Shown piece after piece: positions 1-64,000 of a stretch of 64,000 bases of DNA. The notes under the pieces were generated by a model, which saw only the letters and a program-made list of their open reading frames with translations, searched no databases and was not told where the DNA came from. Within the stretch, counting starts at the first letter, position 1. The number at the start of each line of letters is the position of its first letter. The translations under genes and the position numbers were made by a program. The DNA comes from Streptomyces sp. NBC_01775 (GTDB taxonomy: Bacteria; Actinomycetota; Actinomycetes; Streptomycetales; Streptomycetaceae): assembly GCF_035917675.1 (NCBI RefSeq), contig NZ_CP109104.1, positions 3,162,001 through 3,226,000 on the forward strand, read 5' to 3'.

Positions 1-460
1 CGGGGCTCACCCCGGCGTTGGTGAAGAGCATCCGGTACGCCGTGAGCCACGCGGTCGGCAGGCAGGCGGCTTCCTCGAAGGACAGCTCCTTCGGCTTGGG
101 CAGCACGTTCCACTGCGGGACGGCGACCCGCTCGGCGAAGGAGCCCTGGTAGCGCTCGGTGAGGATCGAGCGGGGCTCGCGGGGCCCGACCCCGTGCCCG
201 GTCTGGCCGATGACGGAGTGCACGACGACCTCGTTCCCGTCCTCGTCCACTCCCGCGGCGTCACAGCCGAGGATCATCGGCAGCGACTCCTCGCTGAGGC
301 CGACCCCGCGCAGCGACCACAGGTCGTGATGGTTGAGCGACGCCGCCTTCACCGTCACGGCCGTCCACCCGGGCGGAACCCTGGGCTCGGGACGGTCGCC
401 CAGCTCCAGTCCGTCGAGCGGCTTTTCCTTGTCGATACGCGCGGCGTAGGCAGCAAACAT
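1..460 (-). CDS. zinc-binding (MDR) dehydrogenase, C-terminus cut by window edge
   Basis: Only the first 153 residues are inside the window; the gene runs off the left edge. They form the start of a medium-chain dehydrogenase/reductase GroES-like domain: a short first strand (MFAAYAARIDKEKPLDGLEL), the segment SLNHHDLWSLRG, then GCDAAG and a run of small hydrophobic strands ending in EAACLPTAWLTAYRMLF, which is typical just before the nucleotide-binding domain. Relatives are quinone oxidoreductases and zinc-type alcohol dehydrogenases using NAD(P)H. The ATG at 460 is the first in frame and fits the family N-terminus. Substrate cannot be inferred, and the Rossmann fold is not visible here. Confidence 0.85.
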   Translation of the reverse strand, partial: MFAAYAARIDKEKPLDGLELGDRPEPRVPPGWTAVTVKAASLNHHDLWSLRGVGLSEESLPMILGCDAAGVDEDGNEVVVHSVIGQTGHGVGPREPRSILTERYQGSFAERVAVPQWNVLPKPKELSFEEAACLPTAWLTAYRMLFTNAGVSP

Positions 461-531
461 GACCCCGACGCTACGCCGCCCCGCCGCCGTCCCGACAGAC
501 CTCCCCACCAGGAGCGATCCACCTCACGCGC

Positions 532-1117
532 TCAGCGCACGTACCTCTTGAACTCCTCGGTCCCCAACGTGATCCCGACCGGGTCGGGCAGGGCCACCTC
601 TTCGCCGAAGGCGACCGTGTGCGGATCGCGGTACCGGCCGCGATCCGGACCGCTGTGCACGGTGACGGTGCACTCGTCCCGGTCGACCAGCAGACAGACC
701 GGGATGCCGACCGCCGCATAGGCAGCCGGCTTCTCCCGACGGTCGCGACTGTCGGTGTCCTGGTCGTACGAGGTGACCTCCACCGTCATCAGCACGCCTT
801 CGGCCTCCGGCCACTCCCCATGCGCTGCGAAGTGTCCGTCAGGCGCCAGTACTCCGTCGGCCCGCGCACGCCCCTTGCGGTACGCCTCCACGATCAGGCC
901 GCGCGCCGCGTACAACCACAGATCCGGGAGCTGCCGCACGCACCGCGTCAGCAGCCACCTCATGATCTCGGCATGATCTCCGTCCGGCGCCTTCTTGACC
1001 CCCAACCGTCCGCTGAGGAACTCCAGCGTGACGGTCTCCGGGGGAGGCAGAGGCGATGGTCTCGAACTCCTCCACCAGCATCTGCGATTCCTGCGTCTCC
1101 GCGTTCCGCTCGGCCAT
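532..1117 (-). pseudogene. Uma2-family (DUF820) endonuclease-like gene with a single-base frameshift
   Basis: The C-terminal part reads as a Uma2/DUF820 protein of the restriction-endonuclease-like PD-(D/E)XK fold (segments RKGRARADG, LMTVEVTSYDQDTD, KPAAYAAVGIPVCLLVDRD). These genes are abundant in Streptomyces and their function is unknown. The family N-terminus (MAERNAETQESQMLVEEFET) lies in another frame starting at the ATG at 1117. The two frames join cleanly if one base is removed from the five-G run at 1040-1044, giving ASASPETVTLEF. Without the correction, the downstream frame has only an implausible upstream extension. This is either a real frameshift or a homopolymer sequencing error. 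Confidence 0.75.
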
Positions 1118-1237
1118 AACCGTCCTGGTGCGCCTCCCTGCCTGTCCGGGACAGTCTCGGCAGCGCGTACGGCTCGTCGCACGGATTCGCGCCCCTGATC
1201 GCCCATACGGGTGACCAGGGGCGCGCGGGGACGCGGT

Positions 1238-2158
1238 TCAGGCGTTCACCGGCAGGGTCTCGGCCAGAATGCGCCACTCCGGGAGCGGAAGGTCCTTGCC
1301 GGTGTTCGCGGTGACCACCTGGAGGGCGACGTGGTCGGCGCCGGCGGAAAGGAACTCGTCCACGCGGGCGCGGATCTGTTCGGGGGTGCCGATGGCGTAC
1401 ACCGCGTCGATCAGCCGGTCGCTGCCGCCGCCCTCGAAGTCGGCCTCGGTGAAGCCGAGCCGGAGCCAGCTGTTGCGGTAGTTGGCGAAGCCGAGGTACC
1501 TGCCCAGGTAGTCGCGAGCGGTGTCACGCGCCGCGTCCCGGTCGCCGCCCGCCGGTACGAGGACCGCCTTCAGCTCGGGCGCGAGCAGCGGGTCGGCGCC
1601 GAGGATGTCGCGGGCCTCCGCGGTGTGCTGGGGCGTGATGAGGTAGGGCAGCGCGCCCAGCGAGCGCTCCCTGGCCAGCTCCAGCATCCTGGGCCCGAGC
1701 GCGGCCAGCGCACGGCCGGCGGCGGGGACGGGGCGCGGCGCGTTGTCCAGTACGTCGAGGTAGCCGCGCATGGCCGAGTAGGGGCGGTCGGCGAGCGGGT
1801 GGCCGGTGCGGTAGTCGTTGCCGGTCGGCTTCTCCTCGTGACTGACGCCCAGGCCGAGGATGAAGCGGCCCTTGTACTCATCGGTCAACTGGGCGTGCCG
1901 GGCGGCCATTTCGGGCGCCGCGTGATCCCAGATGCTGAGGATGCTGGTGCCCACGGCGGCCCGGGAGGTCACGGACAGCAGGTGCTGGGCCGCGTCGGGC
2001 GAGGGGCTGCCGCCGATCCAGAGCGCGCCGTAGCCCAGCTCGTCCAGTTCGGCGGCGGCCTCGTCGACCTGGGGCTGACGCGCCGGGTCGAAGGCTTGCA
2101 GTGCCGCGGCCCAGATGCCGACCCGGCCAAGGAGTGCGTTGTATGCCATGACGGCCAC
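1238..2158 (-). CDS. LLM-class F420-dependent oxidoreductase
   Basis: A 306-residue luciferase-like monooxygenase-fold protein. Visible family features are the opening strand GRVGIWAAALQ, the motif ELGYGALWIGGS, and the region TDEYKGRFILGLGVSHEE that contributes to the deazaflavin pocket. The C-terminal segment IGTPEQIRARVDEFLSAGADHVALQV is typical of actinobacterial F420-dependent members. Cofactor F420 is inferred from family and host, not from a diagnostic residue. Substrate is unknown. It lies 93 bp downstream of the amino acid ABC operon on the same strand, separated from it by a strong hairpin, so it is probably transcribed on its own. Confidence 0.85.
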   Translation of the reverse strand: MAVMAYNALLGRVGIWAAALQAFDPARQPQVDEAAAELDELGYGALWIGGSPSPDAAQHLLSVTSRAAVGTSILSIWDHAAPEMAARHAQLTDEYKGRFILGLGVSHEEKPTGNDYRTGHPLADRPYSAMRGYLDVLDNAPRPVPAAGRALAALGPRMLELARERSLGALPYLITPQHTAEARDILGADPLLAPELKAVLVPAGGDRDAARDTARDYLGRYLGFANYRNSWLRLGFTEADFEGGGSDRLIDAVYAIGTPEQIRARVDEFLSAGADHVALQVVTANTGKDLPLPEWRILAETLPVNA

Positions 2159-2200
2159 AGCACCACATCGGCGCTCCCTATTCCAGCACCCCGCAGCACC

Positions 2201-2244
2201 CCGGCACGCAGGGCCCCGGTTGCCGCACCGGGCCCACGTGCCGG
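2201..2244 (-). terminator. hairpin after the amino acid ABC operon
   Basis: Outer stem CCGGCACG/CGTGCCGG (2201-2208 with 2237-2244) encloses a second G+C-rich stem (2211-2215 with 2231-2235). It sits between the ATPase stop and the oxidoreductase start. No U-run follows, as is common in Streptomyces terminators. Confidence 0.5.
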
Positions 2245-2251
2245 CCGCGGG

Positions 2252-3025
2252 CTACAGCACCTTCGAGAGGAAGGACTTGGTGCGCTCGTGCCGTGGATTG
2301 CCGAGCACCTCGCGCGGGCTGCCCGCCTCGACGACGACGCCCTCGTCCATGAAGACCAGCGAGTCGCCGACCTCGCGCGCGAAGCCCATCTCGTGGGTGA
2401 CGACGATCATCGTCATGCCCTCGCGCGCCAGGTCCCGCATCACATCCAGGACCTCGCCCACCAGTTCGGGGTCGAGCGCGGAGGTGGGCTCGTCGAAGAG
2501 CATCAGCTTGGGGTCCATCGCCAGTGCCCGCGCGATGGCGACGCGCTGCTGCTGGCCGCCGGACAGCTGCGCCGGATAGCTGTCGACCTTGTCGCCGAGC
2601 CCGACCCGCTCCAGCAGCTCCAGCGCGCGCCCGCGCGCCTCGGACTTGCCCCGGCGCTTGACCTGGAGGGGCGCCTCCATCACGTTCTCCACCGCGGTCA
2701 TGTGCGGGAAGAGGTTGAAGCGCTGGAAGACCATGCCGATGTCGCGGCGCTGGGCGGCCACCTCGCGGTCGCGCAGCTCGTAGAGCTTGCCGGCCTTCTC
2801 GCGGTAGCCGACCAGCGTGCCGTCCACGTACAGCCGCCCGGCGTTGATCTTCTCCAGGTGGTTGATGCAGCGCAGGAAGGTCGACTTGCCGGAGCCGGAG
2901 GGGCCGACGACGCAGAAGACCTCGCCGGTGCGCACCTCCAGGTCGATGCCCTTGAGCACCTGTACGTGCCCGAACGACTTGTGGACGGCCTCGGCCTTGA
3001 CCATCGTGTTCATGCTCTCGGTCAT
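2252..3025 (-). CDS. polar amino acid ABC transporter, ATP-binding protein
   Basis: A 257-residue ATPase of the GlnQ/GluA type, powering import of a polar amino acid at the inner face of the membrane. All nucleotide-binding motifs are intact: Walker [10 protein letters not shown] at 41-49, Q-loop Gln101, signature LSGGQQQR at 154-161, Walker B LMLFDEP at 174-180, and the H-loop His211. The ATG at 3025 overlaps the permease stop as ATGA, which favours it over an upstream in-frame ATG at 3091 and implies translational coupling. Gene order is binding protein, permease, ATPase. Glutamate, glutamine or another polar amino acid is plausible; the exact substrate is not shown. Confidence 0.95.
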
Positions 3026-3975
3026 CCCGCCTGGGCCCCCGATCCGGTGCCGCGTCCGAAGGTGAAGATGTTCTGCCGTGCCTTCTGCCACGGTGTGGCC
3101 GGAAGCTGGCGGCTGGTGCCGCGCGCGTAGCGCCGCTCAAGGTAGTACTGGCCGATGCTGAAGACCGTGGTGATCGCCAGATACCAGATGGTGGCCACGA
3201 GCAGCAGCTCGACCACGGCGCTGGAGTTGTTGCCGATGTTCTGCGCCTTGCGCAGCACCTCTTCGTACATCACCACGGAACACAGCGAGGAGGTCTTCAG
3301 CAGGTTGATGAACTCGTTGCCGGTCGGCGGCACGATGACCCGCATGGCCTGCGGCAGGACGATACGGCGCATGTTCTGCGCCTGCGTCATGCCGAGCGCC
3401 TGGGACGCCTCGGTCTGGCCCTCGTCGACGGACTGGATGCCGGCGCGGCAGATCTCCGCCATGTAGGCGGCCTCGTTCAGGCCGAGGCCGAGGAGCGCCG
3501 CCATGAACGGGGTCATGACGTCGGTCATCTCGTCCTTGTAGATCGGCCCGAGATTGAGGATCGGGAAGATCAGGGCGAGGTTGAACCACAGCAGCAGCTG
3601 TACGTAGACCGGTGTGCCGCGGAAGAACCAGATGTAGCCCCAGGCGACCGTGGAGGTCACCGGGTTCTTCGACATGCGCATCACCGAAAGGATGATGCCG
3701 AGCACCAGGCCCATGAGCATGGACAGCACGCTGACCACGATCGTGTTCCGGACGCCCACGAGGATCTCGTCGTCGAAGAAGAAGTCGCCGACGGCCTTCC
3801 AGCGCAGATCGGCGCCGGCCACGGCGTTCACGAACAGCCCGAGCAGGGCGAGGACGATCACTGCGGCGACGTAGCGGCCATAGTGCCGCACGGGTATGGC
3901 CTTGATGGCCTCGGGTGCGCCGGACGACGGGCGGGGCGCGTCGTCGGCGGGCACCTTGTCGGTGGGTGTTTTCAC
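3022..3975 (-). CDS. polar amino acid ABC transporter, permease protein
   Basis: A 317-residue membrane protein of the His/Glu/Gln/Arg permease family. A cytoplasmic N-terminus is followed by a first hydrophobic segment ([20 protein letters not shown]), then several more. The EAA-loop signature that contacts the ATPase is seen as [20 protein letters not shown] followed by ASQALGMT. It lies between the binding-protein gene (41 bp gap) and the ATPase gene (ATGA overlap). One permease gene is present, so the channel is presumably a homodimer unless a partner is encoded elsewhere. Confidence 0.95.
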
Positions 3976-4015
3976 GGGGCTTGCCTTTCAGCGTCCGTTC
4001 GGTGTGTCCGCCCGC

Positions 4016-4960
4016 TCAGGAACCGGAGTTGATCTTGGCTTCGTCGACTCCGCCGTCCTCGACGCCCCACTTCTCCAGGGCCTTCTTGTACGAGCCGTCC
4101 TTGATGACCGCGGTCAGCGCCTCCTTGAGGGCGTCGCGCAGCTCGGTGTTCTCCTTGGTGACGGCCATGCCGTAGGGCGCCGATTCCATCTGGTCGCCGA
4201 CGACCTCGAAGTCGCTGCCCGACTTCGCCGCGTTCGCCGCGACGGGGAAGTCGGAGACGTCGGCGACCACGGCGCCCGTCTTCAGCCGTACCCGGGCCTC
4301 GTCGTCGGTGTCGTACGGCTCGATGTCGATCTTCTTCTTGCCGTCCTTGACGCACTTGTCGGTCTGCGCCTTGAGGATCTCGTGCGAGGTGGTGCCGCGC
4401 TGGGTGGCCACCTTCTTGCCGCACATCTGGCCGACCTTCTCGATCTTGTCGGGGTTGCCCTTCTTGACCAGGATCGAGGAGCCGGCGGTGAGGTAGTCGA
4501 CGAAGTCGACGCCCTTGCCCGCCTTCTTGCCCTTGTCGTCCAGGCCCTCCTGGCGGTCCTTGGTGTCCGTCATCGAGGACATGATCACGTCGAAGCGGCC
4601 GGTCTGCATGGAGGTGATCAGGCCGTCGAAGGTGCCGTTGGTGAACTCGAAGCGGACGCCGAGCTTCTTGCCCATCGCGTTGGCGAGATCGGGGTCGAGC
4701 CCGACGATCTCGGCGCCCTCCTTGTACTCCATGGGCTTGTACGCGGCATCCGTGCCGACCTTGATGACGCCGGCGTCGCGGATCTTCTTCGGCAGCTTGG
4801 AGGCCAGCTCCGCCTTGCCACCGCCGGAGTCCGAGCCGCTCTGGGCGCCGTCCGTCTGGTCGCCGCAGCCGGCCAGCAGCAGGGCACCGGATACCGCGAG
4901 GGCTACAGGCACGATCCGGGCGCGGAGCGCGGCCACGCGTGGCGTGGGGCTTGCGGTCAT
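4016..4960 (-). CDS. polar amino acid ABC transporter, substrate-binding lipoprotein
   Basis: A 314-residue family-3 solute-binding protein and first gene of the importer operon. The N-terminus is a lipoprotein signal: positive residues, a hydrophobic stretch, and the lipobox LLAGC with Cys32 as the lipidated residue, followed by a Ser/Gly-rich tether. The ATG at 4960 is chosen because AGGAGG lies 6-12 nt upstream and the signal peptide then has normal length; an in-frame ATG at 5077 would add 39 unlikely residues. Segments such as MEYKEGAEIVGLDPDLANAM and FDGLITSMQTGRFDVI match the SBP_bac_3 ligand-binding lobes. It delivers the amino acid to the permease from the cell surface. Confidence 0.95.
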   Translation of the reverse strand: MTASPTPRVAALRARIVPVALAVSGALLLAGCGDQTDGAQSGSDSGGGKAELASKLPKKIRDAGVIKVGTDAAYKPMEYKEGAEIVGLDPDLANAMGKKLGVRFEFTNGTFDGLITSMQTGRFDVIMSSMTDTKDRQEGLDDKGKKAGKGVDFVDYLTAGSSILVKKGNPDKIEKVGQMCGKKVATQRGTTSHEILKAQTDKCVKDGKKKIDIEPYDTDDEARVRLKTGAVVADVSDFPVAANAAKSGSDFEVVGDQMESAPYGMAVTKENTELRDALKEALTAVIKDGSYKKALEKWGVEDGGVDEAKINSGS

Positions 4961-5646
4961 GGGCTGGTCCTCCTGCGGGATGAGGGAGTGGGCCAAGGGT
5001 CGCGGGGCACACACCTTCGGATGTCGCGACCGTGTCCGATGGATGAACGGATGAACGGATCGGGGGCATCTTGCCATCCGGACAGGCGGGCGCAGGGGCC
5101 TGCGAGGTCAAAATCGCATAACGGAGCGGCGATTCCGAATACAGGACGCCGCCTGATGCGTAAAGGCGCTTTGAGCTCCTCAGCCCCACGTCGGCCGGTT
5201 CCCCGGACCCGCTCCGACCAGGTCCTCGGGCGCGCTCCGACCGGGTCCTCCGGCACGCTCAGAGCCGACCCTCGGGCACGCTCAGAGCCACCCCTCGGGC
5301 ACGCGCCGACGCGGCGCCTCCGAGACCCCGCCCGGAGCGTCGCGCCCGCCCGCCGCTGTCTCAGCTTGTGGACTTCTAGCCGGAGTCGAGCGTCTTTGTC
5401 CAGCATTCGCCCACGTTGGACACCGCAGAGACGGGAAGTAGGTCGTCCGGGGCGGCCGTTGTCGGGTAGAAAGGTCGATTACACCCCTCACCCGGGGACC
5501 AGGGCGCGTGTGCGGCGCGCCCGGCGTCCGCACCTCCCCCCGGGCAGCGGCCAACCGCTGTCCCGGGAAGCGGACGCGGTGCCCGCCCGTTCCTCACAGC
5601 AGGGAGCGGTCACCCTCACCACGATTCGACAAAGGGGTTCAACACA
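4961..5646. other. intergenic region between ABC operon and malic enzyme
   Basis: A 686-bp divergent intergenic region. The left 150 bp should hold the ABC operon promoter and the right part the malic enzyme promoter. Apart from the tandem repeats at 5202-5308, I see no gene, tRNA or recognisable riboswitch. Reading frames here have no supported start or family resemblance. Confidence 0.6.
5202..5308. repeat. degenerate 23-bp tandem repeat, about 4.5 copies
   Basis: Units of about 23 bp begin at 5202, 5225, 5248, 5271 and 5294. The best pair (5248-5270 and 5271-5293) share the core CGGGCACGCTCAGAGCC with few changes; outer units are more diverged (GCGCTCCGACC in place of CACGCTCAGAGCC). The array lies in the intergenic region upstream of the malic enzyme gene. 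Confidence 0.7.
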
Positions 5647-6843
5647 GTGGCAGCGGAGATCGTCAATCAGAAGGACGGCCTGGAAGAGGGCGTGATCGAC
5701 CCGGCCTTCGCCCTGCACCGCGGCGGCAAGATGGCCGTGCAGGCGACCGTGCCCGTTCGCGACAAGGACGACCTGTCCCTCGCCTACACACCGGGCGTCG
5801 CCAAGGTGTGCAGCGCCATCGCCGAGCAGCCCGAACTGGTCGACGACTACACCTGGAAGTCGCAGGTCGTCGCGGTGGTGACCGACGGCAGCGCGGTGCT
5901 CGGGCTGGGCGACATCGGCCCGGAAGCCTCCCTCCCGGTCATGGAGGGCAAGGCCATCCTCTTCAAGCAGTTCGGCGGGGTGGACGCGGTGCCGCTGGCC
6001 CTGTCCACCAAGGACGCGGACGAGATCGTGGACACGGTCGCCCGCCTCGCCCCCTCCTTCGGCGGCGTCAACCTTGAGGACATCTCGGCGCCCCGGTGCT
6101 TCGAGATCGAGGCCCGCCTCAAGGAGAAGCTGGACATCCCGGTCTTCCACGACGACCAGCACGGCACGGCCATCGTCACCCTCGCCGCCCTGCGCAACGC
6201 GGCGAAGCTGAACGGGCGCGGGCTGGGCGAGCTGCGCGCCGTCATCTCCGGCGCGGGCGCCGCGGGCGTCGCCATCGCCCGCATCCTGGTCGAGGCCGGC
6301 ATCGGCGATGTGGCCGTCTGCGACCGCAAGGGTGTCGTCTCCCGCGACCGCGACGACCTCACCGAGGTCAAGCGCGAGCTGGCGGGCTTCACCAACAAGG
6401 CCGGCCGTACCGGCTCCCTGGAGGATGCCCTGGAGGGCGCCGACGTCTTCATCGGCGTCAGCGGCGGCACGATCCCCGAGGAGAGCGTGGCCAAGATGGC
6501 GGAGGGCTCCTTCATCTTCGCCATGGCCAACCCGAACCCGGAGATCCACCCGGACATCGCAGCGAAGTACGCCTCCGTGGTCGCCACGGGCCGCAGCGAC
6601 TACCCGAACCAGATCAACAACGTCCTCGCCTTCCCCGGCGTCTTCGCCGGGGCGCTTCAGGTCCGGGCGACGGACATCACGGAAGGCATGAAGCTGGCGG
6701 CGGCCGAAGCGCTGGCCGCCGTCGTCGCCGACGAGCTGAGCGCCGACCGCGTCATCCCGTCCCCCTTCGACGACCGCGTCGCCCCGGCTGTCACCTCCGC
6801 GGTGGCGGCGGCAGCCCGCGCCGAAGGTGTGGCCCGCCGCTGA
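5647..6843 (+). CDS. NAD(P)-dependent malic enzyme
   Basis: A 398-residue short-type bacterial malic enzyme that converts malate to pyruvate and CO2 with reduction of NAD(P). Motifs are in order: AYTPGVAKVC (46-55), DGSAVLGLGDIGP (80-92), metal/substrate segment NLEDISAP (142-149), HDDQHGTA (168-175), the dinucleotide fold GAGAAG (202-207) and MANPNPEI. The length fits the single-domain form without the phosphotransacetylase extension seen in some proteobacteria. The start is the GTG at 5647. In Streptomyces the enzyme supplies pyruvate and reducing power from the TCA cycle, relevant to lipid storage. It is monocistronic, with a strong terminator after it. Confidence 0.95.
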   Translation: MAAEIVNQKDGLEEGVIDPAFALHRGGKMAVQATVPVRDKDDLSLAYTPGVAKVCSAIAEQPELVDDYTWKSQVVAVVTDGSAVLGLGDIGPEASLPVMEGKAILFKQFGGVDAVPLALSTKDADEIVDTVARLAPSFGGVNLEDISAPRCFEIEARLKEKLDIPVFHDDQHGTAIVTLAALRNAAKLNGRGLGELRAVISGAGAAGVAIARILVEAGIGDVAVCDRKGVVSRDRDDLTEVKRELAGFTNKAGRTGSLEDALEGADVFIGVSGGTIPEESVAKMAEGSFIFAMANPNPEIHPDIAAKYASVVATGRSDYPNQINNVLAFPGVFAGALQVRATDITEGMKLAAAEALAAVVADELSADRVIPSPFDDRVAPAVTSAVAAAARAEGVARR

Positions 6844-6905
6844 TCCGGCCGCCCGTCTGCGCTGTGGCTCATGTCAGAGCCGCGCGCCAGGGCGCTCGTC
6901 CTCAA

Positions 6906-6974
6906 CCGGAGGGGCTCGATCTGAGCCCCTCCGGCGCTTGAGGAGCGGGCGTCCCAGGGGGCGGAGCCCCCTGG
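6906..6974. terminator. double hairpin, Streptomyces intergenic repeat and bidirectional terminator
   Basis: The first stem is CCGGAGGGGCTC/GAGCCCCTCCGG (6906-6917 with 6923-6934, 5-nt loop). It is followed by CGGCGCTTGAGGAGCGGGCGT and a second stem CCAGGGGG/CCCCCTGG (6954-6961 with 6967-6974). The layout resembles an intergenic element repeated many times in Streptomyces genomes. It lies between convergent genes, so it can end transcription from both sides. Confidence 0.8.
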
Positions 6975-7010
6975 AAGAAACGGGGAGGGGAGGGGCCGGG
7001 GCAAAGGCAC

Positions 7011-7796
7011 TCAGCGCAAGCCGACGACCATCCCGTCAGTGGGCGAAGCCCACACCGCCCGGGCCTCGGCAAAGCCGGCCGCCCGCAGAGTCTCCGCGTG
7101 CCACGCCGCGTTCTGGAACTCCTCGTCGTTGTGATCGTTGTGCACCTCCGCGGGGTTCCCGAACAGCGCGAACCGCTCGCGGGCGACCTCCCCCAGCACC
7201 GGGTCGGCGGCCAGCGTGCTCCACCACCCGCCCCAGTCGAGCGCTCCCCGCTCACTCCGTCGCTCACGCAGCGTGTTCTCGAAGAGGTGCACGGCCGCGT
7301 TGAGCCGCGGCGTCGACTCCTCGGGCATGTGGTCGGCGTTCATGAAGACGCCGCCCTCCCGCACGAGCCCCGCGAGCTGCCCGTACAGGCCCCGCAGCGG
7401 CTCCGTCCGCATCCAGTGCAGCGCCGTCGCGGTCAGTACGGCGTCGAACGGGCCGGCGGGCAGCGTGGAGGTCCAGTCCGGGTCGCTCAGATCGGCCGTG
7501 ACGAACGTGGCGCGCGCGTCCCCCTGGAAAGAGCCGCGCGCGATCGCCAGCAGCGCGGGGTCGCGGTCGAGCCCGACAGTCGTGGCCTTCGGCATCCGCT
7601 TGAGCACCCGGTCCGAGATACTGCCCGTACCGCAGGCGAGATCCAGCACCCTCGGCTCGGGGCCCACCACTGCCTCGACCATGTCGAGCATCACCCGGAA
7701 CCGCTCCTCGCGGTCGGGCAGGTACCACTCCTGCTGCCGGTCCCAACTGCTCTGCCAGCCGTGCCAGTCGGCCTCGTTCAGTGCGTGGGTCGTCAC
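7011..7796 (-). CDS. class I SAM-dependent methyltransferase
   Basis: A Rossmann-fold methyltransferase of about 261 residues. Motif I is VLDLACGTGSISDRVL, followed by the acidic residue ending strand 2 (TVGLDRDP), ATFVTADLSD (motif II region) and PFDAVLTATALHWM (motif IV), as in UbiE/trans-aconitate-methyltransferase-like proteins. The GTG at 7796 is preferred because AAGGAGGT stands 4-5 nt upstream and leaves 77 bp for divergent promoters; ATGs at 7838 and 7871 would extend it. The substrate is unknown. It is divergent from the CGNR gene and convergent with malic enzyme. Confidence 0.85.
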   Translation of the reverse strand: MTTHALNEADWHGWQSSWDRQQEWYLPDREERFRVMLDMVEAVVGPEPRVLDLACGTGSISDRVLKRMPKATTVGLDRDPALLAIARGSFQGDARATFVTADLSDPDWTSTLPAGPFDAVLTATALHWMRTEPLRGLYGQLAGLVREGGVFMNADHMPEESTPRLNAAVHLFENTLRERRSERGALDWGGWWSTLAADPVLGEVARERFALFGNPAEVHNDHNDEEFQNAAWHAETLRAAGFAEARAVWASPTDGMVVGLR

Positions 7797-7873
7797 GGGC
7801 ACCTCCTTCACGTAATACCCTCGGTTGGATTCAGCCATTACCGACGATAGAACGCCCGCCGTAAGGATCACAA

Positions 7874-8545
7874 GTGGAACTCAACTATTACTCCGATATG
7901 GCCGTGCGGCTGGTCAACACCGAGCAGCCCGAGCGCGGCGCGGACACGCTGACCTCGATCGAGTCCGTACGTGAGCTGTGCGGGCCGAACCAGACCATGT
8001 CGCGCAAGGCCACGGAGGCGGACGTGGCCAGGCTCCGCGCCGTGCGCACCCGGCTGCGCGCCGTCTTCGCCGCCGCGTCGGAGGAGGACGACGTACGCGC
8101 CGTCAACCTGCTCAACTCACTGCTGATGGAGTTCCCGACCAGCCCGCAGATCTCGGGGCACGAGTCGCTGGACGACGAGGGGCACCCCCGCTGGCACATG
8201 CACCTCGCCGAGCACCCGGCGAACGCGACGGCCGCCTACGCGGCGACGGCCTGCATGGGGCTCGCCTTCCACCTCACCGACCTGGGCGTGGACCGGCTGG
8301 GGATCTGCCAGGCCACACCCTGCCGCAACGCCTACCTGGACACCTCGACGAATCGTTCCCGCCGCTACTGCTCGGACCGCTGTGCGACCCGCGCCAACGT
8401 GGCCGCCTACCGCGCCCGCAAGCGCCTGGAGAACACCCCGGACAGCACGCCGGAAGCAGACGCTCCGCCGCGCGGACGCACCGGGCCGACCAGCGGACGC
8501 AGCGCTGAGACCGACCAGCGGGCCACCGAGGCCAGCGAGAGCTGA
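7874..8545 (+). CDS. CGNR zinc-finger domain protein (ABATE family)
   Basis: A 223-residue protein with an N-terminal ABATE domain (conserved opening MELNYYSDMAVRLVNTEQP) and, near residues 150-180, a CGNR-type treble-clef zinc finger with pattern C-x5-C-R-N-AYLD, NRSRRYCSDRC. The helical tail contains RARKRLE. Such proteins are thought to bind nucleic acid and act as actinobacterial regulators; no target is known here. The start is the GTG at 7874 after AAGGA. Its last 139 bp overlap, tail to tail, the C-terminal codons of the opposite-strand sodX gene. Confidence 0.85.
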   Translation: MELNYYSDMAVRLVNTEQPERGADTLTSIESVRELCGPNQTMSRKATEADVARLRAVRTRLRAVFAAASEEDDVRAVNLLNSLLMEFPTSPQISGHESLDDEGHPRWHMHLAEHPANATAAYAATACMGLAFHLTDLGVDRLGICQATPCRNAYLDTSTNRSRRYCSDRCATRANVAAYRARKRLENTPDSTPEADAPPRGRTGPTSGRSAETDQRATEASES

Positions 8546-8910
8546 ACGCCGCGCGGCGGGCGCAGCCGCAGCCAGGCGCGGGCCACGACCAGTTCGTCGG
8601 GCACCGTGCCGAACTCCCGGCTGTCGTTCATGACCAGCGGATTGTCGCCCCGCACCCACCAGCCACCGGAGCGCCGCTCGACGGCGCGCTTGACGATGAG
8701 CAGGTCGTGCTGGAACGGGTGCCGCAGCACCACGATGTCCCCCCGGCGGACGGAAGCGCCGTATTTGACCACAAGCTGGTCACCGGGCAGCAGCGTCGGC
8801 TTCATCGAGGGGTTGTAGACCTCCGCCAGACCGATCCTTTTCAGCGGCCCGCCGCGCTCGTCACGCTCCCGGCCCTCCGCATGGCCGTGCTCCCGCGTAC
8901 GCTCCGGCAT
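8407..8910 (-). CDS. sodX: nickel superoxide dismutase maturation protease SodX
   Basis: A 167-residue S26 (signal-peptidase-like) protease that removes the leader of the Ni-SOD precursor so that its N-terminal histidine can bind nickel. The catalytic serine lies in NPSMKPTL (Ser35) and the general-base lysine in LLIVKRAV (Lys74); a third family box is GDNPLVMNDSREFG. There is no clear membrane anchor, consistent with a cytoplasmic processing role. Its neighbour is the divergent sodN. GGAGG lies about 8 nt before the ATG at 8910. The C-terminus carries some 40 extra basic residues that lie antisense to the end of the CGNR gene. Confidence 0.92.
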   Translation of the reverse strand: MPERTREHGHAEGRERDERGGPLKRIGLAEVYNPSMKPTLLPGDQLVVKYGASVRRGDIVVLRHPFQHDLLIVKRAVERRSGGWWVRGDNPLVMNDSREFGTVPDELVVARAWLRLRPPRGVQLSLASVARWSVSALRPLVGPVRPRGGASASGVLSGVFSRRLRAR

Positions 8911-9072
8911 CTTTCCGCCTCCGGTCCTCCGGACCGTACCCGGTCCGTTTACTCCAGCAGGTCCAGCCTGTCACTGGACTTTTGTCCTAAGCCCGTGGGG
9001 GCACACGCGAAAAGGCTTCCCGCACGGAGTAATCTCGCACGTGAGAAGACGATCACGAGGAAGGACGGATTT

Positions 9073-9468
9073 ATGCTCTCCCGCCTGTTCGCCCCCAAGG
9101 TGCAGGTCAGCGCCCACTGTGACCTGCCGTGCGGTGTCTACGACCCGGCTCAGGCCCGGATCGAGGCCGAATCCGTGAAGGCCATTCAGGAGAAGTACCA
9201 GGCCAACGACGACCCGCACTTCCGTGCGCGCGCGACCACCATCAAGGAGGAGCGCGCCGAGCTGGCCAAGCACCACATCTCGGTGCTGTGGAGCGACTAC
9301 TTCAAGCCTCCGCACTTCGAGAAGTACCCGGAGCTGCACCAGTTGGTGAACGACACCCTCAAGGCGCTCAGCACCGCCAAGGGCTCCACCGACCCGGCCA
9401 CCGGCCAGAAGGCCCTGGACTACATCGCCCAGGTCGACAAGATCTTCTGGGAGACCAAGAAGGGCTGA
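9073..9468 (+). CDS. sodN: nickel-containing superoxide dismutase precursor
   Basis: A 131-residue precursor with a 14-residue leader (MLSRLFAPKVQVSA) cleaved before His15. The mature N-terminus HCDLPCGVYDP is the nickel hook, with ligands His1, Cys2 and Cys6 of the mature protein. The remainder is the conserved four-helix bundle ending in KIFWETKKG. The enzyme disproportionates superoxide in the cytoplasm as a hexamer. In Streptomyces, nickel raises sodN while the Fur-family regulator Nur represses the iron enzyme sodF. The ATG at 9073 follows a GAGGAAGGA ribosome site. It is divergent from sodX. Confidence 0.98.
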   Translation: MLSRLFAPKVQVSAHCDLPCGVYDPAQARIEAESVKAIQEKYQANDDPHFRARATTIKEERAELAKHHISVLWSDYFKPPHFEKYPELHQLVNDTLKALSTAKGSTDPATGQKALDYIAQVDKIFWETKKG

Positions 9469-9577
9469 CCTCGGTTCAGTCCCGCGTGACCCGCGATTCC
9501 TTGATCGTCCGGTCGCTCTGCTCGCACCCGGCCCAAGGCGCCCTCGTACGGCGCCGAACGGGCCGGGTGCGGTGTTT
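9469..9577 (+). ncRNA. sodN 3' UTR, candidate s-SodF-like small RNA with intrinsic terminator
   Basis: Downstream of the sodN stop is a 55-nt single-stranded-looking segment, then a strong terminator: stem GCACCCGGCCC/GGGCCGGGTGC (9524-9534 with 9560-9570), an inner stem GGCGCC/GGCGCC, and a short T-run (9574-9577). In S. coelicolor the sodN 3' UTR is processed to a small RNA of about 90 nt that represses sodF. The size and layout here fit. The segment GATTCCTTGATCG (9495-9507) could pair with an AAGGA-type ribosome site. Terminator seen; small RNA inferred. Confidence 0.6.
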
Positions 9578-9723
9578 TCGGCGCACTTCCACGGGACGAC
9601 GCCGGGCGCGCGGACCGCGCGGTTGCCGGCTCTCCCTCCGCCGGAAGGGGCGGGGGCGGCGCACGGCCCGGCCAAGATCGCAACCGCTTAACCGGTGGCC
9701 CCGGCAGGTCACCGCTCACTACC

Positions 9724-10809
9724 GTGCACAGGGTGTCGAACGCTTCCCGTGAGCATGGCCCTGACCGTGACGATGCGCTGCGCGCCTGGGTCCGCGCGGA
9801 CTTCTCCCTCGCCCTGACCGCGACCGAGCGCATCGGCCTCGGTGCGGACGCCGCGGCCGACGTATGGCACGCGGTGGGCGAGGACGGACTCAGATACGCG
9901 GTCAAGTGGAGCGGCGGCGGCGCCGGCGCGGCACTGCTGGTGCCCGCGCTGCTCGCCGAACGCGGCGTGCCCGGTGTCCCGGCCCCGCTGCCCACCCCCT
10001 CCGGCGCCCTGTGGAGCGAACGGCAGGGCCGCAGGCTGTCGGTGGTGCCATGGGTCTCGGACGAGGGAGCGCTGGACGCGGGCATGGCGGAGGACCAGTG
10101 GCGTGCCTACGGCACCATGCTGGCCCGTACGCACGCCACCGAGCCGGACCCGGAGGCAGCGGCGGCGCTGCCGCACGAGGACCACACACACGCCGTGGAG
10201 GCCGCACAAGTACGGGCCGTTCAACAAGCTTTGGGGGACGTCGCCAAGGGGCGCGTACCCGGTCCCGGGGACGCTCTCGTGACGGAGCTGGCGGAGCAGT
10301 GGTCCGCCGCCTCCGACACGGTCGCCGCGCTGCTGGCGGGCGCCGAGGAGCTGGGCGGACGGCTGCGGGGCCGCGCGCCCGCACCGGCCGTGCTGTGCCA
10401 CGGCGACCCGCACCTGGGCAACGTCCTGCTGCGCGAGGGCCTCCCCTGGCTGATCGACTGGGACGACGCCGTGCTGGCACCGCCGGAGCGCGACCTGCTG
10501 TTCGTACTCGGCGGAGTGCTGGCCTTCGCTCCCGTCCGCGAGCACGAACAGGCGTGGTTCTTCGAGGCGTACACCGCCGTCGGCGGCCCCGCGCACCCCG
10601 ACCCCGAACGCCTGGCCTACTACCGCTGCCGCAGAGCCCTGGAGGACCTGGCGGGGCCCGCGGCGGAGGTCCTCGACCCGAAGACACCCGAGCCCGAGCG
10701 CGCGGAAGCCCTCGCGCTCCTGCGCGGAATCCTCTCCCCCACCGGCCTGGCAGCCGCCGCCCTGGATTCCCTCACGAGGACGAACACCGCGAAGGGCGTG
10801 ACGTGGTAG
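9724..10809 (+). CDS. aminoglycoside phosphotransferase-fold (APH) protein
   Basis: A 361-residue kinase-like protein. The N-terminal lobe has a conserved lysine in YAVKW. The catalytic loop is LCHGDPHLGN near residues 224-233, and the metal-binding loop is LIDWDDAVLAPPERDL. The family includes antibiotic, choline, homoserine and fructosamine kinases, so substrate and any resistance role cannot be assigned. The GTG at 9724 starts the frame; another GTG three codons on (9733) is equally possible. The stop overlaps the next gene by 7 nt, so the two are probably co-translated. Confidence 0.8.
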   Translation: MHRVSNASREHGPDRDDALRAWVRADFSLALTATERIGLGADAAADVWHAVGEDGLRYAVKWSGGGAGAALLVPALLAERGVPGVPAPLPTPSGALWSERQGRRLSVVPWVSDEGALDAGMAEDQWRAYGTMLARTHATEPDPEAAAALPHEDHTHAVEAAQVRAVQQALGDVAKGRVPGPGDALVTELAEQWSAASDTVAALLAGAEELGGRLRGRAPAPAVLCHGDPHLGNVLLREGLPWLIDWDDAVLAPPERDLLFVLGGVLAFAPVREHEQAWFFEAYTAVGGPAHPDPERLAYYRCRRALEDLAGPAAEVLDPKTPEPERAEALALLRGILSPTGLAAAALDSLTRTNTAKGVTW

Positions 10810-11582
10810 CCGGCTTCCACAGTTTCCACTGGCACGGCAGCGAGTTGGCCGACGCGGAGCTGGACCGGGCGCTCGACGAGCTGACGAGTCCGACGGAGCG
10901 TGACGCGTATCTGCGCGCCTTCAGCTCCATGCTGCACAGCGGGAACACCGTCGCCGCGGGTATCGCGCTCGACCACTTCCAGTACTCGGGCGCGCTGACC
11001 CGGTTCGGCGGTGAAAGCGCCCTCGAACAGTACGAGGCGGAAGCGCTCGCCGTGGCCCGCGAGCTGCTGCGCCTGCCGCCCACCCCCGAGGACGACGTCA
11101 CGTTCGAGGGCGCCAACCACCTGAGCGCGTTGAACACGATCGGGGCCCACGACGCCGAAGCGTCCGACGCCGGGCCGATCTCGGACCTGCTGGAAACCGC
11201 GGCCTCGGAAATGGTCCGCCACAAGGCACTCTGGGTTGCCTACGGGGTGTTCAAGAAGGCGAAGTCCCCGGACCCGCGCCTGCTCGGCATCGTCCACGAC
11301 CTCGTGTCCGGCCCGGCCCTCTCCGGCCACGAGGAACTCGCTCTCCACGTGCTCGGCGACACACTCGGGCCCGAGGCGAACCCCTTCCTGATCCGCGCGC
11401 TGGCCTCGGATGACGTCAGCGTCCAGGTGGAAGCGGCCTGGCAGCTGTCCCATCCCCGGCGTATCGAAGGCCACCGCGAGCTGCTCACGGGAGTCGCCGG
11501 GAGCTGGCCCGCGCTGACCGGCCGTCCGCGGTTCCTCGCCGCACAGGTGCGGAAGAGAGCGCTCGACGGCGGATCGGGCTGA
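10803..11582 (+). CDS. HEAT-repeat-like protein
   Basis: A 259-residue soluble helical protein starting at the GTG at 10803, which overlaps the upstream kinase stop. The C-terminal half has paired helices resembling HEAT/PBS-lyase repeats (LALHVLGDTLG, FLIRALASDDVSVQVEAAWQLSH). The N-terminal half (FHSFHWHGSELADAELD) has no family I recognise. Such scaffolds usually bind other proteins. The overlap suggests it works with the preceding phosphotransferase-like protein, but no role is known. Confidence 0.65.
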   Translation: MVAGFHSFHWHGSELADAELDRALDELTSPTERDAYLRAFSSMLHSGNTVAAGIALDHFQYSGALTRFGGESALEQYEAEALAVARELLRLPPTPEDDVTFEGANHLSALNTIGAHDAEASDAGPISDLLETAASEMVRHKALWVAYGVFKKAKSPDPRLLGIVHDLVSGPALSGHEELALHVLGDTLGPEANPFLIRALASDDVSVQVEAAWQLSHPRRIEGHRELLTGVAGSWPALTGRPRFLAAQVRKRALDGGSG

Positions 11583-11619
11583 CCCCGCGCGTGCGGGACG
11601 CGGGTCGTCCGGGCGAGGG

Positions 11620-12864
11620 TCAGCCGGTGGCCGCCAGTCGCCACAGCGAGGTCGTCTCGGCGGCGCGGGCCGCGTGGAGCGGCGCCGAGGAGTCGGTGGC
11701 GCGGGGGTGCTCGGGGCGGGCGTCCAGCCGCCCCGCCACGCACAGGCCCGCACCGTCGATCCAGCCCAGCAGTTCCTCCCGGGACCTCAGCCCGAGGTGT
11801 TCGGCGAGGTCGGACAGGATGAGCCAGCCTTCGCCGTGGGGTGTGAGCCGGCCGGCGAGGCCGTCCAGGAATCCGCGCAGCATCCGGCTGCCCGGATCGT
11901 AGACGGCCTGCTCCAGCACGGACGTCGCCTTCGCGGGCAGCCACGGCGGGTTGCACACGATCAGATCCGCGCGAGCGGCGTCCGCGCCGGCCTCCGTCCT
12001 TGGGAACAGGTCGGCCGTCCCCGGGAACAGGTCGGCGGAGACGACCTCGACGACGTCCTGGACGCCGAGCCCGCGCACGTTCTCCCGGGCGCAGGCCGGC
12101 GCCCGCTCGCCCAGGTCCGTGGCGACCACCCGGCCGACCCCGCGCCGTGCGAGCACCGCGGCGAGGACCCCCGTACCGGTGCCGATGTCGAAGGCGACGA
12201 GGGAGCCCGGCTCGCCCGGCGGCAGCGGGGCCCGCGCCACCAGGCCGACGTACTCGCCCCGCACCGGCGAGAAGACCCCGTGGCGCGGGTGCACCCGGTC
12301 GCCGCCCAGCGCCTCGACGGGCACCCCCTTGCGGCGCCACTCGTGGGCGCCGAGCACCCCTTGCAGCTCCCGCAGCGAGACGAGCGTGAGCTCCTCCCCG
12401 GGCGGCCCGTACGCCTCCTCGCACGCCTGGGCCACCTCGGGGGCGCGGCGCAGCGGCACGCTGTACGCGCTGTGCGTGCCCTCGTGCGAGATCTGGAGGG
12501 GCACCAGCAGCATGCCGAGCACGCGGGCGCGCCGAAAGCGCGCCTGGCGGTACAGGTGGAAGCTCTCCTCGGGGGTGGCGCCCTCCTTGGGCGGCTTGCG
12601 GTCCACCCGGCGGGCGAGCGCGGCCAGCAGCTGCCGGGCGCCGTGGTAGTCGCCCCGCCACAGCAGCGCGGTGCCCTCGCAGGCGAGCTTGTAGGCGGCG
12701 TCGGCCGTCATCCGGTCGTCCGCGACGGCCAGCTTCCCGGGCGGGCGCGCGCCGCTCTCCGAGCGCCACAGCGCGGACCGTTCCGCCCCGTCCTCGCTCC
12801 AGTGGACCCGCTCGCCACTCCCGGGGTCCCGCTCGCCCGTCTCCTGCTCGTTCACCGTCTGCAC
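11620..12864 (-). CDS. methyltransferase with N5-glutamine/HemK-like catalytic domain
   Basis: A 414-residue protein. An N-terminal region of about 200 residues of unclear family precedes a SAM-binding domain with motif I VAFDIGTGTGVLAAVL, an acidic strand-2 end (VVATDLG) and the catalytic NPPW in LIVCNPPWLPA, the signature shared by HemK/PrmC, RsmC and N6-adenine enzymes. Substrate is probably a glutamine side chain or nucleic acid base; it cannot be decided. A 21-bp in-frame duplication gives DLFPGTADLFPRT. The start is ATG at 12864. It is convergent with the HEAT-like gene. Confidence 0.8.
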   Translation of the reverse strand: MQTVNEQETGERDPGSGERVHWSEDGAERSALWRSESGARPPGKLAVADDRMTADAAYKLACEGTALLWRGDYHGARQLLAALARRVDRKPPKEGATPEESFHLYRQARFRRARVLGMLLVPLQISHEGTHSAYSVPLRRAPEVAQACEEAYGPPGEELTLVSLRELQGVLGAHEWRRKGVPVEALGGDRVHPRHGVFSPVRGEYVGLVARAPLPPGEPGSLVAFDIGTGTGVLAAVLARRGVGRVVATDLGERAPACARENVRGLGVQDVVEVVSADLFPGTADLFPRTEAGADAARADLIVCNPPWLPAKATSVLEQAVYDPGSRMLRGFLDGLAGRLTPHGEGWLILSDLAEHLGLRSREELLGWIDGAGLCVAGRLDARPEHPRATDSSAPLHAARAAETTSLWRLAATG

Positions 12865-12916
12865 CGCTCAACCCTAGGCCGCCGCGCCGCCCCGCCGCGC
12901 ACCCGCTGGCCGCGCG

Positions 12917-13903
12917 CTAGCCGCGCGAGGTGCGGACCGCGCCCATGCTGGCCCCTACCACCAGGGCGATGGCCAGCAGCTGGAGCGCGCCCAGGCTCTG
13001 GTGCAGGACGAGGAAGCCGGCGGCTGTCGCGGCGACGGGCATGAGGCTCATCAGCACGGCGAAGGTGGCGGCCGGCAGCCTGCGCAGAGCGAGGAGTTCG
13101 AGGGTGTAGGGCAGCCCGGAGGAGAGCACGGCGACGACCGCTCCGAGGCCGAGCGTGACGGGATCGAGCAGCGCCCGGCCCGCGCTCACCATGCCCAGTG
13201 GGGCGCTGACCAGGGCCGCGATGCCCATGGCGATCGCCAGCCCGTCGACTTTCGGGAAGCGGGCTCCGGTGCGGGCGTTGAAGAGGATGTACGCCGTCCA
13301 CATCGCCCCCGCAGCCAGCGCGAAGGCGGCGCCGGGAAGGTTGAGCTGCTCGAAGCCGCCGGCCCCCAGCAGATAGACCCCGGCCAGGGCGAGCGCCGCC
13401 CATACGAGGCTGAGGGCGCGGCGGGAGGCGACGACGGACAAGACGAGCGGGCCCAGCAGCTCCAGGGTGACGGCGGCGCCGAGCGGGATCCGGTCGATCG
13501 CCTGGTAGAAGAGGCTGTTCATGGTGCCGAGCGCGACCCCGAGCCCGGCCACGGCCACCCAGTCGGTGCGGGAGTACCCGCGCAGCCGGGGGCGGCATAT
13601 CGCCAGCATCAGGGCGGCGGAGAAGAGCAGCCGCAGCGCGACCACTCCCAGCGCGCCCGCGCGGGGGAACAGCAGGGCTGCCACGGCGGAGCCGAACTGG
13701 ACGGACAGCGCGCTGCCGATCACCATTCCGATCGCGCCCGCACGCGCCCGCCCGCCCTGGGGAGCGGGCCGGGTACCCCCAGGGGATGGCCGCGCGCCCC
13801 CGGAGGCCGGCCGACCGTTGCCGGGAACCCGTCGCCCGCTGCCGGGCGCCGTCGGCCCGGCAGCCGTGGTGGACGTTCCTGGGGTGCGGTCGGCAGCGGT
13901 CAT
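12917..13903 (-). CDS. EamA/DMT-family exporter (RhtA-like)
   Basis: A 328-residue membrane protein with ten predicted transmembrane helices in two EamA repeats (first from about residue 50, second beginning near LNLPGAAFALAAGAMWTAYI). It resembles RhtA-type threonine/homoserine exporters: AIDRIPLGAAVTLELLGPL and GLPYTLELLALRRLPAATF are typical. The first 50 residues are a Gly/Pro/Arg-rich low-complexity cytoplasmic tail with repeated GxGR/PGG motifs; the true start could be further in. Upstream is a perfect palindrome that may be its operator. Confidence 0.85.
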   Translation of the reverse strand: MTAADRTPGTSTTAAGPTAPGSGRRVPGNGRPASGGARPSPGGTRPAPQGGRARAGAIGMVIGSALSVQFGSAVAALLFPRAGALGVVALRLLFSAALMLAICRPRLRGYSRTDWVAVAGLGVALGTMNSLFYQAIDRIPLGAAVTLELLGPLVLSVVASRRALSLVWAALALAGVYLLGAGGFEQLNLPGAAFALAAGAMWTAYILFNARTGARFPKVDGLAIAMGIAALVSAPLGMVSAGRALLDPVTLGLGAVVAVLSSGLPYTLELLALRRLPAATFAVLMSLMPVAATAAGFLVLHQSLGALQLLAIALVVGASMGAVRTSRG

Positions 13904-13929
13904 ACGGCCACGCTAGGCGCCCTCCCCTG

Positions 13930-13973
13930 ATGCGTGAAATGCAACCTCCGCTGCCGCTATGCGTCAGACGCAT
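13930..13973. promoter_or_regulatory. palindromic operator candidate upstream of the exporter
   Basis: ATGCGTCAGACGCAT at 13959-13973 is a perfect 7+7 palindrome with a 1-bp centre. A further half-site ATGCGT lies at 13930-13935. It is 27-70 bp upstream of the exporter ATG, where a repressor could block the promoter. The cognate regulator is unknown. Confidence 0.5.
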
Positions 13974-13989
13974 GACCGGACCAGCGCCC

Positions 13990-14033
13990 TTCCCCGGATC
14001 CGGTGACAGCACCCCTTCCCCGATCCGGTGACA
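13990..14033. repeat. direct repeat in the exporter / small-protein intergenic region
   Basis: Two copies of about 22 bp, each ending GATCCGGTGACA (13997-14008 and 14022-14033) and preceded by CTTCCCC, lie 25 bp apart. They are upstream of the small gene at 14167. They could be a direct-repeat binding site or a local duplication. Confidence 0.55.
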
Positions 14034-14166
14034 ACGGCGCGTCAGGTCCGACCGGCCCGGGGAACCAGCTGATCACCGCATACGTTGACGGAATACGACG
14101 GGAGACAGGGCCCGCAGCGCGGGCTCTGTTCCGCACGGCATTCACCGTTCACCGGGAGGCAGGACC

Positions 14167-14400
14167 ATGGCAGGCTTTCTCGACCGCGCCAAGGAGCAGG
14201 CACAGCGAGGGCTCAACCAGGGCAAGGAGAAGGTGGAGGAGGTCCAGGCCCAGCGCACGGGCAACGACCTGCTGCGCAAGCTGGGTGCTGCCTACTACGC
14301 CGAGCAGCGGGGCACCGGCTCCGCGCAGAACGTCCAGCAGGCCCTCTCCGCCCTGGAGCAGCACATCGCGCAGAACGGCGACGCCTTCTTGAAGAGCTGA
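14167..14400 (+). CDS. small conserved hydrophilic protein
   Basis: A 77-residue helical, charged protein (MAGFLDRAKEQAQRGLNQGK) with no membrane segment. The middle part NDLLRKLGAAYYAEQRG is typical of a small protein family I recall from actinobacteria without a known function; the amphipathic repeats could form a short coiled coil. GGGAGGCAGGACC before the ATG gives a clear ribosome site. It is monocistronic and convergent with the NUDIX gene. Confidence 0.75.
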   Translation: MAGFLDRAKEQAQRGLNQGKEKVEEVQAQRTGNDLLRKLGAAYYAEQRGTGSAQNVQQALSALEQHIAQNGDAFLKS

Positions 14401-14454
14401 CCGCCTTCTTGCTGAGCTGTCCCGGGGCTTCTTGCCGAGCTGCCCCCCGGGGCC

Positions 14455-14985
14455 CTACCCGAAGCGGACGCGGTAGAGCATGAGCAGCGCCGCCGCCGTG
14501 TTCGCCGCGGGGACCTCCCCCTTGGCGATCAGGTCGGGCACGTCCTTGAGCGGGACCCATTCGCGTTTCTCGGATTCGAAGTCGTCCTCGGGATGCCCGA
14601 GATATTCCGCGCTCTGGGCCCAGTAGATGTGGTGCTGTGCGTCGGTCAGGCCGTTGGACGGCTCGACCGTCATCAGGTGGTGGAGGGGCCCGGGCCGCCA
14701 GCCCGTCTCCTCCACCATCTCGCGCGCCGCCGCTTCGGCCAGGTCCTCGCCCTCCTCGACGATTCCCGCCGCCAGTTCCCACCCCCAGCTGTCCGTTATG
14801 AAGCGGTGCCGCCACAGCAGCAGCACCTCGTTGCGCTCGTTGACGGTGGTCGCCATCGCGACGGGTCGCAGCCGGATCAGATAGTGATCCAGATGCCGCC
14901 CGTCGGGCAGCTCCACATCCGCCAGATTCACCCGAAGCCACTGGTTTTCGTACACAGTGTGTTCACCCAGGTTCTTCCATTGCAC
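14455..14985 (-). CDS. NUDIX hydrolase
   Basis: About 176 residues with an intact Nudix box, GIVEEGEDLAEAAAREMVEE followed by TGW, matching G-x5-E-x7-R-E-x2-E-E-x-G; the glutamates bind the catalytic Mg2+. The preceding TDSWGWELAAG is typical of the ADP-ribose pyrophosphatase-like subgroup. Likely reaction: hydrolysis of a nucleoside diphosphate linked to another moiety, but substrate is not fixed by the box. The GTG at 14985 is preferred, with GGAAGGGGG about 9 nt upstream; an in-frame ATG exists at 15018. Confidence 0.85.
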   Translation of the reverse strand: MQWKNLGEHTVYENQWLRVNLADVELPDGRHLDHYLIRLRPVAMATTVNERNEVLLLWRHRFITDSWGWELAAGIVEEGEDLAEAAAREMVEETGWRPGPLHHLMTVEPSNGLTDAQHHIYWAQSAEYLGHPEDDFESEKREWVPLKDVPDLIAKGEVPAANTAAALLMLYRVRFG

Positions 14986-15070
14986 GTATGTGCCCCCTTC
15001 CTGACGGAGGTTGGGCACATCTCAGCATGTTGTGCTCTCCCTCTGACAGAGGCACTCCGAGTGCCCCGGC

Positions 15071-16426
15071 TCAGAAGGGCACGCTCAGCGCTTCCTCGAT
15101 GAGCTTCGCCGCCTCAGCCGCTGAAGTCCCGGGGTGCTGTGCCAGCCGCTGTCTCACCCTGCGCATGCGCCCGCGCAGCCGCTGCGACTCGATACCCTGC
15201 GCCGTACCCACCATTTCCGCCGCCGTGACGGCCGCCCGCTCGGGCTCTCCGGCGTGCAGTGCCACGTCGGTGAGGGTGGCCAGCCTGTTGACGCGACCCC
15301 GCACGTGCGCCGGCGCACGCGCGGCCTCCTGGGCGTACCTGGCTGCCGCCCGCAGCTCTCCCAGGAGCAGCAGCGCCTCGGCCAACCGCACCTCCACCAG
15401 GCCCGGTTGGACGTAGCCGGTCTCCTCGGGCTCCTCCTCGGGGCGGATGCGCTGGGAGTACGCCTCTGCCCTGCGCATGCAGGTGTGGGCCGCACTACGG
15501 TCGCCGAGGCGGGCGTACGCCTTCGCCTGCATCGCGTACAGATCCGTGGCGAGCGCGGGGCTCGTGCGCGGGCCCGCCACCCGCAGCACCGCCTCGGCGC
15601 AGGCAAGCGCGTGCCTGCTGTCGCCCAGGAAGAGCGCCTGGTTGACGAGGAGCGAGACGACGTAGCCGCCGAAGAGCAGGTCCCCCGACGCCTTGCCCAG
15701 CCGAAGTGCCTGGTGGAAGTAGCGCTGGGCCAGGCCTTGCGCGTCGGCGTCGTAGGCGCAGATGCCGCTGATCGCGGCCAGCGACCCGGCGGCCCGGCAC
15801 AGTTCGCGCCCGGTCTTGTCGTCGTAGCCGCCGCGCAGCAGGGGGGCGACCTCGGCATTGAGGAAACCGACGACGCGGGCGCGTGTGGCGACTCCTCCCG
15901 CGTTGCGGTACAGGTGCTCGTAGTGGCCGCGCGCGGCGTGCAGGACCGTGACGTCCGACTCGGTGACGGGCGTCGCGCCGCGGTGCGAGACGTCCCGGTC
16001 CTCGGGCGGGTTCTCCCACTCCCACACGGGCGCCACCGCGGCGGCGCCGGTCAGCAGGGAGGGGCCGGGCCATTCGTCGTGCACCTGGTCGGAGCGCCAC
16101 AGCGAGGCCGCGCGCTCCACGAACCTGTTCAGTCCGTCCCCTTCGGCACCGGGCAGGCACGCGGGGGTGCGCCCGGTCGCGGTCACGCCCATGCCGATGT
16201 CACCGAGAGTGAGAGTCCGGTCGAGCTTCTCGCCGAGGACCTCGCAGATCAACTCGGGAACCCTGCCACGCGGACGCTGCCCCCTCAGCCAGCGCGCCAC
16301 GGCCGTGTGGTCGTAACGCAGAGTGATGCCTGCGTGGTCGCCTAATCGATTGATCCTTGTAGCAAGACCAGCTCGGGATACTCCTGACTGGTCAAGCAGT
16401 GCGTCCAGTTGACTGTTGGGCTCCAT
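15071..16426 (-). CDS. HTH/TPR transcriptional regulator (NsdA-like), leftward of a divergent pair
   Basis: A 451-residue regulator. Residues 5-75 form a Cro/C1-like helix-turn-helix variant (LDALLDQSGVSRAGLATRIN, then YDHTAVARWLRGQRP). The rest is a helical solenoid of tetratricopeptide-like repeats (ALACAEAVLRVAG, MQAKAYARLGDRSAAHTCM). This architecture is typical of Streptomyces regulators of differentiation and antibiotic production such as NsdA. The ATG at 16426 has GGAGGG upstream; an in-frame ATG at 16519 would add 31 poor residues. It is divergent from, and paralogous to, the gene at 16675, with a shared intergenic operator candidate. Specific targets are unknown. Confidence 0.8.
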   Translation of the reverse strand: MEPNSQLDALLDQSGVSRAGLATRINRLGDHAGITLRYDHTAVARWLRGQRPRGRVPELICEVLGEKLDRTLTLGDIGMGVTATGRTPACLPGAEGDGLNRFVERAASLWRSDQVHDEWPGPSLLTGAAAVAPVWEWENPPEDRDVSHRGATPVTESDVTVLHAARGHYEHLYRNAGGVATRARVVGFLNAEVAPLLRGGYDDKTGRELCRAAGSLAAISGICAYDADAQGLAQRYFHQALRLGKASGDLLFGGYVVSLLVNQALFLGDSRHALACAEAVLRVAGPRTSPALATDLYAMQAKAYARLGDRSAAHTCMRRAEAYSQRIRPEEEPEETGYVQPGLVEVRLAEALLLLGELRAAARYAQEAARAPAHVRGRVNRLATLTDVALHAGEPERAAVTAAEMVGTAQGIESQRLRGRMRRVRQRLAQHPGTSAAEAAKLIEEALSVPF

Positions 16427-16475
16427 GCCGCCCTCCGTCGTCCAACGTGTTGTTTCGCAGAGTAACGGACCTGCG

Positions 16476-16492
16476 TTCACACGGGGTGTGAA
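16476..16492. promoter_or_regulatory. inverted repeat between the two paralogous regulators
   Basis: TTCACAC-GGG-GTGTGAA is a perfect 7-bp inverted repeat with a 3-bp spacer, 50 bp upstream of the leftward regulator start. Its position suits autoregulation or cross-regulation by the divergent pair. Confidence 0.5.
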
Positions 16493-16637
16493 ACCACCAC
16501 CTGCGCGTGCGCTCGGCACATGCTCCCGAAGCTTCGAAGAATGCGCTTACCTAAAAACATCCGCGTGCATGACAGCACATACAGCACACGGAGAGCTACG
16601 GAGAGGCATCCAACAATCCTCACGGAGAGGCAGTTTC

Positions 16638-16688
16638 GTGAACGACCCCATCCGACTCCACCCCGGGAACAACCATGCGTCCCTCTGA
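16638..16688 (+). CDS. possible 16-codon leader peptide overlapping the rightward regulator start
   Basis: GTG at 16638, well placed behind GGAGAGGCAG, opens a 16-codon frame (VNDPIRLHPGNNHASL) whose stop lies 14 bp inside the regulator gene in another frame. The regulator's own ATG at 16675 has no good ribosome site. The leader could couple translation, or the regulator could start elsewhere. Evidence is positional only. Confidence 0.3.
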   Translation: MNDPIRLHPGNNHASL

Positions 16689-18333
16689 CCTCACCCACAC
16701 GTCGGCGCACTCCGCCGACCGCCCCCGGACCCGCACTCCGAACCCCGCGCTGCGAGCTCTCCTGGAGGAGACCGAGTGGACGCAGGCGGCGTTCGCGCAC
16801 GCCATTACTCGTCTCGGCGCCGAGATCGGCATACATCTTCAGTACGACAGGACTTCAGTCGCCCACTGGCTGCGCGGCAGTCGCCCCGACCCCCGGGTGC
16901 AGCACCTCATGGCGGAGGCGCTCTCCCGCCGCCTCGGCCGCCGCGTGACGGTGGCCGAACTGGGCATGCGGGGCACCCACGGAGCGCGTGGCGGAGGTGT
17001 GGGCGCCGGAGCGCGGCCCCGGGGAGGTGAGGACGGCGACGAGGAGGGGCCACATGCCGGGTACCGGACGTGCGGTGCGGCAGCCCTGGACGCCGTCCTC
17101 CCGGGACCCGGCGGATATGCCCACCCGGCCGACCGCCTCACGGCGCTCACGTCCCCTGTGGTCCCTCCGCCCCGTGCCGAGACCCCTCCCCCGGCGCCCT
17201 ACACCCTGAGACTGCTGGAGGAGTCGGTACGCCACGAGCGGCCCCGGGAGCCCGAACAGCCCCTCGGCCAGGCGCGGTCCGGCAGCCACGAGCCGCCTTC
17301 CGCTCCGGCGCGCGTACGCGCCTCGGCTCCCCTGCCCGCCTCCGCGCCGGCCGCCCCGGCGCGCAATACCTGCGCCGCGCGCGGCACGCACCCCACCGCG
17401 CCCCCGGGCCCCGGTGAGGTGGCCTCGCTCCACGAGCACGCCCGCTTCTTCGCGCTCCAGGCCGACCGGTACGGCGGCGGCCACATCCGCACCTCGCTGG
17501 CGGCATACCTGTCCGGGCTGGTGCGTCCCCTGCGCTCCGGTGAGGAGAGCGCACACCACCGGGGCCTGCTGGCCGGCGGCGCCCGGCTGAGCTACCTGCT
17601 GGCGCGGGTCTACGCCGATGAGCAGCGGCACGGGCTGGCCCAGCGCGCGTTCTTGACCGCCGCCGAACTGGCGAGTGAGGCGGGCGATCCCGAGGGCGTC
17701 GCGCTGGCCCGCCGCGCGCTCAGCTCCCAGGCCCACCAGCTCGGACACCCGCGCACGAGCCTGGCGCTGGCCGAGGCCGCCTGCGAGGCGGCACCGGCGG
17801 ACGCCGACCCCTCGACCCGTGCGTTCTTGTACGCGGGCCTGGCCGTGGCCGAGGCGGCCGGGGGCGAGCGCACCCGGGCGCTGGAGGCGCTGCGCCGCGC
17901 CGAGCACCAACTGGCCCGTGCGCCCGCGGACTTGACGACCGGCCCGGCCAGCCCCAACGGCGAGCCCGTCGGCTCGTACCAGAGCGCCGCGCTGCTCTAC
18001 CAGTCCAGTCAGGTGCGTACCGCGCTCGGCGACCGTACGGGCGCCATTCGCGACCTGCGCTCCTCACTGCGCTCGCGGCCCGCGGGCGAGCGCCGCTCGC
18101 GCGCGCTGTGCCAGGCGGAACTGGCCGAACTCCTGCTGGCCTGCGGCCGGCTGGAGGAGGCGTGCGCCTCCTGGACGGGCTTCTTGGAGGAGTGCGCGCC
18201 GGTCCGCTCGGGCCGCGCCCTGGCGGCCCGCTCACGGATGCCGGGACTGCTGCGCCCGTACACGCGCGAGCGCTGTGTCCAATCGCTCCTCGCACAGACG
18301 AGTGCGCCTCCCGCCGAGCGGCGATTCGGCTAG
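16675..18333 (+). CDS. HTH/TPR transcriptional regulator, rightward of a divergent pair
   Basis: A 552-residue paralogue of the gene at 15071. The N-terminal HTH (residues about 22-95) aligns: LRALLEETEWTQAAFAHAIT, then YDRTSVAHWLRGSRPDPRVQ and a final LGRRVTVAELGM. A Pro/Ala/Arg-rich linker (residues about 100-245) follows, then TPR-like helices from about 250 (EHARFFALQADRYGGGHIRT, ALARRALSSQAHQLG). The ATG at 16675 has a weak ribosome site. A cytoplasmic DNA-binding regulator is inferred; the ligand, if any, would bind the TPR region. Targets are not known. Confidence 0.75.
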   Translation: MRPSDLTHTSAHSADRPRTRTPNPALRALLEETEWTQAAFAHAITRLGAEIGIHLQYDRTSVAHWLRGSRPDPRVQHLMAEALSRRLGRRVTVAELGMRGTHGARGGGVGAGARPRGGEDGDEEGPHAGYRTCGAAALDAVLPGPGGYAHPADRLTALTSPVVPPPRAETPPPAPYTLRLLEESVRHERPREPEQPLGQARSGSHEPPSAPARVRASAPLPASAPAAPARNTCAARGTHPTAPPGPGEVASLHEHARFFALQADRYGGGHIRTSLAAYLSGLVRPLRSGEESAHHRGLLAGGARLSYLLARVYADEQRHGLAQRAFLTAAELASEAGDPEGVALARRALSSQAHQLGHPRTSLALAEAACEAAPADADPSTRAFLYAGLAVAEAAGGERTRALEALRRAEHQLARAPADLTTGPASPNGEPVGSYQSAALLYQSSQVRTALGDRTGAIRDLRSSLRSRPAGERRSRALCQAELAELLLACGRLEEACASWTGFLEECAPVRSGRALAARSRMPGLLRPYTRERCVQSLLAQTSAPPAERRFG

Positions 18334-18409
18334 AACCCCCGGGGTTGGGGGTATGACGACTCCACACCGGAACACACCGGCCACAGAACAACCAGAGACG
18401 GGGGCGAGG

Positions 18410-19000
18410 ATGGCCACACCCATCACCGCGACCGCTTTCGTCCAGGCCCTCAAGAAGGAGGGCGTACGGATCGAAGAGGTACGCGACTGGCGCAACCACA
18501 ACCGCAACAAACAGGGGCCGTGGGGCCCGGTGCACGGGATCATGATCCACCACACCGCCACCGAGGGCTCCGCCGAGACGGTCGACCTGATCTACGACGG
18601 CCGCTCCGACCTGCCGGGCCCGCTCTCCCACGGCTGCGTCACCAAGGACGGCACCGTCCACCTGACCGGCCACGGCCGGGCCAACCACGCGGGCCTCGGC
18701 GACGACGACGTCCTGCGCGCCGTCATCGCCGAGCGGGCCACCCCGTCGCCGAACGAGCAGAACACCGACGGGAACAGGTACTTCTACGGATTCGAGTGCG
18801 AGAACCTCGGAAACGGCAAGGACCCCTGGCCCGAGGAACAGCTCGACGCGATCGAGCGGGCCGCCGCCGCGCTGTGCCGGCACCACGGCTGGAACGCACG
18901 GTCGGTCGTCGGCCACCTGGAGTGGACGAACCAGAAGGTCGATCCGCGCGGCTTCAGCATGGACGATCTGCGCGAGAGGATCGCCGAGCGCCTCAAGTGA
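18410..19000 (+). CDS. N-acetylmuramoyl-L-alanine amidase (amidase_2/PGRP fold)
   Basis: A 196-residue single-domain amidase. Zinc ligands are visible as His in IMIHHTATEG, and the distal pair in NHAGLG and VVGHLEWTNQKVDP; FECENLGNG supplies the family strand. It would cleave the amide between MurNAc and L-Ala of peptidoglycan. There is no signal peptide, so it resembles phage-type endolysins or a cytosolic recycling enzyme. The ATG at 18410 follows GGGGGCGAGG; an ATG at 18353 in frame is an alternative. It lies just left of the integrative element but outside it. Confidence 0.85.
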   Translation: MATPITATAFVQALKKEGVRIEEVRDWRNHNRNKQGPWGPVHGIMIHHTATEGSAETVDLIYDGRSDLPGPLSHGCVTKDGTVHLTGHGRANHAGLGDDDVLRAVIAERATPSPNEQNTDGNRYFYGFECENLGNGKDPWPEEQLDAIERAAAALCRHHGWNARSVVGHLEWTNQKVDPRGFSMDDLRERIAERLK

Positions 19001-19092
19001 GCGGGTGACCGTTCGCGCCCCGGTGCCCGCACCCACGTCCCGGCCGGGAGCCCCACCGGGCCCCGGCCGGGCACAGTGCCCACAATGGACGC

Positions 19093-19224
19093 ATGGTCCC
19101 CCAGCTCGAAGCCCTCGCCCCACGGCTTCCCTCCCCGCTCCAGGAAGTGCCGGCGGAGAGCTTCGCGCGCTCAGGCATACGTCTCCTGCTCAAGCGGGAT
19201 GACCTCATCCACCCCGCGCTCCCC
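19093..19224 (+). pseudogene. 5' remnant of the D-cysteine desulfhydrase/ACC deaminase-like target gene
   Basis: The first 43 codons (MVPQLEALAPRLPSPLQEVP, FARSGIRLLLKRDDLIHPAL) are the N-terminus of the pyridoxal-phosphate enzyme whose 3' part now lies at 23974-24765. After Pro44 the frame enters the element and runs on as unrelated residues. The PLP lysine is absent, so this piece cannot be active. CACAAT 6 nt before the ATG suggests a leaderless original promoter. Confidence 0.9.
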
Positions 19225-19245
19225 GAGTACAAGCCGACTGGTGAA
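19196..19245. other. attL, left attachment junction
   Basis: Host sequence (CATCCACCCCGCGCT) meets the element at the core CCCG (19222-19225). The element side has GTACA (19227-19231) and ACTGGT (19237-19242), which mirror TGTAC and ACCAGT at the right junction. Both pairs are equidistant (4 and 14 nt) from the central CC. Confidence 0.8.
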
Positions 19246-19273
19246 AACGGGAGGCGGATAGCCCAGCCTGTCC

Positions 19274-19286
19274 GTTGTACTTGGGG
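19274..19286. promoter_or_regulatory. inverted copy of the attP half-site before the integrase gene
   Basis: GTTGTACTTGGGG is the reverse complement, at 11 of 13 positions, of CCCCGAGTACAAG at attL (19221-19233). It lies 9 nt before the integrase ATG. Integrase bound here could repress its own gene. Confidence 0.4.
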
Positions 19287-19294
19287 AGGGGTGT

Positions 19295-20932
19295 ATGAGT
19301 CAGATGACCGACGCAAAGGAGCTGTGCGACCTTTACTTGCGGCGTAGCACGTTGCAGGACGACAAGACAACGTTGAAGGCCCATGAACGGGATCTCCGGG
19401 AACGGGCCAAGCGTGAAGGGCTGAAAGTCCGCAAGATCTGGCAGGAAGAGCTGTCGGCGTTCAAATCCGGCGTAGCGCGTGACGAATTCGACAAGGCGAT
19501 TGCCGCTGTCGTCGCCGGGGAGGTTGGTCACCTCCTGGTGTGGAAGCTCGACCGCTTGAGCCGTAAGGGCATGGGTCAAGTCGGCCAAGTCTTGGACCAG
19601 TTCGACTCCATGGGCGCGCGCCTGCTTGCGCACATGGATGGGCTGAACAGCAGCATTCCCCAGCACCGGGGCTTGTTCGCCTGGCTGGCGGAACAGGCGC
19701 GGGCGGAGTCGTACAACACCTCGGTCCGCACTCGGCGCACGAAGCGAGAGAAGAAAGCCACGGGAGCGTGGCCGGGTGGGCAGCCGCCGTACGGTCTCCG
19801 CGTCCGCAAGGGACAGAGGAAAGTCGAACGTCACCCGAAGGAATTCGAGCGTTCGCGCTTCATTGCGGAAGCTCTACTGGCTGGCAAACCGGCGACAGCG
19901 ATAGCGGCCGAAATGAACGAGCGAGGTTGGAAGACTCGACGCGGTCACCAATGGCGTTCGACCTCGCTCACGCAGCTCGCCCGCTCCCCCGCGTGGGCTG
20001 GCCTGATGCCCGAGTATGAGCGCTATAGCGACGGCAAGGGACGAGAGCGCTGCCGCCCAACCGGTGAACCGCTGAAAGGGCCTGACGGCAAGCCTGTCCG
20101 TGTCGGCGCAGCGGTCGTCACCGTGGGCGAGCGTGCACGCATCCTCGCCAATCTCCGCTCTCGTACGTCGGAATCCCTGGCGGCCGGGCGACGAGGCAAA
20201 CCAGCAGCACAGTCCCTCTTGGCCGGGCTGTTGAAGTGCGGGCGCTGCCAGGGGCCCATGTGCAAGGCGGGCCGTTCCTACCGGTGCTATCGCCGGGTCA
20301 ACCTCGGGAAGACGGCGTGCCGGGGGATGTCCGTGCTCTTGGAAGACATCGACCGGGTAGTTGAAGTGGCCTTTGTTAATCAGATCGGTCGGCTCACGTG
20401 GAAGGGAACCGTGTTCCGGGAGCTGGCCGCGCGTTGGCAGGCATACGAAGACCCAGAAACCGAGTCGCATCGTCTGGAGCTGGTAGCCGCTCGGGATGAA
20501 GCAAAGGCACGCCTGCGATCTCTGGAGAACGCCTGCTTCGTGCAAGGTCACTTCAAAGGCTCGGAGGGGCAGGAGAGGTACGAGCAACTACGAGAGGAGA
20601 TCTGCGGGCAGGTAGACACCATCATGAGTGAACTCTCCAAGGTGACGACGATTTCGGACTTCCTCTCAACGCGCGATCCTTTGGCGCTGCGGGAGGCTTG
20701 GCGGAAGTCCGGGAACTTGGAGCAAACTCGTGCCCTGCTGCAAATCGTGCTGTGCGACGTAACCCTTCTCCCTCCAGAAGGCACGGGGCCTCGTTCGCTC
20801 TTCAAGCTCTACCAACGGTGTTGCTTTCATTGGGCGGGTGAAAAGCCTCAGCCGTTGCGGGTCGATAGTTCGCGGATGGCTGACACCGCCTGGCCTGTCG
20901 AGTACCTGCCTGAGTACGCGCGAGCGGCCTAG
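19295..20932 (+). CDS. large serine recombinase (phage-type integrase)
   Basis: A 545-residue serine integrase. The N-terminal resolvase domain has the nucleophile Ser18 in YLRRSTL and DRLSRKG at 86-92. It is followed by a recombinase domain (GGQPPYGLRVRKG to LARSPAWAGLMPEYERY). A zinc ribbon near residue 315 shows CGRCQGPMC, then YRCYRR, LGKTAC. The coiled-coil region (LVAARDEAKARLRSLEN, LREEICGQVDTIMSEL) controls synapsis and directionality. It would recombine attP with attB through a 2-bp crossover, here read as CC. The ATG at 19295 follows GGGGAGGGG. Transcribed away from attL just inside the element. Confidence 0.95.
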   Translation: MSQMTDAKELCDLYLRRSTLQDDKTTLKAHERDLRERAKREGLKVRKIWQEELSAFKSGVARDEFDKAIAAVVAGEVGHLLVWKLDRLSRKGMGQVGQVLDQFDSMGARLLAHMDGLNSSIPQHRGLFAWLAEQARAESYNTSVRTRRTKREKKATGAWPGGQPPYGLRVRKGQRKVERHPKEFERSRFIAEALLAGKPATAIAAEMNERGWKTRRGHQWRSTSLTQLARSPAWAGLMPEYERYSDGKGRERCRPTGEPLKGPDGKPVRVGAAVVTVGERARILANLRSRTSESLAAGRRGKPAAQSLLAGLLKCGRCQGPMCKAGRSYRCYRRVNLGKTACRGMSVLLEDIDRVVEVAFVNQIGRLTWKGTVFRELAARWQAYEDPETESHRLELVAARDEAKARLRSLENACFVQGHFKGSEGQERYEQLREEICGQVDTIMSELSKVTTISDFLSTRDPLALREAWRKSGNLEQTRALLQIVLCDVTLLPPEGTGPRSLFKLYQRCCFHWAGEKPQPLRVDSSRMADTAWPVEYLPEYARAA

Positions 20933-20966
20933 CTTGAGTGCCTGATCGGGTAGCCAACAGCGCGGG

Positions 20967-21130
20967 CGGCGGCGGGAGGCTTTGGACGGTAGCTGCCATG
21001 GGGCGAGAGGTCAGGGGGCCTTACGCTCACCGCGAATCGGGCTGGCTCCTCGCCTGCCCGCAATAGCCCGATCGGCCCCCTGATCTTAGAGGCTCGCCCC
21101 ATGGGAGCTGTCTAAAGCCTCCCGCCGCCG
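20967..21130. repeat. 164-bp near-perfect inverted repeat
   Basis: The left arm begins CGGCGGCGGGAGGC (20967-20980) and the right arm ends GCCTCCCGCCGCCG (21117-21130). The arms continue with matching blocks including CCATGGGGCGAG/CTCGCCCCATGG and CAGGGGGCC/GGCCCCCTG, interrupted by a few mismatches and small bulges. The loop contains a further stem ATCGGGCT/AGCCCGAT. Arms are over 50 nt long. Possible roles are integrase terminator, origin-like structure, or remnant of a miniature transposable element. Confidence 0.85.
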
Positions 21131-21180
21131 TTCGCCCCAGCCATGCGCAGGCAGGCGCTACCGACGCCATCGGCAGAGCA

Positions 21181-21219
21181 TCGAGAAGGGGCCCGTAAGC
21201 GAACGGGGCCCCTTCTCGA
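21181..21219. terminator. strong hairpin downstream of the integrase region
   Basis: TCGAGAAGGGGCCC at 21181-21194 pairs perfectly (14 bp) with GGGCCCCTTCTCGA at 21206-21219, loop of 11 nt. It looks like an intrinsic terminator stem but has no T-run. Confidence 0.6.
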
Positions 21220-21358
21220 CGTCTCAGGGGTGCTGCGTGCGCCCGGGCGGCGGGCCGCCCGGACAGGACCGGCCGAAGGCCGCACGCCTGGCCGGGGCGG
21301 CAGTGAGCCGTTCCGGGCGGCGCGCCGAAGGCGCGCCTTGAACAAGTACAGAAAAGTT

Positions 21359-21373
21359 AGACCGATTCGGTCT
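21359..21373. promoter_or_regulatory. 15-bp palindrome in the element
   Basis: AGACCGA-T-TCGGTCT is a perfect 7+7 inverted repeat. It lies between the terminator-like hairpin and the DUF397 gene with no adjacent start codon, so its role as an operator is speculative. Confidence 0.35.
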
Positions 21374-21602
21374 CGGGCTCCCCCAGCGCCTCAGCGGCTG
21401 CTGTATCGGTGCTCGAGGGGGCGCCTGTGAAGCCGTGTAGGGGGCGACGCGTCTAGGGGTGGCAGAAGGGGCAGCCAACCACTGGGCGACACACCCAGCG
21501 CGTCCGGGCGGTCGGTCGGCCTCTGACTCAGACTCGGCTTCATGACGCAGAGCCGGGCCCCGCCTCCGGACGCGAAGAGACGGGGCCTGTGCGGTTGGGT
21601 CG

Positions 21603-21806
21603 TCACATACGGTCGAACTGACCGAGTGCCGTGCTCCGGATGAACGCCTGCCACTGGGGAGGCGAGAAGCTGAGGGTCGCTCGCTCTCGGTCCTTGGTGT
21701 CCCGTGCCGCTACCTCACTGCCGAGGAGAGCCACCTCTACGCAGTTTCCTTGCCCGTCGCTGCGGCTGGACTTGACCCAGGCCGTAGCCGTCTCACGCTC
21801 GCTCAT
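21603..21806 (-). CDS. DUF397 small protein
   Basis: A 67-residue DUF397 protein with the hallmark WVKSSRSDGQGNCVEVA followed by VAARDTKDRERATLSFSPPQWQAF. DUF397 genes almost always follow an XRE-family Scr1-like regulator in Streptomyces; some pairs behave like toxin/antitoxin or regulator/antagonist modules (family knowledge). Its ATG at 21806 lies inside the last codons of the upstream regulator (14-nt overlap), so the two are translationally coupled. Confidence 0.9.
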   Translation of the reverse strand: MSERETATAWVKSSRSDGQGNCVEVALLGSEVAARDTKDRERATLSFSPPQWQAFIRSTALGQFDRM

Positions 21807-22677
21807 GTCTCCCTGCCATTTCTGAGATCAGGGCCAGTGAGTCCTGATCGCTGCGTGCTGCCTGCCAGATGCCCGAGATCGCGTGCTCGTAGCTTTCGAT
21901 CTCGTGCGGCTTGTCGAGGTACAGGCTGCCGGTGTAGCCGTCCGTGTAGACAGTCGGGGGCTCGCCTGGTGCTCGGTCTCCGCTCGACGGGAACCGCAGA
22001 AGCATGAACGCCTTGGTCAACAGGCCCGCGTGCGCCCCGGCCGCATACGGCACAACCCTGATCGACACGTTCGGCATTTTGGATACGTAGACCAGATGCG
22101 CGAGCTGCCGTGCCATCACCTCATGTCCGCCTATGGGCCGGTGAAGCACTGCCTCAGCCAAAGCTACGTGCAGTTGGGGAGGCGTCGGCACCCGGCTGAG
22201 CAACGATTGGCGCTCGACCCTCAGCGTGACGCGTCGAGCGATCTCGGCTTCGGTCGCGTCGGGGTTGTGCAGCCGGATCAAAGTCTCGGCGTAGTCCTCG
22301 ACTTGCAGTAGCCCGGGGATCAGCTCTGCCTCGTACGTGAACAGCTCCGAGGCGGCTTCCTCCAGCCCGATGTAGACATCGAATCCCGCCGGGATGATGT
22401 CGCCGTAGCTGTGCCACCACCCCTTGGACTTCGACTCGCTGGCAAGCCCGACCAACGCGTGGGTCGTCTCCTCGGATGCCTTGTAGGTCCGGCACATCGC
22501 CTCGACGTCATGGCGCTTGAGCGGCGCCTTACCCGTCTCGATCCGCCAGACCGTGGTCTCGGACAGCTCCATGGCACGCCCGGCTGCCTTCTGGGTTAAC
22601 CCTGCCGCTTCGCGCAATTCCTTCAGATGCCGCCCTAGCTGGCGTCGGGGAACCGTCGATCCGCTCGCGTCTGCCAC
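21793..22677 (-). CDS. XRE-family regulator (Scr1/DUF5753 type) with a TTA codon
   Basis: A 294-residue regulator. The HTH at residues 14-70 reads LGRHLKELREAAGLTQKAAG, ELSETTVWRIETGKAPLKRHD. A DUF5753 domain (about residues 95-280) carries FTYEAELIPGLLQVEDYAETLIRLHN, ALAEAVLHRPIGG and TGSLYLDKPHEIESYEHAIS. Leu27 is encoded by TTA (22597-22599), so translation may depend on the developmental tRNA BldA. The start is ATG at 22677. The partner is DUF397. It could control the divergent three-gene operon through the paired inverted repeats upstream. Confidence 0.92.
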   Translation of the reverse strand: MADASGSTVPRRQLGRHLKELREAAGLTQKAAGRAMELSETTVWRIETGKAPLKRHDVEAMCRTYKASEETTHALVGLASESKSKGWWHSYGDIIPAGFDVYIGLEEAASELFTYEAELIPGLLQVEDYAETLIRLHNPDATEAEIARRVTLRVERQSLLSRVPTPPQLHVALAEAVLHRPIGGHEVMARQLAHLVYVSKMPNVSIRVVPYAAGAHAGLLTKAFMLLRFPSSGDRAPGEPPTVYTDGYTGSLYLDKPHEIESYEHAISGIWQAARSDQDSLALISEMAGRHERA

Positions 22678-22715
22678 TGCCTGTGCCTCCTCGCCTCAGT
22701 GTCTCTCCGTGGCGT

Positions 22716-22800
22716 CTTTCAAAGTGAAAGCGTCGGACTCTTCAACCTGAAGGCCGCCCAACAAATTTAAGCCTTCGGAGTGGGATTCCAACTTTGAAAG
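22716..22800. promoter_or_regulatory. paired inverted repeats in the divergent promoter region of the element
   Basis: CTTTCA-AAG-TGAAAG (22716-22730) is a perfect palindrome. CTTTCAAAGT within it recurs as its reverse complement ACTTTGAAAG at 22791-22800. The A+T-rich stretch between them (around CAACAAATTTAAG) stands out from the surroundings and likely holds promoter elements. These are good candidate operators for the adjacent XRE regulator. Confidence 0.55.
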
Positions 22801-22965
22801 CTTGCAGATTGACCCTCTCAGTCGACATCGTGGTTTCGCTACCACCAGCGCCCGAACTGCCGTGTAGCCACATGGCGTTGAGCCTTCGGCCGACAAACCG
22901 CGTGCTGGTGGTCATCCATCCCGTGCATGAGTTCGCGGGTTCAGTGCTGTTCATCGGGAGGCACC

Positions 22966-23202
22966 GTGGGTTGCCCATCAGACCTCGGCATCGGCTACCG
23001 GGTCGGCGTCGTCGTGGTTGACCGCCGCACGGGCACGCTCGGCCGTGTTGTCGACAGGGACGGCGGCGACCTGCTCTTACATCCCGTTGGCGGCGGCCGT
23101 GAATGGACGTGCCCGCCGAAGCACGCTGCGCTCGCTCAGTCTCAGGACACGTGCTGCCTCGGGGTGCCTCCGTCGCCCATGAGAGAGGAGCCCACGCCAT
23201 GA
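22966..23202 (+). CDS. small hypothetical protein, first gene of the element's mini-operon
   Basis: 78 residues from the GTG at 22966, which has GGGAGG 5 nt upstream. The sequence (VGCPSDLGIGYRVGVVVVDR, TGTLGRVVDRDGGDLLLHPVGGGREWTCPP) is predicted mostly beta. It resembles small proteins often found in Streptomyces next to XRE/DUF397 genes. Function is unknown. Its TGA overlaps the next ATG as ATGA. Confidence 0.7.
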   Translation: MGCPSDLGIGYRVGVVVVDRRTGTLGRVVDRDGGDLLLHPVGGGREWTCPPKHAALAQSQDTCCLGVPPSPMREEPTP

Positions 23203-23294
23203 ATGACCGGCCGTCTCAAGTGCTCTATGTCCTGGTGGTGGCCGTGCTGGCTGGCGTTCTGGTCTTCGCTGCCGTGCGAGGTGGGCGACAGTGA
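23199..23294 (+). CDS. 31-residue single-pass membrane peptide
   Basis: MNDRPSQVLYVLVVAVLAGV continuing to LVFAAVRGGRQ: a short polar N-terminus, one hydrophobic helix of about 19 residues (positions 8-26), and a positive C-terminus. AGAGGAG lies 8 nt before the ATG. It overlaps both neighbours by 4 nt, which supports it as a real gene despite its size. A toxin-like or accessory membrane peptide is possible; function unknown. Confidence 0.65.
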   Translation: MNDRPSQVLYVLVVAVLAGVLVFAAVRGGRQ

Positions 23295-23656
23295 CCAACC
23301 TGTTCATGGACTGTTCCGTGTTGTGCGTGCTGGGCGTGGCGGACCGCGATCGCGCCAGAGCGCTCTTCCCTGCTGTCGAAACTGGCGAACTCCAAGGGCC
23401 GCACTGGTGTGAGCTGGGCGGCGGTCACCAGACTCATCAATCGGCGCTGCACCTGTATGACGACAGCACCACCCTGTGGGTGACCTGGACGAGCACGGGT
23501 CACCGCCTGGTCGTGCTTCCCGATTGCCCCGTGCACGAGCCTGACCCGATGGGATCAGCCTGCATCCTCTCCCAGCGACATGAGGGGCCGCACTCGTGGG
23601 AGTTCCTTGACGACGCCACCCGTCTCCGGTTCTACGGCTTGGAGCTGCCTGGGTAG
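23291..23656 (+). CDS. small hypothetical protein, last gene of the element's mini-operon
   Basis: 121 residues from the GTG at 23291, which overlaps the preceding TGA as GTGA. Several His and Cys residues (HWCELGGGHQTHQSALHLYD, CPVHEPDP, RHEGPHSW) could bind metal, and the C-terminal pattern CILSQRHEGPHSWEF resembles short Cys/His actinobacterial and phage proteins. No family is recognised with confidence. Last cargo gene before the right end of the element. Confidence 0.65.
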   Translation: MTNLFMDCSVLCVLGVADRDRARALFPAVETGELQGPHWCELGGGHQTHQSALHLYDDSTTLWVTWTSTGHRLVVLPDCPVHEPDPMGSACILSQRHEGPHSWEFLDDATRLRFYGLELPG

Positions 23657-23676
23657 GGTCCTCCGCCCGCACGCTC

Positions 23677-23715
23677 AGCCCCGCCTACGCCTGCACTGCG
23701 CGCGTGGACGGGGCT
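23677..23715 (+). terminator. weak hairpin after the mini-operon
   Basis: AGCCCCG (23677-23683) pairs with CGGGGCT (23709-23715) around a 25-nt loop, followed by TCTTCC. It is placed between the third cargo gene and the promoter of the chimeric enzyme gene. Confidence 0.35.
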
Positions 23716-23787
23716 TCTTCCAGCTCTGGACACCTGTGAGCTGCACAAACACCCGAAAGCTTCCCAAGGACAAGCCACAATGGACGT

Positions 23788-24765
23788 GTGGACCACCCCG
23801 TAGATCTCGCCACCGCACTCCAGCCCCGCCCTCCCTCTCCGCTCCAAGAGGTCGAGGACGAGCGGTTCACCCGCCGAGGCGTACGCCTGCTGCTCAAGCG
23901 GGAAGACCTCATCCATACGACGCTGCCGCGATCGTGGGACATAGCTGCGCTTGGACCAGTGGAGCTGTACCCTCCCGGCAATAAGTGGCGCAAACTCGCC
24001 CCTAATCTGCGGGCCGTCGCCGCCTCGGAGCACCGTCGGCTGCTGACGTTCGGGGGCGCCTACTCCAACCATCTGCGGGCCACGGCGGCGGCCGGCAGGC
24101 TGCTGGGGCTGCGCACCGTCGGGGTGGTGCGCGGCCAGGAACTCGCCGACCGGCCGCTGAACGCGTCGCTGGCACAGTGCGCGGCGGACGGCATGCTGCT
24201 GCACTTCGTCTCCCGCGCCGACTACCGCCGCCGCACCGATCCGGAGTGGCACCGCGAGCTGCTCGACCGCTTCGGCCCGTGCGCGTTGATCCCGGAGGGA
24301 GGCAGCAACGCGGCGGCCGTACGCGGGTGCGTGCCGCTGGGCGAGGAGCTGCGCGGGCGCACGGACATCGCGGCCGTCGCCTGCGGGACCGGAGGCACCC
24401 TGGCGGGCATGGCGGCAGGCCTTTCCGCAGGTCAGCGGGCACTTGGCGTGGCAGTACTGAAGGGCGGCTTCCTGCCCGGGGAGGTGCGCCGGCTCCAGGC
24501 CGAGACCTTCGGCGAACCGCGCGGCGACTGGTCGGTGGAAGAGCGCTTCCACGGCGGCGGCTATGCGCGGACCGGCACGGAGCTGGCCGCCTTCGCGCGG
24601 GATTTTTCCGGGCGGCACGGGCTGCCGCCACTGGAACACATCTATGTCGCCAAGCTGCTGTACGCGCTCACACGGCTCGCCGAGGAGGGCACCTTCACCT
24701 CGGGCAGCACCGTGACGGCGGTCGTCACGGGGCAGGCGCACCCGTCAATCACTGACACAGAGTGA
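23788..24765 (+). CDS. chimeric D-cysteine desulfhydrase/ACC deaminase-like PLP enzyme
   Basis: A 325-residue pyridoxal-phosphate enzyme. Residues 1-62 are encoded by the element and residues 63-325 by the host. The element part repeats the family N-terminus (PPSPLQEVEDERFTRRGVRL, LLKREDLIHTTLP), followed by an extra 15-residue linker (RSWDIAALGPVELYP) that is the translated attP arm. The host part starts at P-GNKWRKLAPN, with the PLP Schiff-base lysine at 66, then FGGAYSNHLRATAAAG and the phosphate-binding ACGTGGTLAGMA. Members deaminate D-cysteine or 1-aminocyclopropane-1-carboxylate. Whether the linker is tolerated is unknown. The start is GTG at 23788, with an upstream region resembling that of the remnant at 19093. 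Confidence 0.85.
   Translation: MDHPVDLATALQPRPPSPLQEVEDERFTRRGVRLLLKREDLIHTTLPRSWDIAALGPVELYPPGNKWRKLAPNLRAVAASEHRRLLTFGGAYSNHLRATAAAGRLLGLRTVGVVRGQELADRPLNASLAQCAADGMLLHFVSRADYRRRTDPEWHRELLDRFGPCALIPEGGSNAAAVRGCVPLGEELRGRTDIAAVACGTGGTLAGMAAGLSAGQRALGVAVLKGGFLPGEVRRLQAETFGEPRGDWSVEERFHGGGYARTGTELAAFARDFSGRHGLPPLEHIYVAKLLYALTRLAEEGTFTSGSTVTAVVTGQAHPSITDTE
23950..24000. other. attR, right attachment junction
   Basis: The element side has ACCAGT (23955-23960) and TGTAC (23966-23970). The core CCCG is at 23974-23977, and host sequence GCAATAAGTGG follows. Joined with the attL arm, the sequence forms a symmetric dyad centred on CC, as expected for a serine-integrase attP. Confidence 0.8.
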
Positions 24766-24871
24766 CGAAATTCGCCACTTTCCGTGTTCATCAACTCGCA
24801 CCCGCCCATGCCCCCTTGACTCTCCGTAATCGAATCGCGGACCCCCACGACCACTCGCGCTCACCACGGCC

Positions 24872-24893
24872 CCGCCCCCAGGGGCGGGTTTCG
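24872..24893 (+). terminator. terminator of the chimeric enzyme gene
   Basis: Perfect 8-bp stem CCCGCCCC/GGGGCGGG (24872-24879 with 24882-24889) with a 2-nt loop, followed by TTTC. Confidence 0.65.
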
Positions 24894-24920
24894 GCCCTTG
24901 TCGGAGCGTGTGCCTCACGG

Positions 24921-24948
24921 GGTTATGAACGCATCAGGTGACGGGTAC
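24921..24948 (+). promoter_or_regulatory. SigB/SigH-type promoter candidate
   Basis: GGTTAT (24921-24926), 16-bp spacer, then GGGTAC (24943-24948) closely fits the consensus of SigB-family factors in Streptomyces (GNNTN14-16GGGTAC/T). It lies upstream of an operon that encodes such a sigma factor, so autoregulation is plausible. Confidence 0.5.
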
Positions 24949-25276
24949 TGAACTGACAGGCCCCTTCTACCGACCACCCCGACCCCGCGGCCGGACACTC
25001 ACGGTGGCCGAAGGGGCCCGGACTCCCCCGGGAGAAGCTGCCAGTGGCATTCCCACTTTGCCAACGCAGCGTAATCGCCAAGGATTTGAGGGCTCCAACC
25101 CCTAGCCACAGAAAGTGCCCATGTGTTTACTATGGGTGACGCTCGTGGGATGAGGCGGCATAGATCTATGCGTGCGGCATCGTGACACGGATCGCGATAG
25201 CGTCGCTGACGAAAACGAACCAGCAGCCGCTTCGGCCCGCGAAGGCCCAACGGCTCGTGTCACCTTGGAGGTGAGG

Positions 25277-25690
25277 GTGTCCCAGATCGCAGGCGAGCCC
25301 GCATCGCAGGACTTCGTCGAGGTCCGGCTGCCGGCCGCGGGTGCCTATCTGTCGGTGCTGCGGACGGCCACAGCCGGGCTCGCGGCCCGCTTGGACTTCA
25401 CCCTCGACGAGATCGAGGATCTGCGGATCGCCGTGGACGAGGCGTGCGCGATCCTGCTCCAGCAGGCCGTCCCCGGCTCCGTACTCAGTTGTGTCTTCAA
25501 GCTCGTCGGCGACTCGCTGCGCGTCACCGTATCGGCGCCGACGACCGATGGCCGTGCCCCGGAACGCGACACCTTCGCGTGGACGGTGCTCTCGGCCCTG
25601 GCCGGTGAGGTGGATTCAACAGTGTCGGACGACCGAACCGTCAGCATCAGCCTGCACAAGAAGCGCGGTGCGGGCCCCGGAGCGTCGTGA
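25277..25690 (+). CDS. anti-sigma factor, RsbW/PrsH-like serine kinase fold
   Basis: A 137-residue GHKL-type protein (VEVRLPAAGAYLSVLRTATA, DEIEDLRIAVDEACAILLQQ with the N-box region). It is the expected antagonist of the SigH-type sigma factor encoded next. In S. coelicolor the corresponding protein (PrsH/UshX) binds SigH. The GTG at 25277 is chosen because GGAGG lies 5 nt upstream and the N-terminus SQIAGEP matches the family; an in-frame GTG at 25172 would add 35 residues. Its TGA overlaps the sigma start. Confidence 0.88.
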   Translation: MSQIAGEPASQDFVEVRLPAAGAYLSVLRTATAGLAARLDFTLDEIEDLRIAVDEACAILLQQAVPGSVLSCVFKLVGDSLRVTVSAPTTDGRAPERDTFAWTVLSALAGEVDSTVSDDRTVSISLHKKRGAGPGAS

Positions 25691-26637
25691 CCGAGCACGA
25701 GGCAAGGGAGATGTGGGCAGGCCGCCACAGCGCGGTCCCCCTGGGCATTCCTGAGCAGCAGGCCCGGCCGCACCCGGCCGACCCCGCGAGTCAGCGACCG
25801 GAGCAGGCAGATCGGGCGGACGCGATGGACCAGCAGCACGAGAAGCGCGAGCGGCCCGGCCACGGCGATCCGCGCGGGCTGGACCCGCACGACCGCAGTG
25901 GCGCGCGGGCGCTCTTCATCGAACTGCGCAAGCTGCCCGAGGGCTCCGAGCGCTCGGAGCTGCGCAACCACCTGGTGCGCATGCACCTGCCGCTGGTGGA
26001 ACACCTTGCCCGCCGCTTCCGCAACCGGGGCGAGCCGCTCGACGACCTGACCCAGGTCGCCACGATCGGCCTGATCAAGTCCGTGGACCGGTTCGACCCC
26101 GAGCGGGGCGTCGAGTTCTCGACCTACGCGACCCCGACGGTCGTCGGCGAGATCAAGCGGCACTTCCGCGACAAGGGTTGGGCGGTGCGGGTGCCCCGCC
26201 GGCTCCAGGAACTGCGGCTGTCCCTCACCTCCGCGACGGCGGAGCTGTCCCAGCAGCACGGGCGCGCCCCGACCGTGCACGAGCTGGCCCAGCGCCTGTC
26301 GATCTCGGAGGAGGAGGTCCTGGAGGGCCTGGAGTCGGCCAACGCCTACAGCACCCTCTCGCTGGACGTGCCCGACACCGACGACGAGTCGCCGGCCGTC
26401 GCCGACACGCTCGGCGCGGAGGACGACGCACTGGAGGGTGTGGAGTACCGCGAATCCCTCAAGCCGCTGCTGGAGGAACTGCCGCCGCGCGAGAAGAAGA
26501 TCCTGCTGCTGCGGTTCTTCGGCAACATGACCCAGTCCCAGATCGCACAGGAGGTCGGCATCTCCCAGATGCACGTCTCCAGGCTCCTCGCCAGGACCCT
26601 GGCCCAGCTACGGGACAGGCTGCTCGTCGAGGAGTGA
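25687..26637 (+). CDS. sigH: stress sigma factor of the SigB/SigF/SigG subfamily (SigH)
   Basis: A 316-residue sigma factor. An N-terminal charged extension (about 70 residues) precedes region 2 (VRMHLPLVEHLARRF, DDLTQVATIGLIKSVDRFDP, GVEFSTYATPTVVGEIKRHF), region 3 (GRAPTVHELAQRLSISEEEV) and region 4 with its HTH (QSQIAQEVGISQMHVSRLLA). The GTG at 25687 overlaps the anti-sigma stop. Internal starts (MDQQHEKRERP, residue 47) could give a shorter form, as reported for S. coelicolor SigH, which responds to osmotic stress and affects sporulation septation. Assignment to sigH rests on the neighbourhood with wblE and the anti-sigma gene. Confidence 0.85.
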   Translation: MTEHEAREMWAGRHSAVPLGIPEQQARPHPADPASQRPEQADRADAMDQQHEKRERPGHGDPRGLDPHDRSGARALFIELRKLPEGSERSELRNHLVRMHLPLVEHLARRFRNRGEPLDDLTQVATIGLIKSVDRFDPERGVEFSTYATPTVVGEIKRHFRDKGWAVRVPRRLQELRLSLTSATAELSQQHGRAPTVHELAQRLSISEEEVLEGLESANAYSTLSLDVPDTDDESPAVADTLGAEDDALEGVEYRESLKPLLEELPPREKKILLLRFFGNMTQSQIAQEVGISQMHVSRLLARTLAQLRDRLLVEE

Positions 26638-26650
26638 TCTCTGTCGTTCT

Positions 26651-26690
26651 CATGCGGCTGGGGAGGGCATCCGCCCTCCCCAGCCGCATG
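26651..26690. terminator. bidirectional terminator after sigH
   Basis: A perfect 18-bp stem, CATGCGGCTGGGGAGGGC with its complement (26651-26668 and 26673-26690), and a 4-nt loop between convergent genes. Confidence 0.85.
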
Positions 26691-26701
26691 AAGAGCGCAG
26701 C

Positions 26702-27145
26702 TCAGTTCCTCGGGCCGATACCCAGAGCCTGGGTCGCCGTCGGGTTCACCAGGCAGACCAGCACGGCCACGGCCGCGACGGCCGTCGCCACCGCGGCTGC
26801 GGTGAGGGCGCCACCGTTCTGGACCATCGTCCAGCTCACCGGCAGGGCGATGAGCTGGACGATCATCGAAGGGCCCCGGCTCCAGCGCCGCCGCAGCCAC
26901 AGCCCCCGCGCGGCAGCCAACGGCAGCGCGGACAGGGCGAGCACGGTCACGGCGAGCGTGGCCGCCTGCGTCATGTCGTCCGGCTTCCCGGTGACCAGCA
27001 TCACCAGCGAGACGACCCCGAACCCGGCCACGACCAGCCCCTCCAGACCCGTCAGCACGGCGGCTGCCAGGATCCTGCGCGGCCGGGCGGTCCCCGGGCT
27101 CTCCGTATCCGTCACAGTCTCTGTCTCGGTCAGGCTCTCGCTCAC
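26702..27145 (-). CDS. four-helix membrane protein of unknown function
   Basis: A 147-residue protein. A Glu/Thr-rich cytoplasmic N-terminus (SESLTETETVTDTES) and RPRR precede four hydrophobic segments (AAAVLTGLEGLVVAGFGVVS; ATLAVTVLALSALPLAA; SMIVQLIALPVSW; AVATAVAAVAVLVCLVN). RGLWLRRRWSRGP links helices 2 and 3. It resembles small actinobacterial integral membrane proteins without known role. It is convergent with sigH and divergent from the lipid kinase. Confidence 0.8.
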   Translation of the reverse strand: MSESLTETETVTDTESPGTARPRRILAAAVLTGLEGLVVAGFGVVSLVMLVTGKPDDMTQAATLAVTVLALSALPLAAARGLWLRRRWSRGPSMIVQLIALPVSWTMVQNGGALTAAAVATAVAAVAVLVCLVNPTATQALGIGPRN

Positions 27146-27217
27146 ACGGGAAGCCTAGCCCTCCCCCGCGAGGCGAGGACTGGGCCGCCGTACCCCGCGG
27201 TAGGTACGCTTCACCCC

Positions 27218-28186
27218 ATGCGCGCACTCCTCGTGGTCAACCCGGCAGCCACCACCACCAGCGCGCGGACGCGTGACGTGCTGGCACACGCGCTCGCCAG
27301 CGACCTCAAGCTGGAGGTCGCCACCACGGAGTACCGCGGCCACGCCCGCGACCTCGCCCGCCAGGCCGCGCAGAGCGGCAGCGCGGAGCTGGTGATCGCG
27401 CTCGGCGGCGACGGCACCGTCAACGAGGTCGTCAACGGGCTGCTGCACGAGGGCCCGGACCCCGAACGCCTGCCGCGCCTGGCGGTCGTGCCCGGCGGCT
27501 CCACGAATGTCTTCGCACGCGCCCTGGGCATGCCCAACCACGTGGTGGAGGCGACGGGCGCGCTGCTGGACGCGCTGGAGTCGCGCAGTGAGAGAACTGT
27601 CGGCCTGGGGCTGGCCGGCGGTGTTCCGGGAACGGACGACGCCGAAATCCCGCCGCGCTGGTTCACTTTCACAGCAGGGCTGGGATTCGACGCCGGAGTG
27701 ATCGGCAGGGTCGAGCAACAGCGCGAGCGCGGAAAGCGATCGACGCACTCCCTTTATGTGCGTCAGGTCATGCGGCAGTTCCTGAAGGAACCGCACCGCA
27801 GCAAAGGAACGATCACACTGCGCAGGCAGAGTGAGGATCCGATCGAAGACCTGGCGCTGTCGATGGTGTGCAACACCGCGCCGTGGTCGTACCTGGGCAA
27901 CAAGCCCCTGTACGCGGCCCCCGAGGCATCCTTCGACACCGGCCTTGACGTGCTGGGACTCTCCCGGCTGACCCCCGCGGCCGTCAGCCGTTACGCGACT
28001 CAGCTGCTCACTTCGAGCCCCGAACGGGGACCCCGCGGTAAGCACGCGGTTACGCTGCACGACCTCACGGACTTCACCTTGCATTCGCAGGTTCCACTGC
28101 CGTTTCAGGTGGATGGTGACCACCTGGGGCTGCGTACGAGCGTGAGCTTCACAGGCGTTCGCCGTGCACTGCGTGTGATTGTGTAA
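27218..28186 (+). CDS. diacylglycerol kinase-family lipid kinase
   Basis: A 322-residue DAGK_cat/YegS-like protein. N-terminal ALLVVNPAATTTSARTRD, the nucleotide-binding ALGGDGTVNEVVNGLL (about residues 65-80), GGSTNVFARALG (about 95) and the C-terminal substrate lobe with LSMVCNTAPWSYLGNKPLY. It phosphorylates a diacylglycerol or related lipid at the membrane using ATP, probably recycling diacylglycerol to phosphatidate. The start ATG at 27218 leaves 72 bp to the divergent membrane-protein gene. Confidence 0.9.
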   Translation: MRALLVVNPAATTTSARTRDVLAHALASDLKLEVATTEYRGHARDLARQAAQSGSAELVIALGGDGTVNEVVNGLLHEGPDPERLPRLAVVPGGSTNVFARALGMPNHVVEATGALLDALESRSERTVGLGLAGGVPGTDDAEIPPRWFTFTAGLGFDAGVIGRVEQQRERGKRSTHSLYVRQVMRQFLKEPHRSKGTITLRRQSEDPIEDLALSMVCNTAPWSYLGNKPLYAAPEASFDTGLDVLGLSRLTPAAVSRYATQLLTSSPERGPRGKHAVTLHDLTDFTLHSQVPLPFQVDGDHLGLRTSVSFTGVRRALRVIV

Positions 28187-28502
28187 GTCGAAGAGCCTAA
28201 AGTCCTTCCACTCGAACGTTTAGACCAGGATCCACCCACTGGAATGACGGCTGTGAGCTAGGCGACACCAAGGATTCAAAAAAAACTTTCCGGAAGGGGT
28301 TGTATCCGTCGCCGAGGTTTGCGAGTCTCTTCATGGCGATCGGGACGGCCCACTACTTGGGCCCCCTTGAGAGTCCGAATCCCCTCCTTCTCATCTCAGT
28401 GGGACCCGCATCACAGTTGTGTGGCCCCTCTTCACCCGTGAGGGGATTCGTGAAAGCGTTCACATTCACAAGCAATGCCACACACGAGGAGAGGTAGCAG
28501 CC
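28187..28502 (+). promoter_or_regulatory. wblE upstream region
   Basis: 316 bp without a gene. It contains an unusual run of eight or nine A around 28280, the inverted repeat GGCCCA-CTACT-TGGGCC (28347-28363), and GTGAA-AGCG-TTCAC (28450-28463), the last about 40 nt before the wblE ATG where it would cover the promoter or transcript start. The ribosome site is GAGGAGAGG. Confidence 0.5.
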
Positions 28503-28766
28503 ATGGACTGGCGTCACCACGCCGTTTGCCGCGAGGAAGACCCCGAGCTGTTCTTCCCCATCGGCAACACTGGTCCTGCGCTGCTGCAGATCGAGGAAGC
28601 CAAGGCCGTCTGCCGCCGCTGCCCCGTCATGGAGCAGTGCCTGCAGTGGGCCCTGGAGTCCGGTCAGGACTCCGGTGTCTGGGGTGGCCTCAGCGAGGAT
28701 GAGCGCCGCGCGATGAAGCGCCGCGCCGCCCGCAACCGGGCGCGGAACAACGCCGCGACCGCCTGA
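28503..28766 (+). CDS. wblE: WhiB-family iron-sulfur regulator WblE
   Basis: An 87-residue WhiB-like protein. Four cysteines (9, 37, 40, 46; C-x27-C-x2-C-x5-C) bind a [4Fe-4S] cluster. GVWGGLSEDER is the family turn motif, and the basic tail KRRAARNRARNN contacts DNA. These proteins bind region 4 of the principal sigma factor and tune transcription in response to redox signals. WblE is the small, highly expressed Streptomyces form, orthologous to mycobacterial WhiB1; its placement next to the sigH, PdtaS-like and das loci supports the name. Monocistronic. Confidence 0.93.
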   Translation: MDWRHHAVCREEDPELFFPIGNTGPALLQIEEAKAVCRRCPVMEQCLQWALESGQDSGVWGGLSEDERRAMKRRAARNRARNNAATA

Positions 28767-28869
28767 AGCGCCGCCCTGCACCTAGCTGCAACCCCCGAGC
28801 CGCAGCGCGCAGAGCCCTCGGAGCGCCTAGCAGCAAGCAGAGCGCCCGCACACACAGAGCGTGAAGCGC

Positions 28870-28909
28870 TGAGCCCCCGGGTCCGTTCGTCAACGGACCC
28901 GGGGGCTCA
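28870..28909. terminator. bidirectional terminator after wblE
   Basis: A perfect 18-bp stem (TGAGCCCCCGGGTCCGTT and its complement, 28870-28887 with 28892-28909) with a 4-nt loop and CTTTTCG on the wblE side. It lies between convergent wblE and the kinase gene. Confidence 0.9.
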
Positions 28910-28923
28910 GTGCTTTTCGTGCG

Positions 28924-30414
28924 TCAGCGCTTTTCGCGCTTCTCCGTGAGCGGCAGGTCGAACAGCACCCGGGTGCCGCCCTCGGACACCGGCAGCATGT
29001 CGAAGCCGCCGCCCAACTCGCCCTCCACGAGCGTGCGTACGATCTGGAGTCCGAGGTTGCCCGCGCTCTTGGGGTCGAACCCCTCCGGCAGGCCACGGCC
29101 GTTGTCCTGGACGGTGACCAGCAGCCGGGCTCCGTCGTGGCCCGCGCCGCCCGTGCCGCCGCCGCGTACGGCGTGCACCTCGATGGCGCCCTGCTCCTCC
29201 GGTCCGAAGCCGTGCTCGATGGCGTTTTGCAGCACCTCGGTGAGCACCATGGACAGCGGGGTGGCGACCTCGGCGCCCAGGATGCCGAAGCGCCCGGTGC
29301 GACGGCCGGCGATCCGGCCGGGTGAGATCTCGGCGACCATGGCCAGGACCCGGTCGGCGATCTCGTCGAAGTCGACGCGCTCGTCCAGGTTCTGGGAGAG
29401 GGTCTCGTGCACGATCGCGATCGAGCCGACCCTGCGCACCGCCTCCTCGAGCGCCTCCTTGCCCCGGTCGGAGTCCATCCTGCGGGCCTGGAGGCGCAGC
29501 AGCGCCGCCACGGTCTGGAGGTTGTTCTTCACCCGGTGGTGGATCTCCCGGATGGTGGCGTCCTTGGTGATCAGCTCCCGCTCGCGGCGGCGTACTTCGG
29601 TGATGTCGCGCAGCAGGATGAGCGAACCGATGCGGGTGCCCTTGGGTTTGAGCGGGATGGCGCGCAACTGGACGACGCAGTCGGTGCCCTCGACCTCGGC
29701 GCCGCGCGGGGCCCAGCCGCTGGCGAGCTTGACCAGCGCCTCGTCCACCGGGCCGCGGGAGGGCGCGAGTTCGGCGGTGGCCTGGCCCAGATGCAGGCCC
29801 ACCAGGTCGGTGGCCAGACCGAGCCGGTGGTAGGCGGACAGGGCGTTGGGGCTGGCGTACTGCACGACGCCGTCCGCGTCGAGGCGGATGAGGCCGTCGC
29901 CCACCCGGGGCACGTGGTCCATGTCGACCTGGTGGCCGGGGAAGGGGAAGGTGCCGCCCGCGATCATCTGGGCGAGGTCGGAGGCGCTTTGGAGATAGGT
30001 CAGCTCCAGCCGGCTGGGGGTGCGCACGGTCAGCAGGTTGGTGTTGCGCGCGATCACGCCCAGCACCCGGCCCTCGCGGCGCACCGGGATCGACTCGACG
30101 CGTACGGGGACCTCCTCGCGCCACTCCGGGTCGCCCTCGCGCACGATCCGGCCCTCGTCCAGCGCCGCGTCCAGCAGCGGGCGGCGGCCCCTGGGCACGA
30201 GGTGGCCGACCATGTCGTCCTGGTGCGAGGTGGGGCCGGTGTTGGGCCGCATCTGCGCGACGGAGACATAGCGGGTCCCGTCGAGCGTGGGAACCCACAG
30301 GACCAGGTCCGCGAAGGAGAGGTCGGCCAGGAGCTGCCACTCGGACACCAGCAGATGGAGCCATTCCAGCTCGGCGTCCGAGAGCGCGGTGTGCTGGCGT
30401 ACGAGGTCGTTCAT
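28924..30414 (-). CDS. PdtaS-like sensor histidine kinase (HisKA_2)
   Basis: A 496-residue soluble kinase. An N-terminal GAF-like sensor (about residues 5-150: WLHLLVSEWQLLADLSFADL, RREGRVLGVIARNTNLL) is followed by a PAS-like domain (about 170-270) and the HisKA_2 dimerisation helix EIHHRVKNNLQTVAALLRLQ with the phospho-accepting His near residue 290. The ATPase domain shows VLTEVLQNAIEHGF (N-box), VQDNGRGLPEGFD and NLGLQIVRTLV. There is no membrane segment. In mycobacteria PdtaS works with the RNA-binding antiterminator PdtaR. The ATG at 30414 or three codons upstream could be the start. A dre-like DasR site lies upstream. Confidence 0.88.
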   Translation of the reverse strand: MNDLVRQHTALSDAELEWLHLLVSEWQLLADLSFADLVLWVPTLDGTRYVSVAQMRPNTGPTSHQDDMVGHLVPRGRRPLLDAALDEGRIVREGDPEWREEVPVRVESIPVRREGRVLGVIARNTNLLTVRTPSRLELTYLQSASDLAQMIAGGTFPFPGHQVDMDHVPRVGDGLIRLDADGVVQYASPNALSAYHRLGLATDLVGLHLGQATAELAPSRGPVDEALVKLASGWAPRGAEVEGTDCVVQLRAIPLKPKGTRIGSLILLRDITEVRRRERELITKDATIREIHHRVKNNLQTVAALLRLQARRMDSDRGKEALEEAVRRVGSIAIVHETLSQNLDERVDFDEIADRVLAMVAEISPGRIAGRRTGRFGILGAEVATPLSMVLTEVLQNAIEHGFGPEEQGAIEVHAVRGGGTGGAGHDGARLLVTVQDNGRGLPEGFDPKSAGNLGLQIVRTLVEGELGGGFDMLPVSEGGTRVLFDLPLTEKREKR

Positions 30415-30791
30415 GGAGGGCACCCGGCCGAGGGTACCGGCAGGACGCCGGGGCTCCGGCGGGGGTGGGCGTGGAGGCGCGGGAGAAGTGGGAGAACAGC
30501 GGGGGAAGAAGGGGGAACACCGGTGCGAACCGGGGCGTCGACCTGTGCGATTCCATAGACAGAGCGCCGTGGTCTAGTCCACAATCCTCGGGACAGGACT
30601 TCTGCCCTCCCCGCACAGGAGGGCAGATCGAGGCCCGTGCCGCTCTCTGCCCTGACAGCGGCGGGCCTTGCAGCTCCGGGCTGCGGTGCCGGGCGGGTTG
30701 AGGGTCCCGCCCCGGTGCCGCGGCCCGAAGTGCTTTCCGGGAGCTCTCCGGAGGGCCCGCGCGGCTCAGGCCCGCGGCTCAGGCCCGCGGC
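30415..30791. other. intergenic region upstream of the PdtaS-like kinase
   Basis: 377 bp. It holds a purine-rich stretch (about 30470-30520) just before the kinase gene, a dre-like site at 30570 and a short tandem repeat at its right end. No gene seen. Confidence 0.5.
30570..30581. promoter_or_regulatory. dre-like DasR binding site
   Basis: TGGTCTAGTCCA matches the dre core TGGTCTAGACCA at 11 of 12 positions. It is 156 bp upstream of the kinase start and 211 bp beyond the aldolase stop, so the kinase is the likely target. Confidence 0.5.
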
Positions 30792-30797
30792 TCAGGC
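30761..30797. repeat. 13-bp tandem repeat, nearly three copies
   Basis: GCGGCTCAGGCCC at 30761-30773 and 30774-30786, and GCGGCTCAGGC at 30787-30797. The last copy overlaps the stop and final codons of the aldolase gene, so copy-number change could alter its 3' end. Confidence 0.8.
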
Positions 30798-31439
30798 GTG
30801 CTGGATCGCGTCGTCGGGGGACACGGGGAACGTGGTCGTCCTGTCGCCGAGGGTGAGCGCACGGTAGGTCGCCGTCGCCGCCTCCTCCAGGTTCATGGCG
30901 CGGCGGAAGGCCATGCCGACGTCCTCGCCGAGCGCGGAGCAGCCGTGGTTGCCGAGGATCACGCAGTTGTGGGCCTTGGCCTGTTCGGCTGCGGTGTCGG
31001 CCAGCTCGTCGGAGCCGTTGGGGTGGAAGTCGGTGCGGCCGACGGAGCGGACATAGACGGCGTGGTCCAGGGTGAGCAGGCGGATCTCGTAGCCGAGGGC
31101 GTCCACGAGCACGGCGTGCTGCGGGTGTATGTGGACGATCGCGTTCGTGTCCTCGCGCACGCGGTAGGTGCGCTGGTGCAGCTTCCACTCGCTGGATGGC
31201 CGCGGGTTGTCGGCCGGGGTGCCGGCGACGACCTCGCCCTGGAGGTTCATCGTGCTGAAGTCCTCGGGGACGAGCCGGTCGAGCCAGGTGCCCGAGGCCG
31301 TGACGACGAACTCGTCGGAGCCGGGGAGCCGGGCCGACAGGTTGCCGCCGCTGGCGAGGACGAAGCCCTGCCGTACGGCTGTGCTGCCGACGTCGATGAG
31401 CTGCTCGATCAGGCCCTCGACGGTGGTCGCCTTCTTCAT
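30792..31439 (-). CDS. class II aldolase/adducin-family protein
   Basis: A 215-residue zinc aldolase related to L-fuculose/L-ribulose phosphate enzymes. The start region is GFVLASGGNLSAR, followed by FVVTASGTWLDRL. The catalytic acid lies in PSSEWKLHQ and zinc ligands in IVHIHPQHA and the third His in GNHGC. The likely reaction is retro-aldol cleavage or epimerisation of a sugar phosphate; substrate unknown. Its ATG at 31439 overlaps the stop of the SorC regulator (ATGA), so the two form a transcriptional and translational unit. Confidence 0.88.
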   Translation of the reverse strand: MKKATTVEGLIEQLIDVGSTAVRQGFVLASGGNLSARLPGSDEFVVTASGTWLDRLVPEDFSTMNLQGEVVAGTPADNPRPSSEWKLHQRTYRVREDTNAIVHIHPQHAVLVDALGYEIRLLTLDHAVYVRSVGRTDFHPNGSDELADTAAEQAKAHNCVILGNHGCSALGEDVGMAFRRAMNLEEAATATYRALTLGDRTTTFPVSPDDAIQHA

Positions 31440-32452
31440 GATGCTGTCGCTTTCTGCTCGTGCCGCGCGGGCTGCGCGCTCTGCTTGCCGCTCGGTTTCT
31501 TGAGGAGCGCCTTCGCGGTGGTGACGTCGGTGACGGCCATGTTCATCAGCCCGGAGCCGAGTGCGGTGCGCAGCGCCTCGACCTTGTGGGCGCCGAAGGA
31601 GACGGCAACGCGGCGCGGGATGGCCGACAGCTCACCGAGTGTGAGCCCGACGACGCGCTCGTCGACGTCGCCGGTGACGGGGGTGCCGTCGCCGGCGAAG
31701 AACCGCCCCGAGATGTCGCCCACGGCCCCGGCCTCGTCCAGCTCGGCCTGCTCGCGCTCGCTGAGCCGTTCGATCAGCAGCCCCGACCCGCGGTCCATGC
31801 CGCCGACGCCCGCGACGAGCAGGTCGGCACCGCTCGCCAGCCGCAGCGTCTCGCGCACGCCGGGGTCGGCGCGCAGCGCGCGGCCCATCCGGGGGGACGA
31901 GGCGAGGACGGGCGCGGGCAGGTGGTAGGTCTCGGCCTGGAAGAACGTGCCGAGTCCGATGACGAGTTCGTGCGGGCTGATGCCCCGGGAGAGCCCGCCC
32001 CAGCTACCCGCGAGCGGGACGAGGCCCAGCCCGGGAACGGGTTCGGGGCGCACATGGGGAATGACCGCCGCGACGGTGGAGGAGAGGCCGACGGCGACCG
32101 TACGGGCCGAGGGGATGAGCGCGGCCAGGCACTCGGAGCCCGCCATGCCCACGGCGTCGTACGTACGGTCGGCGTCGGAGAAGCTGGGCGCGACCCACGC
32201 CTGGCTGAGTCCGAACTCGGCCGTGAGCGCGGCCTCCAGCTCGCCGAAGGGGGCCTGTGGGCTGTGGATGCGGATCTCCACGATCCCGGAGCGGCGGGCC
32301 TCGGCCAGCAGGCGGGTGACCTTCACCCGGGAGAGGCCCAGCAGCTCGCCGATCTCGTGGTGGGTCATGCCGTGCTGGTAGTGCAGCCGGGCCACCCGTC
32401 CCTGTAGTTCCTTGGCCTCCACGCGTGAACTTCCGTTCCCCTGTGCGAGCAT
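31436..32452 (-). CDS. SorC/DeoR-type sugar-binding transcriptional regulator
   Basis: A 338-residue regulator. An N-terminal HTH (residues about 15-60: VARLHYQHGMTHHEIGELLG, SRVKVTRLLAEARRSGIVEI) precedes a C-terminal phospho-sugar-binding domain (VAVGLSSTVAAVIPHV, PLAGSWGG, LASGADLLVAGVGGMD). Such proteins respond to phosphorylated sugars. It is the first gene of a two-gene operon with the class II aldolase, so it probably senses the substrate or product of that enzyme. A sugar kinase is not present nearby. Confidence 0.88.
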   Translation of the reverse strand: MLAQGNGSSRVEAKELQGRVARLHYQHGMTHHEIGELLGLSRVKVTRLLAEARRSGIVEIRIHSPQAPFGELEAALTAEFGLSQAWVAPSFSDADRTYDAVGMAGSECLAALIPSARTVAVGLSSTVAAVIPHVRPEPVPGLGLVPLAGSWGGLSRGISPHELVIGLGTFFQAETYHLPAPVLASSPRMGRALRADPGVRETLRLASGADLLVAGVGGMDRGSGLLIERLSEREQAELDEAGAVGDISGRFFAGDGTPVTGDVDERVVGLTLGELSAIPRRVAVSFGAHKVEALRTALGSGLMNMAVTDVTTAKALLKKPSGKQSAQPARHEQKATAS

Positions 32453-32516
32453 CGGTTCACCATGATGCCTCGCGGGGTGCCGGGCGACAACGTCGGGGCC
32501 GGGCGCCTCGCGGCGC

Positions 32517-33578
32517 CTAGCGGGTCTCGGTGACCTTGGCGAGTGAGCGCGGCGCGTCCGGGTCCTGGCCGCGCGCGATCGTGACCTCGTACGCCAGCAT
32601 CTGGAGCGGGAGGATCTCCACGATCGGCTGAAGCTCCTCGGGCAGGCCTTCGGTCGGCAGCGCGAATCCGGCCGAGGCGCGGTCCACCTCGTCCTGCTTG
32701 CCGATCACGACGAGGTCGGCGCCCCGGTCGCGCAGCCGGTCCAGCACGGGCTGGAGAGCCTCGCCGCCCTTGCCTTCGGCGACCACGGCGATGACGGGCG
32801 AGATGTTGTCGACCATGGCCAGCGGACCGTGCAGCAGGTCGGCCCCCGAGTAGGACAGGGCGGGGATGTAGCTGGTCTCCATCAGCTTGAGCGCGGCTTC
32901 CTTGGCGGTCGGGTAGCCGTAGCCGCGCGAGGTCAGCACCATGCGCTCGGCGAAGCGGTAGCGGGCTGCCAGCGCCTTGACCTCGTCCCTGCGGGCCAGC
33001 ACGGACTCGGCGAGGTCCGGCAGCGCCTTGGCCGTCTCGGTGCCTTCCCCACCGCGCAGGCCCTCGACGAAGAGGTAGAGCGCGAGCAGCTCCGCCGTGT
33101 ACGTCTTGGTGGCGGGCAGCGCCTTTTCGGGGCCCGCGAGGACGTCGATGTGGAACTCGCTGACCTTCGCCAGCGGGGAGTCCGCGTTGTTGGTGACCGC
33201 CAGCGTGATCGCGCCCGCCTCGCGGGCCGCCTCGGTGGAGGCCACCAGGTCGGGACTGCCGCCGGACTGGCTGATGGTGATGACCAGGCAGTCGGTCAGA
33301 TCCGGCTGCGCGCCGTACGCCGTGGTCGTCGACATGGAGGTCAGCCCGCAGGGCTTGCCCAGCTGGATCTCCAGCAGGTACTTCGCGTAGAGCGCGGCGT
33401 TGTCGGAGGTACCGCGGGCGGTCAGCAGCACGAAGCGGGGGTTCTTGGCAGCGATCCGCTCAGCTACCTCGCGGATGGCCCCGGCGCCCTCGTCCAGGAT
33501 GCGGCGCAGCACGGCCGGCTGCTCGGCCATCTCGCCGGACATGATGGTGCCCGGCGTGGACGGAGCGTTCGAGGACAT
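32517..33578 (-). CDS. SIS-domain aminosugar-phosphate isomerase/deaminase-like (GlmS C-terminal type)
   Basis: A 353-residue protein with two SIS domains, like the isomerase half of GlmS without the glutaminase. The opening MSGEMAEQPAVLRRIL is the GlmS-type start. SIS1 contains TARGTSDNAALYAKYLLE and TISQSGGSPDLV; SIS2 contains SRGYGYPTAKEAALKLMET and GPLAMVD. Such proteins include NagB-II/AgaS-type glucosamine-6-phosphate deaminases. It sits beside dasD and the das transporter, so glucosamine-6-phosphate from imported chito-oligosaccharides is the likely substrate. The start ATG at 33578 has GGGAGG 8 nt upstream. Confidence 0.85.
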   Translation of the reverse strand: MSSNAPSTPGTIMSGEMAEQPAVLRRILDEGAGAIREVAERIAAKNPRFVLLTARGTSDNAALYAKYLLEIQLGKPCGLTSMSTTTAYGAQPDLTDCLVITISQSGGSPDLVASTEAAREAGAITLAVTNNADSPLAKVSEFHIDVLAGPEKALPATKTYTAELLALYLFVEGLRGGEGTETAKALPDLAESVLARRDEVKALAARYRFAERMVLTSRGYGYPTAKEAALKLMETSYIPALSYSGADLLHGPLAMVDNISPVIAVVAEGKGGEALQPVLDRLRDRGADLVVIGKQDEVDRASAGFALPTEGLPEELQPIVEILPLQMLAYEVTIARGQDPDAPRSLAKVTETR

Positions 33579-33667
33579 GCGGGGTGCCTCCCAGGGGGGT
33601 CGTGCGGTGGTGTGCGGTCGCGCTTCGATCCTACGGTGCGGTGCTACAGCCCGATTTGCCCCTGCCC

Positions 33668-33692
33668 CTCCCCCAGCCTTCGGCTGGGGGAG
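33668..33692 (-). terminator. terminator between dasD and the SIS-domain gene
   Basis: A perfect 11-bp stem CTCCCCCAGCC/GGCTGGGGGAG (33668-33678 with 33682-33692) with a 3-nt loop. It separates dasD from the SIS-domain gene, so the latter probably has its own promoter. Confidence 0.75.
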
Positions 33693-33728
33693 CTCGAGGA
33701 CGAGCGCCCCGGCGCGATGCGTGATCGG

Positions 33729-35255
33729 TCACCCTCCAGCGATCACCTCAGCCGCGGCTCGGCCGCACACCCGCGCCGCGCCATGTGTCGCGACGTGGAG
33801 CGCGCCGCGGGGCGGGGCCTGGGGGACGCCCATCTCGACGACCACCGTGTCGGCGCGCGCGGCCACCAGCTTGTCGACCGCCGCCGCCATCCAGGGGTGA
33901 CGGTGCAGGTCACGGACGACGGCGACCACAGGCCGCTCCCCCGCGGCAGCGAGAATCGCCGCGCCCGCGTCGTCGTCGGTGCTCCCGTACGTCGCCGTAC
34001 GGGTCCCCGGAACCATCCGTTCCAGCTCGGCCGCAGGGCCCCACGGCGTCTCGTCGCCGACGGCGATGTTGGCCAGCGGCGTCAGCGCCGCGACGAACAG
34101 CGGGCCCGTCGGGCGGGTGTAGCCCTCCAGCCCCGTGATCACCAGGGCGCGGCGGGCCGCCGCCACGCCGATACCGGGGTCGGAGCGGAGCGCGGGGCCG
34201 GTCGGACCCCCCGTCTCGGACCGCCTCGCGCTCCGCGTCCATTCGGCCAGCGCGCGGACCCGCGCCGCCGCGTCGGCCAGCCGCTCCTCCGTCAGCTCTC
34301 CGTCGCGGACGGCCGTCACCAGCGCGTCGCGCAGCCGCAGCACGGTGTCCTCGCCGGCCAGTCCGCCGCCCACACAGATCGCGTCGGCCCCGGCGGCCAG
34401 AGCCAGGACGCTGCCGCGCTCCAGGCCCCAGTTGGCGGAGATCGCCTGCATCTCCATGCCGTCGGTGACGATCAGCCCCTGGTGGCCGAGGCCTCCCTCG
34501 CTCTCGGGGGCGCGCAGCAGCCCGGTGAGCGCGGCGGGGCTGAGGGTTCCGGGGCGGGCCTCGTCCAGCGCCGGCAGCAGGATGTGGGCGCTCATCACAC
34601 ACTTGCTGCCCGCCCGCACGGCGGCCTTGAAGGGCACCAGTTCGCGGGACCTGAGCGTCGCCAGGTCGGCGTCGATGCGCGGCACCGCGTGGTGGGAGTC
34701 GACGGCGGTGTCGCCGTGCCCGGGGAAGTGCTTGACGCAGGCGGCGACCCCGGCGGCCTGGAGCCCTTCCACATAGGCGACGGTGTGGCGGGCGACCAGC
34801 TCGGGGTCGCCGCCGAAGGAACGCACGCCGATGACGGGGTTGTCCGGGTTGGAGTTGACGTCGGCGGAGGGCGCCCAGTTGAGGTTGACGCCCGCTGCCG
34901 CCAGCCTGCGGCCCAGTTCGTGGGCGACGGCCCGGGTGAGGCCGGGGTCGTCGATGTGGCCGAGGGCCAGGTTGCCGGGGAAGGAGGAGCCGGACCGCGC
35001 CTCCAGCCGGGTGACGTCGCCGCCCTCCTCGTCGATGGCGACCAGCACGTCGGGGCGCACCTCGCGCAGCTGCTCGGTCAAGATGGTGAGCTGTTCGGGC
35101 GAGTCGATGTTGCGCCCGAACAGGCCGACGGAAGCGAGCCCTTCGTCGAGCCGGCGCAGCAGCCATGCGGGCGCCGAGGTTCCGGTGAAGCCGGGCTGGA
35201 GCACGGCCAGGGCGTCGCGGGTGAGGGTGTCGGAGTCTCGTACTGATGTGGTCAT
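33729..35255 (-). CDS. dasD: family 3 glycoside hydrolase, beta-N-acetylglucosaminidase DasD
   Basis: A 508-residue GH3 enzyme. Family markers: DVLVAIDEEGGDVTRLEARS, NLNWAPSADVNSNPDNPVIG, VKHFPGHGDTAVDSHHAVP (with the Asp-His dyad loop of the NagZ-like acetylhexosaminidase branch), and the nucleophile Asp in LIVTDGMEMQA. There is no signal peptide, so it acts in the cytoplasm on imported chitobiose, releasing GlcNAc. Residues beyond about 360 form the second alpha/beta domain. It follows dasC by 54 bp with no clear terminator and so probably belongs to the das operon, as in S. coelicolor where the neighbour of dasC is dasD. Confidence 0.9.
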   Translation of the reverse strand: MTTSVRDSDTLTRDALAVLQPGFTGTSAPAWLLRRLDEGLASVGLFGRNIDSPEQLTILTEQLREVRPDVLVAIDEEGGDVTRLEARSGSSFPGNLALGHIDDPGLTRAVAHELGRRLAAAGVNLNWAPSADVNSNPDNPVIGVRSFGGDPELVARHTVAYVEGLQAAGVAACVKHFPGHGDTAVDSHHAVPRIDADLATLRSRELVPFKAAVRAGSKCVMSAHILLPALDEARPGTLSPAALTGLLRAPESEGGLGHQGLIVTDGMEMQAISANWGLERGSVLALAAGADAICVGGGLAGEDTVLRLRDALVTAVRDGELTEERLADAAARVRALAEWTRSARRSETGGPTGPALRSDPGIGVAAARRALVITGLEGYTRPTGPLFVAALTPLANIAVGDETPWGPAAELERMVPGTRTATYGSTDDDAGAAILAAAGERPVVAVVRDLHRHPWMAAAVDKLVAARADTVVVEMGVPQAPPRGALHVATHGAARVCGRAAAEVIAGG

Positions 35256-35309
35256 TCGGCGCGGTGTCCCTTCACTTCACTGGTGTGGCGTCACGGCGGC
35301 GAGCGGCCC

Positions 35310-36149
35310 CTATCCCTTCACCGCACCGGAGGTGAGGCCGCCCACTGCCTTCCGCTGGAGGTAGATGAAGAGCAACAGGATCGGGATGGCGAAGAGCGAG
35401 GCGGCTGCCATCGTGGCACCCCAGTCGTCGCCGAACGCGGTCTGGAACGTCGACAGCCACAGGGGCAGTGTCTGCGCTTCCGCGTCCTTGTTGAGGATGA
35501 GGACCATCGGGAACTCGTTCCAGGCCGTGATGAAGCCGAAGAGCGAGGTCGCCATCAGGCCCGGGGCCAGCAGCGGGAAGATGACCTTGAGGAACGCCTG
35601 GGTGCGGGTGCACCCGTCGACCATCGCGGACTCCTCCAGGTCCTTGGGGACGGCCGCGACGTAGCTGCGCAGGGTGAGCACCGTCAGCGGGAGCACCATA
35701 ACGGTGTAGAAGAGCGTGAGCGGGACGAGGCTGTTCAGCATGTCCGCGTCGCGCACGATCATGTAGATCGCGATGACCATGACCTCCCAGGGGGCCATCT
35801 GGGCGATCATGAAGGTCAGGATGATGCCCTTGCGCCCCTTGAACCGCATCCGCGCGATGGCGAACGAGGCGAAGAGGGCGAGCAGGAGCGAGATTCCCAC
35901 GGCGAGGACGGTGACGGTGACCGAGTTGCGCACCAGCGTCCAGAAGTTGTCCGCGTTCACCGCCGTCTTGAAGTGCTCGAAGGTGGGCGAGGTGGGGAAC
36001 CAGACGGGGTCCTCGCTGAGGATCTCCCCGCTGGGCTTGAACGCCGTGTTGAACATCCAGTACACGGGGAAGACGAGCACCACGAACAGCACCAGGGCTG
36101 TGGCGTTGGGCCAGATCCGGCCGGTGAGAGACTTTCGCGAGCGGCTCAT
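35310..36149 (-). CDS. dasC: chitobiose/N-acetylglucosamine ABC transporter permease DasC
   Basis: A 279-residue MalG-type permease with six predicted helices. The EAA motif that docks to the ATPase reads YVAAVPKDLEESAMVDGCTR with TQAFLKVIFPLLAPG. It pairs with DasB in the membrane. Start ATG at 36149 overlaps the dasB stop as ATGA. No ATPase gene is in the operon; in Streptomyces, das import is energised by the shared ATPase MsiK encoded elsewhere. Confidence 0.93.
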   Translation of the reverse strand: MSRSRKSLTGRIWPNATALVLFVVLVFPVYWMFNTAFKPSGEILSEDPVWFPTSPTFEHFKTAVNADNFWTLVRNSVTVTVLAVGISLLLALFASFAIARMRFKGRKGIILTFMIAQMAPWEVMVIAIYMIVRDADMLNSLVPLTLFYTVMVLPLTVLTLRSYVAAVPKDLEESAMVDGCTRTQAFLKVIFPLLAPGLMATSLFGFITAWNEFPMVLILNKDAEAQTLPLWLSTFQTAFGDDWGATMAAASLFAIPILLLFIYLQRKAVGGLTSGAVKG

Positions 36150-37168
36150 CGCAGCCCTCCAGCGGCGGTGTGGGTCTCAAGTTCCCCCGCCTCGTCGTCG
36201 TCTTCCTGCCGCAGCGCCATGCGCAGGTAGTACGACATCAGCGCGAGCAGGATGAGGATGGTGAGCACCGAGATCGCCGCGCCGGCGCCGTAGTGCTGGT
36301 TGCCGACGCCCTCGACGAAGGCGTAGACGGGCAGGGTCTCGGTCAGCCGGTCGGGGCCGCCCTGGTTGACGGCGAAGACCTGCGGGAACGCCTTGAAGAT
36401 CCAGATGACTTCGAGGAACGTCGCGACCATCAAGAAGGGCTTCAGAAAGGGGAACGTCACGTTCTTGAAGCTCTTCCAGGCCCCCGCGCCATCCAGCGAC
36501 GCCGCCTCGTACAGCTCCCGCGAGATGGTCGTCGTCGCGGCGTAGAGGTTGATGGCGACGAACGGCACGGACATCCACACGATCAGCAGGGAGATCACGA
36601 AGAACGTGGACAGCTGGGTGCCGGTCCAGTTGTAGTCCGCCATGGAGCTGAACCCGATCTTGGCGAGCACCCAGTTGACGACGCCGAACCGCTGCGCGAA
36701 CAGCCACTGGTAGACGGTGGTCGCCGCGATGGGGGGCATGGCCCAGGCGAGTACCAGCCCGCTGGAGAGCAGCAGCCGCATCTTCGTCCCGAGCCGGGCG
36801 AGCAGCAGACCGATCAGGATGCCGGCCACCATGATCAGTACGACGTTGACCGCCGTGAAGATCACCGATCGCAGCGTGACCCGCCAGAAGGTCTCGCTGG
36901 TGAGCGTGTCGGTGTAGTTGCTGGGCCCGGTCCACTCGGTGACGCGCTGGATCAGCTGCGTCATGTTGAGGTTCTGGAACGACAGCATGCCGTTCATCAC
37001 CAGCGGATAGCCGAGGAAGACGACGGTGAGCGCGAGCGCGGGAAGCAGCAACAGGTAGGGCATACCGCCCTTCACCCTGCTCCGGCCGCCCTCGGGTGCC
37101 GCGGCAACCGCCGCGGGCCTGACCGGCACCTTCTCACCCGGCGGTGCCTCACCGGTCTGCACAGACAT
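36146..37168 (-). CDS. dasB: chitobiose/N-acetylglucosamine ABC transporter permease DasB
   Basis: A 340-residue MalF-type permease. A cytoplasmic N-terminus of about 45 residues is followed by LLLLPALALTVVFLGYPLVM and further helices; the EAA loop is TISRELYEAASLDGAGAWKS. The ATG at 37168 has GGAG about 8 nt upstream; an in-frame ATG at 37324 would add 52 poor residues covering the intra-operon hairpin. It lies 200 bp after dasA, longer than other gaps in the operon. Confidence 0.92.
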   Translation of the reverse strand: MSVQTGEAPPGEKVPVRPAAVAAAPEGGRSRVKGGMPYLLLLPALALTVVFLGYPLVMNGMLSFQNLNMTQLIQRVTEWTGPSNYTDTLTSETFWRVTLRSVIFTAVNVVLIMVAGILIGLLLARLGTKMRLLLSSGLVLAWAMPPIAATTVYQWLFAQRFGVVNWVLAKIGFSSMADYNWTGTQLSTFFVISLLIVWMSVPFVAINLYAATTTISRELYEAASLDGAGAWKSFKNVTFPFLKPFLMVATFLEVIWIFKAFPQVFAVNQGGPDRLTETLPVYAFVEGVGNQHYGAGAAISVLTILILLALMSYYLRMALRQEDDDEAGELETHTAAGGLR

Positions 37169-37311
37169 CGTGGCTCCAGCTCCAAGTCGTTCAGGTTGCG
37201 GCAGGCGTTCCGCGAGGCGTGGGGCACCTCCCGGCCGGAGACTGGGGGAGGGGGCCCAACCGGCCCGCAGACGCCCGCCGACAGAGTCGGGTCCCACAGG
37301 AGGCGTGGCCC

Positions 37312-37342
37312 CGGGAGGGGGCACAAGAAGTGCTCCCTCCCG
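37312..37342 (-). terminator. intra-operon hairpin between dasA and dasB
   Basis: CGGGAGGGGGCAC pairs with GTGCTCCCTCCCG (37312-37324 with 37330-37342; one mismatch that is G-U in RNA), loop AAGAA, 27 bp after the dasA stop. Partial termination or mRNA stabilisation here would give more binding protein than permease. Confidence 0.65.
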
Positions 37343-37368
37343 TTGTCAGCGGCAAAGCCGGCGCGGCG

Positions 37369-38637
37369 TCACTGCTTCTGGGACAGCCTCTTGTTCAGCT
37401 CGCCCTCGACACCCTTGGCAGCCGCTCCGTGCGACTTCCCCTTGAGCACGGACGTCATATAGGTCTTGATCGGGTTGGGCGGGTTCTCCACCCCGGCCCA
37501 CTCGGGGATGAGCGGGGTCAGTCCGCCGTCGGCGACGGCCGGGGCAGCGGCCTCGGCCGCGGGATTGCCCTTGAGCCGGCCTTGGAGGGCGTCCTTGTTC
37601 GGGATGACGCCACCCTCCTTGGCGAGGGCGCCCTCGAACTTGTCGGACATCGCGATCTTCAGGAACTCCTTGGCCAGTTCCTGCTTCTCGCTGCCCGCGG
37701 CGATCGCCAGGTTGGAGCCGCCGAGGAAGACGCCCTCGGGCTTGCCCGCGGTCTCACCCGGAATGGTGAAGTAGCCGATGTCCTTCTCGATCTTCTTGTT
37801 GTTCTCGATCGCGGTGGCCGCCTCCCAGCTCAGGCCGATGAAGGCGCCGGTCTTGCCCTTGGCGAAGACCTCGGCCTGCTGCGGGGTGGCCTCGTCCTTG
37901 TCCTTGGGGGCCTGGGAGTAGGAGGCGTACTTCTTGTAGGTCTCCATCGCCTTGCCGACCTTGAGGTCGGAGAGGTTGGAGACCCACTTGCCGCCCTTCT
38001 TCTTCACCAGGTCGGCGTCGCCTGCGATAAGGAGGCCGTCGAAGAAGTACCAGTTCTGGCCGGGCATGTAGATCGGCTCGGCGTCGGTCTTCTTCTCGAT
38101 CCGGTCGAGCGCGTCGAAGAACTCGTCGCGGGTCTTGGGGGTGCCCTTGATGCCCGCGTCGGCCCAGATCTTCTTGTTGTAGATGACCGTACGGTTGACG
38201 GCGAACCAGGGGGCGGCGTACTGCTTTCCGTCGTAGACCGCCGACTTGTTGATGGAGGGGGTCCAGTCCGCGCCGACCCCCTTCTTCAGGTCACTGAGGT
38301 CGGCGAGTCCGCCGGTCTTGGCGTAGGCGGGGGTCTGGGTGTTGCCGACCTCGATCACGTCGGGCGGGTCGGACTCGGACAGGGCGGTGGTGATCTTCTG
38401 CTGGATGCCGTTCCACTGCTGGACCTCAAGCTTGAGCTTGGCTCCGGTCTTCTTCTCGAAGGCGGCGCGTACGTCCTTCTCCCACTGCTTGGGCGTCGAG
38501 CCGTCCATCGCCCAGAGCGTGAGGGTCTGACCCTTGAAGCTGTCGGGCCCGGACTTGTCGCCGTCGTCGGACCCACAGGCCGCGACGTTCACCACCAACG
38601 CCGCGACACCGGCCGCGGCTATGAGTCCACGTTTCAC
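37369..38637 (-). CDS. dasA: chitobiose/N-acetylglucosamine-binding lipoprotein DasA
   Basis: A 422-residue family-1 solute-binding protein. The signal MKRGLIAAAGVAALVVNVAA ends at lipidated Cys21. Substrate-lobe features are LTLWAMDGSTPKQWEKDVRA, ALSESDPPDVIEVGNTQTPA, and APWFAVNRTVIYNKKIW. It captures chito-oligosaccharides at the cell surface for DasB-DasC. In S. coelicolor dasA is repressed by DasR and required for normal GlcNAc sensing and development. It is the first gene of dasABC(D), divergent from dasR, with two dre sites upstream. Confidence 0.94.
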   Translation of the reverse strand: MKRGLIAAAGVAALVVNVAACGSDDGDKSGPDSFKGQTLTLWAMDGSTPKQWEKDVRAAFEKKTGAKLKLEVQQWNGIQQKITTALSESDPPDVIEVGNTQTPAYAKTGGLADLSDLKKGVGADWTPSINKSAVYDGKQYAAPWFAVNRTVIYNKKIWADAGIKGTPKTRDEFFDALDRIEKKTDAEPIYMPGQNWYFFDGLLIAGDADLVKKKGGKWVSNLSDLKVGKAMETYKKYASYSQAPKDKDEATPQQAEVFAKGKTGAFIGLSWEAATAIENNKKIEKDIGYFTIPGETAGKPEGVFLGGSNLAIAAGSEKQELAKEFLKIAMSDKFEGALAKEGGVIPNKDALQGRLKGNPAAEAAAPAVADGGLTPLIPEWAGVENPPNPIKTYMTSVLKGKSHGAAAKGVEGELNKRLSQKQ

Positions 38638-38766
38638 AGCATCCTCCCCTGCCCACTGGATGTGGTCCTGCCTGCGTATTTCCGGAGGGCGTCCCCCCGG
38701 TCCTCCAGCCGGATCCCCGAGCCGCGCGGCGAACCCGTCGAAGACTCAGCAAGCGCATCCGAATGA

Positions 38767-38802
38767 TGGTTTAGACCAATGCGCAGAGCTTGGCCTAGAC
38801 CT
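38767..38802. promoter_or_regulatory. two DasR (dre) sites in the dasA-dasR intergenic region
   Basis: TGGTTTAGACCA (38767-38778) matches the dre core TGGTCTAGACCA at 11 of 12 positions, and TGGCCTAGACCT (38791-38802) at 10 of 12. Centres are 24 bp apart, on about the same DNA face. Position is 130-165 bp before dasA and 127-162 bp before dasR, so both could be controlled. Confidence 0.8.
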
Positions 38803-38837
38803 TTAGGGGTGTCAACGGTGTATAAAGCTCGCTGTCG

Positions 38838-38853
38838 GTTCCGTTATCGGAAC
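38838..38853. promoter_or_regulatory. additional inverted repeat upstream of dasR
   Basis: GTTCCG-TTAT-CGGAAC is a perfect 6+6 inverted repeat unrelated to dre, about 76 bp before the dasR start. It could bind a second regulator. Confidence 0.4.
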
Positions 38854-38862
38854 GACATCTGA

Positions 38863-39756
<894 letters not shown>

Positions 39757-39767
39757 CCGGGCCCGCG

Positions 39768-39834
39768 GGCGGGGCAGTGAGCGAGCGGCGACCGGGGCAG
39801 TGAGCGGGCCCGCGGGCGGGGCAGTGAGCGGGCC
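39768..39834. repeat. short G+C-rich tandem repeat after dasR
   Basis: Three copies of GGGGCAGTGAGCG (beginning near 39771, 39794 and 39820), two of them preceded by GGGCCCGCGGGC. It fills the gap immediately after the dasR stop. Confidence 0.65.
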
Positions 39835-39975
39835 GGCGGAAAATAGATCGGTGCACGTCCAAATCACCTGTACCGCGGTGTAGCCGCGGATCACGTGGCT
39901 GTTCTACGGTCCTAGCCGTTGGGCTGTGCTCACCATCACCCGTGGTGGGCGGGTGGGGTCGAGGAGGACACGCGC

Positions 39976-42144
39976 GTGCGCACTGGCGAACAGACCAGGA
40001 AGCTCAATCCACGTTCCATCGCCGTCTGGGCTGCCGTCGCGCTCGTCGGCGCCGTCGGCTGGGGCATGCTCGCGCTGGCGCGCGGGGAGGAGATCTCGGC
40101 GGCCTGGATGGTCGCCGCCGCGCTCGGCTCCTACGCCATCGGATACCGCTTCTACTCGCGCTTCATCGTCACCCGCGTCCTGCGCGTCGACAAGTCGCGG
40201 GCCACACCCGCCGAGCGGCTCAACAACGGGATCGACTTCCACCCCACCGACCGGCGGGTGCTGCTCGGCCACCACTTCGCCGCGATCGCGGGCGCCGGGC
40301 CGCTGGTCGGGCCCGTCCTCGCCGCGCAGATGGGATATCTGCCGGGCACCATCTGGATCGTCGTCGGCGTGATCTTCGCGGGCGCCGTGCAGGACATGGT
40401 GACCCTCTTCTTCTCGATGCGGCGGGACGGCAAGTCGCTGGGGCAGATGGCGCGCGAGGAGATCGGCCCGGTCGGCGGGGCCGCCGCGCTGCTCGCCGTC
40501 TTCGCGATCATGATCATCCTGCTCGCCGTGCTGGCGCTGGTCATCGTCAACGCGCTGGCCGAGTCGCCCTGGGGCACGTTCTCGATCGGCATGACCATTC
40601 CGATCGCCCTGTTCATGGGCTTCTACCTGCGGGTGCTGCGGCCCGGACGGGTCACCGAGGTCTCCCTCATCGGTGTCGCGCTGCTGCTGCTCGCGCTGGT
40701 GTCCGGGCGGTGGGTCGCCGAGTCGTCCTGGGCGGACACCTTCACGCTGGAGCCCAGCACGCTGGTCATCTGGATCGTGGCCTACAGCTTCGTCGCCTCC
40801 ATCCTGCCGGTGTGGATGCTGCTGGCGCCGCGCGACTATCTGTCGACGTTCATGAAGATCGGCACCATCGGCCTGCTGGCCGTCGGCGTCATCGTCACGC
40901 TGCCCACCCTCAAGATGGAGGGCATCACCGACTTCGCCGGCGTCGGGAACGGGCCCGTGTTCGCCGGCTCGCTCTTCCCGTTCGTCTTCATCACCATCGC
41001 CTGCGGCGCCCTGTCCGGCTTCCACGCGCTGATCTCCTCGGGCACCACCCCGAAGATGATCCAGAAGGAGACGCAGGTCCGGATGATCGGCTACGGCTCC
41101 ATGCTGATGGAGTCGTTCGTCGCGATCATGGCGATGGTCGCCGCCTGCATCATCGACCCCGGGCTCTACTTCGCGATGAACGCCCCGGCCGGTGTCATCG
41201 GCGACAACGTGCAGGCCGCCTCCGAGGCCGTGAAGGGCTTCGGTTACACCATTTCCCCGGACCAGTTGGCGGCGGCGGCCAAGGCCGTGGAGGAGCAGTC
41301 CCTGCTCTCGCGTACGGGCGGTGCCCCGACCCTGGCCATCGGCGTCTCGGAGATCTTCTCCAAGGTCGTGGGCGGCGGCGGCATGAAGGCGTTCTGGTAT
41401 CACTTCGCCATCATGTTCGAGGCGCTGTTCATCCTGACGGCGCTCGACGCCGGTACCCGCGTGGGCCGCTTCATGCTCCAGGACATGCTGGGCAACGTCT
41501 ACAAGCCGTTCCGGCGGGTCAGCTGGTGGCCGGGGCTGCTGGTCTCCAGTGCGGTGGTCGTGGCGCTGTGGGGCTACTTCCTGTGGGTCGGCGTGCACGA
41601 GCCCCTCGGCGGGATCAACCAGCTCTTCCCGCTCTTCGGCATCGCCAACCAGCTCCTGGCGGCCGTCGCGCTGGCGGTCTGTACGACGCTGCTGGTCAAG
41701 TCCGGGCGGCTCAAGTGGGCCTGGGTGACGGCCGTTCCGCTGGTGTGGGACGCGGTGGTCACGCTGACGGCGAGCTGGCAGAAGGTCTTCTCCAGCGACC
41801 CGAAGGTGGGCTTCTTCCAGCAGCGCTCCAATTACCAGGACGCCATCGACCAGGGCAAGATCCTCCCGCCCGCCAAGACGATGGACGACATGCACACCGT
41901 CGTCACCAACTCCACGGTGGACGGCGTGCTCTCCGCGCTCTTCGCCGTGCTGGTGATCGTCGTCCTGGCGGACTCCGCCCGCACCTGCCTGCGCGCGATC
42001 CGCGACCCGGAGAGCGCGAAGCTGACGGAGGCGCCGTACGTGGAGTCGAAGCTGATCGCTCCGGCGGGGCTGGTGGCCACGAAGGAGGAGAAGGCCGAGC
42101 AGGCCGCCGGCGCCGGGAGCGCCGGGGAGGGGGCCGCGCGGTGA
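39976..42144 (+). CDS. cstA: CstA-family pyruvate/peptide transporter (carbon starvation protein)
   Basis: A 722-residue membrane protein with about 16-18 helices. CstA markers: YRFYSRFIVTRVLRVD, GIDFHPTDRRVLLGHHFAAI, GAGPLVGPVLAAQMGYLPG, SGFHALISSGTTPKMI and FEALFILTALDAGTRVGRFM. Family members import pyruvate, and possibly peptides, when carbon is scarce. The GTG at 39976 follows GAGGAGGA by 7 nt. Its TGA overlaps the next GTG, coupling it to the YbdD-like gene as in E. coli. The neighbouring symporter operon suggests a carboxylate-uptake cluster. Confidence 0.93.
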   Translation: MRTGEQTRKLNPRSIAVWAAVALVGAVGWGMLALARGEEISAAWMVAAALGSYAIGYRFYSRFIVTRVLRVDKSRATPAERLNNGIDFHPTDRRVLLGHHFAAIAGAGPLVGPVLAAQMGYLPGTIWIVVGVIFAGAVQDMVTLFFSMRRDGKSLGQMAREEIGPVGGAAALLAVFAIMIILLAVLALVIVNALAESPWGTFSIGMTIPIALFMGFYLRVLRPGRVTEVSLIGVALLLLALVSGRWVAESSWADTFTLEPSTLVIWIVAYSFVASILPVWMLLAPRDYLSTFMKIGTIGLLAVGVIVTLPTLKMEGITDFAGVGNGPVFAGSLFPFVFITIACGALSGFHALISSGTTPKMIQKETQVRMIGYGSMLMESFVAIMAMVAACIIDPGLYFAMNAPAGVIGDNVQAASEAVKGFGYTISPDQLAAAAKAVEEQSLLSRTGGAPTLAIGVSEIFSKVVGGGGMKAFWYHFAIMFEALFILTALDAGTRVGRFMLQDMLGNVYKPFRRVSWWPGLLVSSAVVVALWGYFLWVGVHEPLGGINQLFPLFGIANQLLAAVALAVCTTLLVKSGRLKWAWVTAVPLVWDAVVTLTASWQKVFSSDPKVGFFQQRSNYQDAIDQGKILPPAKTMDDMHTVVTNSTVDGVLSALFAVLVIVVLADSARTCLRAIRDPESAKLTEAPYVESKLIAPAGLVATKEEKAEQAAGAGSAGEGAAR

Positions 42145-42341
42145 ACGGGGTGCTGCGGGCCGGGCGCTGGGTGCGCTGGTACGTGCGCGAGCTGACGGAC
42201 GAGAGCGCCTACGACCGCTACGTCGCCCATGTCCGGCAGCACCAGGGGCCGGACGCCGCCGTGCCCAGCAGGAGAGAGTTCGAGCGGCGCCGCACGGACG
42301 CACGGGAGGCCGATCCGCGCGAGGGCTTCCGCTGCTGCTGA
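42141..42341 (+). CDS. YbdD/YjiX-family small protein
   Basis: A 66-residue protein (VRWYVRELTDESAYDRYVAH, SRREFERRRTDAREADPREG, ending in FRCC). The family typically lies directly after cstA-type transporters and is thought to be needed for their activity. The GTG at 42141 overlaps the cstA stop (GTGA). The Cys-Cys C-terminus is typical. Confidence 0.85.
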   Translation: MNGVLRAGRWVRWYVRELTDESAYDRYVAHVRQHQGPDAAVPSRREFERRRTDAREADPREGFRCC

Positions 42342-42405
42342 GGCGTGGGGTCTACCGCTGCCGCTGAGGGACGCCGTCTGGGTGCTGAGCAACGCCCCCG
42401 AAAAC

Positions 42406-42422
42406 TGTCCGCTATACGGACA
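42406..42422. promoter_or_regulatory. inverted repeat before the DUF3311-symporter operon
   Basis: TGTCCG-CTATA-CGGACA is a perfect 6+6 inverted repeat in the 158-bp gap between the ybdD-like and DUF3311 genes. Size and spacing suit a GntR/IclR-type regulator. A related CGCTATAC motif lies before dasR at 38907, without the repeat. Confidence 0.5.
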
Positions 42423-42499
42423 ACCGGTGACGGAGAGCGAATCCCTCACCTAGGTTTCATGCGCATTACATGAAGCCTGAGCGAGGGACGGAGCCCAGC

Positions 42500-42793
42500 A
42501 TGTCCGCACCACCCCCAACAGCCGGGAGAAAACACCCGGTTGTGACCCCCGCGCGCACAGTGGCGGGACTCTGCCTCCTCGCGCCTTTCGCCGGAATTCT
42601 GTGGGTGGATTCCTATGCCCGCGTCGAGCCGACCCTGATAGGAATCCCGTTCTTCTACTGGTACCAGATGCTCTGGGTGCTGATCTCGGCCCTGCTCACC
42701 GTCGTCGCGTACCGGATCGTGCGCCGCGAGCAGGCCGCAGCGCCGGTTCAGGCGGAATCGCCGCGTACCCCCGAAAGCGGTGAGGAGCGGTGA
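42500..42793 (+). CDS. DUF3311 small membrane protein
   Basis: A 97-residue protein with two helices (VAGLCLLAPFAGILWVDSYA and FYWYQMLWVLISALLTVVAY), typical of DUF3311, which pairs with sodium:solute symporters. ATG at 42500 has GGAG about 8 nt upstream; the in-frame ATG at 42470 has no ribosome site. The stop overlaps the symporter GTG, so the two form a co-translated pair, possibly a two-subunit carrier. Confidence 0.85.
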   Translation: MSAPPPTAGRKHPVVTPARTVAGLCLLAPFAGILWVDSYARVEPTLIGIPFFYWYQMLWVLISALLTVVAYRIVRREQAAAPVQAESPRTPESGEER

Positions 42794-44472
42794 ACGGCGG
42801 CGTGAACGGCGTCGCACTCGCCGTCTTCATCTTCTTCTTCGTGGCCGTCACGGTCATGGGATTCCTCGCCGCGCGCTGGCGCAAGGCCGAGAACGAGCAC
42901 AGCCTGGACGAATGGGGCCTCGGCGGCAGGAGTTTCGGCACCTGGATCACCTGGTTCCTGCTGGGCGGCGACCTGTATACGGCCTACACCTTCGTCGCCG
43001 TACCCGCCGCCATCTACGCGGCGGGCGCCTCGGGATTCTTCGCCGTCCCGTACACGATTCTCGTCTATCCCCTCATCTTCACCTTCCTGCCGCGCCTGTG
43101 GTCCGTCTCGCACCGCCACGGATACGTCACGACCTCGGACTTCGTCCGCGGCAGGTTCGGCTCCAAGGGCCTCTCACTGGCCGTGGCGCTCACCGGAATC
43201 CTGGCGACGATGCCGTACATCGCCCTCCAACTGGTGGGAATCCAGGCGGTACTGGACGTCATGGGCGTGGGCGGCTCCGAGTCCACCCACTGGTTCATCA
43301 AGGACCTGCCGCTGCTCATCGCCTTCGGCGTGCTTGCCGCCTACACCTACTCCTCCGGGCTGCGCGCTCCCGCGCTGATCGCGTTCGTCAAGGACGGGCT
43401 GATCTACCTCGTCATCGCGGTCGCCATCATCTACATCCCCATCAAGCTCGGCGGATTCCACGAGATCTTCGAGCGGGCGGGGCACGCCTTCGCCGAGAAG
43501 AACCCCGCGACCGGAAAACCACGCGGTGAACTCGCCAGCGGCGAGAACGCCCAGTGGGCCTACGCCACCCTCGCCTTCGGCTCCGCGCTCGCGCTCTTCA
43601 TGTATCCGCACTCGATCACGGCCACGCTCTCCAGCAAGAACCGCAACGTGATCCGCAGGAACACCACGATCCTGCCGCTGTACTCGCTGATGCTGGGATT
43701 CCTCGCACTGCTCGGCTTCATGGCGATCGCCGCGGGAATCAAGGTCGAAAACAACCAGCTCGCCATTCCGCAGCTCTTCGAGACGATGTTCCCCGACTGG
43801 TTCACCGGAGTCGCCTTCGCCGCCATCGGCATCGGCGCCCTGGTGCCCGCCGCGATCATGTCGATCGCGGCGGCGAACCTGTTCACGCGCAACATCTACA
43901 AGGACTTCATCCGGCCCGACGCCACCCCCGCGCAGGAGACGAAGGTCTCCAAGCTGGTGTCGCTGCTGGTGAAGGTCGGCGCGCTCGTCTTCGTCCTCGG
44001 CATGGACAAGACCGTCGCCATCAACTTCCAGCTCCTGGGCGGCATCTGGATCCTCCAGACCTTCCCCGCGCTGGTGGGCGGCCTGTTCACCCGCTGGTTC
44101 CACCGGTGGGCGCTGCTGGCGGGCTGGGCCGTGGGCATGGTCTACGGCACCGTCGCCGCGTACGGCGTCGCCAGCCCGACCCAGAAGCACTTCGGCGGCA
44201 GCAACGCGCTGATCCCCGGCATCAAGGAGATCGGCTACATCGGAGTGACCGCGTTCGTGCTGAACGTCCTGGTCACCGTCGTCCTGACGGTGGCGCTCCG
44301 CGCCGTGGGGGCGCCGGACGGTGTGGACGAGACCCGGCCCGAGGACTACACGGCGGACGCGCCCGACCAGCGCCCCGCAGGCCCGGTACACGCCGAGGCG
44401 CCTTCGGCAGCCGGAGCCGCCCCGTCCGGTCCGGCGTCCTCCACCGCTCCCGCGGCCACCGGGGCCGACTGA
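42790..44472 (+). CDS. sodium:solute symporter (monocarboxylate type)
   Basis: A 560-residue SSS-family transporter with about 13 helices. Features: DEWGLGGRSFGTWITWFLLG, YVTTSDFVRGRFGSKGLSLA and FMYPHSITATLSSKNRNVIR, as in MctC/ActP-like carriers of acetate, propionate or pyruvate. The last 55 residues are an Ala/Pro-rich cytoplasmic tail. The GTG at 42790 overlaps the DUF3311 stop. Together with cstA upstream, this suggests uptake of small carboxylates. The strong hairpin at 44490 ends the operon. Confidence 0.9.
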   Translation: MNGGVNGVALAVFIFFFVAVTVMGFLAARWRKAENEHSLDEWGLGGRSFGTWITWFLLGGDLYTAYTFVAVPAAIYAAGASGFFAVPYTILVYPLIFTFLPRLWSVSHRHGYVTTSDFVRGRFGSKGLSLAVALTGILATMPYIALQLVGIQAVLDVMGVGGSESTHWFIKDLPLLIAFGVLAAYTYSSGLRAPALIAFVKDGLIYLVIAVAIIYIPIKLGGFHEIFERAGHAFAEKNPATGKPRGELASGENAQWAYATLAFGSALALFMYPHSITATLSSKNRNVIRRNTTILPLYSLMLGFLALLGFMAIAAGIKVENNQLAIPQLFETMFPDWFTGVAFAAIGIGALVPAAIMSIAAANLFTRNIYKDFIRPDATPAQETKVSKLVSLLVKVGALVFVLGMDKTVAINFQLLGGIWILQTFPALVGGLFTRWFHRWALLAGWAVGMVYGTVAAYGVASPTQKHFGGSNALIPGIKEIGYIGVTAFVLNVLVTVVLTVALRAVGAPDGVDETRPEDYTADAPDQRPAGPVHAEAPSAAGAAPSGPASSTAPAATGAD

Positions 44473-44489
44473 CCGTCCACCGGGCACGC

Positions 44490-44543
44490 GATATCCATGG
44501 CGGCCATCGTGCGCGGCGGCGCATGATGGCCGCCATGGATATC
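44490..44543. terminator. 18-bp perfect inverted repeat covering the GNAT start
   Basis: GATATCCATGGCGGCCAT (44490-44507) and its exact reverse complement (44526-44543), loop 18 bp. It is placed as a terminator for the symporter operon but includes the likely start codons of the next gene, so it could also control that gene's translation. Confidence 0.75.
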
Positions 44544-45035
44544 ACGGTCAGAAGGGCACGCGAACAGGAGTACGCCGAAGCCGGGGAGTTGACGGCCGCG
44601 GCGTATCTCGACGGAGGACTGCTGGACTTCGGCGCGGAGGACCCTTACCTGGAGCGCCTGCGGGACGCGGCCGGACGCGCGGCGCACGCGGAACTGCTTG
44701 TCGCGCAGGACGACACGGGCACGCTGCTGGGCACCGTCACCTTCGTCGGCGGCGGCGGGCCCTTCGCGGAGCGCGCGGGCGCCGGTGAGGGCGAGTTCCG
44801 GATGCTCGCCGTACGTGCCGAGGCCCGGGGGCGCGGGGTGGGCGAGGCGCTGGTGACCGCCTGCGTCGAGCGGGCGCGAGCCCGGAAGCTCACCGCGCTC
44901 GTACTCTCCACCCAGCACCGGATGCTGCCCGCACACCGGCTGTACGAGCGCCTGGGATTCGCGCGGACTCCCTCCCGCGACTGGTCGCCGGTGCCCGGCC
45001 TCCCGGCACTGTGGGCATACGTGCTGGCGCTGTGA
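44523..45035 (+). CDS. GNAT-family N-acetyltransferase
   Basis: About 170 residues. The opening MDITVRRAREQEYAEAGELT is the usual beta1/alpha1 of GNAT proteins. Motif A for acetyl-CoA binding is FRMLAVRAEARGRGVGEAL, followed by CVERARARKLTALVLST and LYERLGFARTP. Acceptor unknown. Start codons at 44523, 44526 or 44535 are all inside the 3' arm of the hairpin and none has a good ribosome site; 44535 gives the most family-like N-terminus. Confidence 0.82.
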   Translation: MMAAMDITVRRAREQEYAEAGELTAAAYLDGGLLDFGAEDPYLERLRDAAGRAAHAELLVAQDDTGTLLGTVTFVGGGGPFAERAGAGEGEFRMLAVRAEARGRGVGEALVTACVERARARKLTALVLSTQHRMLPAHRLYERLGFARTPSRDWSPVPGLPALWAYVLAL

Positions 45036-45071
45036 CCGTCCCTCGGAGGTCTCCGCCTTCGACAGGCCGAC

Positions 45072-45118
45072 ACACAATATGTGGGGGCACTGGCACATCC
45101 GGGCACTAGATGTATGCT
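45072..45118 (+). promoter_or_regulatory. two NrdR boxes before nrdAB
   Basis: ACACAATATGTGGGGG (45072-45087) matches the NrdR consensus ACACWATATNTWGTGT at 13 of 16 positions; GCACTAGATGTATGCT (45103-45118) is weaker. Their starts are 31 bp apart, three helical turns, as expected for paired NrdR boxes that respond to dATP/ATP. They lie immediately upstream of the riboswitch, over the likely promoter. Confidence 0.7.
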
Positions 45119-45297
45119 CTTCCCGACCGCCAGCGATGCAGGGGAACCCGGTGCGATTCCGGGACTGTCCCGCAACGGTGTGCGGGCGCCCATGCCGTGT
45201 GCGCCCGCGAGTCCGAGCACCTGCGGCGGCTTCGAGGAACGCCCGGGTCTCGTGGGTTGGACCGGCGGTCCGTCGCGTCATGCCCTGACGCGACGTG
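45119..45297 (+). promoter_or_regulatory. cobalamin (B12) riboswitch controlling nrdAB
   Basis: The conserved aptamer core is readable: AGGGGAACCCGGTGCGATTC, CCGGGACTG, then CCCGCAACGGT (about 45142-45181), and the distal B12-box AGTCCGAGCACCTGC (45212-45226). Downstream, a perfect 10-bp hairpin CGTCGCGTCA/TGACGCGACG (45273-45282 with 45288-45297) is a candidate expression platform. Adenosylcobalamin binding should reduce class Ia reductase expression, because B12-dependent class II reductase can then supply deoxyribonucleotides; this is established for the S. coelicolor nrdABS operon. Confidence 0.93.
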
Positions 45298-45356
45298 CCC
45301 TGCCCTCCCCTGCGATCGCCCGTGCGGCAGCGAGCAGCAGCGAGGGAGAGCACCGA

Positions 45357-47804
45357 GTGACCATCGCACCGACCGTACCGGCACCCAGTCAGACGGATGC
45401 CGTACCGGAGAGCGACCCATCAGGCACAGGCGACCCGTCCGGCACGCCCCGGAGCGGCGGGGACCCGGCCGCCGAGAGCCTGCGCAGCACGCTCGCCGCC
45501 CTCACCGCCGACCTCCCCGCCGCCGTCCCCGGCCCCGTCGAGGCCGCCGCGCTGCGCGGCCGGGCACCGCAGGCGTCCGCCGCTGAACTGCGCACCCTGG
45601 CCATCGAGTCGGCCGCGGGGCTCATCAGCGAGGAGCCCTCCTACTCCCGCCTGGCCGCCCGGCTGCTGACCCTCGCGATCCGCGACGAGGCGGCCTCCCA
45701 GGGCGTCACCTCGTTCTCCGGGTCGGTGGCGCTGGGGCACGCCGAGGGCCTGATCGCGGACGGCACGGCGGAGTTCGTCGCCGCGCACGCCGCCCGGCTG
45801 GACGCGCTGGTCGAGACGGCCGTGGAGGACGGCGCCGACGACCGGTTCGGCTACTTCGGACTGCGCACGGTGCACTCGCGCTATCTCCTGCGCCACCCCA
45901 CCACCCGGGTGCCCGTCGAGACGCCTCAGCACTTTTTGCTGCGGGTGGCGTGCGGGCTCGCCGCCGACGGCTCCGAGCGGGCTCTGGAGGAGGTCGCCGA
46001 GCTGTACGCGCTCACCAGTTCGCTGGCGTATCTCCCCTCCTCGCCCACCCTGTTCAACTCCGGCACCCGCCACCCGCAGATGTCCTCCTGCTATCTGCTG
46101 GACTCCCCCATGGACGAGCTGGACTCGATCTACGAGCGCTACCACCAGGTCGCACGGCTGTCCAAGCACGCGGGCGGCATCGGGCTCTCGTACTCACGAA
46201 TCCGCGCGCGGGGCTCGCTCATCCGGGGGACGAACGGGCACTCCAACGGCATCGTCCCGTTCCTGCGCACGCTCGACTCCTCGGTCGCCGCCGTCAACCA
46301 GGGCGGCCGGCGCAAGGGCGCGGCCTGCGTCTACCTGGAGACCTGGCACGCCGACATCGAGGAGTTCCTGGAGCTGCGCGACAACACCGGCGAGGAGGCA
46401 CGCCGGACCCACAATCTCAACCTCGCGCACTGGATCCCGGACGAGTTCATGCGCCGGGTGGCCGCCGACGAGGAGTGGTCGCTGCTCTCCCCCTCGGACG
46501 CGCCCGAGCTGGTCGACCTGTGGGGCGAGGAGTTCGACGCCGCCTACCGCAAGGCCGAGGCCGAGGGCCGCTACCTCAAGCGGCTGCCCGCGCGGCAGCT
46601 CTACGGCGCGATGATGCGCACCCTGGCGCAGACCGGCAACGGCTGGATGACGTTCAAGGACACCTCCAACCGCACCGCCAACCAGACCGCCGAGCACGGG
46701 CACACCGTGCACTCCTCGAACCTGTGCACGGAGATCCTGGAGGTCACCGACGACGGCGAGACCGCCGTGTGCAACCTCGGCTCCGTCAACCTCGCGGCCC
46801 ACCTGGGCGAGGCCGGCGCGATGGACTGGGAGCGGCTGGACGCCACCGTGCGGACGGCGGTGACCTTCCTGGACCGCGTCGTGGACATCAACTTCTACCC
46901 GACGACGCAGGCCGCGAGCTCCAACTCCCGCTGGCGGCCGGTGGGTCTGGGCATGATGGGGCTCCAGGACGTCTTCTTCCGGCTCGGGCTGCCGTTCGAC
47001 TCGGCCGAGGCCCGCGAGCTGTCCACCCGGATCGCCGAGCGCGTCATGCTCGCCGCCTACGAGACCTCGGCCGACCTCGCCGAGCGGCACGGCCCGCACG
47101 CCGCCTGGGAGCACACCCGTACGGCCCGTGGCGTGCTGCACCCGGACCACTACCCGAACGCCGAGCCGCACTGGACGGACCGCTGGGCGGCGCTGCGTGC
47201 CCGTATCGCGGCGACCGGCATGCGCAACTCCCTGCTGCTGGCCATCGCCCCGACCGCGACCATCGCGTCCATCGCGGGCGTCTACGAGTGCATCGAGCCG
47301 CAGGTCTCCAACCTCTTCAAGCGCGAGACCCTCAGCGGCGAGTTCCTCCAGGTGAACGCCTATCTGGTGGAGGAGCTGAAGCGGCTGGGGCTGTGGGACG
47401 GGCGGGCCAGGGAGGCGCTGCGCGAGGCCAACGGCTCGGTGCAGGACCTGGAGTGGGTGCCCGAGCACGTGCGCGCGCTGTACCGCACGGCGTGGGAGCT
47501 GCCCCAGCGCGCCCTGATCGACATGGCGGCGGCCCGCACCCCGTACCTGGACCAGAGCCAGTCGCTGAACCTGTTCCTGGCCTCGCCCACCATCGGGAAG
47601 CTCTCCTCGATGTACGCGTACGCCTGGAAGAGCGGCATCAAGACCACGTACTACCTGCGCTCGCGCCCCGCGACGCGTATCGCGCAGGCGGCCACCTCCC
47701 TGCCCCAGCAGCCTTCCGTGCCCCAGCAGACGACGGGCGCCCCCACCGAGGACGCCGTCGCCTGCTCCCTGGAAAACCCCGAGTCCTGCGAGGCATGCCA
47801 ATAA
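45357..47804 (+). CDS. nrdA: class Ia ribonucleoside-diphosphate reductase, alpha subunit
   Basis: An 815-residue catalytic subunit (NrdL in S. coelicolor). It reduces ribonucleoside diphosphates aerobically. The redox pair is Cys245 (SSCYLLD) and Cys472 (AVCNLGSVN); the active-site set Asn455, Cys457, Glu459 lies in SSNLCTEI. The C-terminus SCEACQ carries the mobile Cys pair that accepts electrons from thioredoxin. The N-terminal 40 residues are Pro/Ala-rich, and a typical ATP-cone is not obvious. The GTG at 45357 follows AGGGAG by 8 nt. Co-transcribed with nrdB under NrdR and riboswitch control. Confidence 0.96.
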   Translation: MTIAPTVPAPSQTDAVPESDPSGTGDPSGTPRSGGDPAAESLRSTLAALTADLPAAVPGPVEAAALRGRAPQASAAELRTLAIESAAGLISEEPSYSRLAARLLTLAIRDEAASQGVTSFSGSVALGHAEGLIADGTAEFVAAHAARLDALVETAVEDGADDRFGYFGLRTVHSRYLLRHPTTRVPVETPQHFLLRVACGLAADGSERALEEVAELYALTSSLAYLPSSPTLFNSGTRHPQMSSCYLLDSPMDELDSIYERYHQVARLSKHAGGIGLSYSRIRARGSLIRGTNGHSNGIVPFLRTLDSSVAAVNQGGRRKGAACVYLETWHADIEEFLELRDNTGEEARRTHNLNLAHWIPDEFMRRVAADEEWSLLSPSDAPELVDLWGEEFDAAYRKAEAEGRYLKRLPARQLYGAMMRTLAQTGNGWMTFKDTSNRTANQTAEHGHTVHSSNLCTEILEVTDDGETAVCNLGSVNLAAHLGEAGAMDWERLDATVRTAVTFLDRVVDINFYPTTQAASSNSRWRPVGLGMMGLQDVFFRLGLPFDSAEARELSTRIAERVMLAAYETSADLAERHGPHAAWEHTRTARGVLHPDHYPNAEPHWTDRWAALRARIAATGMRNSLLLAIAPTATIASIAGVYECIEPQVSNLFKRETLSGEFLQVNAYLVEELKRLGLWDGRAREALREANGSVQDLEWVPEHVRALYRTAWELPQRALIDMAAARTPYLDQSQSLNLFLASPTIGKLSSMYAYAWKSGIKTTYYLRSRPATRIAQAATSLPQQPSVPQQTTGAPTEDAVACSLENPESCEACQ

Positions 47805-48841
47805 TGACCACCCCTGCCACCCCCAAGAATCTGCTCGACCCGGGCTTCGAGCTGACCCTGCGCCCCATGCGCTACCCGCACTTCTACGACCGCTACCGGG
47901 ACGCCATCAAGAACACCTGGACGGTCGAGGAGGTCGACCTCCACTCGGACGTCGCCGACCTGGCCAAGCTCACCCCGGGCGAGCAGCACATGATCAGCCG
48001 CCTGGTGGCCTTCTTCGCCACGGGTGACTCGATCGTCGCGAACAACCTGGTGCTGACGCTCTACAAGCACATCAACTCCCCCGAGGCGCGGCTGTATCTG
48101 TCGCGGCAGCTCTTCGAGGAGGCCGTGCACGTCCAGTTCTATCTGACGCTGCTGGACACCTACCTTCCCGACCACGACGAGCGCGTCGAGGCGTTCGCCG
48201 CGGTGGAGAACATCCCCTCCATCCGGGAGAAGGCGCAGTTCTGCTTCCGCTGGATGGCCGCGCTGGACGGTGAGGAGGGGACGACGACCATCGACAAGCT
48301 GGAGTCGAGCGCCGACCGGCGCCGCTTCCTGCTGAACCTGATCTGCTTCGCCGCCTGCGTCGAGGGGCTGTTCTTCTACGGCGCGTTCGCCTACGTCTAC
48401 TGGTTCCGCTCGCGCGGCCTGCTGCACGGCCTCGCCACGGGCACCAACTGGGTCTTCCGTGACGAGTCGATGCACATGTCCTTCGCCTTCGACGTGGTGG
48501 ACACCGTGCGCGAGGAGGAGCCCGGCCTCTTCGACGAGGAGTTGGAGAAGGAGGTCACCGCGATGCTGGAGGAGGCCGTGGAGGCCGAGCTCCAGTTCGC
48601 CCGCGACCTGTGCGGCGAGGGGCTGCCGGGCATGAACACCGAGTCCGTGCGCGAGTACCTCCAGGCCGTCGCCGACCAGCGGCTGTTGCGGCTGGGCTTC
48701 CCCGCGCGCTACGGCTCCAGCAACCCGTTCTCCTTCATGGAACTTCAGAACGTGCAGGAGCTGACGAACTTCTTCGAGCGCCGGGCCTCGGCATACCAGG
48801 TGGCGGTGGAGGGTTCGGTGTCGTTCGACGACGACTTCTGA
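47804..48841 (+). CDS. nrdB: class Ia ribonucleoside-diphosphate reductase, beta subunit
   Basis: A 345-residue radical-generating subunit (NrdM). Di-iron ligands are Asp75 (GDSIVAN), Glu106 and His109 (EEAVH), Glu187 (CVEGLFF), and Glu221/His224 (RDESMHM). The radical Tyr is Tyr113, four residues after His109, as in E. coli. The C-terminal tail (VAVEGSVSFDDDF) is the peptide that docks to the alpha subunit. The ATG at 47804 overlaps the nrdA stop (TAATG); an in-frame ATG at 47795 is possible. The third gene nrdS of some Streptomyces is absent; a terminator follows directly. Confidence 0.96.
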   Translation: MTTPATPKNLLDPGFELTLRPMRYPHFYDRYRDAIKNTWTVEEVDLHSDVADLAKLTPGEQHMISRLVAFFATGDSIVANNLVLTLYKHINSPEARLYLSRQLFEEAVHVQFYLTLLDTYLPDHDERVEAFAAVENIPSIREKAQFCFRWMAALDGEEGTTTIDKLESSADRRRFLLNLICFAACVEGLFFYGAFAYVYWFRSRGLLHGLATGTNWVFRDESMHMSFAFDVVDTVREEEPGLFDEELEKEVTAMLEEAVEAELQFARDLCGEGLPGMNTESVREYLQAVADQRLLRLGFPARYGSSNPFSFMELQNVQELTNFFERRASAYQVAVEGSVSFDDDF

Positions 48842-48858
48842 GCCGGCCCGGGAAAACC

Positions 48859-48896
48859 CCGGACGGGGGGCCAGGTGGCCCAGGCCCCCCGTCCGG
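48859..48896. terminator. bidirectional terminator between nrdB and def
   Basis: A perfect 14-bp stem CCGGACGGGGGGCC/GGCCCCCCGTCCGG (48859-48872 with 48883-48896), 10-nt loop, between convergent genes. Confidence 0.9.
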
Positions 48897-48912
48897 TCCT
48901 GGCCGCGTACGG

Positions 48913-49557
48913 CTACTCGTTCGGGACCGTCTCGTAGCGCGGCGTGCTGTCGGCCATCTGCTGGAGCACGTCCTTGCGCTCCCGCTTGGAGAGCCGGTCG
49001 ATGTAGAGGTAGCCGTACAGGTGGTCGGTCTCGTGCTGGAGGCAGCGCGCGAAGTATCCGGTCCCCCGGACGACGATCGGCTTGCCCTGCGCGTCCTGGC
49101 CGCGCACCACGGCGTAGTCGGGGCGCGCGAGCGGGTGGTACGCGCCCGGCACCGACAGGCAGCCCTCGCTGCCGTCGTCCAGGACCCGCTCCTCGGCCGG
49201 GAGTTCGTCGAGCACGGGGTTGCAGACGACGCCGACGTGCCGGACGCCCTCGTCGTCGGTGCAGTCGTAGACGAAGACCTTCAGGTCCACCCCGATCTGG
49301 TTCGCGGCCAGGCCGACACCCTCCGCCGCGCGCTGGCTGGCGAACATGTCGTCGACCAGGGCGGCCAGCTCGTCGCCGAACTCCGTCACCTCGCGGCACT
49401 CCCGGTGCAGCACGGGATTGCCGACGACCGTGACGGGCCGGGCGGTACCGCGTGTGGTGTGCGCTTCCTCACGTGCGGCGGCGTCCGTCGTGTCGTCGAC
49501 GAACTCCTCACCGTCCGTACGGGCCGACTGGGCCTTGGATTCCTGCTGCTGCGCCAT
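48913..49557 (-). CDS. def: peptide deformylase
   Basis: A 214-residue metalloenzyme that removes the formyl group from nascent proteins. All three motifs are intact: [10 protein letters not shown] (motif 1), EGCLSVPG (motif 2, Cys metal ligand) and QHETDHLYG (motif 3, HExxH metal site). The first 40 residues (Gln/Ser/Glu-rich) are an extension common in Streptomyces. It is not next to fmt, so it may be one of several deformylase copies. Convergent with nrdB. Confidence 0.95.
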
Positions 49558-49641
49558 GCCGTGGTAAGCCTTCCTGCGACCCGGTCTGCCGACTGTCTGC
49601 TGACTCGTCGCCCTACAGGGTACGGGGCCAAGCGGGCGCGC

Positions 49642-50643
49642 TCAGCAGACCTCCTCCAGATCCCGCCATTCACGGGTGTCCGGGCTGTCCGCGACCCAGC
49701 CGTCCAGCATCCCCCGCACCAGCGCGGACGGCGCGGCCAGGCCGCACTCACGCTCGGGCACCCACAGCTCTCCGGGCCCGCCCTGCGTCATGTGGCCCAA
49801 CGGCCCCGGGTGGCCGGGCGAACTGTGGTCGTGCGGGTCCAGGTGGACGCTGCCGTCGCCCTCGTCGGCGGGCATGGCGCTCTCCGAGCAGGCCCTGCAC
49901 AGCAGCCGCACGGAGGAGGACCAGTCCTCGGCGGCGAAGCCCGCGTCGGCCGCCAGGCGCTCCAGCGCGTCCCTGTCGCTCTCCGTCGCCGCCTCCAGGA
50001 GCACCACCCAGGTGGGCACCGGAGAGGGCGCCCACAGCTCGATCTCGTCGAAGACCGGGTAGGAGGGCCCGGCGGCCGTGGTGCGCTCGCCGTGCGGAAC
50101 GCCGTCGTGCAGCACCACCTCGCCCCAGCGGCGGCCCGAGGAGGGCAGCGGGATGCTCTGGATCTCCATCCGGGCGGGGTCGATGCGACGGCCCCACACG
50201 ACCTCCGCCTCGCCCTCGGGCGAGAGGCGCACGGCGGCGCTTCCCAGGTGCATTCCGCTGGGCTCGTCGGCGGCGGCTGCCGTCTGTGCCTGGCCCGGCA
50301 CCCGCAGTCCGTACGCCTGCCAGGCCCGCCGCGCCAGCGGCCAGTCCTGCAAGGCGGTGGCCGCGATGCCCACGTTCCACCAGTCGGGCGCTCCGGTCTC
50401 CCGGTCCAGCAGCGCGACCGCGCGCAGCCCCGCCGCTCGCGCCTGCTCCCAGTCGTGCCGGAACTTGTGCAGCAGCGCGAGGTTGAACCATGACTCCGAG
50501 AGCCACGGTTCCAGGTCGGCGGCGCGGGTGAGCAATGCGCCCGCGTCCTCGTAACGTCCGTCGCCGATAAGCGTGAACGCACGGTCTGTCGCCTGCCGCC
50601 AAGAGGCGGAGGGACGATGCCTCACCTTGCTGAAGATCCTCAC
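49642..50643 (-). CDS. TPR-containing protein of unknown function
   Basis: A 333-residue protein. N-terminal tetratricopeptide-like helices (TDRAFTLIGDGRYEDAGALL, LEPWLSESWFNLALLHKFRH, WWNVGIAATALQDWPLARRA) are followed by a mixed domain (GSAAVRLSPEGEAEVVWGRR, PVFDEIELWAPSPVPTWVVL) seen in Streptomyces proteins of unknown role. Two close cysteines (LLCRACSES) may bind metal. GTG at 50643 (VRIFSKVRHRP) is chosen; the longer frame to 50772 looks unlike coding sequence. There is no membrane segment. Confidence 0.75.
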   Translation of the reverse strand: MRIFSKVRHRPSASWRQATDRAFTLIGDGRYEDAGALLTRAADLEPWLSESWFNLALLHKFRHDWEQARAAGLRAVALLDRETGAPDWWNVGIAATALQDWPLARRAWQAYGLRVPGQAQTAAAADEPSGMHLGSAAVRLSPEGEAEVVWGRRIDPARMEIQSIPLPSSGRRWGEVVLHDGVPHGERTTAAGPSYPVFDEIELWAPSPVPTWVVLLEAATESDRDALERLAADAGFAAEDWSSSVRLLCRACSESAMPADEGDGSVHLDPHDHSSPGHPGPLGHMTQGGPGELWVPERECGLAAPSALVRGMLDGWVADSPDTREWRDLEEVC

Positions 50644-50827
50644 TGTGTTCCCGCCGAATCCGCCGTTTCCGCTGGCTTCCCGCCTGACTTCCCGCCTGTC
50701 GCTGAGGTCCTGCGCGCTGGGCGCCGGGCGCCGTGCACGCCTTTCGCGGTTCCCCCCTTCGCATCCAACCATGCCCGCTCGGGTGCCCGCTCATTACCCG
50801 TGCGTCACGCGTCCACGCAGCTGTGCG

Positions 50828-52072
50828 TCACACATCGGCGCCTCGCGACACAACGCGTGACAACGCCTCCACCACGCGTGGTTCGTGGTCACACGCGGTG
50901 GCCAGGCGCAGTTGCTCCAGTGCCCGCTCCCGCGCCCCGGACCCCACGTGACCGCTGCCCGCCGTGAGGTCCTCGTACGCGTTGACCGTACGGACGACAC
51001 GGGCGGTGACCGGTTGCTCCCGGTAGGGATCCGCCTGGCGTTCCACCACGGTGGCCACCTGCCCGTGCACGCCGGTCTGGCGGACGACGGCGCCGCCCAG
51101 CAGGGCGATACGGCGCTGCTCGGCGGGGTCCAGCCCCGCGGTGGCCCCGCCGGGGACGGGGTCGACCAGGGAGAGCTGGCCGATGTCGTGCATCAAGGCG
51201 GCGTACTCCAGCACAGTGAGTTCCGGCCCCGGCAGGCCCAGCTCGCGCCCCACGGCCCGGCTGAGGTCGGCCACGGCCCGCGCGTGCCCGTGCGGGGTGT
51301 ATCCGGCCACCTCTGTCGCACGTGCGAGGGAGGCGATGGTCTGCCGGTATGTCGCCCGTACGGAGGCGTAACGGCGGAAGGAGAACTGGGTGAGCAGCAG
51401 CGGTACGCAGAAGACCGGCAGCGCCCACAGCCCGGCCACGGCGACGGCCAGCGCGAGCACGCATCCGGTCGCGGCGATGGCGGGGACGATGCCCAGCCGG
51501 ATGCGCAACTCCTCACGCAGCAGCGGCCACAGAGGCCACGCGCTGCGCCCGGCAGCGATGGCGGCGCCCAGGAAAGCGTCGAAGCATCCGGTCAGCAGGG
51601 TGATGGCCAGCAGGCACAGCGCGTACAGCGGCCCCGGGCCGATGCTGCCGCCCAAGGTGCCGCTGTTGTAGAGCGGTTGGAAGCAGAAGGCCGCGAAGCC
51701 CACACCGAGCACCGTGCGCGCCGCCATGTCCAGACCGGGCGCCCTGCCCAGCGCGACGTGCGGGATCAGCCCCACCAGGGAGGCGACGACGACCACCGCG
51801 ATCACCTGGAGCGCCCCGTGATGGGTGGGCGTCCCGCCGACCTCCCCGAGCATGGCGTAGCCGAGCGCCCCGGCCCCGCCGAGCGGGCCCGTGCTGCGGC
51901 TGCCGCCGTCGGCCGCCGGCAGCCGCACGCGCGCCAACTCACCGACGACGATCACCAGTCCGAAGACCAGCGCGATACCGGGTTCGGCCGGCCCTCTCCA
52001 CAAGGTGGCGCACAGCGCGGTGGCCGCGAGCACCGCCGCTGCCGCGTACGCCACGGCCACCGGACGCGTCAT
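50828..52072 (-). CDS. membrane-anchored HD-domain protein
   Basis: A 414-residue protein. Some six transmembrane helices occupy the first 230 residues (AVAYAAAAVLAATALCATLW, YALCLLAITLLTGCFDAFLG, LALAVAVAGLWALPVFCVPL). An HD-type phosphohydrolase domain begins near residue 270 (GHARAVADLSRAVGRELG, YAALMHDIGQLS) and lacks the GYP motif. It overlaps the upstream HD-GYP gene by ATGA and may be a partner of that protein rather than a full c-di-GMP hydrolase. Confidence 0.8.
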   Translation of the reverse strand: MTRPVAVAYAAAAVLAATALCATLWRGPAEPGIALVFGLVIVVGELARVRLPAADGGSRSTGPLGGAGALGYAMLGEVGGTPTHHGALQVIAVVVVASLVGLIPHVALGRAPGLDMAARTVLGVGFAAFCFQPLYNSGTLGGSIGPGPLYALCLLAITLLTGCFDAFLGAAIAAGRSAWPLWPLLREELRIRLGIVPAIAATGCVLALAVAVAGLWALPVFCVPLLLTQFSFRRYASVRATYRQTIASLARATEVAGYTPHGHARAVADLSRAVGRELGLPGPELTVLEYAALMHDIGQLSLVDPVPGGATAGLDPAEQRRIALLGGAVVRQTGVHGQVATVVERQADPYREQPVTARVVRTVNAYEDLTAGSGHVGSGARERALEQLRLATACDHEPRVVEALSRVVSRGADV

Positions 52073-53469
52073 ACGGCGGACACGCTTCCGCTCGGGCTGG
52101 GCCGCGCCTGCGGGCCCGGCGTCTGCGGATCCAGCGCCTCCAGGGGCACGTTGTACGCCGCGGGGATGTGCGAGAGGTCGGCGGAGACGGCGGCGGGCCA
52201 CTCGTGCCGCCTCAGTGCCCGTACCAGGGCCGCGACCATCCGGGGGTCGAACTGGCTGCCCGCGCACCGCTCCAGCTCCTCCAGCGCGGCGCTGACGGGC
52301 CTGCCCCGGCGGTAGCTGCGGGTGGAGGTCATCGCGTCGAAGGCGTCGGCGACGGCCACGACCCGCGCCGCCTCGGGAATCTGCCCGCCCACCAGCCCAT
52401 ACGGGTATCCGCTGCCGTCCATGCGCTCGTGGTGGTGCAGGATCGCCGCGCGTGCCTCGCCCAGGAATCCGATGCCCCGCACGATCTCGTGTCCGTACTC
52501 GGGGTGCAGTTCGATGACGCGCCGCTCCTGCGGGGTGAGGGGCCCGTCCTTGCGCAACAGGCGGGTGGGAACGCCGAGTTTGCCGAGGTCGTGCAGGATG
52601 CCGGCGAAGCGCAGAGTCTCGGTGCGCTCCTCGTCCATGCCCAGTTCGCGCGCGATGAGCACCGAGGCACGGCCGACGCGCTCCCCGTGGCCGCGCGTGT
52701 AGCGGTCCTTGATGTCCACGGCGTGCGCGAGCGCCCGGATGGTGGCCTGGTGCGCGGTGCGTTCGCGGTGGTACTGCGCGAAGATCCAGGAGCAGATGCA
52801 CATCGGCAGCAGCAGGAACAGCGCGGCGACGGGCCCGTAGGCGCTGCGCCACAGCACCGCCATCATCAGCCCGGTCACCCCGTGCACCAGGTGCGGCCCC
52901 GCCTGGCGGGCGAACTGTCCCCGCCAGGCGGTACGCGGCGAGCAGCGCTCGGCGGCGACGAGGATCCAGCCGTCCAGCGCGCCGAGGACGGCGCACATCG
53001 CGAGCGCGGCGGCCACGGCGGGCACCAGAGCGAGGGGAAAGACCGCCTGCCGTACGGAGCCGCCGAGCAGCCCGTACACATGGGAGGCCGCGAACAGGGC
53101 GAGGGCGAGCCGGGACGCCTGCCACATTCGGCGGGTGGAGGCGTGCCGTGGCTCCACCCGGCCGGCCAGCGCCCCCGGCAGCGCGCCGAGCGCCGCTGCG
53201 GAGGGCGGCAGCAGACAGGCGGCGGCCAGGAGGACGGGAAAGAAGACGGGCCGCAGCGCGGCGGCGCCACCGGGCGCCCGTCGGCCCATCAGCGGGCAGC
53301 GCGGGGCGTATTCACACACGGCGTAGAGCGCGGCGAGCGGCAGCAGCACCGCCCATTCGGTCTCTTTGTGCCCCTCCAGGGCCGGTGCGGCGCACAACGC
53401 GGCGGCGAGCGCAGCGCTGACGACGGTCGCGCGCGCCACTGCCGGCAGTTCCGCTCCCCGAGCACGCAT
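52069..53469 (-). CDS. membrane-anchored HD-GYP domain protein
   Basis: A 466-residue protein. The first 230 residues hold about six membrane helices. The cytoplasmic C-terminal half is HD-GYP: HAVDIKDRYTRGHGERVGRA, FAGILHDLGKLGVP (HD dyad), HPEYGHEIV, and HHHERMDGSGYPYGLVGGQI with the GYP signature, then ADAFDAMTSTRSYR. Such domains degrade cyclic di-GMP or related dinucleotides. ATG at 53469 follows GGAGGAGGG; an ATG six codons upstream is less likely. It is first of a two-gene operon downstream of sigR-rsrA. Confidence 0.88.
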   Translation of the reverse strand: MRARGAELPAVARATVVSAALAAALCAAPALEGHKETEWAVLLPLAALYAVCEYAPRCPLMGRRAPGGAAALRPVFFPVLLAAACLLPPSAAALGALPGALAGRVEPRHASTRRMWQASRLALALFAASHVYGLLGGSVRQAVFPLALVPAVAAALAMCAVLGALDGWILVAAERCSPRTAWRGQFARQAGPHLVHGVTGLMMAVLWRSAYGPVAALFLLLPMCICSWIFAQYHRERTAHQATIRALAHAVDIKDRYTRGHGERVGRASVLIARELGMDEERTETLRFAGILHDLGKLGVPTRLLRKDGPLTPQERRVIELHPEYGHEIVRGIGFLGEARAAILHHHERMDGSGYPYGLVGGQIPEAARVVAVADAFDAMTSTRSYRRGRPVSAALEELERCAGSQFDPRMVAALVRALRRHEWPAAVSADLSHIPAAYNVPLEALDPQTPGPQARPSPSGSVSAV

Positions 53470-53634
53470 CGTGACCCTCCTCCCCAACTCGCACAGGACG
53501 GGGAGGATATGGCGGCACGCGCACCAGGTGGCGCTGTGGCGGAACGTTCCCCCTTACGTGCCGGAAGTGCTCACACAAAGGGGTGAGGTATGACGGAAGC
53601 GGTCGCGCTCGTGCGCCCGATGTGAACTCCCGTG

Positions 53635-53985
53635 TCAGGCGGGGTTCTTGCCCGCCGCGGGCGACGGACCGCTCCCCTCGGCCGGAGCGGTCTCTGAGGC
53701 CGCGTCGGAGGCCTCCTGGGGGGCACCCTGGCCCTGGCGGATGACCTCGATGCGGCTCATCACCTTGGCCCGCAGGTCGGTCGGCACGTCGTCCTGCCCG
53801 CAGCAGCGCTTGACGAGCTTCTTGACCTCGCGCTCCAGACCGTACTTCTCGAAGCACGGGGAGCACTCGTCGAAGTGTTCCTTGTACTTCTCGCAGTCGC
53901 TGTCGGGCATCTCCCGGTCGAGATACTCGTAGAGGTGGTCCAGGACCTCAGAGCAGTCCGTCTCGTGCGGCTCTCCGCAACTCAT
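53635..53985 (-). CDS. rsrA: zinc-binding redox-sensing anti-sigma factor RsrA
   Basis: A 116-residue ZAS-family anti-sigma factor that binds SigR under reducing conditions and releases it when thiols are oxidised. Key residues: Cys3, His7, Cys11 ([14 protein letters not shown]), the ZAS motif His37-x3-Cys41-x2-Cys44 (EHFDECSPC), and Cys61-Cys62 (VKRCCGQD). The C-terminal tail is Ala/Pro/Glu-rich and variable. ATG at 53985 overlaps the sigR stop as ATGA, ensuring balanced synthesis. Confidence 0.96.
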
Positions 53986-54818
53986 GAGCCCGAGCCTTTC
54001 CGGTCTTGCGGCCCGTCTGCCACGGCACCGGCCGGGACGAGGCCGCGCTCTTGCGCGTAGCCCTCCAGCATCTCGCGGAGCTGACGCCGTCCACGGTGCA
54101 GACGCGACATCACCGTGCCGATGGGTGTCCCCATGATGTCGGCGATCTCCTTGTACGCAAAGCCCTCGACGTCGGCGAGGTAGACGGCGATGCGGAACTC
54201 CTCGGGGATCGCCTGGAGCGCTTGCTTCACGTCCGAGTCGGGCAGGTGATCGAGCGCCTGCGCCTCGGCCGAGCGCAGCCCGGTCGACATGTGCGACTCC
54301 GCGCGCGCCAGCTGCCAGTCCTCGATCTCCTCCGCGGCGCTGCGCTGGGGCTCGCGCTGCTTCTTGCGGTAGGAGTTGATGAAGGTGTTCGTGAGGATGC
54401 GGTACAGCCACGCCTTGAGGTTGGTGCCCTCGCGGAACTGGTGGAAGGACGCGTACGCCTTCGCGTAGGTCTCCTGCACCAGGTCCTCGGCATCAGCCGG
54501 GTTGCGCGTCATGCGCAACGCGGCGGAATACATCTGGTCGAGGAAGGTAAGGGCGTCCCGCTCGAAGCGCGCGCTGCGCTCCTCCACGGTCTCCGACGCC
54601 TGTGTCTCCTGCTCGGCACTTGAGCCGCCTTCGGTCCCGGTGACCGGACCCACCTCCTCCAACGTCGTGACGAATCCGAAAGAGGACCCGCTCGAATCGG
54701 AGAATAGACGACGATCCGCACCGTCCGCCGCTCGAATGCTTGAGCCCCTGGACAGCGCCATGGTGGCCCAGTCCAGGTCAGCGGCCCGCGGGCGCTGGGG
54801 GCAAGCGACAGAACCCAT
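53982..54818 (-). CDS. sigR: thiol-stress ECF sigma factor SigR, with N-terminally extended form
   Basis: An ECF sigma factor controlling thioredoxin, mycothiol and proteolysis genes in Streptomyces. Region 2 reads [37 protein letters not shown] and [20 protein letters not shown]; region 4 reads [20 protein letters not shown] and [20 protein letters not shown]. The usual protein starts at GTG 54653 (GPVTGTEGG, 222 residues). An open frame from ATG 54818 adds exactly 55 codons, as in the unstable induced form SigR' described for S. coelicolor. A SigR-type promoter upstream would transcribe the long form. Confidence 0.96.
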
Positions 54819-54870
54819 GGGGGCTGCTCCCTTTCCTCGTCCTTCTGTACCGGTGTACCGACACCCCGTG

Positions 54871-54898
54871 CAACCGTGGGCCTCCCTGTCTCATTCCC
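54871..54898 (-). promoter_or_regulatory. SigR-dependent promoter of sigR
   Basis: On the minus strand, GGGAAT (54898-54893), exactly 18 bp, then GTTG (54874-54871). This fits the SigR consensus GGAAT-N18-GTT. It is about 50 bp before the upstream ATG at 54818, so it drives autoinduction of the extended form. The -35 element overlaps the last codons of the upstream hydrolase gene. Confidence 0.88.
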
Positions 54899-55568
54899 GG
54901 CCGGAGACTCCCTTCCGGTGAATGTCTCCTTGCCGGCCGAGCCACTGGGAGACGGAGCCGGTGATCACGCCCATCGCCTCGTACTCGGTCAGCTCGGCGG
55001 ACTTCGGAAGGGCGAAGCCGTGGTCGGCGTACGGCACCTCCACCAGCCGCGTTCCCCCGGGAAACTCCTCGGGGCGCCCGAACGGGTCACGCCCGCCCTG
55101 CACCACCAGTACCGGAAGCCCCACCCCGGTCAGCTCGTCGGCGCGGGACTTGTCCGGCTTGCCCGGAGGATGCAGCGGAAAGGACAGCGCGAGCACCGCG
55201 TGCGCGCCCAGTTCCCCGGCCGTACGGCACGCCACCCTGGCTCCCGCGCTGCGCCCGCCCGCGACGACCGGCAGCCCAGGCCCGGCCAGCGCGGGCCACA
55301 GCGCCGTCCAGGCGGCGTCCAGGGTCTTGGGGGCGGGGGCGAGCTTCTTGCCGGCCACCCGCCAGGGCTGCTCCACCAGAGCCACGCTCACGCCTTCCGA
55401 GGGCAGCGCCGCCGCGAGGGCCCGCAGGTCACGGGCCTCGATGCCGCCGCCGGCGCCATGGCCGAGCGCCAGCACCGTGTGCGCCTTCTTCGCGTGGTGC
55501 CAGGTGATCCGGGCCTCCCCCGCCGGGGTCCCCACCACTTCCGCCGTTCCGCCTGTCTGCGCGTTCAT
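54891..55568 (-). CDS. alpha/beta hydrolase, KANL3/Tex30-like
   Basis: A 225-residue hydrolase-fold protein. Strand 1 and oxyanion loop: VLALGHGAGGGIEARDLRAL; nucleophile elbow GGRSAGARVACR (Ser); acid strand PVLVVQGGRDPFGRPEEF; catalytic His in VEVPYADHGFALP. Substrate unknown. The ATG at 55568 (MNAQTGG) is preferred over 55604. It is upstream of sigR on the same strand, and its 3' end contains part of the sigR promoter. Confidence 0.85.
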   Translation of the reverse strand: MNAQTGGTAEVVGTPAGEARITWHHAKKAHTVLALGHGAGGGIEARDLRALAAALPSEGVSVALVEQPWRVAGKKLAPAPKTLDAAWTALWPALAGPGLPVVAGGRSAGARVACRTAGELGAHAVLALSFPLHPPGKPDKSRADELTGVGLPVLVVQGGRDPFGRPEEFPGGTRLVEVPYADHGFALPKSAELTEYEAMGVITGSVSQWLGRQGDIHRKGVSGRE

Positions 55569-55590
55569 AGGCGCATCCTGCATCCTGGCG

Positions 55591-55696
55591 ACCGGATGCC
55601 GCACGGAAGCCCGGCGGCCGGATGCCCGCCGGAAACGCGGGTGGCCGGATGCCGGCCGGAAACCCGGCGACCGGATGGTGCACCGAAAGCGCCATG
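55591..55696. repeat. 27-bp tandem repeat, four degenerate copies
   Basis: Units starting near 55591, 55618, 55645 and 55671 share CCGGATGCC-GCCGGAAACCCGG. The middle two are most alike; outer copies are diverged. The array fills the gap between the hydrolase and SRAP genes; on the minus strand it lies within the hydrolase gene's upstream region. Confidence 0.8.
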
Positions 55697-55722
55697 CGCT
55701 GGAAGCCGCCCTGGACGCCGCC

Positions 55723-56559
55723 CTAGAAGAGGGTTTCCTCCTCCGGCGCGGCCAGCTCCTTGAGCAGCTCGGGCCCGTTGTTGCGCACGTTGCTGACGTC
55801 CGTGGAAACCGGGTAGGCGCGCATCAGGCCCTCCGGCGGCGGGGCCAGCAGCTCCCGGAGGCTGCCGCTGTCGGCGTGGGCCGGGTCCAGCCAGGCGTCC
55901 CAGCGGTCCGGCGGAAGCATCAGCGGCATACGCGGATGGATGTCGGCCAAAGAGCGCGGGCCGCCCTCACCGGTCTCCCCCGCGTTGGCCAGCGGCGCGG
56001 TCTCGGCCTCGGTGGTGATCACGGAGCAGGTCGCCCACCACGCCAGGGGGTGGTCGTCGGGAAGGGTCTTGTCCCGCCAGAACTCATACAGCCCGGCCAT
56101 CGCCATGACGGGGCCCGCCCCCGCCTCTTCATCCGGTGTGACGAAGTAGGGCTGCTTACGGGGGCGCTTCTTCCTGCCCTCCTGCTCCAGCTTCAGCTCG
56201 CCCTGAGCGGTGACCCACTCGTAGTAGCCGTCGGCCGGGATCAGACAGCGGCGCGCGGTGAAGGGGCGGCGGTACGCGGGCTTCTCGTGGACCGTCTCGG
56301 CCCGCGCGTTGATCATCTTCACGCCGACGTCCGGCGTCTTTGCCCAGCCCGGCACCAGCCCCCACTTGAGCACCCGCAGCTGCCGCACGGGGCGGGGGTC
56401 GTCGCTGCCCTTGACGGGCCGCTCCAGGACCGCGTGCACCTGCTTGGTCGGCGCGACGTTCCAGTCGGGCGCCAGGGCCTCCGCCGGGTCCCACTTCTCT
56501 ATCTCGAAGAGCCCGACGAGATCCTCGGCCCCCCGGCTCGCTGCATACCGTCCGCACAT
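55723..56559 (-). CDS. SRAP-family abasic-site shield protein (YedK/HMCES)
   Basis: A 278-residue SOS-response-associated peptidase-fold protein. The catalytic Cys2 follows the initiator Met (MCGRYAAS) and forms a thiazolidine with abasic sites in single-stranded DNA. Other family residues: WNVAPTKQ, LKWGLVPGWAK, MINARAETVHEKPAYR, CLIPADGYYEW (Glu) and IHPRMPLML (His). It protects replication forks from strand breaks. The ATG at 56559 is fixed by Cys2. Slightly longer than average because of a charged insert (LEQEGRKKRPRKQ). Confidence 0.93.
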   Translation of the reverse strand: MCGRYAASRGAEDLVGLFEIEKWDPAEALAPDWNVAPTKQVHAVLERPVKGSDDPRPVRQLRVLKWGLVPGWAKTPDVGVKMINARAETVHEKPAYRRPFTARRCLIPADGYYEWVTAQGELKLEQEGRKKRPRKQPYFVTPDEEAGAGPVMAMAGLYEFWRDKTLPDDHPLAWWATCSVITTEAETAPLANAGETGEGGPRSLADIHPRMPLMLPPDRWDAWLDPAHADSGSLRELLAPPPEGLMRAYPVSTDVSNVRNNGPELLKELAAPEEETLF

Positions 56560-56664
56560 GCTGCAAGACTGCCACGGCACGCGGGACAGGCGCCGCGCGT
56601 TGCCAGGGAAGGCACAGCTTGCCCTGGGAAGGCACAGCGAGGAAGAGAAGAGACCAGAGGAGAC

Positions 56665-57378
56665 ATGGACAACGCGAGCATCATGGATGTCTGGGACCGC
56701 GTCTTCGGCAGCCAGCCGGACCCCGACCAGTGGCTGGTGTTCGTCACCGGCCTCGTCGCGCTGCTCGCGGTGCTGCCGCACGGGGTGTGGCGGGTCTCCC
56801 GCAACGCGGTCACGATCGCTCACGAGGGCGGGCACGGGCTCATAGCCCTGGTATCCGGACGGCGCCTGGACGGCATCAGGCTGCATTCGGATACCTCAGG
56901 ACTGACCGTCTCGCGCGGGAAACCGACCGGGATCGGCATGGTTTTGACCGCCGCTGCCGGATACACCGCTCCCCCGCTGCTCGGCCTGGGGGGCGCCTGG
57001 CTGCTCGCGGCGAACCACATCACGGCCCTCCTGTGGCTGGCGACGGCGCTGCTGATCGTCATGCTCGTGATGATCCGCAACGCCTACGGAGTGCTGACGG
57101 TCTTCCTCACGGGCGGGGCCTTCCTGCTGGTCTCCTGGATGACCGACTACCAGGTGCAGGCGGCCTTCGCCTACGTCGTGGTGTGGTTCCTGCTCCTGGG
57201 CGGCCTGCGCCCCGTCTTCGAGCTTCAGTCCAAGCGGCGGCGCGGCGGCGCCCCTGACTCCGACGCCGACCAGCTCGCGCGGCTGACCCACGCCCCGCCC
57301 GCCATGTGGCTCCTGCTCTTCCACGCCGTCGCGCTGCTCTCCCTCATAGGCGGGGGCCGCTGGCTGCTCGGGCTCTGA
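56665..57378 (+). CDS. M50-family membrane metalloprotease-like protein
   Basis: A 237-residue integral membrane protein. The zinc motif HEGGH (HExxH) is in [20 protein letters not shown] near residue 54, between helices, and six or more hydrophobic segments follow ([37 protein letters not shown]). It resembles compact M50B peptidases of actinobacteria without a PDZ domain. Substrate unknown; intramembrane cleavage of a regulator would be typical. GAGGAGAC precedes the ATG. Divergent from the SRAP gene. Confidence 0.82.
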
Positions 57379-57562
57379 GCCGGGGAGCGCGGCCCGTCCG
57401 ATGCTCCGCGCGGGGGCGTGCCGCTTTGCTCCGCGGGAGGCGTGCCGCTTCCGGAAGTCGTCCGAGAAGACGCTTCTGGCTCTTACCAGTGTCATGTTTC
57501 CCTGGTATTTCTCCACATCTGATCGAGATTCGGTCCCCACCCCAACCACTAAAGTGGCCACC

Positions 57563-58936
57563 ATGACCGACCAGCGCACCAGTTCCGCAGACTCTCTCCT
57601 CTGGCCCGCTCCCACCGCCCCTGGCCCGGTCGACGCGACCGTCACCGTGCCGGGGTCGAAGTCGGTCACCAACCGGGGTCTGGTGCTGGCGACGCTCTCC
57701 TCGGAGCCCGGCTGGCTGCGCCGTCCGCTGCGCTCCCGCGACACCCTGCTGATGGCCGAGGCCCTGCGCACGATGGGGGTCCAGATCGAGGAGACGCTCT
57801 GCTCGGCCTCCTCCACCACCAGGGCCGAGGGCGAGCGCGCCACCGGCGAGGCGTGGCGGGTGATCCCGACTCCGCTGCGCGGCCCGGCCACCGTGGACGT
57901 CGGCAACGCCGGCACCGTCATGCGCTTTCTACCGCCCGTCGCCGCGCTGGCCGACGGCCCCGTCCGCTTCGACGGCGACCCCCGCTCCTACGAGCGGCCC
58001 CTGCACGGCGTCATCGGAGCGCTGCGCGCGCTCGGAGCCCGGGTCGAGGACGAGGGCCGCGGCGCGCTCCCGATGACGGTGCACGGCACCGGCTCACTGA
58101 CCGGAGGCGCCGTGGAGATCGACGCCTCCTCCTCCAGCCAGTTCGTCAGCGCGCTGCTGCTGTCCGGGCCGCGCTTCCACCATGGCGTCGAGGTCCGTCA
58201 CACCGGCCGCACCCTGCCCTCGATGCCGCACATCCGGATGACCGTCGACATGCTGCGCGCCGCCGGCGCGCAGGTGGACACCCCCGAGGACGGCGGCGAG
58301 CCGAACGTCTGGCGGGTCACCCCGGGCGCCCTGCTGGGCCGGGACCTGACCGTCGAGCCCGACCTGTCCAACGCCCAGCCCTTCCTCGCCGCCGCGCTGA
58401 TCACCGGCGGCCGGGTCACCATTCCCGACTGGCCCGAGCACACCACCCAGCCGGGTGACGCGCTGCGCGAGATCTTCACGCGCATGGGCGGCTCCTGCGA
58501 GCTGGACGAGCGGGGCCTCACCTTCACCGGCGGCGGCCGGATCACCGGCATCGACGTCGATCTCGGCGACGTCGGCGAGCTGACGCCGGGCATCGCCGCC
58601 GTGGCCGCGCTCGCCGACAGCGAGTCGGTGCTGCGCGGTGTCGCCCATCTGCGGCTGCACGAGACGGACCGGCTGGCGGCGCTCGTCAAGGAGATCAACG
58701 GACTGGGCGGCGACGTCACCGAGACCGAGGACGGCCTGCGCATCCGCCCCCGTCCGCTGCACGGCGGGGTCTTCCACACCTACGACGACCACCGGCTGGC
58801 CACCGCGGGCGCCCTGCTGGGCCTGGCCGTCGAGGGCGTCGAGGTGGAGAACATCGCGACGACGGGCAAGACGCTGCCCGACTTCCCCCACCTGTGGGAG
58901 GGCATGCTCGGCTCCCCGGTCGGTGAGAGAGCCTGA
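57563..58936 (+). CDS. aroA: 3-phosphoshikimate 1-carboxyvinyltransferase (EPSP synthase)
   Basis: A 457-residue enzyme of the shikimate pathway, joining phosphoenolpyruvate to shikimate-3-phosphate. Motifs: [20 protein letters not shown] (30-38 substrate lysine loop), [14 protein letters not shown] (PEP site), [31 protein letters not shown], and [12 protein letters not shown] with TYDDHRLAT near the end. The ATG at 57563 lacks a good ribosome site; TAAAGT 12 nt upstream suggests a leaderless or short-leader transcript. rsgA follows after 13 bp. Confidence 0.96.
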
Positions 58937-58949
58937 GAGGGCTCGGACG

Positions 58950-59969
58950 ATGCGCCGCTACGGCAAGCACACCGACGAGGACGACATCCGTGTCCGCCCC
59001 TCCCGCCGCGGCACCCGCCCGCGCACCCACACCCGCCCCAAGCACGAGGACGCCACCGAGGGCCTCGTCCTGACCGTCGACCGGGGCCGGCTGACGGTCC
59101 TGGTCGAGGGCCGTACGGTCACCGCGATGAAGGCCCGTGAGCTGGGCCGCAAGGGCGTGGTCGTCGGTGACAGGGTCGCGGTGGTCGGCGACCTGACCGG
59201 CGCCAGGGACACGCTGGCGCGCATCGTGCGCGTCGAGGAGCGCACCTCGGTGCTGCGCAGAACGGCGGACGACAACGACCCTTACGAGCGCATCATCGTC
59301 GCCAACGCCGACCAGCTCGCCATCGTCACGGCCCTGGCCGACCCCGAGCCGCGCCCCCGGATGATCGACCGCTGTCTGGTCGCCGCCTTCGACGCGGGCC
59401 TCGAACCGCTGCTCGTCCTCACCAAGTCCGACCTGGCCCCGGCCGGGCCGCTGCTGGAGGTCTATGCCCCGCTGGGCCTGCGCTACGTGGTCACCAGCAG
59501 GGACGAGCTGGCCGCGGGGCCGGGCACGGACGCCGTCCGCGAGCTGATGCGCAATCAGATCACTGTGTGCGTAGGGCACAGCGGAGTCGGCAAGACGACG
59601 CTGGTCAACGCGCTGGTTCCGAAGCGCCAGCGCGCCGTGGGCATCGTCAACGCCGTGACGGGGCGCGGGCGGCACACCACCACCTCGGCGCTCGCCCTTC
59701 CGCTGCCGCCCTCCGCTTCCGGCGAGGACGGCTGGGTCATCGACACTCCGGGCGTGCGCTCCTTCGGTCTGAATCACGTTCAACCGTCGCGGGTCCTCCA
59801 GGCGTTCCCCGACCTGGCGGAGGGCGCCGCCGGGTGCCCTCGCGGGTGCGGTCACCACGAGCAGGACTGTGCGCTGGACCAATGGGTCGCCGACGGCCAC
59901 GCGGATCCCGCCCGTCTCCAGTCGCTGCGCCGCCTGTTGGCGACGCGCGAGAGCCGCGAAGAGGATTGA
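58950..59969 (+). CDS. rsgA: ribosome small-subunit-dependent GTPase RsgA
   Basis: A 339-residue circularly permuted GTPase that checks 30S subunit maturation. An N-terminal OB-fold (about residues 36-105) precedes G4 LTKSD (157-161), which comes before G1 GHSGVGKTT (209-217) as expected for the permuted order; then GRGRHTTTS (G2) and IDTPGVRSF (G3). The C-terminal zinc site contains GCPRGCGHHEQDC. Starts 13 bp after aroA, so the two are an operon. Confidence 0.95.
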   Translation: MRRYGKHTDEDDIRVRPSRRGTRPRTHTRPKHEDATEGLVLTVDRGRLTVLVEGRTVTAMKARELGRKGVVVGDRVAVVGDLTGARDTLARIVRVEERTSVLRRTADDNDPYERIIVANADQLAIVTALADPEPRPRMIDRCLVAAFDAGLEPLLVLTKSDLAPAGPLLEVYAPLGLRYVVTSRDELAAGPGTDAVRELMRNQITVCVGHSGVGKTTLVNALVPKRQRAVGIVNAVTGRGRHTTTSALALPLPPSASGEDGWVIDTPGVRSFGLNHVQPSRVLQAFPDLAEGAAGCPRGCGHHEQDCALDQWVADGHADPARLQSLRRLLATRESREED

Positions 59970-60043
59970 TCGCTTCCGTTCGCCCGCCCCGGCATACTGT
60001 TTGCCTGCGCTTGACCCCAAAGGGAGTAACGGGAGGCTGAGCA

Positions 60044-60367
60044 ATGGCGTGGCTGCTGGTCATCGTCGCAGGGCTGCTGGAGACGGGCTTCGCGGTGTGT
60101 CTGAAGCTCTCCCACGGCTTTACCCGTCTTTGGCCGACAGTCGCCTTCTGCGCCTTCGCGCTCGGCAGCTTCGGGCTCTTGACCCTGGCCCTGCGCCGGC
60201 TGGACGTCGGCCCCGCATATGCCGTCTGGACGGGCATCGGCGCGGCAGGCACCGCCATCTACGGAATGGTCCTGCTCGGCGATGTGGTCTCCACGCTGAA
60301 GCTGGTCTCCATCAGCCTGGTCATCATAGGCGTCATCGGCCTCCAGCTCTCCGGCAGCGCCCACTGA
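60044..60367 (+). CDS. SMR-family small multidrug/guanidinium exporter (SugE/Gdx-like)
   Basis: A 107-residue four-helix transporter that acts as a dimer and exchanges protons for cations. The active-site Glu13 lies in GLLETGFAVCLKLSHGFTRL, with DVGPAYAVWTGIGAAGTAIY in helix 3. Helix-1 features and LKLSHG are closer to the SugE/Gdx (guanidinium) branch than to QacE-like drug pumps, but this is tentative. GGGAGG precedes the ATG. Nearby TetR is on the opposite strand and convergent. Confidence 0.9.
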   Translation: MAWLLVIVAGLLETGFAVCLKLSHGFTRLWPTVAFCAFALGSFGLLTLALRRLDVGPAYAVWTGIGAAGTAIYGMVLLGDVVSTLKLVSISLVIIGVIGLQLSGSAH

Positions 60368-60447
60368 AGCGAACCGGACCCCGAACGCAAAAGCCGCCAG
60401 GCATCCGGGCACCCCGAGCGACTCAGCAGTGCCCGGCGGCCGGCTCC

Positions 60448-61122
60448 CTAACCACTCCCCAGCAACGCCCTGACGATCTCGTCGATCCGCCCGCACGGCT
60501 CCTCGTCCGGCTCCTCCCCCGGTGCGACGACGTACGACAGGGCGACCCGTAACCCCGTCTCGTAGGCCCGCTCAAGCTCTCGCTGCCCGGCCCCCGCCGC
60601 CATCGGCCCCACGCCCGTCGCGCCGTTGTGCGCGGCACCGCTCGCCGGGCCGCCGACCGGGAGCCACCCCACCTCCTCCAGCCCGGAGATCGCCCGGTGG
60701 CGCAGTAAAAGGGCGAGCCGCGCGGGCTCCCCGGCGATCCCCGGGCCGCTCCCCGGCGGCAGCGCGCTCCCCGGCGGCAGCGGCATCCGCGCGCCCCAGC
60801 ATCCGGTGAGCGCCGCGTGGACGATCGGCTCCTCGCGGGCCGCACGCAGCATCCAGTGCGCGGCAGCCGCGCAGCAGGCCGCGGGGTCCGCGCCGTCGCG
60901 CCCCGCCTCGGCGACGGCACGCGCCGTGCCGTCCAGGAAGTCCTCTACCAGCCGGTTGACGAGCGCCGCGCCAAGGCCCTCCTTACTTCCGAACTCGTTG
61001 TAGAGGGTCTGCCGCGACACACCGGCGGCAGCGGCCACATCGACCATCCGGACCCCCGCCCAGGGCCGCGCCCTGACCGCCGCATGGGCGGCTTCCAGCA
61101 AGGTCTCGCGTGCAGTAGGCAT
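60448..61122 (-). CDS. TetR-family transcriptional regulator
   Basis: A 224-residue repressor. N-terminal HTH: TLLEAAHAAVRARPWAGVRM, VDVAAAAGVSRQTLYNEFGS. The C-terminal ligand domain is Ala-rich and variable, with a Pro/Gly-rich insert (PLPPGSALPPGSGPG). GGGGAGG lies before the ATG at 61122. Divergent from hisN; it may regulate itself or the SMR gene, which converges on it. Ligand unknown. Confidence 0.9.
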   Translation of the reverse strand: MPTARETLLEAAHAAVRARPWAGVRMVDVAAAAGVSRQTLYNEFGSKEGLGAALVNRLVEDFLDGTARAVAEAGRDGADPAACCAAAAHWMLRAAREEPIVHAALTGCWGARMPLPPGSALPPGSGPGIAGEPARLALLLRHRAISGLEEVGWLPVGGPASGAAHNGATGVGPMAAGAGQRELERAYETGLRVALSYVVAPGEEPDEEPCGRIDEIVRALLGSG

Positions 61123-61256
61123 CGTCGCCTCCCCACCCCGAAGCCCCTCAGCCCGGCGGTGCGGCACAGAATTGACGCACCGCCACAAGGTGTCAATACA
61201 CCGCGCACGCGCATGGCCCTGTGGCCGGGGATAACCCCGCTCGATACTGTTCGCAC

Positions 61257-62051
61257 ATGCCGGACTACCACGATGATCTGCGTCTCGCCCACGTGCTGGC
61301 CGACGCCGCCGACGCCGCGACCATGGAGCGGTTCAAGGCTCTCGACCTCAAGGTCGAGACCAAGCCCGACATGACGCCGGTGAGCGAGGCCGACAAGGCG
61401 GCCGAGGAGCTGATCCGCACCTCGCTCCAGCGCACCCGCCCGCGGGACTCGGTCCTGGGCGAGGAGTTCGGCTCCGAGGGCCACGGCCCCCGCCGCTGGG
61501 TCATCGACCCGATCGACGGAACGAAGAACTACGTGCGCGGCGTCCCGGTGTGGGCGACGCTGATCGCGCTGACCGAGCTGGGCGAGGGCGGCGACCGCCC
61601 GGTGGTCGGCGTCGTCTCGGCGCCCGCGCTCCACCGCCGCTGGTGGGCCGCATTGGGCGGTGGCGCCTACACCGGCCGCAGCCTGACCAAGGCGACCCGC
61701 ATCGGGGTCTCGCAGGTCGCGGAGGTACGGGACGCCTCGTTCGCCTACTCCTCGCTGCACGGCTGGGAGGAGCGGGGCATGCTGGGCGGCTTCATGGATC
61801 TGTCGCGGGATTGCTGGCGCACGCGCGGCTACGGCGACTTCTGGCCGTACATGATGGTCGCCGAAGGCTCCGTGGACATGTGCGCGGAGCCCGAGCTGTC
61901 GCTGTGGGACATGGCCGCGAGCGCGATCATCGTGGAGGAGGCGGGCGGCGTCTTCACCGGCCTGGACGGAAACCCGGGCCCGCACAGCGGGAACGCGGCG
62001 GCGTCCAACGGCCTGCTGCACGAGGCGATGCTCAGCTACCTGACGTCATAG
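61257..62051 (+). CDS. hisN: histidinol-phosphatase, inositol monophosphatase-like (HisN)
   Basis: A 264-residue Mg2+-dependent phosphatase. Metal motifs: LGEEFG (67-72), WVIDPIDGTKNYVRG (DPIDGT 84-89), and the late LSLWDMAASAIIVEEAGG. Actinobacterial HisN performs the histidinol-phosphate step of histidine synthesis; other IMPase-like substrates cannot be excluded. TACTGT ends 6 nt before the ATG, so the mRNA is probably leaderless, which favours this start over one 36 bp upstream. Confidence 0.88.
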   Translation: MPDYHDDLRLAHVLADAADAATMERFKALDLKVETKPDMTPVSEADKAAEELIRTSLQRTRPRDSVLGEEFGSEGHGPRRWVIDPIDGTKNYVRGVPVWATLIALTELGEGGDRPVVGVVSAPALHRRWWAALGGGAYTGRSLTKATRIGVSQVAEVRDASFAYSSLHGWEERGMLGGFMDLSRDCWRTRGYGDFWPYMMVAEGSVDMCAEPELSLWDMAASAIIVEEAGGVFTGLDGNPGPHSGNAAASNGLLHEAMLSYLTS

Positions 62052-62318
62052 GCGGCTGCCGAACGTCGCAGGCAGCCACCTGACGCCGCAGACGTCCGGC
62101 GAACGTCGCAGCGGCCACCGAACATCGAAGCGGCTGCCTTAACCCGTAAGGGGACGGCCTGAGCTCGTCAGCGCCGGCCCGGCCGGCCGCGAGGACATCC
62201 CGGGGCGTGGGGCCCTTGTTGAGGGCCCTTCCGCATGTGAACATGAGAATCCGACCGCTTGTGACGTTGTGAATTCCTTCTCGAGGAGCGGGAATTCCAT
62301 CACGGAGGTGGCACCCTC
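62052..62318. repeat. degenerate repeats between hisN and the CBS gene
   Basis: Motifs such as CCGAACGTCGCAGG, GGCGAACGTCGCAGCGGCC and CGAACATCGAAGCGGCTGCC recur between 62057 and 62138. The remaining sequence holds the CBS gene promoter; no gene is seen. Confidence 0.5.
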
Positions 62319-62741
62319 ATGCCCGGTCATGTCCACGAAGCGATGACCACCCTGATCCTCACCATCGGACCCGAGCACACCCTCCGCCAGGCAGCTCAGC
62401 TCATGTCGGCGCGCCGCGTGGGCGCGGCCGTCGTCCTCGACCCCGACACCAGCGGGCTCGGCATTCTCACCGAGCGCGACATCCTCAACTCACTCGGCTC
62501 GGGCCAGGACCCCGACGAGGAGCGGGCGCACGCCCACACCACCACCGACGTCGTCTTCGCCACCAGGGCCTGGACCCTGGACGCTGCGGCCGAGGCCATG
62601 ACCCGCGGCGGCTTCCGACATCTGATCGTGCTCGACGAACGCGAGCCGGTGGGTGTCCTGTCGGTGCGCGACATCGTCCGGAACTGGTCGGACAGCAACA
62701 TCCCGGTGGCCCCGGACGCGCCAGGGACGGTGACCGTCTGA
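62319..62741 (+). CDS. CBS-domain pair protein
   Basis: A 140-residue protein made of two CBS motifs (HTLRQAAQLMSARRVGAAVV, LGILTERDIL; then RAWTLDAAAEAMTRGGFRHL, GVLSVRDIV). CBS pairs bind adenosine nucleotides and sense energy state. No other domain is present, so it must act on a partner. GGAGGTGGC precedes the ATG at 62319. Monocistronic. Confidence 0.9.
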   Translation: MPGHVHEAMTTLILTIGPEHTLRQAAQLMSARRVGAAVVLDPDTSGLGILTERDILNSLGSGQDPDEERAHAHTTTDVVFATRAWTLDAAAEAMTRGGFRHLIVLDEREPVGVLSVRDIVRNWSDSNIPVAPDAPGTVTV

Positions 62742-62779
62742 CCGTCTCGCTCACCGGCCCTCCGGTGGCGCACAACGCA

Positions 62780-62818
62780 CCGGAGGGACCGGAGCCCCAT
62801 GGCGTCCGGTCCCTCCGG
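62780..62818. terminator. bidirectional terminator between the CBS gene and catalase
   Basis: A perfect 14-bp stem CCGGAGGGACCGGA/TCCGGTCCCTCCGG (62780-62793 with 62805-62818), 11-nt loop, between convergent genes. Confidence 0.9.
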
Positions 62819-62843
62819 GCTCGTACGGCGAGCGGTCGGTCGA

Positions 62844-64000
62844 TCAGCCGCGAAGGGCCTGGACCGCGGCCTCCAGCCGCTTGCCGTAGTCGGGGTCCGC
62901 CTTGCGGAAGTTCTCGATCGCTCGCTGGGCGATGTCATCGCGGGAGACCGCCGCGAGGCCACCCGCGAGGTTGTCGATCAGCCTCTGCTTCTCGTCCTCC
63001 GACATCAGCCGGTAGAGGTTGCCCGCCTGTACGAAGTCGTCGTCCTCGGCGTGCGCGGGGGCGGGGTGGTCCTCGGTGGTGCCGCTGACAGCGAGGGGCT
63101 GCCAGCTCGCACGGCCGGTCTCGGCCGGGCCGCCGAAGCTGTTCGGCTCGTAGTTCTTCGCACCGCCGTGGCGGCCGTCGTACATGACACCGTCCCGGCC
63201 GTAGGTGCGGGCCACGGTCGCCTTCGGCTCGTTCACCGGCAGCAGGTCGGCGTTGATGCCGACGCGGTAGCGGTGCGCGTCACCGTAGGCGAAGAGGCGG
63301 CCCTGGAGCATCTTGTCCGGGGAGGGACCGATGCCCGGCACGAAGTGGTGCGGCGAGAAGATCGACTGCTCGGTCTCGGCGAAGATGTTCCGCGGGTTGC
63401 GGTTCAACTCCAGCTTGCCGATCTCGATCGTCGGGTAGTCCGCGTGCGGCCAGACCTTGGTCAGGTCGAACGGGTTGAAGCGGTAGTTCGCCGCCTCCGC
63501 CGCGGGCATGACCTGCACAGACACGGTCCAGGTCGGGAAGTCGCCCTGCTCGATGGACTCCCGCAGGTCACGCTGGTGGCTGTCGGGGTCCTTGCCGGCC
63601 AGCGTGTCGGCCTCGTCGGCGGTGAGGGTCTTGATGCCCTGGTCGGTCTTGAAGTGGTACTTGACCCAGAAGACCTCGCCGGCCTCGTTCGTCCACTGGA
63701 AGGTGTGCGAGCCGAAGCCGTCCATGTGGCGGTAGGACGCGGGGATGCCGCGGTCGCCGTGCAGCCAGGTCACCTGGTGCGTCGACTCGGGCGACAGGCC
63801 CCAGAAGTCCCACACGTTGTCCGGCTCCTGCGAGCCGGTGTACGGGTCGCGCTTCTGGGTGTGGATGAAGTCGGGGAACTTGATGGCGTCCTTGATGAAG
63901 AACACCGGGGTGTTGTTCCCCACCAGGTCGTAGTTGCCCTCTTCGGTGTAGAACTTCAAGGCGAAGCCGCGGGGGTCGCGCACCGCGTCGGCCGCGCCCA
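62844..64000 (-). CDS. katA: monofunctional heme catalase, N-terminus cut by window edge
   Basis: The visible 384 residues are the C-terminal four-fifths of a small-subunit (clade 3) catalase; the start and the distal His are off the right edge. Visible features: [40 protein letters not shown], the heme-contact and NADPH-binding barrel, and the proximal Tyr in [13 protein letters not shown]. The C-terminus [15 protein letters not shown] segment ([12 protein letters not shown]) is typical. It decomposes hydrogen peroxide in the cytoplasm. A regulator such as CatR is expected upstream, outside the window. Confidence 0.92.

What the first reader, a model, noticed from the sequence alone, without database searches (positions are those of the whole stretch)
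19093..24765. Integrative element that rebuilds its target gene with a new N-terminus
The target gene (D-cysteine desulfhydrase/ACC deaminase-like) is cut after codon 43. At the right end of the element a different 62-codon 5' part, with its own upstream region resembling the original (CACAATGGACG before the start), is fused in frame to the host 3' part at codon 63, three residues before the PLP lysine. The new N-terminus aligns with the lost one (RLLLKREDLIH versus RLLLKRDDLIH) but is clearly diverged and carries a 15-residue linker translated from the attP arm. Restoring a protein-coding target at its 5' end, including promoter, is unusual for a serine-integrase element.
Basis: partly seen in the sequence, partly recalled or inferred. 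Interest (0 to 1): 0.85.

Follow-up and report, generated by a model that had tools for sequence, protein, structure and literature searches.

The report
Mobile element rebuilds gene it splits
A small Streptomyces mobile element cuts an enzyme gene in two but brings its own replacement front end, start region included, so the gene is rebuilt with part of the element's landing site as an extra loop, and that loop can outlive the element.

Summary
A 4,752-bp element (19224-23975) with a large serine integrase sits in codon 44 of a D-cysteine desulfhydrase/ACC-deaminase-like gene. Its right end supplies a start region, a diverged 43-codon 5' part and a ~16-residue linker, fused in frame to the host 3' part.

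Comparison shows a family. The same integrase clade occupies the same codon in other Streptomyces. Six of the eight occupied loci that I dissected are rebuilt this way. In the other two (G010, G277) I found no spare 5' part; one of these lies in the opposite orientation with a palindromic AT core.

The linker ends in one arm of attP, so the recombination site is read as protein. The two non-rebuilding elements hold the same motif without a fusion, so it probably predates the protein insertion.

Captured 5' part and host 3' part both look to be under purifying selection. AlphaFold2 gives the linker as a low-confidence loop just before the active-site lysine.

The linker also occurs in relatives without an element; alignments suggest deletion scars.

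5' rebuilding is known for SXT/prfC and IMEVchUSA3/dusA (tyrosine integrases, recalled). New here: a serine integrase, a translated attP arm, lasting scars. No function was tested at the bench.

The parts
18410..19000 (+). host gene upstream of the target: N-acetylmuramoyl-L-alanine amidase (Amidase_2); left-flank marker
   Evidence: Pfam PF01510 E 1e-22; upstream of the target in the empty and occupied relatives where enough flank was read
19082..19088 (+). ACAATGG box just upstream of the native start, probable -10 region of a leaderless promoter (inference)
   Evidence: exact ACAATG with in-frame start in 61 of 72 uninterrupted genes and 8 of 8 attL copies
19093..19223 (+). orphaned native 5' part of the target gene, cut in codon 44
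19222..19223 (+). attL core dinucleotide CC (position set by G010, where attL and attR share only two bases)
19224..23975 (.). integrated element, 4,752 bp between crossover points
   Evidence: attL/attR comparison with seven other occupied sites and with empty sites
19224..19250 (+). right arm of attP (in attL), with the ACTGGT inverted-repeat motif
19295..20932 (+). large serine integrase, 545 aa (Resolvase + Recombinase + zinc ribbon)
   Evidence: Pfam PF00239, PF07508, PF13408 above gathering scores; clade alignment A1
20961..21366 (.). conserved stretch without assigned genes after the integrase, shared by 7 of 8 elements compared
   Evidence: blastn between elements; no Rfam match in 20900-23800 up to E 0.1
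21603..21806 (-). cargo: DUF397 protein
   Evidence: PF04149
21793..22677 (-). cargo: HTH_31/DUF5753 regulator
   Evidence: PF13560, PF19054; NCBIfam Sco1979-family match below cut-off
23291..23656 (+). cargo ORF, 121 aa, no Pfam or NCBIfam match
23777..23783 (+). ACAATGG box of the captured start region
   Evidence: exact in 9 of 11 rebuilt genes, AGAATG in the other two
23788..23916 (+). captured 5' part, codons 1-43 of the rebuilt gene
   Evidence: dN/dS 0.08-0.34 in 11 pairs of linker-bearing genes
23917..23976 (+). linker codons 44-63; the part 23950-23975 is the left arm of attP read as protein
   Evidence: inverted-repeat match to the right arm; pLDDT below 50 at residues 45-59
23974..23975 (+). 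attR core dinucleotide CC
23976..24765 (+). host 3' part of the target, in frame with the captured 5' part (PLP-dependent enzyme)

Best explanation
This is a small integrative element of a Streptomyces family whose large serine integrase recombines attP with an attB inside codon 44 of a D-cysteine desulfhydrase/ACC-deaminase-like gene. Integration separates the native 5' part from the rest. The element, however, carries to the left of attP a captured start region and the first 43 codons of a homologous gene, fused in frame through the left arm of attP, so that recombination makes a chimeric full-length gene. The attP arm cannot be removed without losing the recombination site, so it is translated as part of a 13-24 residue insertion just before the PLP lysine. 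Excision would restore the original gene. If the element erodes by deletion instead, the chimeric gene with its loop stays as a scar. Shown by sequence: the junctions, the fusion, its recurrence, the attP motif in both arms, the deletion endpoints, low dN/dS. Inferred: integrase activity, need for the arm, promoter activity, enzyme activity, and selection for keeping the target gene as the cause.
For: Integrase domains. Eight occupied sites all break the same codon with the same dinucleotide at both ends (CC six times, TC, AT), and hold ACTGGT (CTGGT in one arm of ADI96-02) in both attP arms at the same distance from the core; shuffles of one arm reach the observed match in 0 to 1.2% of cases. 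Rebuilt fusion in window, G088, G081, S. corynorhini, ADI96-02 and G752. 57 of the best 120 listed protein hits carry the linker (from; the query favours them). Captured and native 5' parts differ within one genome: 67-86% DNA identity, mean 75; captured against captured mean 78; native against native mean 73. NG86 dN/dS in 11 pairs of linker-bearing genes (12 genes, pairs not independent): captured 5' part 0.08-0.34, 3' part 0.22-0.43. Structure: mean pLDDT 88, stretches below 50 only at residues 45-59 and 320-325; fold of D-cysteine desulfhydrase/ACC deaminase. Scars: S. yangpuensis and H27-S2 align to G752 on both sides of a ~7.1 kb gap that removes native 5' part, attL and integrase but leaves the element's right end.
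Against: The linker occurs without an element in four genomes; a horizontally acquired chimeric gene could also explain G112 and G162. Captured 5' parts are only slightly closer to each other than to their own hosts' copies (78 against 75%), and in G752 the own copy is the closest of all (86%; 4 mismatches in the first 100 nt from the start box). Beyond ACTGGT the two attP arms match at 10 of 11 places in G277 but only 6 of 11 in G010 and 3-7 of 11 in the six rebuilders (read), so the claim that the rebuilders' left arm was cut back rests mainly on G277. Each 3' part spent part of its history without the element, so its low dN/dS does not by itself show that the chimera works; some pairs rest on very few changes. 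In the integrase tree the ten-row clade that holds both non-rebuilding elements is nested (90/89), with an unresolved root, so gain against loss of rebuilding is open. Linker dN/dS is not informative (0 to 1.09). No expression or activity data exist here.
Confidence: 0.9

Rival explanations
1. The linker-bearing gene is an old natural allele of the host gene; the element merely inserts into it and its attP arm was copied from that allele.
For: Uninterrupted linker-bearing genes exist in H27-S2, S. yangpuensis, G112 and G162.
Against: The end of the linker holds the same ACTGGT motif, inverted, at the same distance from the core as the integrase end of the element. The non-rebuilding elements G010 and G277 have the motif in both arms without a fused 5' part. 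In H27-S2 and S. yangpuensis the upstream DNA is the right end of an element. All 29 congener loci fetched lack the linker.
Confidence: 0.06
2. The fusion is a chance product of insertion and is not functional; the rebuilt reading frame is a pseudogene.
For: The linker is predicted as a low-confidence loop; enzyme activity was not tested.
Against: The frame is open in the 12 linker-bearing genes read (948 to 1,101 bases); low dN/dS in the captured part; the start box is kept exactly in 9 of 11; the arrangement recurs across species.
Confidence: 0.05
3. The captured 5' part is carried for the element's own use, for example as a promoter into the host flank or as a regulatory leader, and restoring the enzyme is a by-product.
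For: Two elements of the family live without it (G010, G277).
Against: Within the element the captured part has no evident use as protein unless integrated at this site, yet it is conserved at the amino-acid level and in frame.
Confidence: 0.08

Closest known systems
IMEVchUSA3 and dusA-specific elements of Vibrio (PMC8409611, passages read)
   Same: Insertion in the 5' end of a housekeeping gene; element brings a new promoter and a diverged N-terminus (61% identity over 35 residues) fused in frame; expression shown there by lacZ fusion.
   Different: New N-terminus of identical length with no att-derived insertion; the integrase being a tyrosine recombinase is recalled, not read. Here a serine integrase, and 13-24 residues are added.
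SXT ICE in prfC (as cited in PMC8409611, and PMC3715440, passages; original paper not read)
   Different: Conjugative element with tyrosine integrase (recalled).
Single-serine-integrase ICEs of Streptococcus in rumA (PMC4701971, passages)
   Same: Serine integrase in a protein-coding gene with short direct repeats; integration changes coding ends.
   Different: There the 3' parts of rumA and of the integrase gene are exchanged with a frame change; the paper states that all insertions of its 29 serine-integrase ICEs disrupt genes.
Streptomyces phage Rowa integrase and ~40% identical Streptomyces recombinases
   Same: Same large serine recombinase family.
   Different: 33.5% identity (best listed of 306 phage records); the clade here (54% or more) is set apart from the next database relatives at about 40% over most of the query.

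Membership tests
Large serine integrase element | Resolvase + Recombinase + zinc-ribbon domains | tested here: met
   All three above Pfam gathering scores
Large serine integrase element | Recombination at a short shared core dinucleotide, attP with inverted-repeat arms | tested here: met
   Same dinucleotide in attL and attR in 8 of 8 sites; ACTGGT/CTGGT in both arms; sequence only
Large serine integrase element | Catalytic serine near the N-terminus | tested here: met
   Ser18 invariant in 17 aligned clade members; its catalytic role is recalled
Large serine integrase element | Integration activity | not testable with these tools
   needs recombination assay
5'-restoring element (SXT/prfC, IMEVchUSA3/dusA kind) | Element-encoded, in-frame, diverged N-terminus at attR | tested here: met
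5'-restoring element (SXT/prfC, IMEVchUSA3/dusA kind) | New promoter drives the restored gene | tested here: inconclusive
   start box conserved; no transcript data
5'-restoring element (SXT/prfC, IMEVchUSA3/dusA kind) | New N-terminus of the same length as the lost one (dusA case) | tested here: not met
   16 residues longer in the window; 13 to 24 longer in the linker-bearing genes read
5'-restoring element (SXT/prfC, IMEVchUSA3/dusA kind) | Tyrosine integrase in the known cases (recalled) | tested here: not met
   serine recombinase domains
Actinomycete ICE or prophage | Transfer, replication or virion genes | tested here: inconclusive
   none in the four element ORFs scanned with Pfam (integrase, DUF397, DUF5753, 121-aa ORF); other ORFs were not scanned
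D-cysteine desulfhydrase/ACC deaminase family | PALP fold with family resemblance | tested here: met
D-cysteine desulfhydrase/ACC deaminase family | Equivalog-level identity of substrate | tested here: not met
   all eight NCBIfam matches far below their cut-offs; substrate unknown

The most novel reading that the evidence does not exclude
A site-specific recombination site has become part of an enzyme. The attP arm is read as a loop at the active-site border, and gain, erosion and loss of these elements keep adding (and in one case apparently removing) this loop in Streptomyces enzymes. Mobile-element att sites would then be a recurrent source of protein insertions. The palindromic AT core of the G277 element would allow insertion in either direction, and in the direction found no rebuilding is possible.
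Probability: 0.6. Interest if true: 0.72.

Novelty: new variant of a known kind. Interest (0 to 1): 0.63.

Why it matters
It shows how a mobile element can make a damaging insertion tolerable by carrying a spare front end of its target, and how doing so with a serine integrase forces the recombination site itself into a protein. Scars turn a transient parasite into lasting enzyme variation. It gives a testable natural system (occupied, inverted, eroded and empty sites in one genus) for the question why integrases choose protein-coding targets, and a candidate integrase/att pair for Streptomyces.

Tried and rejected
Single-sequence scan of genome contigs with the integrase found no relative; the protein search of whole genomes found the clade. 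Integrase relatives in phages: 306 records, all below 60%, best listed 33.5% (10 rows seen); in plasmids: 49 records, listed ones 20-26% (10 rows seen); in IMG/VR: six loci at 34-35%. So a phage or plasmid carrier of this clade has no support in those collections. Relatives searches around G418 and G419 returned the same 60 genomes and added nothing. Rfam gave no match in 20900-23800. I first took the linkerless proteins P0050/P0052 and genome G218 as possible donors of the captured part; G218 holds inner element DNA as well as the right end, so for G218 I now favour an eroded element whose gene lost the linker; the donor stays unknown. I considered that the XRE/DUF5919-type gene upstream of the captured part in G088, G081, S. 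corynorhini and ADI96-02 was a captured chromosomal neighbour, but a near relative lies beside a different serine integrase (L049), so it may be plain cargo. The first integrase tree used a wrong frame for G752 and was rebuilt; in the rebuilt tree I left out five of the 31 database rows P0121-P0151 (P0130, P0131, P0132, P0148, P0151). Literature: searches (listings seen only; some lists capped at 10, two empty) listed no serine-integrase element that rebuilds a 5' end and no ACC-deaminase-like target in Streptomyces; they cover open-licence papers only, and the paper 10.1093/nar/gkaa156 is not held, so absence in print is not shown.
Full report
What is there. The window lies in a 9.34 Mb genome that I take as Streptomyces (the closest named protein hits are Streptomyces). 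Between the crossover points 19223/19224 and 23975/23976 sits a 4,752-bp element. It holds a 545-aa large serine integrase (Resolvase, Recombinase, zinc ribbon), a stretch without assigned genes, a DUF397/DUF5753-HTH pair on the minus strand, a 121-aa ORF and, at its right end, the start of a gene. The interrupted gene is a PLP-dependent enzyme of the D-cysteine desulfhydrase/ACC deaminase group (PF00291; its NCBIfam matches are all below cut-off). One full copy exists in the genome.

The junctions. The native gene runs from ATG 19093 to codon 44 (CC|C), then goes on into the element. The rebuilt gene starts at GTG 23788 and meets the host 3' part at codon 63 (CC|C), three residues before Lys66, which I take as the PLP lysine from the recalled GNKxRKL motif. 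The rebuilt frame is open to 24765 (325 aa). It is 16 residues longer in this region than uninterrupted relatives (spacing 28 against 12).

Empty sites. In a set of 61 genomes (own plus 60), 48 had a match to the target. The 29 congener loci fetched there all carry one uninterrupted gene without linker. G010 in the same set is split by another element.

The family. In 392 genomes of the genus, 34 had an integrase match at 1e-60. Five of these (G000, G088, G277, G010, G081; 62-74% identity in the best piece apart from the window itself) lie in this gene; the other matches are at about 37-44%. Three further occupied sites came from S. corynorhini, ADI96-02 (G419, the same locus as G124) and G752 (from a family sample where 3 of 394 genomes matched at 1e-120). 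Of these eight loci six are rebuilt (window, G088, G081, S. corynorhini, ADI96-02, G752) and two are not (G010, G277). The integrase gene is damaged in G081 (frame break with a stop), G010 (split), G752 (one TAG) and ADI96-02 (remnant). In the protein database 57 of the best 120 listed hits to residues 1-80 have the linker; 1,106 hits passed the E-value, and the listing favours linker-bearing ones because the query has it. For four of them a clade integrase is listed with the same longest-contig length (P0005/P0134, P0009/P0136, P0056/P0125, P0058/P0153), and for P0026/P0165 a shorter, diverged one, which suggests the same contigs.

The linker holds an attP arm. The crossover position is set by G010, where attL and attR share only two bases (TC). 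Reading outward from the core, both attP arms hold ACTGGT at the same distance in all eight elements (CTGGT in one arm of ADI96-02). In 30-nt arms 14 to 23 positions match, reached by 1.2% or fewer of 20,000 shuffles of one arm; the rebuilders' arms are related, so these are not eight independent tests. Beyond ACTGGT the arms go on matching at 10 of 11 places in G277, 6 of 11 in G010 and 3-7 of 11 in the rebuilders, so that the left arm was cut back by the captured coding sequence rests mainly on G277. The motif exists in both arms without a fusion in G010 and G277, so I infer that the linker is the arm kept for recombination. Arm requirements were not tested.

Orientation. In G277 the integrase-proximal arm is joined to the host 3' part, so the element lies the other way round. 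Its core is AT, the only palindromic dinucleotide among the eight (six CC, one TC, one AT). That serine integrases take direction from the central dinucleotide is recalled knowledge. Neither end of that element carries a detectable spare 5' part.

Start region. An exact ACAATG with an in-frame start codon 3-9 nt on is found in 61 of 72 uninterrupted genes, 9 of 11 rebuilt genes and 8 of 8 attL copies, against 87 of 20,000 random stretches; with one-letter variants allowed the counts are 65, 11 and 8. Little further upstream is conserved among uninterrupted genes. The position fits a -10 box of a leaderless promoter (inference, recalled from actinobacterial promoters).

History. Captured 5' parts are slightly closer to each other (mean 78%, range 74-86) than to the native copy in their own genome (mean 75%, range 67-86) or than native copies are to each other (mean 73%) over 99 nt. 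In G752 native and captured copies differ at 1 of the first 75 and 4 of the first 100 nt from the start box and match at only 18 of 50 nt upstream of it, which points to recent exchange between the two. S. yangpuensis and H27-S2 align to G752 up to just behind the amidase gene and again from about 7.1 kb further on inside the element, with nearly the same breakpoints in G752 (3399-3417 and 10482-10489); H27-S2 lacks another ~650 bp. They keep the rebuilt gene and the element's right end but have lost the native 5' part, attL and integrase (no clade integrase in those genomes; H27-S2 has two others at 37-40%). G112 and G162 align to the window's left flank and, from near the start region on, to the rebuilt gene. 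Their linker codons differ at third positions and in length, as expected of an older scar, though transfer of a ready-made chimera is not excluded. G218 has element DNA upstream but a linkerless gene, so the linker may also be lost again. At least 6 of 392 genus genomes carry the linker (G000, G088, G081, G124, G112, G162); only the loci fetched were checked, so this is a lower bound.

Integrase tree. Both known non-rebuilding elements fall in one ten-row clade (support 100/100) among 30 clade members (26 of the 31 database rows P0121-P0151, plus four from loci). The status of the other eight rows is unknown, the clade is nested (90/89), the root is unresolved, and so gain and loss of rebuilding are both possible.

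What is known. A Vibrio element in dusA provides a new promoter and an N-terminus of identical length, and SXT in prfC is cited as similar (passages). A review says serine-recombinase IMEs disrupt dispensable genes (passages), and a streptococcal survey says all insertions of its 29 serine-integrase ICEs disrupt genes (passages). Searches listed no serine-integrase case of 5' rebuilding. I therefore call it a new variant of a known kind.

Noticed in passing
window 20961-21366: About 400 bp without assigned genes after the integrase, holding a long imperfect inverted repeat around 21000-21110 (seen by eye), matches 6 of the 7 other elements (not G752) at about 72-81%, in G010 in pieces; it could be a cis-acting site. 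One 65-bp stretch recurs elsewhere in the genome at 82%.
   Followed up: partly
   Followed up: partly
L226 (G752): Native and captured 5' parts differ at only 4 of the first 100 nt from the start box, suggesting recent exchange between the two copies.
   Followed up: partly
L216 (G218): Linkerless target gene with element-derived DNA upstream, including the end of the XRE/DUF5919-type gene: perhaps an eroded element whose linker was lost.
   Followed up: partly
L049 (G068) 2-385: A near relative (80%) of part of the XRE/DUF5919-type cargo gene lies beside a different, 39% identical serine integrase, so this gene may travel with several elements.
   Followed up: no
G000:C1:2149146-2150663 (outside the window): The same genome has another large serine recombinase, 40% identical to the one here.
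   Followed up: no
L208 (G162): The scar linker holds a Gly-Pro repeat (GGGCCG units) and is 24 residues longer than the linkerless form, so the former att arm now varies in length.
   Followed up: no
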